Shown here: positions 1 through 24,237 of the stretch, piece by piece
How the letters are laid out: every line of letters begins with the position of its first letter
How positions within the stretch are numbered: position 1 is the stretch's first letter
Source: a virus
IMG/VR virus record: IMGVR_UViG_3300032093_000819
Location: 1-24,237 of that record
DNA: 24,237 nt
Reading direction: 5' to 3' (one strand)
Made by a program: the position numbers and the translations under genes
Notes under the pieces: generated by a model
The model's database searches: none
The model's input: only the letters and a program-made list of their open reading frames with translations
Told to the model about the DNA's origin: nothing

Positions 1-54
1 CCATATTTTAGAATGTCCGATTTGTCCTACTAGAGCGCCCATTTTGGCGCTAAT

Positions 55-70
55 TGTGATGCTAATCACA
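55..70. promoter_or_regulatory. CRP/GlxR-type palindrome, site 1
   Basis: Perfect TGTGA-TGCTAA-TCACA, extended to TTGTGA/TCACAA (54-71). Its centre is 72.5 bp before the start of the -10 at 135. The consensus matches actinobacterial CRP/GlxR and E. coli CRP; binding is inferred. Confidence 0.65.
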
Positions 71-111
71 AAGATTTTTTTCAATTCGCACCATATGTCC
101 GAATTGTCTCC

Positions 112-140
112 TTGAAATTGTCGGTGGGGTCGTGTATTGT
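112..140 (+). promoter_or_regulatory. Promoter P1 with TGTC box
   Basis: TTGAAA (112-117), 17-nt spacer, TATTGT (135-140). The spacer holds TGTCGGTGG (119-127) exactly 7 nt before the -10. It drives the gene at 250. Confidence 0.65.
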
Positions 141-249
141 TATAGACATAAGATAAAAACTAAATAAAAGGGTATGAGCCTAGCAAATAATCCGAAAGGT
201 GAGCCTAGCAAATAAGACCCACTAACTACTAATGAAAGGAGCATAACAA

Positions 250-417
250 ATGCTTACTCAAAAAACTTTAGATAAAATCGTGTATGAATATCAACACGGC
301 GGTGTTTCTCAACACCACCCAGAGATTTCTTTCTCTGAGCGTAAGGCTCTCTTGCGTTATCTATTCTCGCTACCTACTAAGTGTAGCCCTGAGTGTGAGG
401 CAACTCACACTAACTAA
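250..417 (+). CDS. Small hypothetical protein (55 aa)
   Basis: Not recognised. The start is set by TGAAAGGAG about 10 nt upstream and the frame runs clean to TAA at 415. A different frame (from 284) is a shadow with no ribosome site. The product is hydrophilic, has a His-rich stretch (QHGGVSQHHPE, about residues 15-25) and two Cys near the C terminus. It is the first gene after promoter P1. The 3' end of the coding region contains a perfect CRP-like palindrome (394-409) upstream of promoter P2, so the coding and control sequences overlap. Confidence 0.7.
   Translation: MLTQKTLDKIVYEYQHGGVSQHHPEISFSERKALLRYLFSLPTKCSPECEATHTN
394..409. promoter_or_regulatory. CRP/GlxR-type palindrome, site 2
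   Basis: Perfect TGTGA-GGCAAC-TCACA, extended by G/C to 6+6 bp, inside the 3' end of the preceding gene. The centre lies 52.5 bp before the -10 start at 454. Confidence 0.65.
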
Positions 418-430
418 GCGGCGTGTCGTC

Positions 431-459
431 TTGATAATGTCGCCTCTCTCTGATAGTAT
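431..459 (+). promoter_or_regulatory. Promoter P2 with TGTC box
   Basis: TTGATA (431-436), 17 nt, TAGTAT (454-459), with TGTCGCCTC (438-446) 7 nt before the -10. It is preceded by GGCGTGTCG (419-427), a motif that recurs in other intergenic blocks. It drives the gene at 493. Confidence 0.65.
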
Positions 460-492
460 TCCAATATAACAAAATGAAAGGTAGGTAGCCAA

Positions 493-693
493 ATGAGTGC
501 TAATCTATACAATGTCCAATCCCTACTAGTAGGCAAGGCTTATCGTAGCCGTTCCCTAGAGGGTGTAATCGTAGATGCTGAAAAGCATCCTAAAGCCGTA
601 TGGTATGATAACGCTGAGGCGTATCTAGTCCGTATCCGCCCTACACACGGGCTCTCTGATAAGTATCGCACAATAGCGGTAGCGTGTGATTAG
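493..693 (+). CDS. Hypothetical protein, paralogue of the protein at 2583 (66 aa)
   Basis: Function unknown. It has a ribosome site ATGAAAGGTAGG upstream. The protein shares an LLV...Y...SL...AEK...EA...R.RPT...D...T.AV pattern with the 71-aa product at 2583-2798, so the two are probably paralogues from an in-phage duplication. It is short and soluble, without signal peptide or membrane segment. The stop overlaps the CRP-like palindrome at 685-700. Confidence 0.8.
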   Translation: MSANLYNVQSLLVGKAYRSRSLEGVIVDAEKHPKAVWYDNAEAYLVRIRPTHGLSDKYRTIAVACD

Positions 694-700
694 TATCACA
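685..700. promoter_or_regulatory. CRP/GlxR-type palindrome, site 3
   Basis: Perfect TGTGA-TTAGTA-TCACA, extended to GTGTGA/TCACAC. The centre is 52.5 bp before the -10 start at 745, the same spacing as site 2. Confidence 0.65.
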
Positions 701-721
701 CCTACGCCCTAGCGTGTCGGC

Positions 722-750
722 TTGATAATGTCGGTGCTAGGGTGTAGCCT
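722..750 (+). promoter_or_regulatory. Promoter P3 with TGTC box
   Basis: TTGATA (722-727), 17 nt, TAGCCT (745-750), TGTCGGTGC (729-737). It is preceded by GCGTGTCG as at P2. It drives the genes at 793-1288. Confidence 0.6.
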
Positions 751-792
751 AAAGGCACAAGATAAAGAACTAAAAGAAAAGGAATAAAGTAA

Positions 793-951
793 ATGAAAAT
801 AGAAACTGCGATTTGGAATGGTAAGAAAACTAGAGTGTTAGCCGTTCCGTCATTCTCTACCTCAGATGAGGCACTAGAGTTTCTAAAAGAAATAAAGAAA
901 CTAGATAAAGACGCTACACTTACTATTACTTCAGTAAGTCAATATAAGTAA
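793..951 (+). CDS. Small hypothetical protein (52 aa)
   Basis: Not recognised. The ATG follows AAAAGGAATAAAGTAA. The protein begins MKIETAIWNG, ends in a beta-like TLTITSVSQ stretch and has a charged middle helix (about residues 24-40). It is first of a three-gene run (793-1288) behind promoter P3, with short gaps. Confidence 0.7.
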   Translation: MKIETAIWNGKKTRVLAVPSFSTSDEALEFLKEIKKLDKDATLTITSVSQYK

Positions 952-966
952 AAGGAAAATAAATAA

Positions 967-1125
967 ATGATGACTAAATGGGATACTATTCAGGCAGACT
1001 TAGAACCTATCACCCCTAAGTATTGGGGAGATGAAGCAGAACTAGAGGAAGAAGAAAACGAACTCTCTCTAGATGAACTATTAGAAAATAAAGAAAACGA
1101 ACTAAACGAAATGGAAATGGAGTAA
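967..1125 (+). CDS. Small acidic protein (52 aa)
   Basis: Not recognised. The start is a tandem ATG ATG after AAAAGGAAAATAA. The C-terminal half is almost entirely Glu/Asn/Leu, very acidic, and probably an extended helix. Such acidic mini-proteins in phages sometimes mimic DNA or bind basic host proteins, but nothing here shows that. The stop is 5 nt before the next ATG. Confidence 0.7.
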   Translation: MMTKWDTIQADLEPITPKYWGDEAELEEEENELSLDELLENKENELNEMEME

Positions 1126-1129
1126 TAAA

Positions 1130-1288
1130 ATGTGGGATAGAGATTTCTTAGGTATCCACTTAGACGGATTTGGATTTACAATAGATAGCGCTTGGTTTTA
1201 TCTATCTATTAGTTATAATCTGCTACTAATAGCGGGAGCGTTTATTCTTGCCCGCCGATTTTATCTAAAGCGTAAGCGTGTGAGGTAA
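1130..1288 (+). CDS. Small membrane protein (52 aa)
   Basis: An N-terminal polar stretch (MWDRDFLGIHLDG) precedes one hydrophobic segment at about residues 22-41, followed by a strongly basic tail (RRFYLKRKRVR). By the positive-inside rule the C terminus should be cytoplasmic. No family recognised. It has no strong ribosome site of its own and starts 5 nt after the previous stop, so coupling is likely. The stop lies inside the CRP-like palindrome at 1279-1294. Confidence 0.7.
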   Translation: MWDRDFLGIHLDGFGFTIDSAWFYLSISYNLLLIAGAFILARRFYLKRKRVR

Positions 1289-1294
1289 ATCACA
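1279..1294. promoter_or_regulatory. CRP/GlxR-type palindrome, site 4
   Basis: Perfect TGTGA-GGTAAA-TCACA over the stop of the preceding gene. It is not near a promoter. A degenerate copy (CATGA-N6-TCACA, 1414-1429) sits 62.5 bp before the -10 of P4. Confidence 0.6.
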
Positions 1295-1528
1295 AAAAGG
1301 ATCGGCGTGTCGATTTGACAAATCGGCAGCTGGCCCGCACGTTTTTGCGGGCGTTATCCACAGCTTTATACACAGGTGTGGAAAACCCCTGGATTTTGAG
1401 CGTGAGTTATCCACATGACCTAAATCACAAAAATAGTTTTGCGACACGCCCGAAAAACGGGTCAAAATGTCAGTGGTCTATGGTAGCCTATAGGCATAAG
1501 ATAAAAAAAGAAAGGTAGGTCAGATAAA
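1289..1528. other. Intergenic control block with DnaA-box-like cluster
   Basis: Non-coding; a 67-codon frame here is incidental. In order: GGCGTGTCG (1304-1312), a CGATTTG-A-CAAATCG palindrome (1311-1325), a GCCCGCA/TGCGGGC hairpin (1333-1352) with no T tract, DnaA-box-like 9-mers TTATCCACA (1354-1362), TTATACACA (1366-1374), reversed TGTGGAAAA (1377-1385) and TTATCCACA (1407-1415), a degenerate CRP-like site (1414-1429), CGACACGCC (1442-1450, the inverse of the first element) and promoter P4. Confidence 0.6.
1461..1489 (+). promoter_or_regulatory. Promoter P4 with TGTC box
   Basis: TGTCAGTGG (1468-1476), 7 nt, TAGCCT (1484-1489); the upstream GTCAAA (1461-1466) is a poor -35. It is followed by GGCATAAGATAAAA, similar to the start of the P1 and P3 transcripts. 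It drives the genes at 1529-2194. Confidence 0.6.
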
Positions 1529-1726
1529 ATGACTACACTAAATAAAAATGAAATAATAGAATACTTAGTAGAAAATGATTTCTGCGTTACTGATAAAGTT
1601 TGCGTATTTTGTTCAACACTTACAGATGGGTGGAATAGATTTTGCTACTCTTGTAAAGACTATAAAGGAATGATGAGCCTCTATGAAGCCGTAGAATACT
1701 ACGGAACAGATGTTCTACCTAACTAA
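1529..1726 (+). CDS. Small zinc-ribbon-like protein (65 aa)
   Basis: Two CxxC pairs, CVFC (about residues 25-28) and CYSC (about 39-42), 10 residues apart, are arranged like a minimal zinc ribbon. The N terminus is an acidic helix. The role is unknown; nucleic-acid or protein binding are both possible. The ribosome site is GAAAGGTAGG, 12 nt upstream. It is followed after 14 nt by another CxxC protein. Confidence 0.75.
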   Translation: MTTLNKNEIIEYLVENDFCVTDKVCVFCSTLTDGWNRFCYSCKDYKGMMSLYEAVEYYGTDVLPN

Positions 1727-1740
1727 GAAAGGAAAACTAA

Positions 1741-2058
1741 ATGTTAGAAATTTTTGAACTAAATGAAAATGGTGCTGGTTGGGTATCATTAGAAAATGCT
1801 TCCACTTCTACTAAACTAGATTTGGAACTTGCTTTGCTAACTAAGGCAGAAGTAAAAATGCTTTGCTATGTTTGCCACATTGAGATTGAAAAAGGTAATG
1901 CTTGCGTAAAGCATACTAAAGTAAATCTAAAAACTTGCGTTATTTGCGAGTTAGCCCACGAAGGGCTCTACTGCTCTAACTGCTTCACAGGTGAGCGTGT
2001 TCGATTAGGTAAAACGAAGTTTGCTTCAGTAATAAAACTTCACGAAGTTAGGAAATAA
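1741..2058 (+). CDS. Multi-CxxC zinc-binding protein (105 aa)
   Basis: Cysteine pairs at CYVC (about 42-45), CVIC (about 66-69) and CSNC (about 78-81), plus a Cys and a His around 54-57, suggest one or two treble-clef or ribbon zinc sites in the middle. The N-terminal 38 residues have no metal ligands. Function unknown. The ribosome site AGAAAGGAAAACTAAATG is the standard one of this arm. It sits in a P4-driven run with 1529 and 2063. Confidence 0.75.
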   Translation: MLEIFELNENGAGWVSLENASTSTKLDLELALLTKAEVKMLCYVCHIEIEKGNACVKHTKVNLKTCVICELAHEGLYCSNCFTGERVRLGKTKFASVIKLHEVRK

Positions 2059-2062
2059 AAAA

Positions 2063-2194
2063 ATGGATTATCAAATCACAATAACTTATTCAACGGATAA
2101 TGATTATCTAAATGAAAATATTGCTACATTGTTAGAAAATAGTTTGCCGTTTATTGTTGATAATGTAAAAATACATTTTGACACTGCCGAATAA
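2063..2194 (+). CDS. Small hypothetical protein (43 aa)
   Basis: Not recognised. It starts 5 nt after the previous stop, with AGGAAATAAAAAAATG as a plausible ribosome site lying in the end of the upstream gene. The pattern (MDYQITITYS... then NVKIHFD) suggests two beta strands around a helix. It is the last gene of this run; a control block follows. Confidence 0.6.
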   Translation: MDYQITITYSTDNDYLNENIATLLENSLPFIVDNVKIHFDTAE

Positions 2195-2321
2195 AATAAA
2201 AATATTTGCGGCGTTTTGATTTGACAAAATGATCAGCTGCCCGCACGAAGTATGGGGGCGATTTATCCTTTATGTCCGATTTACGATATTTCCCGAAATT
2301 CCTGCGACACGCCGAGAAATT

Positions 2322-2337
2322 TGTGATTTTTCTCACA
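2322..2337. promoter_or_regulatory. CRP/GlxR-type palindrome, site 5
   Basis: Perfect TGTGA-TTTTTC-TCACA, extended to TTGTGA/TCACAA. The centre is 73.5 bp before the -10 start at 2403. Confidence 0.65.
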
Positions 2338-2386
2338 AGGCTTGAGCGTCTCAAAATGTGGAATTACTCGCTAGTAAGTAGAAAAA

Positions 2387-2408
2387 TGTCAGTGGGTTTT
2401 GGTAAAAT
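2387..2408 (+). promoter_or_regulatory. Promoter P5 with TGTC box
   Basis: TGTCAGTGG (2387-2395), 7 nt, TAAAAT (2403-2408). No recognisable -35 hexamer at the usual distance. It drives 2435. Confidence 0.6.
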
Positions 2409-2434
2409 GTGAAACATAAAGAAAGGAAAACTAA

Positions 2435-2536
2435 ATGAAAAAATGTGAAATCTGTAAATTAGAAAAAAAATATACTCGTGAAATGAGTTTTGGAATTGTC
2501 TGCTCAATGTGTTATCTAGAAAATTACGCCTCTTGA
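2435..2536 (+). CDS. Tiny CxxC protein (33 aa)
   Basis: CEIC (residues 4-7) and CSMC (23-26) on either side of a basic/aromatic loop make a self-contained zinc knuckle. The ribosome site AGAAAGGAAAACTAAATG and promoter P5 are both well placed, which supports such a short gene. The stop TGA overlaps the start of the next promoter (TTGATGTCAGTG). Confidence 0.65.
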   Translation: MKKCEICKLEKKYTREMSFGIVCSMCYLENYAS

Positions 2537-2558
2537 TGTCAGTGCTAAATGTTATAAT
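2537..2558 (+). promoter_or_regulatory. Promoter P6 with TGTC box
   Basis: TGTCAGTGC (2537-2545), 7 nt, TATAAT (2553-2558) directly after the previous stop. Confidence 0.65.
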
Positions 2559-2582
2559 CGGCTTCTAAAGAAAGGAAAACTA

Positions 2583-2798
2583 ATGAGAAGTTATTCAATT
2601 GTGGATTTGCTAGTAGATACTTACTATGCGCCTCAGTCATTATCCCGCCGTTTCAATGGTGGAATTATCAACCACGCAGAAAAGCGTGAGGATATTTATT
2701 TACAAGAAGGCTACGAGGCTTTCGCTATTCGCTACCGCCCAACAGGTCGCTTCAATGACGAATGGGCAACAGTAGCCGTCAGGGTCGCCGATTACTAA
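2583..2798 (+). CDS. Hypothetical protein, paralogue of the protein at 493 (71 aa)
   Basis: Function unknown. It aligns with the 493-693 product: IVDLLV near the N terminus, SLS, an AEK in the middle, then EA..IRYRPT and a D..ATVAV ending. The ribosome site is AAAGAAAGGAAAACTAATG. It is flanked on both sides by TGTC-box promoters, so it forms a single-gene unit. Confidence 0.8.
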   Translation: MRSYSIVDLLVDTYYAPQSLSRRFNGGIINHAEKREDIYLQEGYEAFAIRYRPTGRFNDEWATVAVRVADY

Positions 2799-2800
2799 AA

Positions 2801-2822
2801 TGTCGGTGGCTTCCGCTATAAT
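2801..2822 (+). promoter_or_regulatory. Promoter P7 with TGTC box
   Basis: TGTCGGTGG (2801-2809), 7 nt, TATAAT (2817-2822). One of the best matches to the consensus. Confidence 0.7.
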
Positions 2823-2852
2823 CTAATCAACTAAACGAAAGGAAAACTCTAA

Positions 2853-2981
2853 ATGAAACTAGATGAATTCAAGGCTCTTGTTATAGAGCAACGCAAGGCG
2901 CAAAAGGCGCAAAACTTAGAGGCTATTTTGTCGGTGGCTTCTGCTACAATTCCAGCAACAACAGAACGAAAGGAAAACTAA
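2853..2981 (+). CDS. Small hypothetical protein (42 aa) whose 3' end holds the next promoter
   Basis: Not recognised. The ribosome site AACGAAAGGAAAACTC is strong. The first 25 residues form a charged helix with Ala/Gln/Lys repeats. The codons for residues 26-33 are the TGTCGGTGG...TACAAT promoter P8, and the last five residues (ERKEN) are encoded by the next gene's ribosome site, with the stop TAA just after it. The C terminus is therefore probably shaped by control DNA rather than function. Confidence 0.6.
   Translation: MKLDEFKALVIEQRKAQKAQNLEAILSVASATIPATTERKEN
2929..2950 (+). promoter_or_regulatory. Promoter P8 with TGTC box, inside a gene
   Basis: TGTCGGTGG (2929-2937), 7 nt with extended TGC, TACAAT (2945-2950), within the coding region of 2853-2981. 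Confidence 0.65.
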
Positions 2982-2982
2982 A

Positions 2983-3138
2983 ATGGCTAAAATGAAAGAA
3001 CTATACACCGCAATTCAGACCTGCGAAATCTGCGAAGGTAGCGGTATCTCTGGTGCGTGGGTATCTCCAGACGGAGATTATGATTTTGAGTGGTGTGAGT
3101 GTAATCCTGAACACCTAATCGTAGATGAGGATTTCTAA
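2983..3138 (+). CDS. DnaJ-type CxxCxGxG zinc-finger mini-protein (51 aa)
   Basis: CEICEGSG (residues 14-21) is the CxxCxGxG motif of DnaJ zinc fingers, and a WCEC pair at about 37-40 can complete a four-Cys site. Only one zinc module is present and there is no J domain. Such free-standing modules occur in phages with unknown roles. Start after AACGAAAGGAAAACTAAAATG; 1 nt separates it from the previous stop and 1 nt from the next ATG. Confidence 0.75.
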   Translation: MAKMKELYTAIQTCEICEGSGISGAWVSPDGDYDFEWCECNPEHLIVDEDF

Positions 3139-3139
3139 A

Positions 3140-3259
3140 ATGGAAATCTTTATCTGCGACAACTGCGACACGCTTGCCACCTTGTCGGTGGTAGGCGATA
3201 CAATAACAATTCAGAAATGCGCTTGCGTTTCTCTATTTACAACACCCGAAGCAAACTAG
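3140..3259 (+). CDS. Tiny CxxC protein (39 aa) containing a promoter
   Basis: CDNC (residues 6-9) and CAC (27-29) can form a small zinc site. The ATG is 1 nt after the previous stop, with no clear ribosome site, so it is probably translationally coupled. Codons 15-22 coincide with promoter P9. Function unknown. Confidence 0.6.
   Translation: MEIFICDNCDTLATLSVVGDTITIQKCACVSLFTTPEAN
3183..3204 (+). promoter_or_regulatory. Promoter P9 with TGTC box, inside a gene
   Basis: TGTCGGTGG (3183-3191), 7 nt, TACAAT (3199-3204), within 3140-3259. It would drive 3275 and the genes after it. Confidence 0.6.
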
Positions 3260-3274
3260 AAAGGAAAACTATAA

Positions 3275-3427
3275 ATGAAAAATATTCTCATCTCTTATCG
3301 TGTAGATGCTGAAACTGATATGGAGGCTCTTACACACCTGCGAGGCTTGATGTATTTGCTACCTGAACACTATGTAGCGAATATGGAAGTTTTTGATGTG
3401 CTAGATGTTCAGGAGGTAAATGCCTAA
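3275..3427 (+). CDS. Small hypothetical protein (50 aa)
   Basis: Not recognised. The ribosome site is AAAGGAAAACTATAAATG. MKNILISYRVDAETD at the N terminus and MEVFDVLDVQEVN near the C terminus suggest a small beta-alpha-beta fold. The stop TAA shares its last base with the next ATG (TAATG), and AGGAGGTAA just before the end is the ribosome site of the next gene. Confidence 0.7.
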   Translation: MKNILISYRVDAETDMEALTHLRGLMYLLPEHYVANMEVFDVLDVQEVNA

Positions 3428-3615
3428 TGATGACTAGAAAAGATTATATTGCTACCGCAGAAATTTTGCGGTATGTATCTGATAAAACTCACCCTGCCGT
3501 TTTTTCTAAAATGGTTGTTGATTTTGCTGAGATGTTCGCAAAAGATAATCCACGATTTGACGCAAATCGTTTTTATTCTGCGAGCAACTATAAAATTCCA
3601 AGTTTCAGAAGTTAG
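3427..3615 (+). CDS. Conserved actinophage-type hypothetical protein (62 aa)
   Basis: Resembles a small protein I recall from many phages, with a KDYIATAEILR start and FAKDNPRFDANRF near residues 37-49. Role unknown. The ribosome site AGGAGG is 9-10 nt upstream, inside the preceding gene, and the TAATG overlap means coupled translation. An antisense frame of 83 codons over the same stretch lacks any start signal and is a shadow. Confidence 0.8.
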   Translation: MMTRKDYIATAEILRYVSDKTHPAVFSKMVVDFAEMFAKDNPRFDANRFYSASNYKIPSFRS

Positions 3616-3623
3616 GAAATAAA

Positions 3624-3719
3624 ATGAAATCATTACAAGAAAAATTAGATGAAGCGGCAAAAAACTTAGAGCCAATTCTTTGGGAAATTTTGGAGGAAAT
3701 AGAAAATGAAATTACCTAA
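3624..3719 (+). CDS. Tiny acidic helical protein (31 aa)
   Basis: Not recognised. TTAGGAAATAAAATG supplies a ribosome site. The peptide is one amphipathic acidic helix (LQEKLDEAAKNLEPIL). It overlaps the next start by 14 nt. Confidence 0.5.
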   Translation: MKSLQEKLDEAAKNLEPILWEILEEIENEIT

Positions 3720-3831
3720 TAAAGAAAGAATAAAAAAAGTTTTGGAATTGCGGAGATCAAATGCCGCAACTCCAATTCCTAGCAAAAAAATTTATTCACG
3801 AAAGCGAAAGCATAAAAATAAATCTGCGTGA
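3706..3831 (+). CDS. Tiny basic protein (41 aa)
   Basis: Not recognised. The start is supported by TTGGAGGAAATAGAAAATG. About a third of its residues are Lys/Arg, ending KKIYSRKRKHKNKSA, so it probably binds nucleic acid or acidic partners. It overlaps a tiny acidic protein's gene (3624-3719), an acidic/basic pair that may be translated together. Confidence 0.55.
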   Translation: MKLPNKERIKKVLELRRSNAATPIPSKKIYSRKRKHKNKSA

Positions 3832-3906
3832 ATAAATATGCAGGCCCGCAAAAAGGAGCGGGGGCCCAAAGCTCTTTACGTGTCAAGTCCGACACGCCCT
3901 GGATTT

Positions 3907-3922
3907 TGTGAGATTTATCACA
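3907..3922. promoter_or_regulatory. CRP/GlxR-type palindrome, site 6
   Basis: Perfect TGTGA-GATTTA-TCACA, extended to TTTTGTGA/TCACAAAA. The centre is 61.5 bp before the -10 start at 3976. Confidence 0.65.
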
Positions 3923-3959
3923 AAATAAATTCAGGACACGCCGATAGCCAAATGGTAAA

Positions 3960-3981
3960 TGTCGGTGGCTTCGGCTATAAT
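3960..3981 (+). promoter_or_regulatory. Promoter P10 with TGTC box
   Basis: TGTCGGTGG (3960-3968), 7 nt, TATAAT (3976-3981). Confidence 0.7.
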
Positions 3982-4009
3982 TCCACTCTAAACAAACGAA
4001 AGGTAACAA

Positions 4010-4261
4010 ATGCTAGACACAACAAATTGGGCTTCATATCCCTTTACAGTAGAGGGCGTAGAATTCGTATCTCTATTAGACCCTAAAGGCTCTTTCTATC
4101 CGCAAGTAGAACGCCTGCCTAATGGAGTATTTACGCAGGAAAATATGCGTATGATTCTTGAACTTATCGGTAATCCTGCCAAATTTTCCCGTGAGGAATT
4201 GCAGGCAGAACTAGATTCAGTAAATCTAGGCGCTTCGCAGGCTATCGTAGCCCTAGCCTAA
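4010..4261 (+). CDS. Hypothetical protein (83 aa)
   Basis: No family named. The ribosome site CAAACGAAAGGTAAC sets the start. The N-terminal half looks like a small beta domain (YPFTVEGVEFVSLLDPKG), the C-terminal half is helical (REELQAELDSVN). It is a single-gene unit between two TGTC-box promoters, and its stop overlaps the next one. Confidence 0.75.
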   Translation: MLDTTNWASYPFTVEGVEFVSLLDPKGSFYPQVERLPNGVFTQENMRMILELIGNPAKFSREELQAELDSVNLGASQAIVALA

Positions 4262-4264
4262 TAA

Positions 4265-4286
4265 TGTCGGTGGGCTAGTGTATAAT
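4265..4286 (+). promoter_or_regulatory. Promoter P11 with TGTC box and flanking inverted repeat
   Basis: TGTCGGTGG (4265-4273), 7 nt, TATAAT (4281-4286). A perfect 9-bp inverted repeat, GTGGGCTAG (4270-4278) and CTAGCCCAC (4287-4295), brackets the -10. Confidence 0.7.
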
Positions 4287-4315
4287 CTAGCCCACTAACA
4301 AACGAAAGGAAACAA

Positions 4316-4591
4316 ATGTTATCAACCGCAACCGCTCTTATTCAGGCAACTGAAGAAAGTATTTTTGACGAGGAAGTAATGGGCTTTGCTCAGGCTTTCT
4401 GCCACCACGCTAAAGAATTGGATAACGAACAATTCGCTAAATCTATTTATGTTTATTCTTGTATGCTTGCTTCTCTCGCAGTAGATAAGGCTATGAAAGT
4501 CTTACTAAATGAGGAACAAATCATAGACCTAATGAACGCTATTGACGAACTAGAAACAATGAGAGATGAGGTAATGAAAGATGGGAAGTAA
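4316..4591 (+). CDS. Helical hypothetical protein (91 aa)
   Basis: Not recognised. The leader CAAACGAAAGGAA is the exact 13-nt complement of the unpaired segment of the ncRNA at 10953-11105. The protein is predicted all-helical, with a Cys/His pair near residues 31-33 and an acidic C terminus. It overlaps the next gene by 11 nt. Confidence 0.75.
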   Translation: MLSTATALIQATEESIFDEEVMGFAQAFCHHAKELDNEQFAKSIYVYSCMLASLAVDKAMKVLLNEEQIIDLMNAIDELETMRDEVMKDGK

Positions 4592-4856
4592 TCTCGCTTA
4601 TGACTTGGCTTCAGATGAGTTAGGCTTAGACTTGGAAAGGGCTATTGGTATTCACTTACAGAGTAATCATTACCCACCCGTTCCGTTATCTATGGTCGAA
4701 CCTTGTATAGATGCTATTGACGCTTACTATGATGAGGACTACGACAGACTTATCACACTACCCGCACCAATTACTTGGCGGGATCAAAATACCGCACCTG
4801 CTTCCGCTATCGTAGAGGCTCACCACCTAGACGCTTGGCTTCCGCAGTATGACTAA
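4581..4856 (+). CDS. Conserved actinophage hypothetical protein (91 aa)
   Basis: I recognise the pattern as a conserved but uncharacterised phage protein: ERAIGIHLQSNHYPPVP (about 20-36), a DAIDAYYDEDYD acidic stretch, and the C-terminal TAPASAIVEAHHLDAWL. Function unknown. The ribosome site is GAGGTAATGAAAG inside the upstream gene, giving coupled translation over an 11-nt overlap. Confidence 0.8.
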   Translation: MGSNLAYDLASDELGLDLERAIGIHLQSNHYPPVPLSMVEPCIDAIDAYYDEDYDRLITLPAPITWRDQNTAPASAIVEAHHLDAWLPQYD

Positions 4857-4881
4857 AATCACAGTTTCAGAGGCTACCGCT

Positions 4882-4903
4882 TGTCGGTGGCTTCTGGTAA
4901 AAT
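4882..4903 (+). promoter_or_regulatory. Promoter P12 with TGTC box
   Basis: TGTCGGTGG (4882-4890), 7 nt, TAAAAT (4898-4903). Confidence 0.65.
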
Positions 4904-4927
4904 AACAACCCTAACGAAAGGAAAAAA

Positions 4928-5080
4928 ATGGCAACAACGCTAGAAATCGGACAGACCTTCACAACTGAAAAATCAGGTGTAGTCGGTGTAATCAAGGCAG
5001 TAGATAACCACCCTTCAGGTGTGGCTCGTGTGCTTCTTGATGTAAATGGCTCAGAACGCTGGACAAGCGTATCTATCTAA
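4928..5080 (+). CDS. Small beta-rich hypothetical protein (50 aa)
   Basis: Not assigned. The sequence (EIGQTFTTEKSGVVGVIKAV... VARVLLDVNGSERWTSVSI) looks like a compact SH3-like beta barrel of a kind seen in phage accessory genes. The ribosome site is AACGAAAGGAAAAAAATG. Single-gene unit between promoters P12 and P13. Confidence 0.75.
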   Translation: MATTLEIGQTFTTEKSGVVGVIKAVDNHPSGVARVLLDVNGSERWTSVSI

Positions 5081-5103
5081 TCAAATGGCAGGGCTCACCA
5101 AAA

Positions 5104-5125
5104 TGTCGGTGGGCTCTGCTACAAT
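5104..5125 (+). promoter_or_regulatory. Promoter P13 with TGTC box
   Basis: TGTCGGTGG (5104-5112), 7 nt with extended TGC, TACAAT (5120-5125). Confidence 0.65.
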
Positions 5126-5155
5126 CTCTCTCTAACCTAAACGAAAGGAAATCAA

Positions 5156-5578
5156 ATGGCTAGAAATGGAAAATCCATTAGCGTGAAAATCGCAACAACC
5201 AAAGTTATCAAGGCTTTGGAAACTAAGTTAGCACAACTCAAGAAAGATAAGGCTAACCAAAAATCAAACGAGGAAAAGTTTGAGAAGGCTCAAAAGGCTT
5301 GGAATAAGGAAGTCGCTAAGTTAGCACTTGCTCAAATCGCTAAGGCAACAGACCTTACAGCAAACAAGCGTTATGACGGAAGGATAAATGTAGATTTTTA
5401 CCTTCCTGCTAATGTCTTAGAACTACCTGCTGAACCTGAGAAGGACTTTGAGAGCCTTCACGATTGGCAGTATAAGGAAATGGTAGAGGAAATAGAGAAC
5501 GCTATCCGTATTCTCAAGATGACCGATGAGGAAGTCGTTTCCACTTCTACTTACAACGCTATCGCAAGATACTTGTAA
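5156..5578 (+). CDS. Coiled-coil hypothetical protein (140 aa)
   Basis: Residues about 15-65 form a Lys/Glu/Ala-rich coiled coil; the second half is mixed, with DVNVY-like strand RINVDFYLP and an acidic C-terminal helix (MVEEIENAIRILKM). I recall similar uncharacterised proteins in actinophages; no function is known to me. The ribosome site AAACGAAAGGAAATCAAATG sets the start. A hairpin-plus-promoter (5587-5622) follows the stop. Confidence 0.8.
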   Translation: MARNGKSISVKIATTKVIKALETKLAQLKKDKANQKSNEEKFEKAQKAWNKEVAKLALAQIAKATDLTANKRYDGRINVDFYLPANVLELPAEPEKDFESLHDWQYKEMVEEIENAIRILKMTDEEVVSTSTYNAIARYL

Positions 5579-5586
5579 TAATGGCA

Positions 5587-5622
5587 GGGGGCTAGACAAA
5601 ATCTAGCCCCCAATGCTATAAT
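5587..5622 (+). promoter_or_regulatory. Hairpin fused to promoter P14 (no TGTC box)
   Basis: A perfect 10-bp stem GGGGGCTAGA (5587-5596) / TCTAGCCCCC (5602-5611) with a 5-nt loop is followed by AATGC and TATAAT (5617-5622). TAGACA (5593-5598) within the stem is the -35, with an 18-nt spacer. The hairpin may insulate from the upstream transcript; there is no T tract. Confidence 0.6.
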
Positions 5623-5652
5623 CTAAATCCCTACTAGCAATAAAGGAACAAA

Positions 5653-5853
5653 ATGTATAAACTCGTAGTATTGTATGACGGCGAGATTTTCGCTACTTAC
5701 CAATACTCAGACGCTCTACAAGCGTTTGAGGCTTTCGCAAGATGTATAGATGTGGGCTTTGCTGAAAATGAGGCAACCTATAATCTCTCAATGCCAACAG
5801 GCAAAATGTATACCAAAAATTTCAACCGAGCAGGATTGGTGTCCGCAAAATGA
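5653..5853 (+). CDS. Conserved phage hypothetical protein (66 aa)
   Basis: Matches a recurrent small phage protein pattern: a V.YDGE..ATYQYSDALQAFE start, a W/VGFAE middle and a P(S/T)GK.YTKNF motif at about residues 49-58. Function unknown. The ribosome site is TAAAGGAACAAAATG. It overlaps the next gene by 4 nt (ATGA). Confidence 0.8.
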   Translation: MYKLVVLYDGEIFATYQYSDALQAFEAFARCIDVGFAENEATYNLSMPTGKMYTKNFNRAGLVSAK

Positions 5854-6092
5854 AAAATCGTTATCGTGTAGAAATCTATGATGATGTAAAGGATAATGAC
5901 CTAACTCTTTATTCTGAAACTAAAGTAGATAAAGAGTATTTGACGGAATTAGTTTTTTCTAATCTCCGCCGCTTCTCTGGTAATGTTCGTGCTTATGTTT
6001 TTGATAATCTAAAGAAAAAGAAAACAACGGCATTGTTTTTACCAATGGAAGTTATTCCTAAGAAAACGGAACTAACAAAACTTCTAGGATAA
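5850..6092 (+). CDS. Conserved phage hypothetical protein (80 aa)
   Basis: YRVEIYDDVKDNDLTLYS at the N terminus, DKEYLTELVFSNLRRF (about 27-42) and a KKKKTTALFLPME stretch near residues 55-67 match an uncharacterised family I know from actinophages. It usually accompanies the gene before it, as here, with an ATGA overlap. Probably a small alpha/beta protein. Confidence 0.8.
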   Translation: MKNRYRVEIYDDVKDNDLTLYSETKVDKEYLTELVFSNLRRFSGNVRAYVFDNLKKKKTTALFLPMEVIPKKTELTKLLG

Positions 6093-6172
6093 AAAGCTTG
6101 GGGCGGGTTTGAACTGTGTAATCATCTAGATCCCCGCCCCACCTTCCCCTAAAAAGCCCGCACAATTGCGGG

Positions 6173-6188
6173 CGTGATCAAAATCACA
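6173..6188. promoter_or_regulatory. CRP/GlxR-type palindrome, site 7 (one mismatch)
   Basis: CGTGA-TCAAAA-TCACA. The centre is 51.5 bp before the -10 start at 6232. The left half overlaps the 3' arm of a GC hairpin. Confidence 0.55.
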
Positions 6189-6215
6189 TACGACACGCCG
6201 ATAAAATCCCCCAAA

Positions 6216-6237
6216 TGTCAGACTAAACTGCTATAAT
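6216..6237 (+). promoter_or_regulatory. Promoter P15, divergent TGTC box
   Basis: TGTCAGACT (6216-6224), 7 nt with extended TGC, TATAAT (6232-6237). Confidence 0.6.
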
Positions 6238-6267
6238 TGCTGCGTATCCCAACGAAAGGAAATAACT

Positions 6268-6762
6268 ATGGGTTTAGATATGTATCTCCACGCTAAAAAG
6301 TATGTGGAAAAAATTGACTGGAATAAATTGAGAGATTTAGACCTTGACATGGATAGCGATGAGGCTATTACTCCACTTTGGAATGATATTGTAGAAACGG
6401 CAGGCATGAAAGATATTGCTACCGATATCTATGGTGTAAATGTTGAAGTAACTGCTGCCTATTGGCGTAAGTCTAATCAAATTCACAAATGGTTTGTCGA
6501 TAATGTACAAGGCGGTGAAGATGACTGCGGCAATTACTATGTGTCTAAAGATAAACTAAAGGAATTGCGAGAGACTTGCCGTCAAGCCTTATTCGCTAAA
6601 GACCCTAGTTTGCTGCCACCGCAGGCTGGCTTTTTCTTTGGCTCATATGATATCGATGAATGGTATTGGGAAGATATCAAGCGTACTATCAAGAAACTTG
6701 ACCGCTTGTTCGAATTGCCCGATTTCGACCAATTGTCCTTTTACTACACTTCTTCTTGGTAA
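6268..6762 (+). CDS. MGLDMYL-type conserved phage protein (164 aa)
   Basis: The N terminus MGLDMYLHAKKYVE is the hallmark of a widespread, uncharacterised phage family. Other family-like features are a W-rich middle (AAYWRKSNQIHKWFVDN at about 72-88), NYYVS, and YDIDEWYWEDI (about 131-141). It is expected to be a soluble alpha/beta protein; the role is unknown. The ribosome site is AACGAAAGGAAATAACT. It is a single-gene unit: the stop is directly followed by promoter P16. Confidence 0.85.
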   Translation: MGLDMYLHAKKYVEKIDWNKLRDLDLDMDSDEAITPLWNDIVETAGMKDIATDIYGVNVEVTAAYWRKSNQIHKWFVDNVQGGEDDCGNYYVSKDKLKELRETCRQALFAKDPSLLPPQAGFFFGSYDIDEWYWEDIKRTIKKLDRLFELPDFDQLSFYYTSSW

Positions 6763-6763
6763 A

Positions 6764-6793
6764 TGTCGGTGGGCCCTGTTATAATGGGGCCCA
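6764..6793 (+). promoter_or_regulatory. Promoter P16 with TGTC box and flanking inverted repeat
   Basis: TGTCGGTGG (6764-6772), 7 nt, TATAAT (6780-6785). A 7-bp inverted repeat TGGGCCC (6770-6776) / GGGCCCA (6787-6793) brackets the -10, as at P11. Confidence 0.7.
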
Positions 6794-6809
6794 TAACGAA
6801 AGGAAAACA

Positions 6810-6962
6810 ATGAACACAATTTACTGCGATTTTTATGAGATTTGTGGCACTGCTACTTATGTCAATGATAATGATTTAGAATTCTATAATGACGGCTACC
6901 AATGCGCCGAATGTTTTGACCAAATGGATATGGAATTCTTTTCTCTTGTCGGTTGGGAGTAG
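6810..6962 (+). CDS. Small CxxC protein (50 aa)
   Basis: Cys at positions 6, 12, 32 and 35 (CAEC) could bind zinc; the rest is acidic. The start is fixed by AACGAAAGGAAAACAATG; an in-frame upstream ATG at 6756 has no ribosome site and overlaps the promoter. The last codons (SLVGWE) are also promoter P17 for the next gene. Confidence 0.75.
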   Translation: MNTIYCDFYEICGTATYVNDNDLEFYNDGYQCAECFDQMDMEFFSLVGWE

Positions 6963-6968
6963 TATAAT
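6947..6968 (+). promoter_or_regulatory. Promoter P17 with TGTC box, inside a gene
   Basis: TGTCGGTTG (6947-6955), 7 nt, TATAAT (6963-6968). Expected +1 is at about 6975-6976, which is an ATG. Confidence 0.6.
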
Positions 6969-6975
6969 GTCCGCT

Positions 6976-7695
6976 ATGAAATTGAAACGCTCTAATGATA
7001 GGAAGGTGGCTAATGCTGTCTCTAAAAATGGAAAAACCCCTACAATCGCAAATACTTTCGGATTACCCGCAGGAAAAGATTTTTCATGTCCTGGTGCAAC
7101 GTCTATCTGTGAGACTGTTTGCTACGCTGGTAAACTTGAAAAAGTCTACAAGGGAGTAAAGGCTGTTCTTCTGCATAACTGGGAATTACTACGCAATGCA
7201 GATATCACTACAATGGTCTCTCTTCTAGATGAGATGATTATCGAATTCAAGGCCGAATGCGATAAGAAAAATGCAGATAAACTATTCCGTATCCACTGGG
7301 ACGGTGATTTCTTCAATGATACCTACGCATATGCCTGGAAGACTGTAATCAATCGTCACACCGACGTGCAATTTTGGGTATACACTCGTGTTTATTCTGC
7401 CGTACCTATTCTGCAGGATATCCCTAACCTATCTCTTTATTTCTCTACGGATGATGAGAATAAGCATATTGCACAATCACTACGTGACTTACACGGTACA
7501 CGCCTTGCATACTTAGGCAAAACTTTTGCTGTCACCGAAACTGTCATGAAAGAATTGACTGGCAAGCCTGGTGCTAAGTGCCCTGAAAATAATAAACAAA
7601 TTCCACTAATCTCTACTAGTGGCAGCGCATGCGTGTCATGTGGTCTATGTGTTTATAACAAGGCAGACATTCGATTTTCAGCGAGTAAAAAATAA
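6976..7695 (+). CDS. GP88-like cysteine-rich phage protein (239 aa)
   Basis: Resembles the phage gene product 88 family: a short basic N terminus, a GLPAG..FSCPGATSICETVCYAGK cysteine cluster (near residues 30-50), a central FRIHWDGDFFND / FWVYTR stretch and a C-terminal CVSCGLCVYN cluster (about 216-225). The two Cys groups suggest a metal site, possibly an iron-sulfur cluster or zinc. The enzymatic role is unknown. The start is uncertain: ATG 6976 sits 7 nt after the -10 and would be leaderless, while ATG 6967 has GGGAG upstream but falls within the -10. It is coupled to the next gene by TAATG. Confidence 0.75.
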   Translation: MKLKRSNDRKVANAVSKNGKTPTIANTFGLPAGKDFSCPGATSICETVCYAGKLEKVYKGVKAVLLHNWELLRNADITTMVSLLDEMIIEFKAECDKKNADKLFRIHWDGDFFNDTYAYAWKTVINRHTDVQFWVYTRVYSAVPILQDIPNLSLYFSTDDENKHIAQSLRDLHGTRLAYLGKTFAVTETVMKELTGKPGAKCPENNKQIPLISTSGSACVSCGLCVYNKADIRFSASKK

Positions 7696-7877
7696 TGAAT
7701 ATTTTTACTCATGAAATTTCTAATTACTTGCAGATCCCCCTGGAGCTCGCTGCAGAAATTCAAAACGTTATCGATTCATATTTTTATTTAGACTGGTCCG
7801 AGGCCGATGAATTCGAAATGAAAACTGTTTTTATTGCAGCTTATGAATTTTATAAAAGCTCATTAATTAAAAGGTAG
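7695..7877 (+). CDS. Small acidic helical protein (60 aa)
   Basis: Not recognised. It starts in a TAATG overlap with the GP88-like gene, so it is probably translated by re-initiation and may act with it. Helical, with aromatic clusters (SYFYLDW, AAYEFYKSS). A terminator hairpin follows its stop directly. Confidence 0.7.
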   Translation: MNIFTHEISNYLQIPLELAAEIQNVIDSYFYLDWSEADEFEMKTVFIAAYEFYKSSLIKR

Positions 7878-7879
7878 AG

Positions 7880-7900
7880 CCCGCAGACGTGCGGGGTTTT
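7880..7900 (+). terminator. Intrinsic terminator
   Basis: CCCGCA-GACG-TGCGGG followed by GTTTT, 2 nt after the stop at 7877. The first of the GCCCGC hairpins here with a (short) T tract. Confidence 0.65.
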
Positions 7901-7971
7901 CCACAGCGTTACGAGGACCTGTGGATAACTCCCGAATCCTGTGAGATTGATCACATGGGACAAATCGGACA
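7897..7971. other. Control block with inverted DnaA-box-like pair
   Basis: TTTTCCACA (7897-7905) and TGTGGATAA (7920-7928, reverse of TTATCCACA) face each other. They are followed by the CRP-like site 8 (7940-7955) and the 14-mer GGACAAATCGGACA (7958-7971). Non-coding. Confidence 0.5.
7940..7955. promoter_or_regulatory. CRP/GlxR-type palindrome, site 8
   Basis: Perfect TGTGA-GATTGA-TCACA. The centre is 62.5 bp before the -10 start at 8010. Confidence 0.65.
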
Positions 7972-7986
7972 AATGACTATCTAATC

Positions 7987-8015
7987 TAGACAATGTCGGT
8001 GGCGTCTGTTATACT
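7987..8015 (+). promoter_or_regulatory. Promoter P18 with TGTC box
   Basis: TAGACA (7987-7992), 17 nt, TATACT (8010-8015), TGTCGGTGG (7994-8002) in the spacer. Confidence 0.7.
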
Positions 8016-8047
8016 TAGGCTCAATCTAACAATGAAAGGAAAAATCT

Positions 8048-9052
8048 ATGGCTCATAACCTAGAAACAAATGGCAGCGAAGTTGCCTTTGCTTTGCGTGG
8101 AACCCCCGCTTGGCATAATCTCGCAAATCGAATCTTCTCACAAGATGAAGATGTATCTACTCAAACAATGCTTGACGAAGCAAAACTTTCCAATTGGAAT
8201 GTTCGCTTATCTCCATTGACTGACCATATCTCTACCGAATGGAACGATGTATCTAATGCTCAATTAGTTATTCGTGATAACCCATTCAATGGCGGAACTG
8301 ATGTTCTTGCTACTGTTGGTAAGCGATATAAGCCTGTTCAGAATGAAGAACTATTTGCTTTCGCAGATAATATTCACGACGCTAATCCTGATTGCCGTTG
8401 GGAATCTGCTGGCTCTCTAAAGAAAGGTAAAGTTGTATTTGGAACTGTTGATGTTCCTAGAACTATGGTATTAGACCCACAAGGTGCTAATGACCAAACA
8501 AAACTTTATCTAATCGTATGGACATCACACGACGGCTCTGTTGCTGTTCAAGCAGCGATTACCCCTGTTCGTGTTGTATGCCAAAACACTTTGAATCTTG
8601 CTATGCGTAATGCTAAGCAATCATTCAAGATTCGCCATACTCAATCTGTCGAAGGTCGCATTCAAGTTGCTCGTGAAACTCTTGGGCTTGCTCTTGGATA
8701 CTTTGATGAATTTGAGAAAGAAGCGCAGGAACTCTTCAAGCAAGAGATTACTAACGCTGAATTCTCTAAGTTGATTCAAACAATTTATCCTAAGCCTGAA
8801 AAAGACGCTAAGGGTGCTTTGAAAAAGTGGGAAAATAAAGTTGTCTTGCTAGATGACCTTTATCATAACTCACCTACGAATGCTAATATCAAGGGAACTA
8901 AGTGGGGCGCATTCAATGCTCTAACTGAACGCCTTGATTATTTCCGTTCTGGTCGTGGCAATAGCGAATCGCTAATGGCGGGCGCAAGTGGCTTTGACCC
9001 TGTTCTTACTGCTGAGAAAAATAAAATTCTCAAGTTAGTAAAAGCATTCTAA
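8048..9052 (+). CDS. DUF932 / phage-plasmid-like protein (TIGR03299 type, 334 aa)
   Basis: Clear DUF932 member. Diagnostic stretches are ALRGTPAWHNL near the N terminus, a VGKRYKPVQNEELFAF motif at about residues 95-110, VWTSHDGSVAVQAAITPVRVVCQNTLNLA (about 156-184) and a KGTKWGAFNALTERLDYF segment near the C terminus. The family is common on phages and plasmids and often expressed early; the molecular role is unsettled. Normal length, no truncation. The ribosome site AATGAAAGGAAAAATCT sets the start. It has its own promoter with a CRP-like site and its own strong terminator, so it is a monocistronic unit. Confidence 0.92.
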   Translation: MAHNLETNGSEVAFALRGTPAWHNLANRIFSQDEDVSTQTMLDEAKLSNWNVRLSPLTDHISTEWNDVSNAQLVIRDNPFNGGTDVLATVGKRYKPVQNEELFAFADNIHDANPDCRWESAGSLKKGKVVFGTVDVPRTMVLDPQGANDQTKLYLIVWTSHDGSVAVQAAITPVRVVCQNTLNLAMRNAKQSFKIRHTQSVEGRIQVARETLGLALGYFDEFEKEAQELFKQEITNAEFSKLIQTIYPKPEKDAKGALKKWENKVVLLDDLYHNSPTNANIKGTKWGAFNALTERLDYFRSGRGNSESLMAGASGFDPVLTAEKNKILKLVKAF

Positions 9053-9064
9053 GAATGCTAAACT

Positions 9065-9098
9065 AGCGGGGGAACTAAAAATTCCCCCGCTTTTTATT
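9065..9098 (+). terminator. Strong intrinsic terminator after the DUF932 gene
   Basis: GCGGGGGAA (9066-9074) / TTCCCCCGC (9082-9090), 7-nt loop, then TTTTTATTT. Confidence 0.9.
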
Positions 9099-9099
9099 T

Positions 9100-9173
9100 G
9101 GTTCGTTAGCTTAGTTGGATAAAGCGCTACCCTGTCACGGTAGAGATCACGGGTTCAAGTCCCGTACGAATCG
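9100..9173 (+). tRNA. tRNA-Asp (GUC)
   Basis: Full cloverleaf: acceptor GGTTCGT (9100-9106) with ACGAATC (9166-9172, one G-U pair), D stem GCTT/AAGC, anticodon stem CTACC/GGTAG with loop CTGTCAC and anticodon GTC (9134-9136), T arm ACGGG-TTCAAGT-CCCGT, discriminator G73, an Asp identity base. The 3' CCA is not encoded. The gene starts right after the DUF932 terminator T tract and is probably transcribed by read-through or from an unseen promoter. Confidence 0.92.
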
Positions 9174-9231
9174 CAAATGAGATTTTTATTCTCAATATGT
9201 GAGACGCCCGCAAACTTAAAGGCCAAATTTT

Positions 9232-9247
9232 TGTGTTACGGATCACA
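9232..9247. promoter_or_regulatory. CRP/GlxR-type palindrome, site 9 (one mismatch)
   Basis: TGTGT-TACGGA-TCACA, flanked by T and A runs. The centre is 52.5 bp before the -10 start at 9292. Confidence 0.55.
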
Positions 9248-9267
9248 AAAAAAATGCCCTGAATCCC

Positions 9268-9297
9268 TGGACAAGTGTCAGTCCAGGGGTGTATAAT
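9268..9297 (+). promoter_or_regulatory. Promoter P19, divergent TGTC box, leaderless start
   Basis: TGGACA (9268-9273), 18 nt, TATAAT (9292-9297), with TGTCAGTCC (9276-9284). The ATG at 9305 is 7 nt after the -10. Confidence 0.65.
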
Positions 9298-9304
9298 TCT
9301 CGTC

Positions 9305-9958
9305 ATGTCAAACGAACTGGTTTCATCTAAATACACATTCGCCTGCGACCCAGAGCATTGTGATTGTCTAATCGAACTAACATCATCAGATGGATTTGGA
9401 TTTCCGTCTGGTGTGGTAGAAATCACATGTCCGTGTGGCCGTAAACCAACTTTATTGTCAGTACAACATGCTACAATACAACCAACTAATGAAAGGAATA
9501 ACATGGAAACAACTACAGAGGTCCCAACGACCTACAACGCTAACGTTCTTGTAACATACAAGGATATTATCGACGGTGTTGCAACATATCCAACAGTCAA
9601 GGTAAATGACCTTGAGTATAAGTTAGAACGTATCAAGAATCTAGAAGACTTTTTGTCCCGTTCACAGGGAACAATTCGACAGATTATTGATAAACTAACT
9701 GTTCAAGAGTGGTATAACCCAAACACAGATAAAGACGAAGTTCTTCGTGAACTCTGTGAAATTTTGGACCACGAGCCAAAGCAGGAAATCAGAATCACAG
9801 GAACTATCACATTTGATATCCGATATGACTGCCCACTTGACGAGGTCGAAGATTTTGATGCTCGTTACTTTGCTCAAGATAATCTAACATTAGACTCATA
9901 CCATGGCGACGTCATTGTCGAATCGTTTGATGTCGAAGATGCGGACGTGGACTGGTAA
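9305..9958 (+). CDS. Fused zinc-finger plus phage hypothetical protein, with internal start at 9503 (217 aa / 151 aa)
   Basis: One open frame holds two apparent genes. Residues 1-65 carry a CDPEHCDC...CPCG zinc-ribbon-like module and start at an ATG exactly at the expected +1 of P19 (leaderless). Residue 67 is a second ATG (9503) preceded by its own promoter P20 and a standard ribosome site TGAAAGGAATAAC, which is translated in frame as NERNN. From there the sequence (TYNANVLVTYKDI..., ending in an acidic DVEDADVDW) looks like a free-standing conserved actinophage protein of unknown role. Both a long and a short product are plausible. It overlaps the next gene by TAATG. Confidence 0.75.
   Translation: MSNELVSSKYTFACDPEHCDCLIELTSSDGFGFPSGVVEITCPCGRKPTLLSVQHATIQPTNERNNMETTTEVPTTYNANVLVTYKDIIDGVATYPTVKVNDLEYKLERIKNLEDFLSRSQGTIRQIIDKLTVQEWYNPNTDKDEVLRELCEILDHEPKQEIRITGTITFDIRYDCPLDEVEDFDARYFAQDNLTLDSYHGDVIVESFDVEDADVDW
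9456..9477 (+). promoter_or_regulatory. Promoter P20, divergent TGTC box, inside the frame
   Basis: TGTCAGTAC (9456-9464), 7 nt with extended TGC, TACAAT (9472-9477). It would drive the internal start at 9503. Confidence 0.6.
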
Positions 9959-10170
9959 TGTATTTTGAGTTGACTGCTCCAAATCAGATTGCCCTGCAAA
10001 GGGCTTTCTGGTCTGCAGAAATGATGGGCTTAGACCCAATGCTAATATCACCATTGACATTCAATATTGGAACTGGTAGTATTGAGAAAGTAAGTTCTAT
10101 AAGAGATACATATAATCTAAAAGAAACTTATGTGTCTGATTATGAACCAACAGGATATACGAGGAGATAG
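9958..10170 (+). CDS. Conserved actinophage hypothetical protein (70 aa)
   Basis: MYFELTAPNQIALQRAFW...MGLDP..I.PLTFNIGTGS.EKV...RD.YNLKE.YV.D is a pattern I know as an uncharacterised, conserved actinophage protein. It starts in a TAATG overlap with the upstream gene; re-initiation is likely. Soluble, no signal or membrane segment. Confidence 0.8.
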   Translation: MYFELTAPNQIALQRAFWSAEMMGLDPMLISPLTFNIGTGSIEKVSSIRDTYNLKETYVSDYEPTGYTRR

Positions 10171-10172
10171 TT

Positions 10173-10328
10173 ATGGATTACCAAGACGGTTTTGAAGACG
10201 GTGTAAAATTTGCACGAGAGGTTATTATTGCTAATATCCGCCTCTGGGCAGAGAGTTCCGATGAGGGACAAGTAATGGACGACATTGCCGACAGAATCGA
10301 ATTTGGGACGGTGGACTATGACCTCTGA
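10173..10328 (+). CDS. Conserved small acidic protein (51 aa)
   Basis: The DGFEDGVKFAREVIIANIRLWAE start and the ADRIEFGTVDYDL ending match a small phage family I recall without a known role. GAGGAGATAGTT is the ribosome site. It overlaps the next gene's start by 11 nt. Confidence 0.75.
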   Translation: MDYQDGFEDGVKFAREVIIANIRLWAESSDEGQVMDDIADRIEFGTVDYDL

Positions 10329-10524
10329 GGATCTAAATAAATGGATTGGCTGTGACCAATGTGGCTCAGCTCAAGCTATGTATCTAATAAAACTAATAGA
10401 AGGTGAGCTAGCTTTTTGTGGCCACCACTATAATAAAAACAAAGAGGCCCTTGACAAGGTCTCCTTTGAAATGATAGAATTGAATAAAACCGAAGAAACA
10501 CCTATACTAGAAAAGGCGGAATAA
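10318..10524 (+). CDS. DUF7455-like zinc-binding protein (68 aa)
   Basis: The order CDQCGSAQAMYLIKL..GELAFCGHHYNKN (about residues 13-42) matches DUF7455, an actinobacterial family with CxxC and CxHH ligands. The family is common in Streptomyces, Mycobacterium and their phages; function unknown. The ATG at 10318 is chosen over an upstream in-frame ATG (10285) that lies deep in the previous gene and lacks a ribosome site. This is good evidence of an actinobacterial host. Confidence 0.8.
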   Translation: MTSEDLNKWIGCDQCGSAQAMYLIKLIEGELAFCGHHYNKNKEALDKVSFEMIELNKTEETPILEKAE

Positions 10525-10526
10525 CC

Positions 10527-10934
10527 ATGGGAGATAGAGCAAACTTTGGCTTTGTACAGCCAAACGGAAATACAATTGTGCTGTACGGGCACTGGGCTGG
10601 ACATCAAATGCTAGGCAAACTAGCGGACGCTGTCATCGCAGCACGACCACGTTGGTCGGACCCTGCATATGCTACACGCATTGCCATTAGTCAAATTATT
10701 GGTAATGATTGGAGCGACGAGACAGGCTATGGCCTGCATGTAAATGAAATTTCAGACAACGAGCACAAGATTGCTATCGTTGACTGGGACCAACAAATCT
10801 TTAGTCTTCATGAAGAGGACACATTCGCAAACACTGATAACAAGGTGCGTGGGATGAAGAACGAGGCAATTTTCACAATGGACCTTTCGACATTCTGTGA
10901 GAAGTATGCCCTGGAAGGAATGTTGGTCAACTAA
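10527..10934 (+). CDS. Conserved phage hypothetical protein (135 aa)
   Basis: MGDRANFGFVQPNGNTIVLYGHWAGHQM is the signature of an uncharacterised phage/actinobacterial protein; later motifs are RIAISQII, ETGYGLHVNEISDNEHKI and a C-terminal FTMDLSTFCEKY. Soluble. Ribosome site AAAGGCGGAATAACC just upstream, 2 nt after the previous stop. It is the last gene of the 9305-10934 run; the ncRNA promoter overlaps its end. Confidence 0.85.
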   Translation: MGDRANFGFVQPNGNTIVLYGHWAGHQMLGKLADAVIAARPRWSDPAYATRIAISQIIGNDWSDETGYGLHVNEISDNEHKIAIVDWDQQIFSLHEEDTFANTDNKVRGMKNEAIFTMDLSTFCEKYALEGMLVN

Positions 10935-10940
10935 ATATGC

Positions 10941-10946
10941 TATAAT
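10941..10946 (+). promoter_or_regulatory. Promoter for the ncRNA (extended -10)
   Basis: TGC-TATAAT directly after the stop of 10527-10934; no good -35 and no TGTC box. Expected +1 is about 10953. Confidence 0.6.
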
Positions 10947-10952
10947 ATGAAT

Positions 10953-11105
10953 AGGCCTGTATGGCCTGTTCATTGAGTAGTAGGGTGCGGCTATTAGGGA
11001 GTTCTCCCAAGTCGCTAAGTAAAGCAGGTTTACTTAATTCCTTTCGTTTGACTAGCAGCCCTACATTTTAAAATCCCCAGGAGTTGTTCACCTGGGGATC
11101 TTTCC
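10953..11105 (+). ncRNA. Probable structured small RNA with anti-ribosome-site segment
   Basis: About 150 nt with no usable ORF, between a -10 box and a terminator. Folding by eye: 5' hairpin AGGCC/GGCCT (10953-10967); closing stem GTAGGG (10980-10985) / CCCTAC (11059-11064); inside it, hairpin GCGGCU...GGGAG-UU-CUCCC...AGUCGC (10987-11015) and hairpin TAAGTAAA-GCAGG-TTTACTTA (11016-11036); then an unpaired stretch; then the terminator ATCCCCAGG (11073-11081) / CCTGGGGAT (11091-11099). The unpaired TTCCTTTCGTTTG (11038-11050) is the exact complement of the leader motif CAAACGAAAGGAA at 4299-4311 and pairs over 9-12 nt with many other left-arm leaders. It also resembles the anti-SD end of 16S rRNA. 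Role inferred: trans-acting control of phage translation. Confidence 0.65.
11073..11105 (+). terminator. Terminator of the ncRNA
   Basis: A 9-bp perfect stem with 9-nt loop, followed by CTTTCCTT. Confidence 0.75.
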
Positions 11106-11265
11106 TTGCCCGCAAAAGAATGAGGGTAGCATATGTCTTTTACGGATGTCAAATATATTTCCCGAAAATCTCACCATTTGGTCAAGCTTTGGTGTGATCC
11201 ACACCATATAGACAATTGTCGGTGGTCCGTTATATAATTAGGTCATATTAGCGAAAGGAAGCAAA
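11106..11265. other. Intergenic control block
   Basis: GCCCGCA half motif, TTTACGGATGTC, TTTCCCGAAAA (similar to 2281-2300), a perfect TGGTGTG-ATC-CACACCA palindrome (11190-11206) that differs from the CRP-like sites, and promoter P23. No gene seen. Confidence 0.5.
11209..11238 (+). promoter_or_regulatory. Promoter P23 with TGTC box
   Basis: TAGACA (11209-11214), 18 nt, TATAAT (11233-11238), TGTCGGTGG (11217-11225). It is the last TGTC-box promoter I see in the window. Confidence 0.7.
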
Positions 11266-12018
11266 ATGCCAAATTGGTGTTATAACGGATTGACAATCGA
11301 AGGCAATCCAGAACAAGTAAATAAATTGGTTGAGCAAATGAATCAACCATATAAGCAAGTCCATGATAACTGGAATATGGAAACTCATCAAATGGAGAAG
11401 AAGTTATCTACCTATCCAAATCCTGTGTTTGCATTCCATAATATCTATAATCATATTCAGGACGGTGTATCTGATGAGGTCTATCTTGGACAACCGCCTC
11501 GTGATATTCCTATTGAAGAGCAAATGCAATTCAAGACAAATGATTGGTATTCATGGAATGTCCGCAATTGGGGAACCAAATGGGATGTCGCTGTTGGCGA
11601 CAATGAGGCATACTCAGATACTTATATTGAGGGTCCTACAGAAAATGGAGAGAACCTTGTAGTTTATTATAACTTCCATACTGCTTGGTCTCCGCCAATG
11701 CCTGCCATGGAAAAACTATCTGCTCAGTATCCTAAATTACTCTTTACTTTATCATATGAGGAAGAGACAGGTTGGGGTGGGGAATGTGAATTCCTTCGTG
11801 GCAAAATGATTTCTGAATCTAGTTATGAGAATAAATGCAGAGATTGTGATTCAGAGAACACATTGGAATACTGTGAAAATGATTGTGGAGAAATCTGCAT
11901 GAAATGTAATTATATGGGTGAGGCAGACCTAGACTGTGTCGCAGAATGTCAGACCCATAAGATATACTTGGACGACGAGCATGTCCCTAGTTATAGAATG
12001 GAGCAAATCAATGGCTAG
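11266..12018 (+). CDS. YubB/DUF1281-like ferredoxin-fold protein with C-terminal zinc module (250 aa)
   Basis: MPNWCYNGLTIEGNPEQV is the typical start of the YubB (Api92-like) ferredoxin-fold family found on plasmids and phages. Family-like later motifs include WYSWNVRNWGTKWDVA (about 86-101) and FHTAWSPPMPAMEKLSAQYP (about 136-155). The last 60 residues add CRDCDSENTLEYC...CGEICMKC...DCVAEC, a Cys-rich extension that probably binds zinc. Function unknown. The ribosome site is GCGAAAGGAAGCAAAATG. It overlaps the next gene by 8 nt. Confidence 0.85.
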   Translation: MPNWCYNGLTIEGNPEQVNKLVEQMNQPYKQVHDNWNMETHQMEKKLSTYPNPVFAFHNIYNHIQDGVSDEVYLGQPPRDIPIEEQMQFKTNDWYSWNVRNWGTKWDVAVGDNEAYSDTYIEGPTENGENLVVYYNFHTAWSPPMPAMEKLSAQYPKLLFTLSYEEETGWGGECEFLRGKMISESSYENKCRDCDSENTLEYCENDCGEICMKCNYMGEADLDCVAECQTHKIYLDDEHVPSYRMEQING

Positions 12019-12244
12019 TTTCTTAGAAGACGAAAACCAAATGGTTATTGACGCAGAAATGTCAGCAATTGCTGACCAATTGCTAGATGACTGGATTCAA
12101 TCTAATTTAGATGAAGGTCAATATTATGCAGATAAATGTTTTGCAGAAATGTGCGATAGTAATTATCTCAAAGGTAGGTTCAATCAATTCTATGATTTGA
12201 AACCCGAAGATGATGACTATATTGAATGGGATGAGGAGGCATAA
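12011..12244 (+). CDS. Acidic hypothetical protein (77 aa)
   Basis: Not recognised. ATG 12011 is preceded by GGAGCAAATCA and overlaps the end of the YubB-like gene; the in-frame earlier start at 11936 lies deep in that gene. Helical N terminus (QMVIDAEMSAIADQLLDDW), very acidic C terminus (KPEDDDYIEWDEEA). Confidence 0.7.
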   Translation: MASFLEDENQMVIDAEMSAIADQLLDDWIQSNLDEGQYYADKCFAEMCDSNYLKGRFNQFYDLKPEDDDYIEWDEEA

Positions 12245-12463
12245 ATGGAAACTGAATATATAAATAGAAAGACACAATTGGTTACTTATCTTCAATTACA
12301 TGCACAGTCATTGAATGAGGACCTATCTCAGTTGTCTAATAAAATGGATTCTCTGGACCCCGCCTCAAAAGAGTTTGCTGAATTAGATATTGAGTATAAC
12401 TTCACAAGCGGCCAAGAATCTGCTACAATGCATATCCTTGAATATGTAGAGGAGATAATGTGA
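12245..12463 (+). CDS. Helical hypothetical protein (72 aa)
   Basis: Not recognised. Strong ribosome site GAGGAGGCATAA; start abuts the previous stop. Predicted helical hairpin (LQLHAQSLNEDLSQLSNKM, then YNFTSGQESATMHILEYVEEIM). Its stop overlaps the next GTG start (GTGA). Confidence 0.7.
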   Translation: METEYINRKTQLVTYLQLHAQSLNEDLSQLSNKMDSLDPASKEFAELDIEYNFTSGQESATMHILEYVEEIM

Positions 12464-12741
12464 ATAGCACATATTTAGAGCCACGTCTGCAGAAACTAGT
12501 CGACCTTGGCGAGACAGGGACAGACATCCTGCACGGTGAACTAAAGAACTTGATGTACAAGGCTGAACAGGAGTTCCTGGAGGCCCAAAGCATTGAGGAG
12601 GAGAACGACTACTCCGACGCCATGGAATCTATGGAGCGGAAGTACTGGGAAGGCCAATGCGACGCATTAGAGCACGTATATGCACTTACATATCAATTAG
12701 CATTTGCTATACAAGAAAGGACAAAGAAGAATGGCAATTAG
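12460..12741 (+). CDS. Helical hypothetical protein, GTG start (93 aa)
   Basis: Not recognised. The GTG start shares 4 nt with the previous stop, with AGAGGAGATAA as ribosome site. Charged helices throughout (KNLMYKAEQEFLEAQSIEEEN). Its residue pattern and length resemble the preceding product, so distant paralogy is possible but unproven. Its base composition is more GC-rich in the first half than its neighbours. Confidence 0.7.
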   Translation: MNSTYLEPRLQKLVDLGETGTDILHGELKNLMYKAEQEFLEAQSIEEENDYSDAMESMERKYWEGQCDALEHVYALTYQLAFAIQERTKKNGN

Positions 12742-13129
12742 AGAAGTTGAACTACCTACAGATCTAGAACGTAGGGACAACGTTTATCGTGATATCAATG
12801 AGATTATTGATAAACTAAACGTTCTACCTGTATTCCCTTCCCTAGCATGGACATATGCATGGGACATAATCAGAGATAAGTTTGAGAACAGTCAATGGGA
12901 TGACATTATCACAGAAGGCTTTGAAGACTATGCTGTCCCTAAAGGTACAGAGTTGAAGACAATCTGGGATAAGTTCTGGACTGATGTAGACAGCCTTGGT
13001 CTATCCCTGGAATATGGTTCTGAGGTGCTTGTTGAATCAATCAATGACTGGCTAATTGATAATGATTTCTTAGTTTTGTTAGACAATGACGGGTGGTTAG
13101 ATGATGAAGAGGAGGGAACAAATGAGTAA
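12731..13129 (+). CDS. Acidic hypothetical protein (132 aa)
   Basis: Not recognised. ATG 12731 with AGAAAGGACAAAGAAG is preferred over an in-frame earlier ATG (12704). Rich in Trp and Asp (WTYAWDIIRDKFENSQWDDI; DNDGWLDDEEEG). Overlaps the neighbours on both sides by 8-11 nt, so it belongs to a coupled cluster from 11266 to 13545. Confidence 0.7.
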   Translation: MAIREVELPTDLERRDNVYRDINEIIDKLNVLPVFPSLAWTYAWDIIRDKFENSQWDDIITEGFEDYAVPKGTELKTIWDKFWTDVDSLGLSLEYGSEVLVESINDWLIDNDFLVLLDNDGWLDDEEEGTNE

Positions 13130-13355
13130 TTACGTGGCAAGCTTGGAAATCCTGGAAGTTGCATATGAAGTATCTCCTGGAGGAGTCAGGACATTTGAAG
13201 TCTATGATAAATCTGAAATAGATCCTGTATCTATCCCAATATATGAGACAGAATCTTTGACAGATGCCGTCGAATACTGCTATGATTTGGGACGGGATTT
13301 TATTGTCCGTACATATGCTGAATGGGAAATGAGGGAAATGCTTGCCGATCTATAG
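13122..13355 (+). CDS. Hypothetical protein (77 aa)
   Basis: Not recognised. Ribosome site GAGGAGGGAACAA. The pattern (ASLEILEVAYEV...RTFEVYDKSE... ESLTDAVEYCYDLGRDFIVRTYAEWE) suggests a small ferredoxin-like or SHOCT-like alpha/beta fold. Overlaps the next gene by 14 nt. Confidence 0.7.
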   Translation: MSNYVASLEILEVAYEVSPGGVRTFEVYDKSEIDPVSIPIYETESLTDAVEYCYDLGRDFIVRTYAEWEMREMLADL

Positions 13356-13545
13356 AGTATTTGGACGGAAGTACCAGGACTTCTACACAATTGTTTCTGC
13401 AGCAGATGAATATGAAGCAGCAGACATAGCTAATGCTCGTCCAGAAATCGACTGGGATAGAGTCGAAATGGACGATGTCATAGAAGCAACAGATGTTTTC
13501 TTAGATGATGATACATCTGCAGATCTACAACTAAATATAGATTGA
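13342..13545 (+). CDS. Hypothetical protein, TTG start (67 aa)
   Basis: The TTG start at 13342 follows GAGGGAAATGC. The opening IYRVFGRKYQDFYTIVSAADEYEAADIANARPE has the beta-alpha-beta pattern of small phage proteins that I cannot name; the second half is Asp-rich. End of the 11266-13545 coupled cluster; a hairpin follows. Confidence 0.7.
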   Translation: MPIYRVFGRKYQDFYTIVSAADEYEAADIANARPEIDWDRVEMDDVIEATDVFLDDDTSADLQLNID

Positions 13546-13579
13546 TTACCGTAGGGGACTAAATTAGTTCTTACGGGGG
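13546..13579 (+). terminator. Imperfect hairpin, possible weak terminator
   Basis: CCGTA (13551-13555) pairs with TACGG (about 13571-13575), with G-U-rich pairs and an ACT/AGT segment inside; no T tract. Between the 13342 gene and the next promoter. Confidence 0.35.
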
Positions 13580-13581
13580 TA

Positions 13582-13610
13582 TTTACAAATTCGTGGATAT
13601 CCGATATAAT
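13582..13610 (+). promoter_or_regulatory. Canonical promoter
   Basis: TTTACA (13582-13587), 17 nt, TATAAT (13605-13610), without the TGTC box. Confidence 0.7.
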
Positions 13611-13642
13611 TAATATAAACCGATCTAGAAAGGATCAAACAA

Positions 13643-13792
13643 ATGACTACAAAGCGTGAATATCTAGCTTCAAAGGGAATTACTGTTGGCCGCCGTGGCC
13701 GTTTCTCAGCTGCAGCTAAGCAGGCTCTCGCAGAGGCGGAGCAGTCAGGTGTCAAGTTCGTAGCTGAGTCTACGAAGACCCCTAAGAAGTAA
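13643..13792 (+). CDS. Small basic protein with RGR (AT-hook/Lsr2-like) motif (49 aa)
   Basis: KREYLASKGITVGRRGRFSAAAKQALAEAEQSG resembles a small actinophage family. The RRGRFS stretch (about residues 17-22) recalls the RGR minor-groove contact of Lsr2 and AT-hooks; a short helix and a basic tail follow (TKTPKK). DNA binding is inferred. It has its own canonical promoter and is followed by a hairpin/promoter composite, so it is monocistronic. The ribosome site is AGAAAGGATC. Confidence 0.75.
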   Translation: MTTKREYLASKGITVGRRGRFSAAAKQALAEAEQSGVKFVAESTKTPKK

Positions 13793-13808
13793 TCTCAAAT
13801 AATGAGAC

Positions 13809-13843
13809 AGGGGCTGGCGAAAGTCAGCCCCTTCTGATATAAT
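13809..13843 (+). promoter_or_regulatory. Terminator hairpin fused to promoter
   Basis: AGGGGCTG (13809-13816) / CAGCCCCT (13825-13832), then TTCTGA and TATAAT (13838-13843). TGGCGA (13815-13820) with a 17-nt spacer acts as -35. Same architecture as at 5587-5622. Confidence 0.65.
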
Positions 13844-13867
13844 CCAAAGTTACAAGAAAGGCGGACC

Positions 13868-14152
13868 ATGAATAGTAAAGAAATCAAGATAGGCGAACTA
13901 ATGGCAAACTCTGTTGAGGACCATTGGTTCAATCCTGCCTCTCTGGCACATTATCTAGCACAGCAACCGCTCTGGACAATAGACCGTATCATGGAGGTTG
14001 TAGCGTGGATTATAGAAAAGCAAGCACGGCGGGCGGAAGACGAAATCAAACATGGAAGAACCTCCCATGGTCTAACTCTTGCCTATAATCTAGATAAACA
14101 GATAGACAAATATAAAGCATCAAATCAGTTAGACAATCTCAAGTTGCCATAA
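13868..14152 (+). CDS. Conserved actinophage hypothetical protein (94 aa)
   Basis: SVEDHWFNPASLAHYLAQQPLWTIDRIMEVVAWIIE and the C-terminal TSHGLTLAYNLDKQID match an uncharacterised phage family I recall. All-helical. Ribosome site AGAAAGGCGGACC. It is the last rightward gene; a terminator begins 19 nt after its stop. Confidence 0.8.
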   Translation: MNSKEIKIGELMANSVEDHWFNPASLAHYLAQQPLWTIDRIMEVVAWIIEKQARRAEDEIKHGRTSHGLTLAYNLDKQIDKYKASNQLDNLKLP

Positions 14153-14170
14153 ATCTAACTAACACAAATT

Positions 14171-14206
14171 ATCCACAGGTTTATCCACAGCCTGTGGATT
14201 TTTTTG
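14171..14206 (+). terminator. Terminator of the left arm, overlapping DnaA-like boxes
   Basis: ATCCACAGG (14171-14179) / CCTGTGGAT (14191-14199), 9-bp stem, 11-nt loop, then T7. The same bases make up the DnaA-like boxes, so the two readings compete. Confidence 0.7.
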
Positions 14207-14599
14207 TGGATATCGTGTGGGGAAGTGGGCTAAATTTCCCCTTTACGACCAGGCATTTAAAAATCCCAGAAAATTTGAGAAAATTGGATCTAAATAAATC
14301 ATTATCTATTTAAATATACATCAAATGGATCAAAATGTTCCCAAAATGTGGGCAAATTTACCCGTTTACGGGGACATATTTATAGCCCCAGAAGGGGGAC
14401 AAATCGGACATTTACGACATGTTGACAAAAATCCCAGAATATGTAGCTATTGACAAATCTGTCTAAATATGCCAAATGGGATTACGTCTTAATATATGAG
14501 ATGGTTCAATATCATGTATATATCTATTTAAATAATTAGTAATAATTGATAGTAAATTGATAACCATTTTACTCCACAATGCTCCACTATACTCCACTT

Positions 14600-14619
14600 A
14601 AAAGGGCTTAGAATGCCCT
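14600..14619 (-). terminator. Terminator of the right arm
   Basis: On the minus strand AGGGC-ATTCTAA-GCCCT followed by TTTT, about 40 nt after the stop of 14659-14808. Confidence 0.6.
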
Positions 14620-14658
14620 ATAACGGGAGAAAAAAGGTGGGGGGTAGTGGAGAGTTAG

Positions 14659-14808
14659 CTACCTATTTGGTCCAAATACAGGAGTTATGACAGGATGTCT
14701 ATCATCCTCATCTGACCATTTGCCTGTAGAATATCCTGACTCTGGATCTTTGTCTATATTTTCTTCAAAGTCTAGCCATGCCTCTAAATTGTCTAGAAAT
14801 CCCATCAT
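14659..14808 (-). CDS. Small acidic hypothetical protein (49 aa)
   Basis: Not recognised. The start is the tandem ATG ATG at 14808, 1 nt after the stop of the SpeD-like gene, with GAAGAG as ribosome site; a longer frame to 14847 overlaps that gene and lacks one. Acidic N-terminal helix (LEAWLDFEENIDKD), flexible C terminus. Last gene of the leftward run. Confidence 0.65.
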   Translation of the reverse strand: MMGFLDNLEAWLDFEENIDKDPESGYSTGKWSDEDDRHPVITPVFGPNR

Positions 14809-14809
14809 A

Positions 14810-15286
14810 TTACTCTTCAAATGATTGTTGTGAAGCCCATAGAGCATCTTGATCTATTTGACTAGGATTAGTACCATTAGGGTATTGGTTATATTGGACT
14901 CCATTGGCTTCCCGCCCCTTTTGTTCTACAACAAATCCATTCTCCCTATCAAATAGGACATAGTCAAATTCTACAACTGTAAAGTACTGCTTGAAGGTTG
15001 AAATAACCTTATCTAGGTCTAGACTTCCGCATGTATAGAGATCGAATTGAATTAGCCCTGGATCTGTCTCATCCCAAATATGAAATGCGATATGGCTTGT
15101 TTCGATCATAACAATTGCGGTTAGACCTCTATTTCCAGGAACATCAACATAGGATGCAAATGGTCCTTTTATAATCTTCATATTAATCTGGTCGACTAGA
15201 AATTTAAGAAAATCAATTCCCTGTTCTTCTGTATTCATTGGATTAGCTACTTTAGCATTAACCAATAAGTGTTTGTGATATATCAT
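14810..15286 (-). CDS. S-adenosylmethionine decarboxylase-like protein (SpeD family, 158 aa)
   Basis: Prokaryotic AdoMetDC fold: KHLLVN start, GNRGLTAIVMIETSHIAFHIWDE (residues 51-73) and DLYTCG (82-87). AdoMetDC makes decarboxylated AdoMet for spermidine using a pyruvoyl group formed by cleavage at Glu-Ser. By alignment with the Thermotoga enzyme, Ser64, His69 and Cys86 match S63, H68 and C83, but the residue before the serine is Thr63 instead of Glu, and S55 is replaced by Thr56. Maturation is therefore uncertain, though I recall this ETSH form in other phage relatives. ATG 15286 has GGAAAGGTTTAAT; an in-frame upstream ATG (15331) lies in the neighbouring small gene. The C-terminal 40 residues are an Asn/Gln-rich extension. 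Confidence 0.85.
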   Translation of the reverse strand: MIYHKHLLVNAKVANPMNTEEQGIDFLKFLVDQINMKIIKGPFASYVDVPGNRGLTAIVMIETSHIAFHIWDETDPGLIQFDLYTCGSLDLDKVISTFKQYFTVVEFDYVLFDRENGFVVEQKGREANGVQYNQYPNGTNPSQIDQDALWASQQSFEE

Positions 15287-15287
15287 A

Positions 15288-15365
15288 TTAAACCTTTCCC
15301 TGTAAATATGCGAAGTAATTAAGTATAGCAAATAGTAGAATCAAAAGCCCTATAGCGTATTTCAT
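15288..15365 (-). CDS. Tiny membrane peptide (25 aa)
   Basis: MKYAIGLLILLFAILNYFAYLQGKV is nearly all one transmembrane helix (residues 4-20). The start overlaps the upstream stop (ATGA) behind GGCGGGAAAGA, and its end holds the ribosome site of the SpeD-like gene, so it fits the coupled chain exactly. Function unknown. Confidence 0.55.
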   Translation of the reverse strand: MKYAIGLLILLFAILNYFAYLQGKV

Positions 15366-15712
15366 TCTTTCCCGCCAAAATTAATTACCCTAAATGCATC
15401 GCCTGTTTCTGGATCTTCAAAATCCCATTCACCCCAATATGGAATACCATCAGCATCATAGTCATCCCATTCTTCCCCGCTCAAATCCATATTAAGCTTA
15501 TAGAAGGTTCCGTATTTACTGTAAATTGGCCATAGAGTATCCCATAGCCATCCATCAAATTTATATTTAATGCCGTAATTCTTTTCATATTCTTCAGCCC
15601 ATGAGACTCTCATAATTGCTGAGCTTGCTATCGAACCCGCCCAATTTGCGATCCATCGCAAGGGTGGCTTAGAGTTATTAACTCTAGTTGAATCACCTAA
15701 AAAGCTTCTCAC
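15362..15712 (-). CDS. Hypothetical protein, GTG start (116 aa)
   Basis: No family named. GTG at 15712 shares 4 nt with the upstream stop and has AAGGAGATAGC before it. Rich in Trp/Tyr (WAEEYEKNYGIKYKFDGWLWDTLWPIYSKYG), with an acidic GEEWDDYDADG loop near residue 80; the basic N terminus has no signal sequence. Confidence 0.75.
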   Translation of the reverse strand: MRSFLGDSTRVNNSKPPLRWIANWAGSIASSAIMRVSWAEEYEKNYGIKYKFDGWLWDTLWPIYSKYGTFYKLNMDLSGEEWDDYDADGIPYWGEWDFEDPETGDAFRVINFGGKE

Positions 15713-16185
15713 GCTATCTCCTTTAATTTAGATACTAATTGGGAAAATGGTCGACCAAATCTTTTATTAGTTAGATAGAAATCATCTTCATGCTTTCTGT
15801 CTCTGTCATATTTTCTCTCTACCCGCCAAGATTTTGAGAAGGCAGTAGGAATGACAAACATTCCACCAGTCTTCTGACTTACCATAACGTATGCAATAGG
15901 CTTAGGCTCTTTAGCTTCATAGCCAGATACTGTGTCTACGATAAGATCATCATATGGAAATGTAGATGGGTCATCTGTAAAGGCAAGATTTCGACTCTTA
16001 ACCTCAATCACATTATCTCCTACGATAACATCTTTATCATTAAGTGTATAGTCACGAATCTCTGCTTTAGATTGAGCAAATGAGAACTCTGGCACTTCGG
16101 CCATTACTCCGAATTCTTTTAGTCGCATAGCGACAATCTCATTAAACTTATGGCCTGCTTCCATGGCTGATTTATAATCGAACAT
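15709..16185 (-). CDS. PD-(D/E)XK nuclease-like protein (158 aa)
   Basis: The core KDVIVGDNVIEVKSR (residues 51-65) fits the nuclease motif D-x8-E-x-K, with Asp52, Glu61 and Lys63 as likely metal and catalytic residues, and Glu15 in the first helix as the usual upstream acidic residue. A strand IAYVMVSQKTGGMFVIP follows, as in this fold. Possible roles are a resolvase, recombination or restriction-type nuclease; the family is too diverse to choose. Start ATG with GGAAGAGAGAAC. A promoter lies about 85 nt upstream. Confidence 0.65.
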   Translation of the reverse strand: MFDYKSAMEAGHKFNEIVAMRLKEFGVMAEVPEFSFAQSKAEIRDYTLNDKDVIVGDNVIEVKSRNLAFTDDPSTFPYDDLIVDTVSGYEAKEPKPIAYVMVSQKTGGMFVIPTAFSKSWRVERKYDRDRKHEDDFYLTNKRFGRPFSQLVSKLKEIA

Positions 16186-16225
16186 GTTCTCTCTTCCGCC
16201 GCACTTTTCGCTTTCACTATGTGGT

Positions 16226-16378
16226 CTAATGACCAGTAAATTGTCTCCATATGTATGTAGATATCTCTATGGTAGCATATATACCTACGATCTGTAAACA
16301 GATATTAGATAGAATATTTGCTACTGAATACCCGTCTGCTTTTCTTTCAATCTCTTCTAATATATCTAGTCTGGCCAT
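16226..16378 (-). CDS. Small hypothetical protein (50 aa)
   Basis: Not recognised. The ATG overlaps the end of the DUF4430-like gene, with ACGGGGAACTAAA upstream. Charged N-terminal helix (LDILEEIERKADGYSVANI), then a hydrophobic stretch (CLQIVGIYATIEIS). It fits the coupled arrangement of this arm, but part of its 3' half is also the promoter of the nuclease-like gene. Confidence 0.5.
   Translation of the reverse strand: MARLDILEEIERKADGYSVANILSNICLQIVGIYATIEISTYIWRQFTGH
16269..16298 (-). promoter_or_regulatory. Canonical promoter upstream of the nuclease-like gene
   Basis: Minus strand TTTACA (16293-16298), 18 nt, extended TGC, TACCAT (16269-16274). Confidence 0.5.
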
Positions 16379-16803
16379 TTTAGTTCCCCGTCCTTAACAA
16401 ATACTAAGCCAAAGGATTGGCCTGGATTTAGAGTAATATCTTTTGCCCCTACTTCAGCCCACCCGTATTTAGGAAATAAATTAAAGATATGTCTTTTATC
16501 TCTAACTATAATTGCCCAGTAAGCTTTCTCTGAAGGCATTGTGTCGCAAGGCTCTACTTCCCTTGATGGGAAACCGTTGACCCTGCATATTACCTGTAGC
16601 CCGTACTTGTTTGTTCCTTCTACCTTTATTTTAGCATTATCTAATATATCGTAGGCAGGAGTATTGTTCCCTGCTGTAATACATTGAGATACTTTTTTAT
16701 CTCCAAAGTCTATGTAAAGATTAACACACTCTGCAGGTTTTACTGCATATACCCCGCCAAGAATTAATACAAATATAAAAAGAACTGATAGTTTACTTTT
16801 CAT
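16366..16803 (-). CDS. Secreted DUF4430-like (transcobalamin C-terminal-like) protein (145 aa)
   Basis: MKSKLSVLFIFVLILGGVYA is a clear signal peptide or lipid-free anchor. The mature part looks like DUF4430: YIDFGDKKV, a NTPAYDIL stretch, NKYGLQVICRVNG, AYWAIIVRD and a final LNPGQSFGLVFV strand. The fold is shared with the C-terminal domain of transcobalamin, so ligand binding at the cell surface is possible. Three Cys could form a disulfide. ATG 16803 with TGGAAG is used; the longer frame to 16848 lies within the previous gene. It follows a cobalamin adenosyltransferase with an 11-nt overlap, which supports a cobalamin link. Confidence 0.6.
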   Translation of the reverse strand: MKSKLSVLFIFVLILGGVYAVKPAECVNLYIDFGDKKVSQCITAGNNTPAYDILDNAKIKVEGTNKYGLQVICRVNGFPSREVEPCDTMPSEKAYWAIIVRDKRHIFNLFPKYGWAEVGAKDITLNPGQSFGLVFVKDGELKWPD

Positions 16804-17311
16804 TAAACTTCCACAGCTTCTCCATGTTATAGTATCTAGCCATAACAAATAATAGATCTGATAGTCTATTTAGATATTTTGGAATCTCACGACTTATCTT
16901 TATTTCATCGTTGATTTCAAGTACTGCTATCGCTACCCATACAGATCTTTCTGCCCTTCTTACTACCGCCCTAGCATTGTGTAAAGGTCCTGTAGGCAAG
17001 ATAAAAGACGTTAGTGGCTCTAGATACTCATTGTAATCATCAATAATAGTCTCTAGCCACTCAACACGTTCTGGGGTTATCTTAATTGTTTGTGATCCAG
17101 CCAATTCAGCTCCAAGATCAAATAGATCTTGCTGAATCATATCAATAATATCTGTTCTGTCTGTCATTCCGATAGCAGAGTTTGCCTCATCTACTGAGCC
17201 TATGGCATCAATTAGTGGGCTGCTCTTATATACTTGCTCGTTACCACCGATAGAAGTTAATCCTTCATCGCCAGTTTTTGTGTATATCTTAGTTAATCTA
17301 TTCTTCGTCAT
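16793..17311 (-). CDS. PduO-type cob(I)alamin adenosyltransferase (172 aa)
   Basis: Transfers the adenosyl group of ATP to cob(I)alamin to make adenosylcobalamin in the cytosol. Family motifs are all present: TKIYTKTGDEGLT (ATP loop, about residues 7-19), IGSVDEANSAIG, NARAVVRRAERSVW (about 126-139) and NRLSDLLFVMARYYN near the C terminus. Length is close to the family norm. ATG 17311 is chosen; an upstream TTG frame is unlikely. It overlaps a small membrane-protein gene and the DUF4430-like gene, so all three are coupled. I see no B12-dependent enzyme in the window. No symbol is given because pduO/cobA2 naming depends on context. Confidence 0.9.
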   Translation of the reverse strand: MTKNRLTKIYTKTGDEGLTSIGGNEQVYKSSPLIDAIGSVDEANSAIGMTDRTDIIDMIQQDLFDLGAELAGSQTIKITPERVEWLETIIDDYNEYLEPLTSFILPTGPLHNARAVVRRAERSVWVAIAVLEINDEIKISREIPKYLNRLSDLLFVMARYYNMEKLWKFNEK

Positions 17312-17444
17312 CAAAATCCACTTCAAATGGATCGGAAAGATCTAGATTTTCTAGACCTTCTAAAGACTTAAAAGCAACCACGGCTGTAATAGCCATAACT
17401 GCTAGTAGTCCTGCAACAATAATCACCTTCTTATTCAATCCCAT
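17298..17444 (-). CDS. Small membrane protein with acidic tail (48 aa)
   Basis: A short basic N terminus (MGLNKK), one transmembrane segment (about residues 7-25) and a very acidic tail (DPFEVDFDDEE) give an N-in or signal-anchor topology. It overlaps both neighbours (17435-17608 and the adenosyltransferase), so it is probably part of that transcript. Function unknown. Confidence 0.65.
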   Translation of the reverse strand: MGLNKKVIIVAGLLAVMAITAVVAFKSLEGLENLDLSDPFEVDFDDEE

Positions 17445-17608
17445 AATCCTATTCTATGACCATATCTATATGCATCTGATTGCATAGAGTCCATTCTAGA
17501 TTTACCACATGGACATGGCGGAACCATATGGATCTTGCTGTCTTCTAAATCTGTTTCTATACTCATTATAGTATTGCATGCTGGACATTTGAACATATGC
17601 TTTTTCAT
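17435..17608 (-). CDS. Small zinc-ribbon protein (57 aa)
   Basis: FKCPAC (about residues 6-11) and PCPCGKSR (31-38) form a C4 zinc ribbon. The start overlaps the upstream stop (ATGA), with the strong ribosome site GGAGGAAAAGAA. Met-rich and short. Function unknown. Confidence 0.7.
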   Translation of the reverse strand: MKKHMFKCPACNTIMSIETDLEDSKIHMVPPCPCGKSRMDSMQSDAYRYGHRIGLWD

Positions 17609-17871
17609 TTCTTTTCCTCCATGATCATTTCAATAATGTCGTAGCAATCACAAGTACTGGTCATGCATTCCACTGTTCTTAATCCATACCGCCTTAATTC
17701 TCCTGACGCTGAAAGTAAATGCTGCTCTTGTATTAAGGAAGCAATTCTTTCTCGTTCTCTCTTTTCAGCTTTTTTACAACCATTACAAGGACACTTCCAA
17801 ACAGTTTTACTATAACTTATTTGGTCTCTAGGGTCTCTTAAATGTGACGTTTCGGCTGCTTCAAGATCCAA
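17605..17871 (-). CDS. Hypothetical protein with CPCNGC motif, probable TTG start (88 aa)
   Basis: Residues about 27-32 read CPCNGC, followed by a long basic/acidic helix (KKAEKRERERIASLIQEQHLL) and a second Cys group (ECMTSTCDC); a zinc site is likely. I prefer the TTG at 17871, which has AGAGGA 8 nt upstream and overlaps the previous stop; a TTG at 17898 would add nine basic residues but has a weak ribosome site. Function unknown. Confidence 0.65.
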   Translation of the reverse strand: MDLEAAETSHLRDPRDQISYSKTVWKCPCNGCKKAEKRERERIASLIQEQHLLSASGELRRYGLRTVECMTSTCDCYDIIEMIMEEKK

Positions 17872-18124
17872 CTTCTTCGTCCTCTTTTTCGTTTTCAACA
17901 GATCTTAGTTCATCATAAAGATCCCAATATCTGTTTTCCCAACCAGTTGCTCTTTCTTCTGCATCTACCCACAAGGTGTTCATATGATCTCTTTTTTCGT
18001 AGGCTTCATCAATTAGGTCTTGCATATATGAAGTCTGTTTAGTTATATCTTGATTAACTGCTCTTAAAGTACCAACCCTATATGCAGTTATAACCATAAT
18101 CATTGTGAATATTACTTCGAACAT
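17861..18124 (-). CDS. Membrane-anchored coiled-coil protein (87 aa)
   Basis: An N-terminal hydrophobic segment (FEVIFTMIMVITAY) precedes a long charged coiled coil (about 30-80) ending in an acidic EKEDEEVGS. The layout resembles small phage inner-membrane proteins such as i-spanins, but there is no lysis gene nearby, so that is weak. Very strong ribosome site AAGGAGGCGGAA and a good canonical promoter (18146-18175). Confidence 0.7.
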   Translation of the reverse strand: MFEVIFTMIMVITAYRVGTLRAVNQDITKQTSYMQDLIDEAYEKRDHMNTLWVDAEERATGWENRYWDLYDELRSVENEKEDEEVGS

Positions 18125-18145
18125 TTCCGCCTCCTTGAGTTACTA

Positions 18146-18175
18146 ATTATAGCCCAACAGACTCAGCTTTGTCAA
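18146..18175 (-). promoter_or_regulatory. Canonical minus-strand promoter
   Basis: TTGACA (18170-18175), 18-nt spacer, TATAAT (18146-18151) on the minus strand. A consensus match without a TGTC box. Confidence 0.8.
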
Positions 18176-18233
18176 TAGCATCATCCATGCTATATGGATG
18201 TTCTTTTGTACAATCTCCGCATTCTCTACACAT
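18147..18233 (-). CDS. Possible tiny CxxC peptide (28 aa)
   Basis: MCRECGDCTKEHPYSMDD... has three Cys in the first 8 residues. It begins just after a terminator and its coding region coincides with the promoter for 17861-18124. The only ribosome-site candidate, GGGGGA, is in the terminator stem. It may not be a gene. Confidence 0.3.
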   Translation of the reverse strand: MCRECGDCTKEHPYSMDDAIDKAESVGL

Positions 18234-18234
18234 G

Positions 18235-18260
18235 GAAAATCCCCCGCCTTTCAGCGGGGG
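18235..18260 (-). terminator. Minus-strand terminator
   Basis: CCCCCGC / GCGGGGG (18241-18260), 6-nt loop, followed on the minus strand by ATTTT. It ends the 18965-18275 run. Confidence 0.75.
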
Positions 18261-18274
18261 CCTTTCTTAATTAA

Positions 18275-18481
18275 TTAAACTTTCTTAGGTCTGCCAGTCT
18301 TTTTAGGGACTAGGCTGGTCTCTCTTCGAATACCATGCTTATTGGTATCAATTCTTGTCAAAGGTTTTCCTGACTTAAATTTTCCCTGACTTGGTTTCTT
18401 GCGAGTAGCCTCTGCAGATGTTACTGCACCTGATGGTTGATTATTAGGTGGAGTATCCATTCCTGTACCATTATCGCTCAT
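18275..18481 (-). CDS. Small basic disordered protein (68 aa)
   Basis: No folded domain apparent: low-complexity N terminus (TPPNNQPSGAVTSAEATRKK), then basic stretches ending KKTGRPKKV, whose GRPKK recalls an AT-hook core (GRP). DNA binding is possible. Overlaps the upstream gene by 11 nt; terminator downstream. Confidence 0.65.
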   Translation of the reverse strand: MSDNGTGMDTPPNNQPSGAVTSAEATRKKPSQGKFKSGKPLTRIDTNKHGIRRETSLVPKKTGRPKKV

Positions 18482-18629
18482 TAATAAATCTTTCTCTTTG
18501 TTCTGGAGTTGCAGTCATATTTAATGTTAAACCTGCTTCTCCATCTCGTGCAACATTCAAAGTGCCTCCTGGAATGTTTGCAATACCAGTTTCGCTACCA
18601 AATGCTTTGCATCCACATTCAACGCACAT
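18471..18629 (-). CDS. Small CxxC-type hypothetical protein (52 aa)
   Basis: MCVECGCKAFG at the start gives a C2-x-C-x-C cluster, followed by a beta-rich region (GTLNVARDGEAGLTLNMT) and a helix (PEQRERFINE). Similar MC.ECGC-starting small proteins occur in phages, without known function. The ribosome site CAAGGACC is rather far from the ATG. Confidence 0.7.
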   Translation of the reverse strand: MCVECGCKAFGSETGIANIPGGTLNVARDGEAGLTLNMTATPEQRERFINER

Positions 18630-18631
18630 GA

Positions 18632-18775
18632 TTACTTAGGTCCTTGTGCTGATGCTTGATTAGAAACATCTGTTGCTGGGAAAGCTGGCTTTGGATCAGC
18701 AGCATACTGCTCTCCAACATTGTGTGTTCCCGCAGGCTTTGTTGTATTAAAGCCGTTCAAATTTAATCCGTCCAT
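18632..18775 (-). CDS. Small hypothetical protein (47 aa)
   Basis: Not recognised. Low-complexity, Pro/Ala/Asn-rich, with no metal ligands. AGGAGTAATAAA is the ribosome site. The 5' leader contains a strong stem-loop and a 12-codon leader frame (18786-18824) whose stop touches this ribosome site. Confidence 0.65.
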   Translation of the reverse strand: MDGLNLNGFNTTKPAGTHNVGEQYAADPKPAFPATDVSNQASAQGPK

Positions 18776-18785
18776 TTTATTACTC

Positions 18786-18824
18786 CTATAGGTTATATTT
18801 AGATGGGTCTAGAAGTCCATCCAT
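18786..18824 (-). CDS. Possible leaderless leader peptide (12 aa)
   Basis: MDGLLDPSKYNL: the ATG is 6 nt after the -10 (18831-18836), so the message would begin at the start codon. The stop TAG overlaps the ribosome site of the gene at 18775, whose product also starts MDGL. The frame also forms a stem-loop: GGTTATAT/ATATAACC with inner GATGG/CCATC. It could be an attenuator or a coupling device. Confidence 0.4.
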   Translation of the reverse strand: MDGLLDPSKYNL

Positions 18825-18830
18825 ATAACC

Positions 18831-18836
18831 ATTATA
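18831..18836 (-). promoter_or_regulatory. Extended -10 promoter
   Basis: TGC-TATAAT on the minus strand; no clear -35. Confidence 0.55.
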
Positions 18837-18842
18837 GCATTT

Positions 18843-18965
18843 TTATATTCTATACTTATTTTCCCAGCAAGAGTCGCATACCATAATATATTTGGTCTCT
18901 GTGCTGGTGATGCGGGTTGCAGTATTCCCACAACCCGTCACCTCACATTTTTCTTCTTGGGACAT
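18843..18965 (-). CDS. Small zinc-ribbon protein (40 aa)
   Basis: CEVTGC (residues 7-12) and CDSC (30-33) with a TKYIMV strand between: a compact zinc ribbon that I recall from other phage small proteins. It starts in a TAATG overlap with the histone-like gene upstream. Function unknown. Confidence 0.7.
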   Translation of the reverse strand: MSQEEKCEVTGCGNTATRITSTETKYIMVCDSCWENKYRI

Positions 18966-19168
18966 TACTTCTTTTTAGTAGACTTTTTTACGGTCTTTTT
19001 TGGAGCAGTCTTCTTAGCTGGAGACTTCTTTGCAGGAGCCTTCTTCTTAGGTGCTGCCTTCTTGGTTGCTTTCTTCACGACTTCCACCTTTCTTTCAGGC
19101 TCTTCTAAAACAAGAGTTGTGTACTTAAACTCTTCTGGGAAAAGCCATTTCTTTAATTTATCGAACAT
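18965..19168 (-). CDS. Histone H1-like Lys/Ala/Pro tail protein (67 aa)
   Basis: An amphipathic N terminus (MFDKLKKWLFPEEF) is joined to a disordered tail of KKA/PAKK/APKK repeats (about residues 32-67), like the C terminus of histone H1 and of actinobacterial HupB. Nonspecific DNA binding is likely. Small beta/helix linker (TTLVLEEPERKVEVV) between. It overlaps the gene upstream by 11 nt. A frame on the opposite strand across the repeats is a shadow. Confidence 0.75.
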   Translation of the reverse strand: MFDKLKKWLFPEEFKYTTLVLEEPERKVEVVKKATKKAAPKKKAPAKKSPAKKTAPKKTVKKSTKKK

Positions 19169-19295
19169 TATCTTTATCTATCTTTCTGATTATATAATCA
19201 ATCACTTGTTGTGGCTTCCAGTCTTCTGGAAGTTCAAGATTACTAATTTGATTTACGATATCTTGTCTTACCTTAGTGTCTATGTAATCTTGCAT
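19158..19295 (-). CDS. Small hypothetical protein, probably leaderless (45 aa)
   Basis: Not recognised. Helical (DTKVRQDIVNQISNLELPEDWKPQQVIDYIIRKID). No ribosome site; instead TAAAAT (19302-19307), with TGA as extended -10, lies 6 nt before the ATG, as at other leaderless genes here. Overlaps the histone-like gene. Confidence 0.55.
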   Translation of the reverse strand: MQDYIDTKVRQDIVNQISNLELPEDWKPQQVIDYIIRKIDKDNVR

Positions 19296-19322
19296 AATAT
19301 TATTTTATCATTTATATGTCAA

Positions 19323-19346
19323 TGGGGCAAGGTATCCCCTGCCCCA
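19323..19346. terminator. Hairpin after the surface-layer-like gene
   Basis: TGGGGCA / TGCCCCA, 10-nt loop, 15 nt after the stop of 19362-20432 on the minus strand. No T tract, so it may be weak. Confidence 0.5.
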
Positions 19347-19361
19347 CGACAATATAAAGAA

Positions 19362-20432
19362 TTACTTCTTAAGTGTTACCTTAAGCTTAGGGAACTTAGC
19401 GTTCCATTTCTTTGCCAAGGCGTTGAACTCCTTGACATATGTAGCCTTAGCAAGATCTGCATCTGCCTTAGCCTTTGCTAGGTCAACAACAGCCTTTGCT
19501 GCTGCTGCATCTGCTGCTGCCTTGTCTGCTGCACGAGCAGTCTTTTCGGCTGCCAATGCTGCTTCTGCAGTTGCCTTAGCGGCATTTGCTGCTGCAAGTT
19601 GAGTTGTTAGAGCAGCAAGGTCTCCAGCCAAATCACGTACTGCGATGATCTTTACAGATGATGCAGATGGTGTGCTGAATCCTGTTACTGCTGCTGCCAT
19701 ATCGGCTGCTGCTGCATAGAATACGATTGTCACTGGACCAGTTGCTGGAGCAACAAACTTAACGTCTGCTGATCCGAAATTGGTTAGTGTTGCACCTGTT
19801 GTTACAGTTACTGTATCAAGGGTTGCACCGTTAGCAATTGCATTAAGGGTCTTTCCAGAAATCTTATTTCCGAATACATCCTGTGCTGTTGCTGTTACTG
19901 TTACTGATGTTCCTGCTGGAGCAGAATCTACACCTGTTACGGCGATCTTATCGATCAAAGTAGATGTTCCTTGTAGGAAGTATGTCACAGTTGTGCCCTG
20001 ATTTGTAATTGCTACAGAGCTTACTGCTGTCGTTTTAGTATATACATAAAACGTTGCTGTTGTTCCTGTACCAACATTGAGGCTCCATGTTGCTGAACCT
20101 GAAGATGCTGTTACTGGTGCTGTAGTTGTTGCAAATGCTGACACTACAGCGGCATTTGTTGCTGAAACTGATACTGTTGTTCCAGTATCAACTGTAACTA
20201 CAAACTCAACTACATCAAGGGAATCTACAGAGTTGTCTGTAGGGACTGGAATTGTAATTGGTGTTGTTGCTGCTGTTCCAGCAGTTTGTGCTGTCCATGT
20301 CGGCGATGCTACTGTGCCTGTATTCTTCTTTACAGAAGTTACAACCATTGGAGCAGCACTTGCAGGTGTTGCTAGTGTACCCATAGCGACGGCTGCAACC
20401 ATTGCTAGAGCGATTTTCTTAAATGACTTCAT
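19362..20432 (-). CDS. Secreted Ala/Thr-rich surface-layer-like protein (356 aa)
   Basis: MKSFKKIALAMVAAVAMGTLATPASA is a typical Sec signal with an ASA cleavage site at about 26. Residues about 27-240 are Thr/Val/Ala-rich beta repeats, including an Ig-like segment (SAPAGTSVTVTATAQDVFGNKISG), common in bacterial surface proteins. Residues about 265-335 form an Ala-rich coiled coil, and the C terminus is basic (KKWNAKFPKLKVTLKK). The design resembles actinobacterial S-layer or surface proteins, so it may be host-derived; superinfection exclusion or surface remodelling are guesses. Ribosome site AAGGAGAATAAATTAA. The coding sequence is Ala/GCT-GCA biased, unlike its neighbours. Confidence 0.8.
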   Translation of the reverse strand: MKSFKKIALAMVAAVAMGTLATPASAAPMVVTSVKKNTGTVASPTWTAQTAGTAATTPITIPVPTDNSVDSLDVVEFVVTVDTGTTVSVSATNAAVVSAFATTTAPVTASSGSATWSLNVGTGTTATFYVYTKTTAVSSVAITNQGTTVTYFLQGTSTLIDKIAVTGVDSAPAGTSVTVTATAQDVFGNKISGKTLNAIANGATLDTVTVTTGATLTNFGSADVKFVAPATGPVTIVFYAAAADMAAAVTGFSTPSASSVKIIAVRDLAGDLAALTTQLAAANAAKATAEAALAAEKTARAADKAAADAAAAKAVVDLAKAKADADLAKATYVKEFNALAKKWNAKFPKLKVTLKK

Positions 20433-20478
20433 TTAATTTATTCTCCTTAATTTATCCACCTCTTGTGAGCGTGGAATT

Positions 20479-20712
20479 CTAGTTTGTGTACGAGTTCCGC
20501 CATTGTGACGGAGAGTGGTTCTCTTCGATACTTTTCTTCATGTCAATGTCTTCGTACATTCGAACAATATGAGTACATGGATCCTGACCTTCGTCAAATT
20601 CCGCATATTCTTGTTCGGACATTGGTAGTCCGTCGTGTGTGTAGCATACAGGAGGTCCGCACCAACCCTTTTCAATCCCGTACGCAATCCATTCGTCAAA
20701 TGTTAGATCCAT
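20479..20712 (-). CDS. Conserved actinophage hypothetical protein (77 aa)
   Basis: The block YGIEKGWCGPPVCYTHDGLPMSEQEYAEFDEG..PCTHIVRMYED...SIEENHSPSQWR matches a recurrent uncharacterised actinophage family; three Cys and several His suggest a metal site. It overlaps the thioredoxin gene by 10 nt with AAGGAG as ribosome site. Confidence 0.8.
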   Translation of the reverse strand: MDLTFDEWIAYGIEKGWCGPPVCYTHDGLPMSEQEYAEFDEGQDPCTHIVRMYEDIDMKKSIEENHSPSQWRNSYTN

Positions 20713-21005
20713 TCTGCCAACTCCTTTAAAAGGCGGTGCTTTGGCATTGCTCCCACAATAGTGTGGACTGGATTTCCATCCTTAAATAATACCATAGTTG
20801 GTATTGATTGTACAGAGTATTCCTGAGATTTTTTTGGATTTTCATCAACATTTAACTTGCCGATCAAGAGTCCAGTTTCACTTGAGAGTTCTTCTAGGAT
20901 TGGATTCATCTTTTTACAAGGACCGCACCAGTCTGCCCAAAAGTCTACCAAGATTAATTCATTTTCTAATATAGCCTGCCCAAATGTGTCGTCTGTGATT
21001 ATCAC
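20703..21005 (-). CDS. Thioredoxin (100 aa)
   Basis: Classical thioredoxin: active site WCGPCK (Cys27, Cys30), DFWADW strand before it, KLNVDENP, and the cis-Pro motif SIPT (Pro69), then VLFKDG and a C-terminal helix. A cytosolic dithiol reductase; phage thioredoxins can support ribonucleotide reductase, DNA polymerase or the host redox pool. The GTG at 21005 (GGAGGCTAT upstream, GTGA overlap) is preferred; a longer frame to 21041 runs into the gene upstream. Slightly short but complete. Confidence 0.92.
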   Translation of the reverse strand: MIITDDTFGQAILENELILVDFWADWCGPCKKMNPILEELSSETGLLIGKLNVDENPKKSQEYSVQSIPTMVLFKDGNPVHTIVGAMPKHRLLKELAEWI

Positions 21006-21475
21006 ATAGCCTCCACATGAGTAGGCCAGAAATACTGGCATTTATCGCAACAGGTATAACCTAGTTCACGATAATCAGAATATTCATTGTAGAAATAATA
21101 TTTCTCAGGATCTTTCTCAAATAACCTGCCCTTATGTGAGTAATGAAGCTTTTCGTCTCCAAGCCACCAAGGCCTATCTGATTCTAGACCCATAAAGTTT
21201 TCTTCATAGATCTCATCAAATTTTGCGTGTGTGCTATTTTTATAGCCACGAAGAATAATTTCTTTAATGATTGACTCATTGTAAAGGAATAGCCAGTCTT
21301 CGTGCCCACGCCACATTTTAACTGCAGGGTGATTTACCCATGCACCAGACTGATCATAATAACCAGCCAAAGATTTAAGTACTTGTAGGTTCTCTACGCT
21401 TTGCTTAATAAGACGCTTGCGATCTAAATGCTTAGCAGTCTCAGCAAAGTCCGCCTCTGGTAGAAATGTTTGCAT
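21002..21475 (-). CDS. Pyr_excise / MSMEG_6728-like protein (157 aa)
   Basis: MQTFLPEADFAETAKHLDRKRLIKQSVENLQVL and NHPAVKMWRGHEDWLFLYN are the hallmark of the pyrimidine-dimer glycosylase/endonuclease V-like family (PF03013, MSMEG_6728 type), typical of actinobacteria and their phages. DNA repair is the name-based role, but activity of this subfamily is not established to my knowledge. A CCDKCQYFWPTH motif at the C terminus may bind zinc. No ribosome site; TACAAT lies 7 nt before the ATG, so leaderless. Coupled to the thioredoxin by GTGA. Confidence 0.85.
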   Translation of the reverse strand: MQTFLPEADFAETAKHLDRKRLIKQSVENLQVLKSLAGYYDQSGAWVNHPAVKMWRGHEDWLFLYNESIIKEIILRGYKNSTHAKFDEIYEENFMGLESDRPWWLGDEKLHYSHKGRLFEKDPEKYYFYNEYSDYRELGYTCCDKCQYFWPTHVEAM

Positions 21476-21482
21476 ACTATGT

Positions 21483-21511
21483 ATTGTACTAAATTATTTA
21501 CGGTTGGTCAA
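21483..21511 (-). promoter_or_regulatory. Canonical promoter, leaderless start
   Basis: Minus strand TTGACC (21506-21511), 17 nt, TACAAT (21483-21488), 7 nt before the ATG at 21475. The -35 lies in the end of the gene upstream. Confidence 0.75.
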
Positions 21512-21734
21512 TAGTAGGCGGTGTGCCTTTTAGTTCTTCTGCTGCTGCATTAAACTTATCCATAAATACTTTTACTACAAAAAATGTAGACTCATGAGCA
21601 TTTTTAGAAAGATTATTTAAATTCTCTTCCGATCTTTGGTCTTCAGGAAGAGCGTTAGCCCACTTCTGAAATAAAGCTTTTGATGTATCTTGAATTATTT
21701 CTTCAAGCACGGTCATGGTTTTTTGTTCATCCAT
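21498..21734 (-). CDS. Helical hypothetical protein (78 aa)
   Basis: Not recognised. Amphipathic helices throughout (VLEEIIQDTSKALFQKWANAL; FFVVKVFMDKFNAAAEEL) and a Pro-rich end (GTPPTIDQP). It overlaps the subtilase gene by 8 nt, with AGGAGCAGC upstream. Its 3' end carries the next promoter's -35. Confidence 0.7.
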   Translation of the reverse strand: MDEQKTMTVLEEIIQDTSKALFQKWANALPEDQRSEENLNNLSKNAHESTFFVVKVFMDKFNAAAEELKGTPPTIDQP

Positions 21735-22638
21735 TTATTGCTGCTCCTATATTAATTAGTTTACCAAAAAGCACCTTGTTGCTTTTAGTGTTTACTGATG
21801 TGCGTGAAAGCAAATCATAAATTTCTTGATACGTTAGATTAGGTTTTGCAGACCTAATTGCTAACCAATTTGCAGCAGCAACTTGAGTTGCTACCGATGT
21901 TCCTCTGCCTATACCAGTTTTATTTCCTACAGTATAAAGCTTCATTTGCCCTAAAGAATAAAAGTCTACCAAATTGTAGTCATTGTTACTATAAGTAGCA
22001 ATACTGTTGCTTATATCAGTTGCTCCAATTGCTATAGAATCTTGAATACATGAAGGCCAATCTATTCTTTCTGGATCAGAATTGTTTCCTGTAGGGAAAA
22101 ATACTGGAATGTTCATTTGTTTTAAGTTAGATATGGCTGGCTTAAGATACTTGGAAATAGGGCAATACTGTTTATAATAAAGTAGTTTATGATGTCCCTG
22201 AGACATAGATACTGCTTGTATATTATACTTTTCTTTATTTACCGCCACCCAATTTAAAGCCTCAACGATATTTCCTTCTGTAGTTGGCATTCTATATCCG
22301 CTAGAATTATGTGCGATTATTCTAATAAACACAATATTAACATTAGGATTTGTTAGAACAACTGCAGATGCCATTTGTGTCCCATGCGAAAAACCATTAC
22401 GAGATATGATCTCATTTCCCAGAACCGCAGACCCAGATCCTTCCATATAGTAATCACCATTAGGGCAAGAAGGCCAGTCAAGTATGCATACCTCTTGGAT
22501 AACCTTGCTATTAAAAATTGGCAAAGATGTATCAAGGGCTGTATCTAAAATAGCAATTGATGGTTTTTCGTCTACCGCATTTGCAGGTAAAGATAAAACA
22601 GGGATCAGTAATATGACAACCGCTATAATTTTTTTCAT
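21727..22638 (-). CDS. Secreted subtilisin-like serine protease (S8 family, 303 aa)
   Basis: A signal peptide (MKKIIAVVILLIPVLSLPANA, cleavage near 21) precedes a subtilase domain with the complete triad: Asp32 in AILDTALD, His85 in GFSHGTQMAS, Ser248 in GRGTSVA, plus the oxyanion Asn185 in PTGNNSD. There is little room for a propeptide, which is unusual for secreted subtilases. An extracytoplasmic protease; targets could be host surface proteins, and the S-layer-like gene lies 1.3 kb away. The ATG is 6 nt after TATTAT, so leaderless, with no ribosome site. Confidence 0.9.
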   Translation of the reverse strand: MKKIIAVVILLIPVLSLPANAVDEKPSIAILDTALDTSLPIFNSKVIQEVCILDWPSCPNGDYYMEGSGSAVLGNEIISRNGFSHGTQMASAVVLTNPNVNIVFIRIIAHNSSGYRMPTTEGNIVEALNWVAVNKEKYNIQAVSMSQGHHKLLYYKQYCPISKYLKPAISNLKQMNIPVFFPTGNNSDPERIDWPSCIQDSIAIGATDISNSIATYSNNDYNLVDFYSLGQMKLYTVGNKTGIGRGTSVATQVAAANWLAIRSAKPNLTYQEIYDLLSRTSVNTKSNKVLFGKLINIGAAING

Positions 22639-22644
22639 TTATTA

Positions 22645-22673
22645 ATAATACTAAATGTAATAGAATCTGTCAA
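22645..22673 (-). promoter_or_regulatory. Canonical promoter, leaderless start
   Basis: Minus strand TTGACA (22668-22673), 17 nt, TATTAT (22645-22650), 6 nt before the subtilase ATG. Confidence 0.8.
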
Positions 22674-22675
22674 TA

Positions 22676-22840
22676 CTATTTATTATTTTTAGGAGTATAC
22701 CATTTACCAGCGTCAAGGTCTGGTAACTTCATAGAATTTGATTCCAACAATGCATGAAGAGTAGCCTTTAAATACTCAAGTTCAAATTGTTGTCGTAAAA
22801 CTTCTAGTTCAAGTAATCTTATTCTGTCTGACTTTCTCAT
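22676..22840 (-). CDS. Small coiled-coil protein (54 aa)
   Basis: Not recognised. RIRLLELEVLRQQFELEYLKATLHALLES is one heptad-patterned helix, followed by KLPDLDAGKWYTPKNNK. The ATG overlaps the upstream stop (TAATG), with GGAAATGAAT as a modest ribosome site. Confidence 0.65.
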   Translation of the reverse strand: MRKSDRIRLLELEVLRQQFELEYLKATLHALLESNSMKLPDLDAGKWYTPKNNK

Positions 22841-23190
22841 TATTCATTTCCAAAATCTACTGGTGTTGGGGCTGTTGCCAAGCTTCCGCATTGAGCACAT
22901 TCCATATCTAAAAAGTAGGTTGCAATTTCAGAATCATTAAAGATAACCTTAACATTCCAAATGTTACATCCACATGGGCAGACATGAGTTGGAGTACCTC
23001 TAAGGTCCATAGCCTTGCTGTAATCTTCTGGTTTCAGATCCTTGATGCTTCTCAAGTTTTCCTCTTCAAACTCTATGTCTTCATTATCGTTATTGATAAT
23101 AAGGATTCTGTTTTTATCAACAAAATCTTTAATCATGCCCAGTGTTATAAGCCCAAAGAACAGGGCTGACAGTCTACTGAGCCACTTCAT
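22840..23190 (-). CDS. Membrane-anchored zinc-ribbon phage protein (116 aa)
   Basis: One N-terminal hydrophobic segment (about residues 8-21), an acidic linker, then THVCPCGCNIWNVKVIFND.EIATYFLDMECAQCGSLATAPTP (about 68-110), a C4 ribbon whose motifs match a widespread uncharacterised phage protein. Here it has an added membrane anchor. Leaderless: TATAAT lies 6 nt before the ATG and no ribosome site is present. Confidence 0.8.
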   Translation of the reverse strand: MKWLSRLSALFFGLITLGMIKDFVDKNRILIINNDNEDIEFEEENLRSIKDLKPEDYSKAMDLRGTPTHVCPCGCNIWNVKVIFNDSEIATYFLDMECAQCGSLATAPTPVDFGNE

Positions 23191-23196
23191 ATTCTT

Positions 23197-23225
23197 ATTA
23201 TATCTTAGACTTCGATAATTGTAAA
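23197..23225 (-). promoter_or_regulatory. Canonical promoter, leaderless start
   Basis: Minus strand TTTACA (23220-23225), 17 nt, TATAAT (23197-23202), 6 nt before the ATG at 23190; the -35 lies in the 3' end of the Ntn-hydrolase gene. Confidence 0.8.
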
Positions 23226-23774
23226 GGGAGGTCTAACTGCCATATTAAACTTAGCCGCCGCCTCTAAAGCCATACGAACACGCTTGCGTGGAGTCTTTAT
23301 TGTTGGTGTAGAAAATAATGAACCCAAAGCTAGTTCTTGCCCAGCCCCTTCAGCCATATAGTTTACATCTACTTCAGATATATGAAAGTCTGTATCCATT
23401 GTAAAGATTCTTCCAGCACCCTGTACTGCAATTATAAAAATTCCGCCTTCATCGCCATCTTCAGGAGCACTAGTACCAAACTTACCATAACCGTGTTCTT
23501 GAAATGTTTCTTTAACTGATTCAACAAATCTTGTACGCATGAACTTATCTATGTTTCTAAATCCTGCAGTTGGTTTATAAACAGGAGGAGTCCACGAATA
23601 TTGTAAAATTTGACCCATTCTAAAACTATCTACAAACCCTATGCCAAATTGACCAACCTTAAAAACCTTTGGATCTGTTCTTTGAAAAATTAATCCAGAC
23701 TTATCATCAGATGCAGCAGCATCTCCCCCAAGGAGGACTTTGTTTTCATGGATTAGGGCAACTATACAGGTCAT
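23205..23774 (-). CDS. HslV/proteasome-like Ntn hydrolase (189 aa)
   Basis: MTCIVALIHENKVLLGGDAAASDD matches the start of HslV/proteasome beta-type subunits. After Met removal Thr is residue 1 (nucleophile), Asp17 falls in GGDAA, and the Lys of DPKVFKV is the equivalent of Lys33, moved by two residues. GIGFVDSFRMGQILQY and a YMAEGAGQELALGSLF stretch also fit (the conserved GSG/ALG helix region). It lacks any propeptide, as in HslV. Threonine protease or a related amidase is inferred; no HslU/ATPase is in the window. Leaderless: TATACT lies 7 nt before the ATG. Confidence 0.75.
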   Translation of the reverse strand: MTCIVALIHENKVLLGGDAAASDDKSGLIFQRTDPKVFKVGQFGIGFVDSFRMGQILQYSWTPPVYKPTAGFRNIDKFMRTRFVESVKETFQEHGYGKFGTSAPEDGDEGGIFIIAVQGAGRIFTMDTDFHISEVDVNYMAEGAGQELALGSLFSTPTIKTPRKRVRMALEAAAKFNMAVRPPFTIIEV

Positions 23775-23781
23775 ATAGACT

Positions 23782-23810
23782 AGTATACTATTTTTAAAAT
23801 TCCTAGTCCA
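23782..23810 (-). promoter_or_regulatory. Promoter, leaderless start
   Basis: Minus strand TGGACT (23805-23810), 17 nt, TATACT (23782-23787), 7 nt before the ATG at 23774. Confidence 0.65.
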
Positions 23811-24132
23811 GTTCCCCTTCAGGATGGTATTTTTCTATTTGAGAGTCAATGAATGATAGTTTAAGGAGTGTTTCTTCAAGTTCCGCCTTTACCCCAATTA
23901 ATTCTTGAATAGCATCATAATATTTATCTTTCCACTCAGTCAATTCCCGCTCAATTTTATATAATTCAATTTTAAGGTCTTTAAGTTCTAATTTAAGGTG
24001 ATCTTGCTCACGCTCAGCCCTGCGTATTTTTTCTTTTTTATTATCCCTCAAGCCTGCAATTACAGCAGTCCCCATGCCTGAAACGGCAGCGGCAAAAATA
24101 GCGACAACTATGGCAGTATAATCTATGTTCAT
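23803..24132 (-). CDS. Membrane-anchored coiled-coil protein (109 aa)
   Basis: A transmembrane segment at about residues 7-27 (IVVAIFAAAVSGMGTAVIAGL), then a long coiled coil (about 30-95) with heptads of Leu/Ile. The layout is common in actinophage small membrane proteins; spanin or signalling roles are speculative. A -10 TATAAT (24142-24147) is 9 nt before the ATG, so the leader would be only about two bases. Its stop is next to the promoter of the Ntn-hydrolase gene. Confidence 0.75.
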   Translation of the reverse strand: MNIDYTAIVVAIFAAAVSGMGTAVIAGLRDNKKEKIRRAEREQDHLKLELKDLKIELYKIERELTEWKDKYYDAIQELIGVKAELEETLLKLSFIDSQIEKYHPEGELD

Positions 24133-24160
24133 TATACATAAATTATACCGTATATGTAAC

Positions 24161-24235
24161 CTAAATTAATAGTTCAGAAGCCGAAATTTCGTTGCCTAAA
24201 TATTTCTTTTTTTGAATTGCTTCCCTAACAAACTC
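24161..24235 (-). CDS. C-terminal end of a gene running in from the right
   Basis: In frame from the window edge: EFVREAIQKKKYLGNEISASELLI, then TAG. Too short to name. An ATG at the very edge (24235-24237) is in a different frame that stops after 13 codons. The same spacing and orientation as the rest of the arm make a real gene end likely. Confidence 0.5.
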   Translation of the reverse strand, partial: EFVREAIQKKKYLGNEISASELLI

Positions 24236-24237
24236 AT

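Follow-up and report, generated by a model that had tools for sequence, protein, structure and literature searches.

Intergenic stretches that bear complementarity to the ribosome sites of several genes of the same phage raise the question of whether they encode a regulator of those genes. Such a stretch, at positions 10953-11105, lies between the genes at 10527-10934 and 11266-12018 of a 24,237-nt IMG/VR fragment, which was analysed over its whole length and is referred to here as the window. We asked whether this unit specifies a structured RNA, whether its unpaired sequence matches a defined set of leaders, and how such an RNA would act.

A structured RNA behind one phage gene

Every part of the promoter-hairpins-terminator unit proposed in the initial annotation is found in the sequence. 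On the plus strand, an extended -10 promoter, TGcTATAAT (TGCTATAAT; TG at 10938-10939 and TATAAT at 10941-10946), precedes a 5' hairpin, AGGCC-UGUAU-GGCCU (10953-10967), which is present in many relatives, not in all. The unit ends in an intrinsic terminator, in which AUCCCCAGG pairs with CCUGGGGAU ahead of CUUUCCUU (11073-11107). The minimum free energy fold of the unit (-53.2 kcal/mol, z -3.33), which is equalled by 1 of 200 shuffled sequences, contains both this terminator and the junction described below. The same signals recur among the 78 distinct RNA copies with flanks that form our comparison set: TGnTATA(A/C)T is located upstream of 60 of them and TATAAT or TATACT upstream of 64, and 54 have a terminator-like 3' end by a strict rule. 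Judged by these signals, the locus is a discrete intergenic unit with its own promoter and terminator, as expected for a trans-acting antisense small RNA.

Several other elements accompany the unit. Beyond the terminator lies a conserved GCCCGCA..(U)GAGGGUA element (11108-11134), which 57 of 78 relatives have at the corresponding position; a TTTACGG..GTCAAAT stretch, likewise conserved, comes after it. A gene for tRNA-Asp (GTC; 9100-9174) is located upstream of the RNA at a distance of about 1.8 kb, and the minus strand carries two possible auxiliary metabolic genes, one for an S-adenosylmethionine decarboxylase (14810-15331; Pfam) and one resembling cobalamin adenosyltransferases (16793-17326).

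The core of the RNA (10980-11064, plus strand) is a three-way junction, supported by covariation among 39 aligned sequences. P1 joins GUAGGG (10980-10985) to CCCUAC (11059-11064). The P2 arm (10987-11015), which contains an inner hairpin, joins GCGGCU (10987-10992) to AGUCGC (11010-11015), and reads GCCGCU/AGUGGC, GCAUCU/AGAUGC, GCAACU/AGUUGC, GCCCCU/AGGGGU or GCUUCU/AGGAGC in other phages. The P3 arm (11024-11056) joins GCAG (11024-11027) to CU-A-GC (11052-11056) with a bulged A; its stem letters also covary among phages, with GC-AUCGG/CCGAU-A-GC or GC-GUUGGU/ACCGAC-U-GC found elsewhere. In the alignment, 93.8% of the P1-P3 cells are paired, versus 77.7% in shuffles, and 107 double-sided changes are seen, versus 33.3, distributed over five pairs in P1, two in P2 and three in P3. 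The covariation score of 0.414 (0.139 in shuffles) was reached by none of 500 shuffles, and related phages thus do carry the compensating stem changes by which the fold was to be judged. Sliding the partner columns by one to three positions destroyed the signal, and RNAalifold, run without an input structure, returned the same three helices.

The initial annotation had described a junction with two perfect hairpins. The junction stands, whereas the second hairpin, formed by UAAGUAAA (11016-11023) and UUUACUUA (11029-11036), was rejected as a universal arm, since this extra pairing (11016-11036) is confined to one subset of the RNAs and would be pseudoknotted with P3; the conserved third arm is GCAG/CU-A-GC. 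The UAAnUAA sequence is conserved also in RNAs that have no pairing partner for it. Together with GGUGC and GCAGCC, these conserved letters outside the loop suggest a binding partner or a tertiary fold that an antisense model does not explain.

The distribution of the RNA was followed with the protein of the upstream gene (10527-10934, plus strand) as a synteny marker, which identified 78 loci in IMG/VR. The RNA is present in nearly all marker loci that extend past this gene. The exceptions among the loci that were read are L074, whose sequence stops at the marker gene, and L076, where a bare hairpin stands instead. Two pattern scans added further copies and completed the comparison set; the RNA is nearly always located behind one and the same phage gene. 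A covariance model of the family, R1, scores 78.5 bits (E 1e-17) at 10977-11067 of the window, itself among the sequences used to build R1, and the window RNA has the features that define the family: the P1-P2-P3 junction, an invariant CUUUCGUU loop and the position behind the marker gene. No Rfam 15 family was found for the RNA in either gathering or E-value mode (best score 17.7 bits, with a cut-off of 53), and the only Rfam match in the window was the tRNA. Searches by DNA similarity in isolate phages returned no match to the window and no relative of the RNA, those in plasmids gave chance matches only, and a 30-letter RNA pattern had no match in the genomes of 84,980 bacterial and archaeal species. 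A literature search found no description of the family. We classify the RNA as a new family, within a kind of regulator, antisense RNA at ribosome sites, that is itself known.

The RNA-bearing phages are large freshwater phages, probably of Actinomycetota. The tblastn matches of the marker gene among cultured phages are all actinophages (DSL-LC01 from Dishui Lake, and phages of Streptomyces, Gordonia and Nocardia), and one of the neighbouring genes shares 50% identity with Streptomyces phages, which points to freshwater actinobacteria as the likely hosts. Phages of freshwater actinobacteria are numerous. When the cobalamin adenosyltransferase gene was used to search for the host, most matches were proteobacterial and no host emerged. 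In the Streptomyces phages StarPlatinum (L179, 5418-5697) and Yaboi (L181, 3416-3694), a tmRNA gene lies directly behind the homolog of the marker gene; the site behind this gene therefore tends to hold RNA genes. Unlike these Stanwilliamsviridae, the window contains no tmRNA detectable by ARAGORN or Rfam.

The anti-leader loop and its candidate targets

P3 closes a loop bearing the anti-leader sequence UUCCUUUCGUUUG (11038-11050, plus strand), which was recognized from its complementarity and from a comparison of 48 distinct loops. The eight-letter core, CUUUCGUU (11041-11048), is invariant in these loops, which were collected with the core in the search pattern; the 78 loci found through the marker protein show the same core. 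The preceding letter is C, A or U, and the letters beyond are variable. Complementarity to the leaders is thereby kept in the relatives, as the proposal of a regulator demands. In the window RNA, ten of the thirteen bases are predicted to be unpaired with probabilities of 0.78-0.99 and three with 0.41-0.47, so that the loop presents a predicted accessible seed with complements in several mRNAs from other loci, a further property of trans-acting antisense RNAs.

The claimed 13-nt match is exact: positions 11038-11050 are fully complementary to the leader CAAACGAAAGGAA at 4299-4311, ahead of the ATG at 4316. Complements of 11-12 nt are found at seven other plus-strand leaders, all with the sequence AACGAAAGG. 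These belong to the ATGs at 2853 (leader 2834-2842, behind TGTCGGTGG..TATAAT; 12 nt at 2833), 2983 (2965-2973; 11 nt at 2965), 4010 (3995-4003; 11 nt at 3993), 4928 (4913-4921; 11 nt at 4913), 5156 (5140-5148; 12 nt at 5139), 6268 (6251-6259; 11 nt at 6251) and 6810 (6795-6803; 11 nt at 6795). The gene just behind the RNA (11266-12018), encoding a DUF1281_C protein, has a variant leader, AGCGAAAGG (11250-11258, plus strand), which is AACGAAAGG in several relatives. The spacing between leader and ATG is normal for ribosome sites, the leaders are located near the 5' ends of short UTRs, and seven of nine window leaders are predicted to be mostly unstructured (0.69-0.84 unpaired).

Five near-complete genomes of 104-120 kb show how restricted the motif is. 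Their regulon strands have 10, 7, 9, 5 and 6 copies of AACGAAAGG (37 in total), confined to 6-9 kb in the same stretch as the RNA, and the opposite strand has exactly one in each of the five genomes, always at the RNA loop, a distribution beyond what chance would give. The sequences AAAGAAAGG, AATGAAAGG and AAGGAAAGG are rare in these genomes. CGAAAGG precedes only 7-10 of the approximately 174-191 called genes per genome; therefore, the leader marks a regulon and is not the general ribosome site of the phage, contrary to what the description of a common ribosome-site leader had implied. The opposite strand of the loop was also considered as a leader in its own right and rejected, because the antisense AACGAAAGG has no open reading frame behind it in relatives.

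We compiled a leader profile from 812 distinct sequences behind TGTCRGT..TATAAT-like promoters, chance matches included, 464 of which contain AACGAAAGG. Aligned only on AAAGG, the profile has the 5' letters A (.91), A (.89), C (.85) and G (.94), and falls to.37 at the next position outward, so that the leader motif stops on its 5' side at the position where the loop motif stops on its 3' side. With almost no variation in either core, co-variation of individual letters between loop and leader could not be demonstrated; AACGAAAGG leaders also occur together with RNAs that have ACUUUCGUU or UCUUUCGUU. From these sequences the regulon appears to comprise about 5-10 genes behind TGTCRGTGG..TATAAT promoters in an early-type cluster, which, like the early regions of related phages, consists of short genes of unknown function. 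The promoter class, TGTC(G/A)GTGG followed after 6 to 12 nt by TATAAT, is found at 2.8-11.3 kb of the window and in relatives; its spacer is too short for an ordinary -35 box, and it is probably a phage-specific promoter or operator. The TGTCRGTG box is present at none of the 78 RNAs, while the target genes have it, and the promoter class of the RNA is therefore a different one.

In some phages the anti-leader sequence is displayed on another scaffold. Locus L076 has a bare hairpin, GUGGGGAGG-UUUCCUUUCGUUCU-CCCUCCCCAC, in place of the junction, and in the syntenic RNAs of L333 and L368 UUCCUUUCGC or ACCUUUC is displayed in the P2 loop, while P3 forms a plain hairpin. Such scaffold swaps are, in our view, the strongest signs in the sequences that displaying the loop may be the function of the RNA. 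L333 and L368 also contain stand-alone hairpins with the loop CCUUUCGUU (reverse complement, 7180 and 4965, respectively), located after a stop codon and ahead of the next promoter, which are possibly a second anti-leader RNA in the same phage.

Uniform leaders also occur where the RNA was not detected. The Actinomycetia phage DSL-LC01 (L182-L184, OQ999401) has about 22 genes with the leader ACGACGAAAGGACAA behind CTAAAG.TGTTATAAT promoters, and neither model R1 nor comparison detected an antisense RNA in it. The 106-kb genome G020 likewise has uniform leaders and no detected RNA, as do perhaps G022 and G023; most other leader-bearing contigs that initially lacked the RNA are truncated loci. 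Pairing alone thus does not explain the conservation of the leaders, as the initial annotation had supposed, and another reason must exist. Since uniformity of the leaders did not need the RNA, the RNA more likely evolved on a pre-existing leader. A candidate for the RNA in DSL-LC01, CACUUUCGUUG at position 4278, was rejected by model R1. The intergenic stretch at 4246-4280 of L182 contains CCTAAGGTAGCGA near CACTTTCGTTG, perhaps the remnant of a homing site; CCTAAGGTAGCGA presumably reads as in 23S rRNA.

A proposed antisense mechanism and competing readings

We consider it probable, on the sequence evidence above, that the RNA acts in trans as an antisense RNA blocking the ribosome sites of the early-type regulon, in the manner of RegA but as an RNA. 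The RNA's own extended -10 promoter would direct transcription as far as the intrinsic terminator, yielding an RNA of 100-150 nt that folds into the P1-P2-P3 junction and displays (N)CUUUCGUU in the P3 loop. This loop may then pair with AACGAAAG(G), which contains the ribosome site, on about 5-10 mRNAs. Pairing would cover the ribosome site and exclude the 30S subunit, lowering translation and stability of the whole set. The sign of the effect would thus be repression, judging solely from where the pairing falls. Because its promoter differs from those of the targets, the RNA could turn the regulon off at a set time or act as a brake on it.

The loop might instead mimic the anti-Shine-Dalgarno tail of 16S rRNA and act as a general decoy or inhibitor of host and phage translation, with no chosen regulon. 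Its letters UCCUUUC are also part of the usual bacterial 16S tail (the tail of the host may differ), and strong pairing is predicted for certain other phage genes with GAAAGG sites, individual non-regulon genes attaining -16 to -20 kcal/mol with the loop. On average, however, the loops distinguish the regulon: predicted mean energies are -13.9 to -18.5 kcal/mol with regulon leaders and -8.9 to -11.2 kcal/mol with other ribosome-site genes, some 4.5-7.5 kcal/mol weaker, versus -6.8 to -9.8 kcal/mol for shuffled loops. Mean non-regulon pairing is about what the 16S tail would give, with the reservation that the host's own tail may differ. Moreover, the GUU within the invariant core finds its complement in the AAC of the leader, not in a ribosome-site core, and the RNA is located inside its own target cluster. 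We therefore regard a general decoy, which the initial annotation had also entertained, as improbable. Activation, in which the RNA would bring AACGAAAGG mRNAs to the ribosome or protect their 5' ends so that the regulon is translated preferentially, is unlikely too, with slightly more to commend it: the leaders lie near the 5' ends of short UTRs, where pairing can protect an mRNA, the conserved scaffold might be a binding site for a protein or for the ribosome, and the leaders persist in all relatives. But the pairing would cover the ribosome site itself, bare hairpins such as that of L076 also serve, and the leaders, seven of nine being largely unpaired in the window, leave little for an activating RNA to open.

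Two further readings deny the leaders the role of targets. If they were sponges that titrate the RNA, whose real partner would be a protein or a host RNA, the conserved letters outside the loop would find an explanation; yet the leaders stand at ribosome sites with normal ATG spacing, also in relatives without the RNA, and so are ribosome sites first of all, which makes this reading very unlikely. Least probable by our estimate is that loop and leader are conserved separately, for instance as a structured 3' end or attenuator, and never pair. The uniform leaders of DSL-LC01 and G020 would fit such a by-product, but an invariant 8-mer match is very unlikely to arise by accident on at least three unrelated scaffolds, as is a loop that is the sole antisense copy in all five genomes.

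Beyond the preferred antisense repressor, we speculate, with little expectation that it is so, that the RNA is a mobile anti-Shine-Dalgarno element made by the phage, with a conserved junction that docks on the ribosome or on a phage protein and a loop that picks out AACGAAAGG mRNAs. If this were true, an RNA would set in trans which phage genes the ribosome reads, and wherever other actinophages have uniform start-associated leaders, RNA partners of a similar sort would await discovery.

Relation to known systems

The closest system in terms of the problem is that of the Start-Associated Sequences (SAS/ESAS) of cluster K mycobacteriophages (PMC3203893) and cluster EF Microbacterium phages (PMC7302621). 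Like the present leaders, these are ribosome-site leaders at many actinophage genes (approximately 10-17 per phage) that are more conserved than pairing with 16S rRNA needs (PMC3203893, PMC7302621), and Pope et al. raised the possibility that a phage RNA or protein binds them (PMC3203893). They differ in their motif, GGGATAGGAGCCC, and in that no RNA partner is established; the present leader, AACGAAAGG, does not match the SAS consensus and is analogous, not a member. Among the cluster K phages examined, an antisense SAS in a hairpin loop was found in Anaya and Amelie only, being altered in Hammy and missing in six other SAS-bearing phages. The lone copy in Anaya (JF704106, 59870-59882; L453, 9870-9882) sits in the loop of a hairpin that is strong and occupies a conserved intergenic gap. 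We did not accept these hairpins as support and treat them as a lead only, as most SAS-bearing relatives lack them and one-mismatch matches were just as numerous with control patterns. The early genes of Jay2Jay (Stanwilliamsviridae) have no common leader.

In logic, the proposed RNA is closest to T4 RegA and to the c4 and sar RNAs. RegA covers the initiation regions of about 30 phage mRNAs in competition with the ribosome (PMC3014915); it is likewise phage-encoded and blocks many phage initiation regions, but it is a protein, and its sites overlap or adjoin the AUG and share no clear common sequence (PMC3014915). The c4 RNA of P1 and P7 and the sar RNA of P22 act by pairing with a phage ribosome site and thereby blocking it, in the case of c4 probably via loops (PMC12197685). 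Each of the two has one target, an antirepressor message, whereas here some ten separate mRNAs share one leader. RsaE/RoxS pairs through C-rich unpaired stretches with the ribosome sites of several mRNAs. This small RNA of Firmicutes (PMC4409812) is alike in its way of working and differs in being host-encoded with metabolic targets. No relation in sequence or structure was found between it and the present RNA.

To our knowledge, the phage RNAs known to block ribosome sites act on one message. The RNA described here would serve a whole early-type regulon and is recognizable by sequence alone in dozens of environmental phages. It offers a concrete model for a question posed in 2011, namely whether the over-conserved start-associated sequences of actinophages have a binding partner and what it might be.

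Follow-up and report, generated by a model that had tools for sequence, protein, structure and literature searches.

The window, by which we mean the whole 24,237-base stretch analysed here (an IMG/VR record that is itself a fragment, with a GC content of 39%), encodes an N-terminal threonine hydrolase, one of the proteasome homologues that Fuchs, Alva and Lupas (2021) place in group I. Set against the published description of AAH, it is probably a member of an AAH-like or sister subfamily. By analogy with BPH, we consider it moderately likely that this phage peptidase works in a BPH-like manner, without a dedicated unfoldase. The protein family as such is already known in phages (PHROG_1040, PMC8665760); new here are the actinophage lineage, the conserved catalytic residues, a host class free of HslU, a possible loss of the proteasome, a fixed gene cassette and a probable leaderless promoter.

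The peptidase gene, its active site and its fold

The peptidase gene is intact (189 codons, with the ATG at position 23,774), and its 189-aa product opens with Met-Thr (N-terminal sequence MTCIVALIHENKVLLGGDAAASD), such that the mature protein would start with threonine once the methionine is removed. A preliminary description of this DNA had proposed a proteasome-like hydrolase at exactly the coordinates in Table 1, without stating the strand, which is the minus strand. It had also proposed an N-terminal-threonine enzyme that lacks a propeptide. This agrees with our comparison, since all 81 close relatives use the same ATG, preceded by a −10 element and no Shine-Dalgarno motif. Specifically, a TATA(C/A)T hexamer ends 5–9 nt before the ATG at 81 of 81 loci, and a Shine-Dalgarno-like motif precedes it at 0 of 81. 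In the window, the ATG begins 7 nt after the −10 TATACT; because of this spacing and the missing Shine-Dalgarno motif, the peptidase mRNA is likely leaderless. This layout in turn supports the annotated ATG, and hence Thr1.

Of the first six genes in the arm, five share this layout, compared with about 5% of all ATGs. Along positions 21,002–24,132 of the minus strand, a −10-like hexamer lies 6–9 nt before the ATG, again with no Shine-Dalgarno motif, in the genes for the 109-aa coiled-coil protein, the peptidase, the 116-aa protein, the subtilase, and a pyrimidine-dimer glycosylase. Many plus-arm genes instead carry an aaAGGa Shine-Dalgarno-like motif. Judged from these sequence motifs, this part of the minus arm apparently has one leaderless promoter per gene.

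Table 1. Positions of the features discussed; coordinates are those of the window unless another record is named before the colon.
Feature	Position	Strand	Basis or remark
Proteasome-like (PHROG_1040) N-terminal threonine hydrolase	23205–23774	minus	ORF, PHROG_1040, invariant Thr/Asp/Lys, predicted fold
Promoter-like site: −35-like TGGACT (23810–23805), 17-nt spacer, −10 TATACT (23787–23782)	23782–23810	minus	consensus scan
109-aa coiled-coil protein with hydrophobic N-terminus	23803–24132	minus	phrog_10127 (unknown function), E 7e-11; upstream neighbour
116-aa protein with hydrophobic N-terminus and cysteine motifs	22840–23190	minus	no family; downstream neighbour
Secreted subtilase (Peptidase_S8) with signal-peptide-like N-terminus	21727–22638	minus	PF00082, E 1.6e-18
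Cobalamin adenosyltransferase	16793–17326	minus	
S-adenosylmethionine decarboxylase (polyamine synthesis)	14810–15331	minus	
DnaA-box-like repeat cluster	14169–14212		convergent junction of the two arms
tRNA-Asp (GTC)	9100–9174	plus	
Phage Hsp20 small heat-shock protein	L136:17305–17730		same arm as the peptidase
B12-type ribonucleotide reductase	L138:14593–16527		sister contig
ClpP-like and HslV-like proteases, Sir2-like gene	L088:2065–3597		Escherichia phage 121Q

Profile searches place the protein in PHROG_1040, annotated as ‘peptidase HslV family’ (residues 1–187, E 6e-13). The Pfam Proteasome model gives a weak, sub-threshold match, and an NCBIfam scan at E-values up to 10 returned no HslV model and just two weak 20S beta models. 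Numbered from Thr1, the catalytic residues are Asp17 and Lys35, the latter aligning with HslV Lys33 across a two-residue insertion. The Thr1/Asp17/Lys arrangement of the preliminary description is therefore correct: the three residues align with T1, D17 and K33 of HslV, and do not vary in any of the 81 close relatives or of the 40 rows of a diverse alignment. Counting from the methionine, all 81 close relatives keep T2, D18, K36, D129, G143 and G145, and the 40-row alignment, which reaches down to 24% identity, keeps M1, T2, D18, K36, F83, D129, G143, G145 and G151. Arg52 and an SFRMGQ motif next to the active site hardly vary among phage and bacterial sequences. Pairwise dN/dS values between the window peptidase and close relatives are ∼0.04–0.12 at pS of 0.47–0.73; such low ratios, at a synonymous divergence that reaches 0.73 differences per site, indicate strong purifying selection. 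The PHROG_1040 match, the invariance of the catalytic residues and this selection together rule out a chance ORF.

The position that aligns with the oxyanion Gly47 departs from the canonical residue. All 81 close relatives have Asp here and distant members mostly have Ser; among the phage family members aligned, only the clade of Actinomycetia phage DSL-LC01 has Gly. From the sequence, Asp or Ser at this position could alter catalysis, or the backbone NH may be enough.

An AlphaFold2 model built on the 40-row alignment (pLDDT 90.1, pTM 0.86) is a confident proteasome fold and not another one, as the preliminary description had expected. Its strands and helices are complete and both helix pairs are present; helices 51–60 and 75–93 are both in the model, and H2 is therefore present. 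The model ends in a short strand after H4. Ranking by Foldseek and VIA-align on this model gives the four-layer proteasome-type fold of the Ntn hydrolases of family T1, with Z-scores of 17–21 against BPH, HslV and 20S beta over 162–174 residues. The best VIA-align match is BPH (5ovs; Z 20.7, 2.3 Å, 169 residues), with HslV at Z 18–19, and residue 2 of the model superposes on residue 1 of both BPH and HslV. Searching PDB sequences with the family profile likewise returned BPH (1.3e-8) and HslV (7e-8). A single-sequence PDB search with the phage peptidase gave nothing relevant; matches came from the family profile and the fold comparison alone. Between H2 and the next strand lies a loop of 19 residues, four of them acidic (residues 94–112, HGYGKFGTSAPEDGDEGGI). 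This loop resembles, at the level of sequence, the long acidic pore loop of BPH, which has been tied to independence from an unfoldase (PMC8665760).

Relatives, gene neighbourhood and host

Relatives of the peptidase are carried by 47 phage records, all less than 60% identical, and by 143 IMG/VR stretches, the best 80 of which are 80–100% identical. At the DNA level, the closest match to known phages is a 30-base stretch only. Bacterial relatives occur in alphaproteobacteria, myxobacteria (many), Streptomyces and a few others, and 26 of 296 sampled actinomycete genomes encode one. Around these bacterial homologues, no neighbour is conserved beyond the gene itself and its reading-frame shadows, in agreement with PMC8665760. 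A 39-protein tree recovers the window clade as one supported group (100/100), apart from a clade of DSL-LC01, Arthrobacter and Microbacterium phages (100/97); several branches of this tree are long, with some joins resting on them and the deeper order unsure. The family seems to have been acquired at least twice by actinophages.

Gene order around the peptidase is fixed across the 81 loci. It runs from a CHAP endolysin through an unknown gene, WhiB, two small proteins and the 109-aa coiled-coil protein to the peptidase, and continues with two small proteins, the secreted subtilase, a small protein and thioredoxin. A homologue of the coiled-coil protein is present in 69 of the 78 loci able to show it, and a neighbour at the place of the 116-aa protein in 75/75 and 76/76 loci, as seen from two reference contigs. 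The nearby secreted subtilase mentioned in the preliminary description lies two genes downstream and is conserved in 71 of the 73 loci able to show it.

WhiB points to the host. A WhiB gene scores over the cut-off in each of the 15 longest relatives; where positions were compared, it lies about 1.0–1.4 kb upstream of the peptidase gene and in the same orientation. WhiB is used as an actinophage marker (PMC6802176, PMC10202952), from which we infer an actinobacterial host class; the phage probably infects freshwater actinobacteria. For the cobalamin adenosyltransferase of the window, matches in small actinobacterial genomes are slightly better than those in large ones, by bit scores only a few units apart and with E-values that depend on genome size; this difference weakly suggests a streamlined freshwater actinobacterium as the host.

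Several other features of these phages deserve mention. Together with the adenosyltransferase, the ribonucleotide reductase of a sister contig (Table 1) and a cobalamin biosynthesis gene in DSL-LC01 make up a B12/RNR theme among these actinophages. The window also encodes a polyamine-synthesis enzyme and a tRNA. At the junction of its arms, DnaA-box-like TTATCCACA / TGTGGAT repeats form a cluster that folds strongly (z −3.8) and shares 30 identical bases with nine Streptomyces phage records; on its sequence, this cluster is a possible replication origin.

Unfoldase partners and possible modes of action

The window holds no unfoldase gene, as the preliminary description had stated. Among 15 long sister contigs, PF07724 (HslU, ClpX, ClpB) matched 0/15, and PF00004 gave nothing over the cut-off and three sub-threshold fragments of about 35 of 131 positions; these contigs are fragments by their IMG/VR classes, from which an unlinked AAA+ gene could escape, and the absence is provisional. 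HslU (TIGR00390, E 1e-50) was found in 0 of 148 sampled genomes of the class Actinomycetes, the class of Streptomyces, by a search that did recover it from control species with HslU. Mpa/ARC scores over the cut-off in 126 of the same 148 genomes. Within this set, it occurs in 5 of the 15 genomes of 1.5 Mb or less; among 16 further genomes no larger than 2 Mb, one has it. Of 29 small-genome actinobacteria, 27 have no 20S beta. Of the partners that the preliminary description had named, HslU is thus absent from contigs and host class alike, whereas Mpa/ARC is widespread in the class and mostly missing from its small genomes. A gene for the small heat-shock protein Hsp20 is present in 12 of the 15 long contigs, about 8.5 kb upstream in sister contig G006.

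We conjecture the following mode of action for the phage peptidase. Removal of the methionine would expose Thr1 as the nucleophile, which Lys35 (equivalent to Lys33) and Asp17 would activate. By analogy with BPH, a double-ring peptidase, the subunits would probably form a ring, and this ring may cleave peptides, or proteins that are unfolded and damaged, with no ATP-driven unfoldase of its own. Help, if any, would come at most from host chaperones, host Clp or the phage Hsp20; host Clp, Lon or FtsH are possible helpers. Transcription would start from the gene’s own leaderless sigma70-type promoter. The gene shares its conserved cassette with WhiB and the secreted subtilase, and this cassette may serve host takeover.

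Several alternatives merit consideration. The peptidase could instead supply the proteolytic chamber, and a host AAA+ protein (Mpa/ARC, ClpX or ClpC) the unfolding, for the destruction of selected host proteins, with a small conserved neighbour perhaps serving as adaptor. The frequency of Mpa/ARC in the class is consistent with such borrowing, small conserved neighbours flank the peptidase gene on both sides, and PMC8665760 allows for interaction with housekeeping factors. However, HslU is missing from the host class, the small genomes that best match the phage cobalamin adenosyltransferase are mostly without Mpa and 20S, and the peptidase shows no obvious C-terminal extension of the docking-motif type; we consider a borrowed unfoldase unlikely.

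A specific, non-degradative enzyme, either a peptidase that processes a single site or a transpeptidase-ligase like the methanogen connectase, appears quite unlikely. Connectase, a transpeptidase-ligase on a proteasome fold, proves the fold capable of such chemistry (PMC8665760). The Asp or Ser in place of the oxyanion Gly would also suit this reading, and the near-invariant Arg52 and SFRMGQ suggest a fixed substrate pocket. Nonetheless, both helix pairs are present, the connectase S3/S4 insertion is not seen in the model, and the nearest folds are ring peptidases.

The preliminary description had raised a role in virion maturation; the targets could be capsid, tail or internal proteins. Proteolytic head maturation occurs in many phages, and in a sister phage only a few kilobases separate the gene from the CHAP endolysin. 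Sister contig G006 speaks against such a role: an S78-type prohead protease sits between portal and capsid at about 28–32 kb, while the DNA-metabolism/lysis arm holds the peptidase gene at 84 kb, more than 50 kb from this head module. Homologues in other phages have nucleotide-metabolism genes and unknown genes as neighbours. A head module with its own protease so far from the gene makes capsid maturation, and virion maturation generally, highly improbable. An inactive relic or regulatory pseudo-enzyme would fit an oxyanion position without Gly47 but is just as improbable, as a dead enzyme would need neither a dN/dS of 0.04–0.12 nor full invariance of Thr, Asp and Lys.

The BPH-like reading invites a broader and rather doubtful speculation: phages may equip streamlined actinobacteria, which have lost both 20S+Mpa and HslUV, with a complete unfoldase-free protease of the proteasome type that, together with the phage Hsp20 and WhiB, would remodel or recycle the host proteome at takeover. 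Phage enzymes with a proteasome fold have been catalogued but, within the literature searched, not characterised; for the function of phage HslV and other Ntn hydrolases this literature offers annotation only. Dozens of environmental actinophage contigs carry this peptidase with its active-site residues conserved, and a host class without HslU, in which the likely hosts mostly lack a proteasome, makes it a clean test case for ATPase-free function.

Comparison with known proteasome homologues

The identification as HslV itself, put forward in the preliminary description, does not hold. HslV shares the fold, the Thr1/Asp17/Lys33 residues and the Met-Thr start, but it is only about 15–19% identical and the phage peptidase has a longer loop. 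The absence of HslU from phage relatives and host class, the lack of a curated HslV match and BPH as the best relative lead us to reject HslV proper. A jumbo phage with HslV but without HslU has been noted previously (PMC7823757). In Escherichia phage 121Q, a jumbo phage, the ClpP-like and the HslV-like (PHROG_1040-type) proteases are one gene apart and are followed by the Sir2-like gene.

PHROG_1040 proteins have in common with the window peptidase the N-terminal Thr, Asp and Lys and the SFRMGQ motif. The window peptidase is 24–39% identical to the cultured-phage members aligned, and falls in its own clade of freshwater-type actinophages. Actinophage homologues, annotated as protease or HslV, are found in DSL-LC01, a published lake actinophage (PMC10611076), in Arthrobacter phages Hum25 and Pitbull, and in Microbacterium phage Pumpernickel. 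These form the separate clade described above, share about 26% identity with the window peptidase, begin with MTT, and have AAGD where the window clade has FVDS. In DSL-LC01 the HslV-like gene directly adjoins WhiB, and a WhiB-like cysteine motif lies within about 1 kb of the gene in two of three related contigs.

BPH (PDB 5ovs, 5ovt, 5ovu) is the best match by both fold and profile, and shares with the phage peptidase a long acidic loop and the lack of an unfoldase. The two proteins are about 19% identical, the BPH residue that aligns with the oxyanion position is Gly, and BPH is a chromosomal bacterial enzyme, unlike the phage peptidase. The AAH and PPH proteins of group I are likewise phage-borne, without a propeptide and without a co-occurring AAA+ protein (PMC8665760). 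PPH proteins have about 140 residues and lack H2 (PMC8665760); the phage peptidase, with 189 residues and H2 present, is not a PPH. AAH proteins are compact, lack the C-terminal S12/H5, and have bacterial members in alphaproteobacteria and actinobacteria (PMC8665760); our bacterial relatives resemble this distribution in their alphaproteobacterial and Streptomyces members, but include many myxobacteria as well. The authors of that study found no Actinobacteria-specific phage with AAH; if the peptidase is an AAH, the phage of the window is such a carrier and fills this gap stated in 2021.
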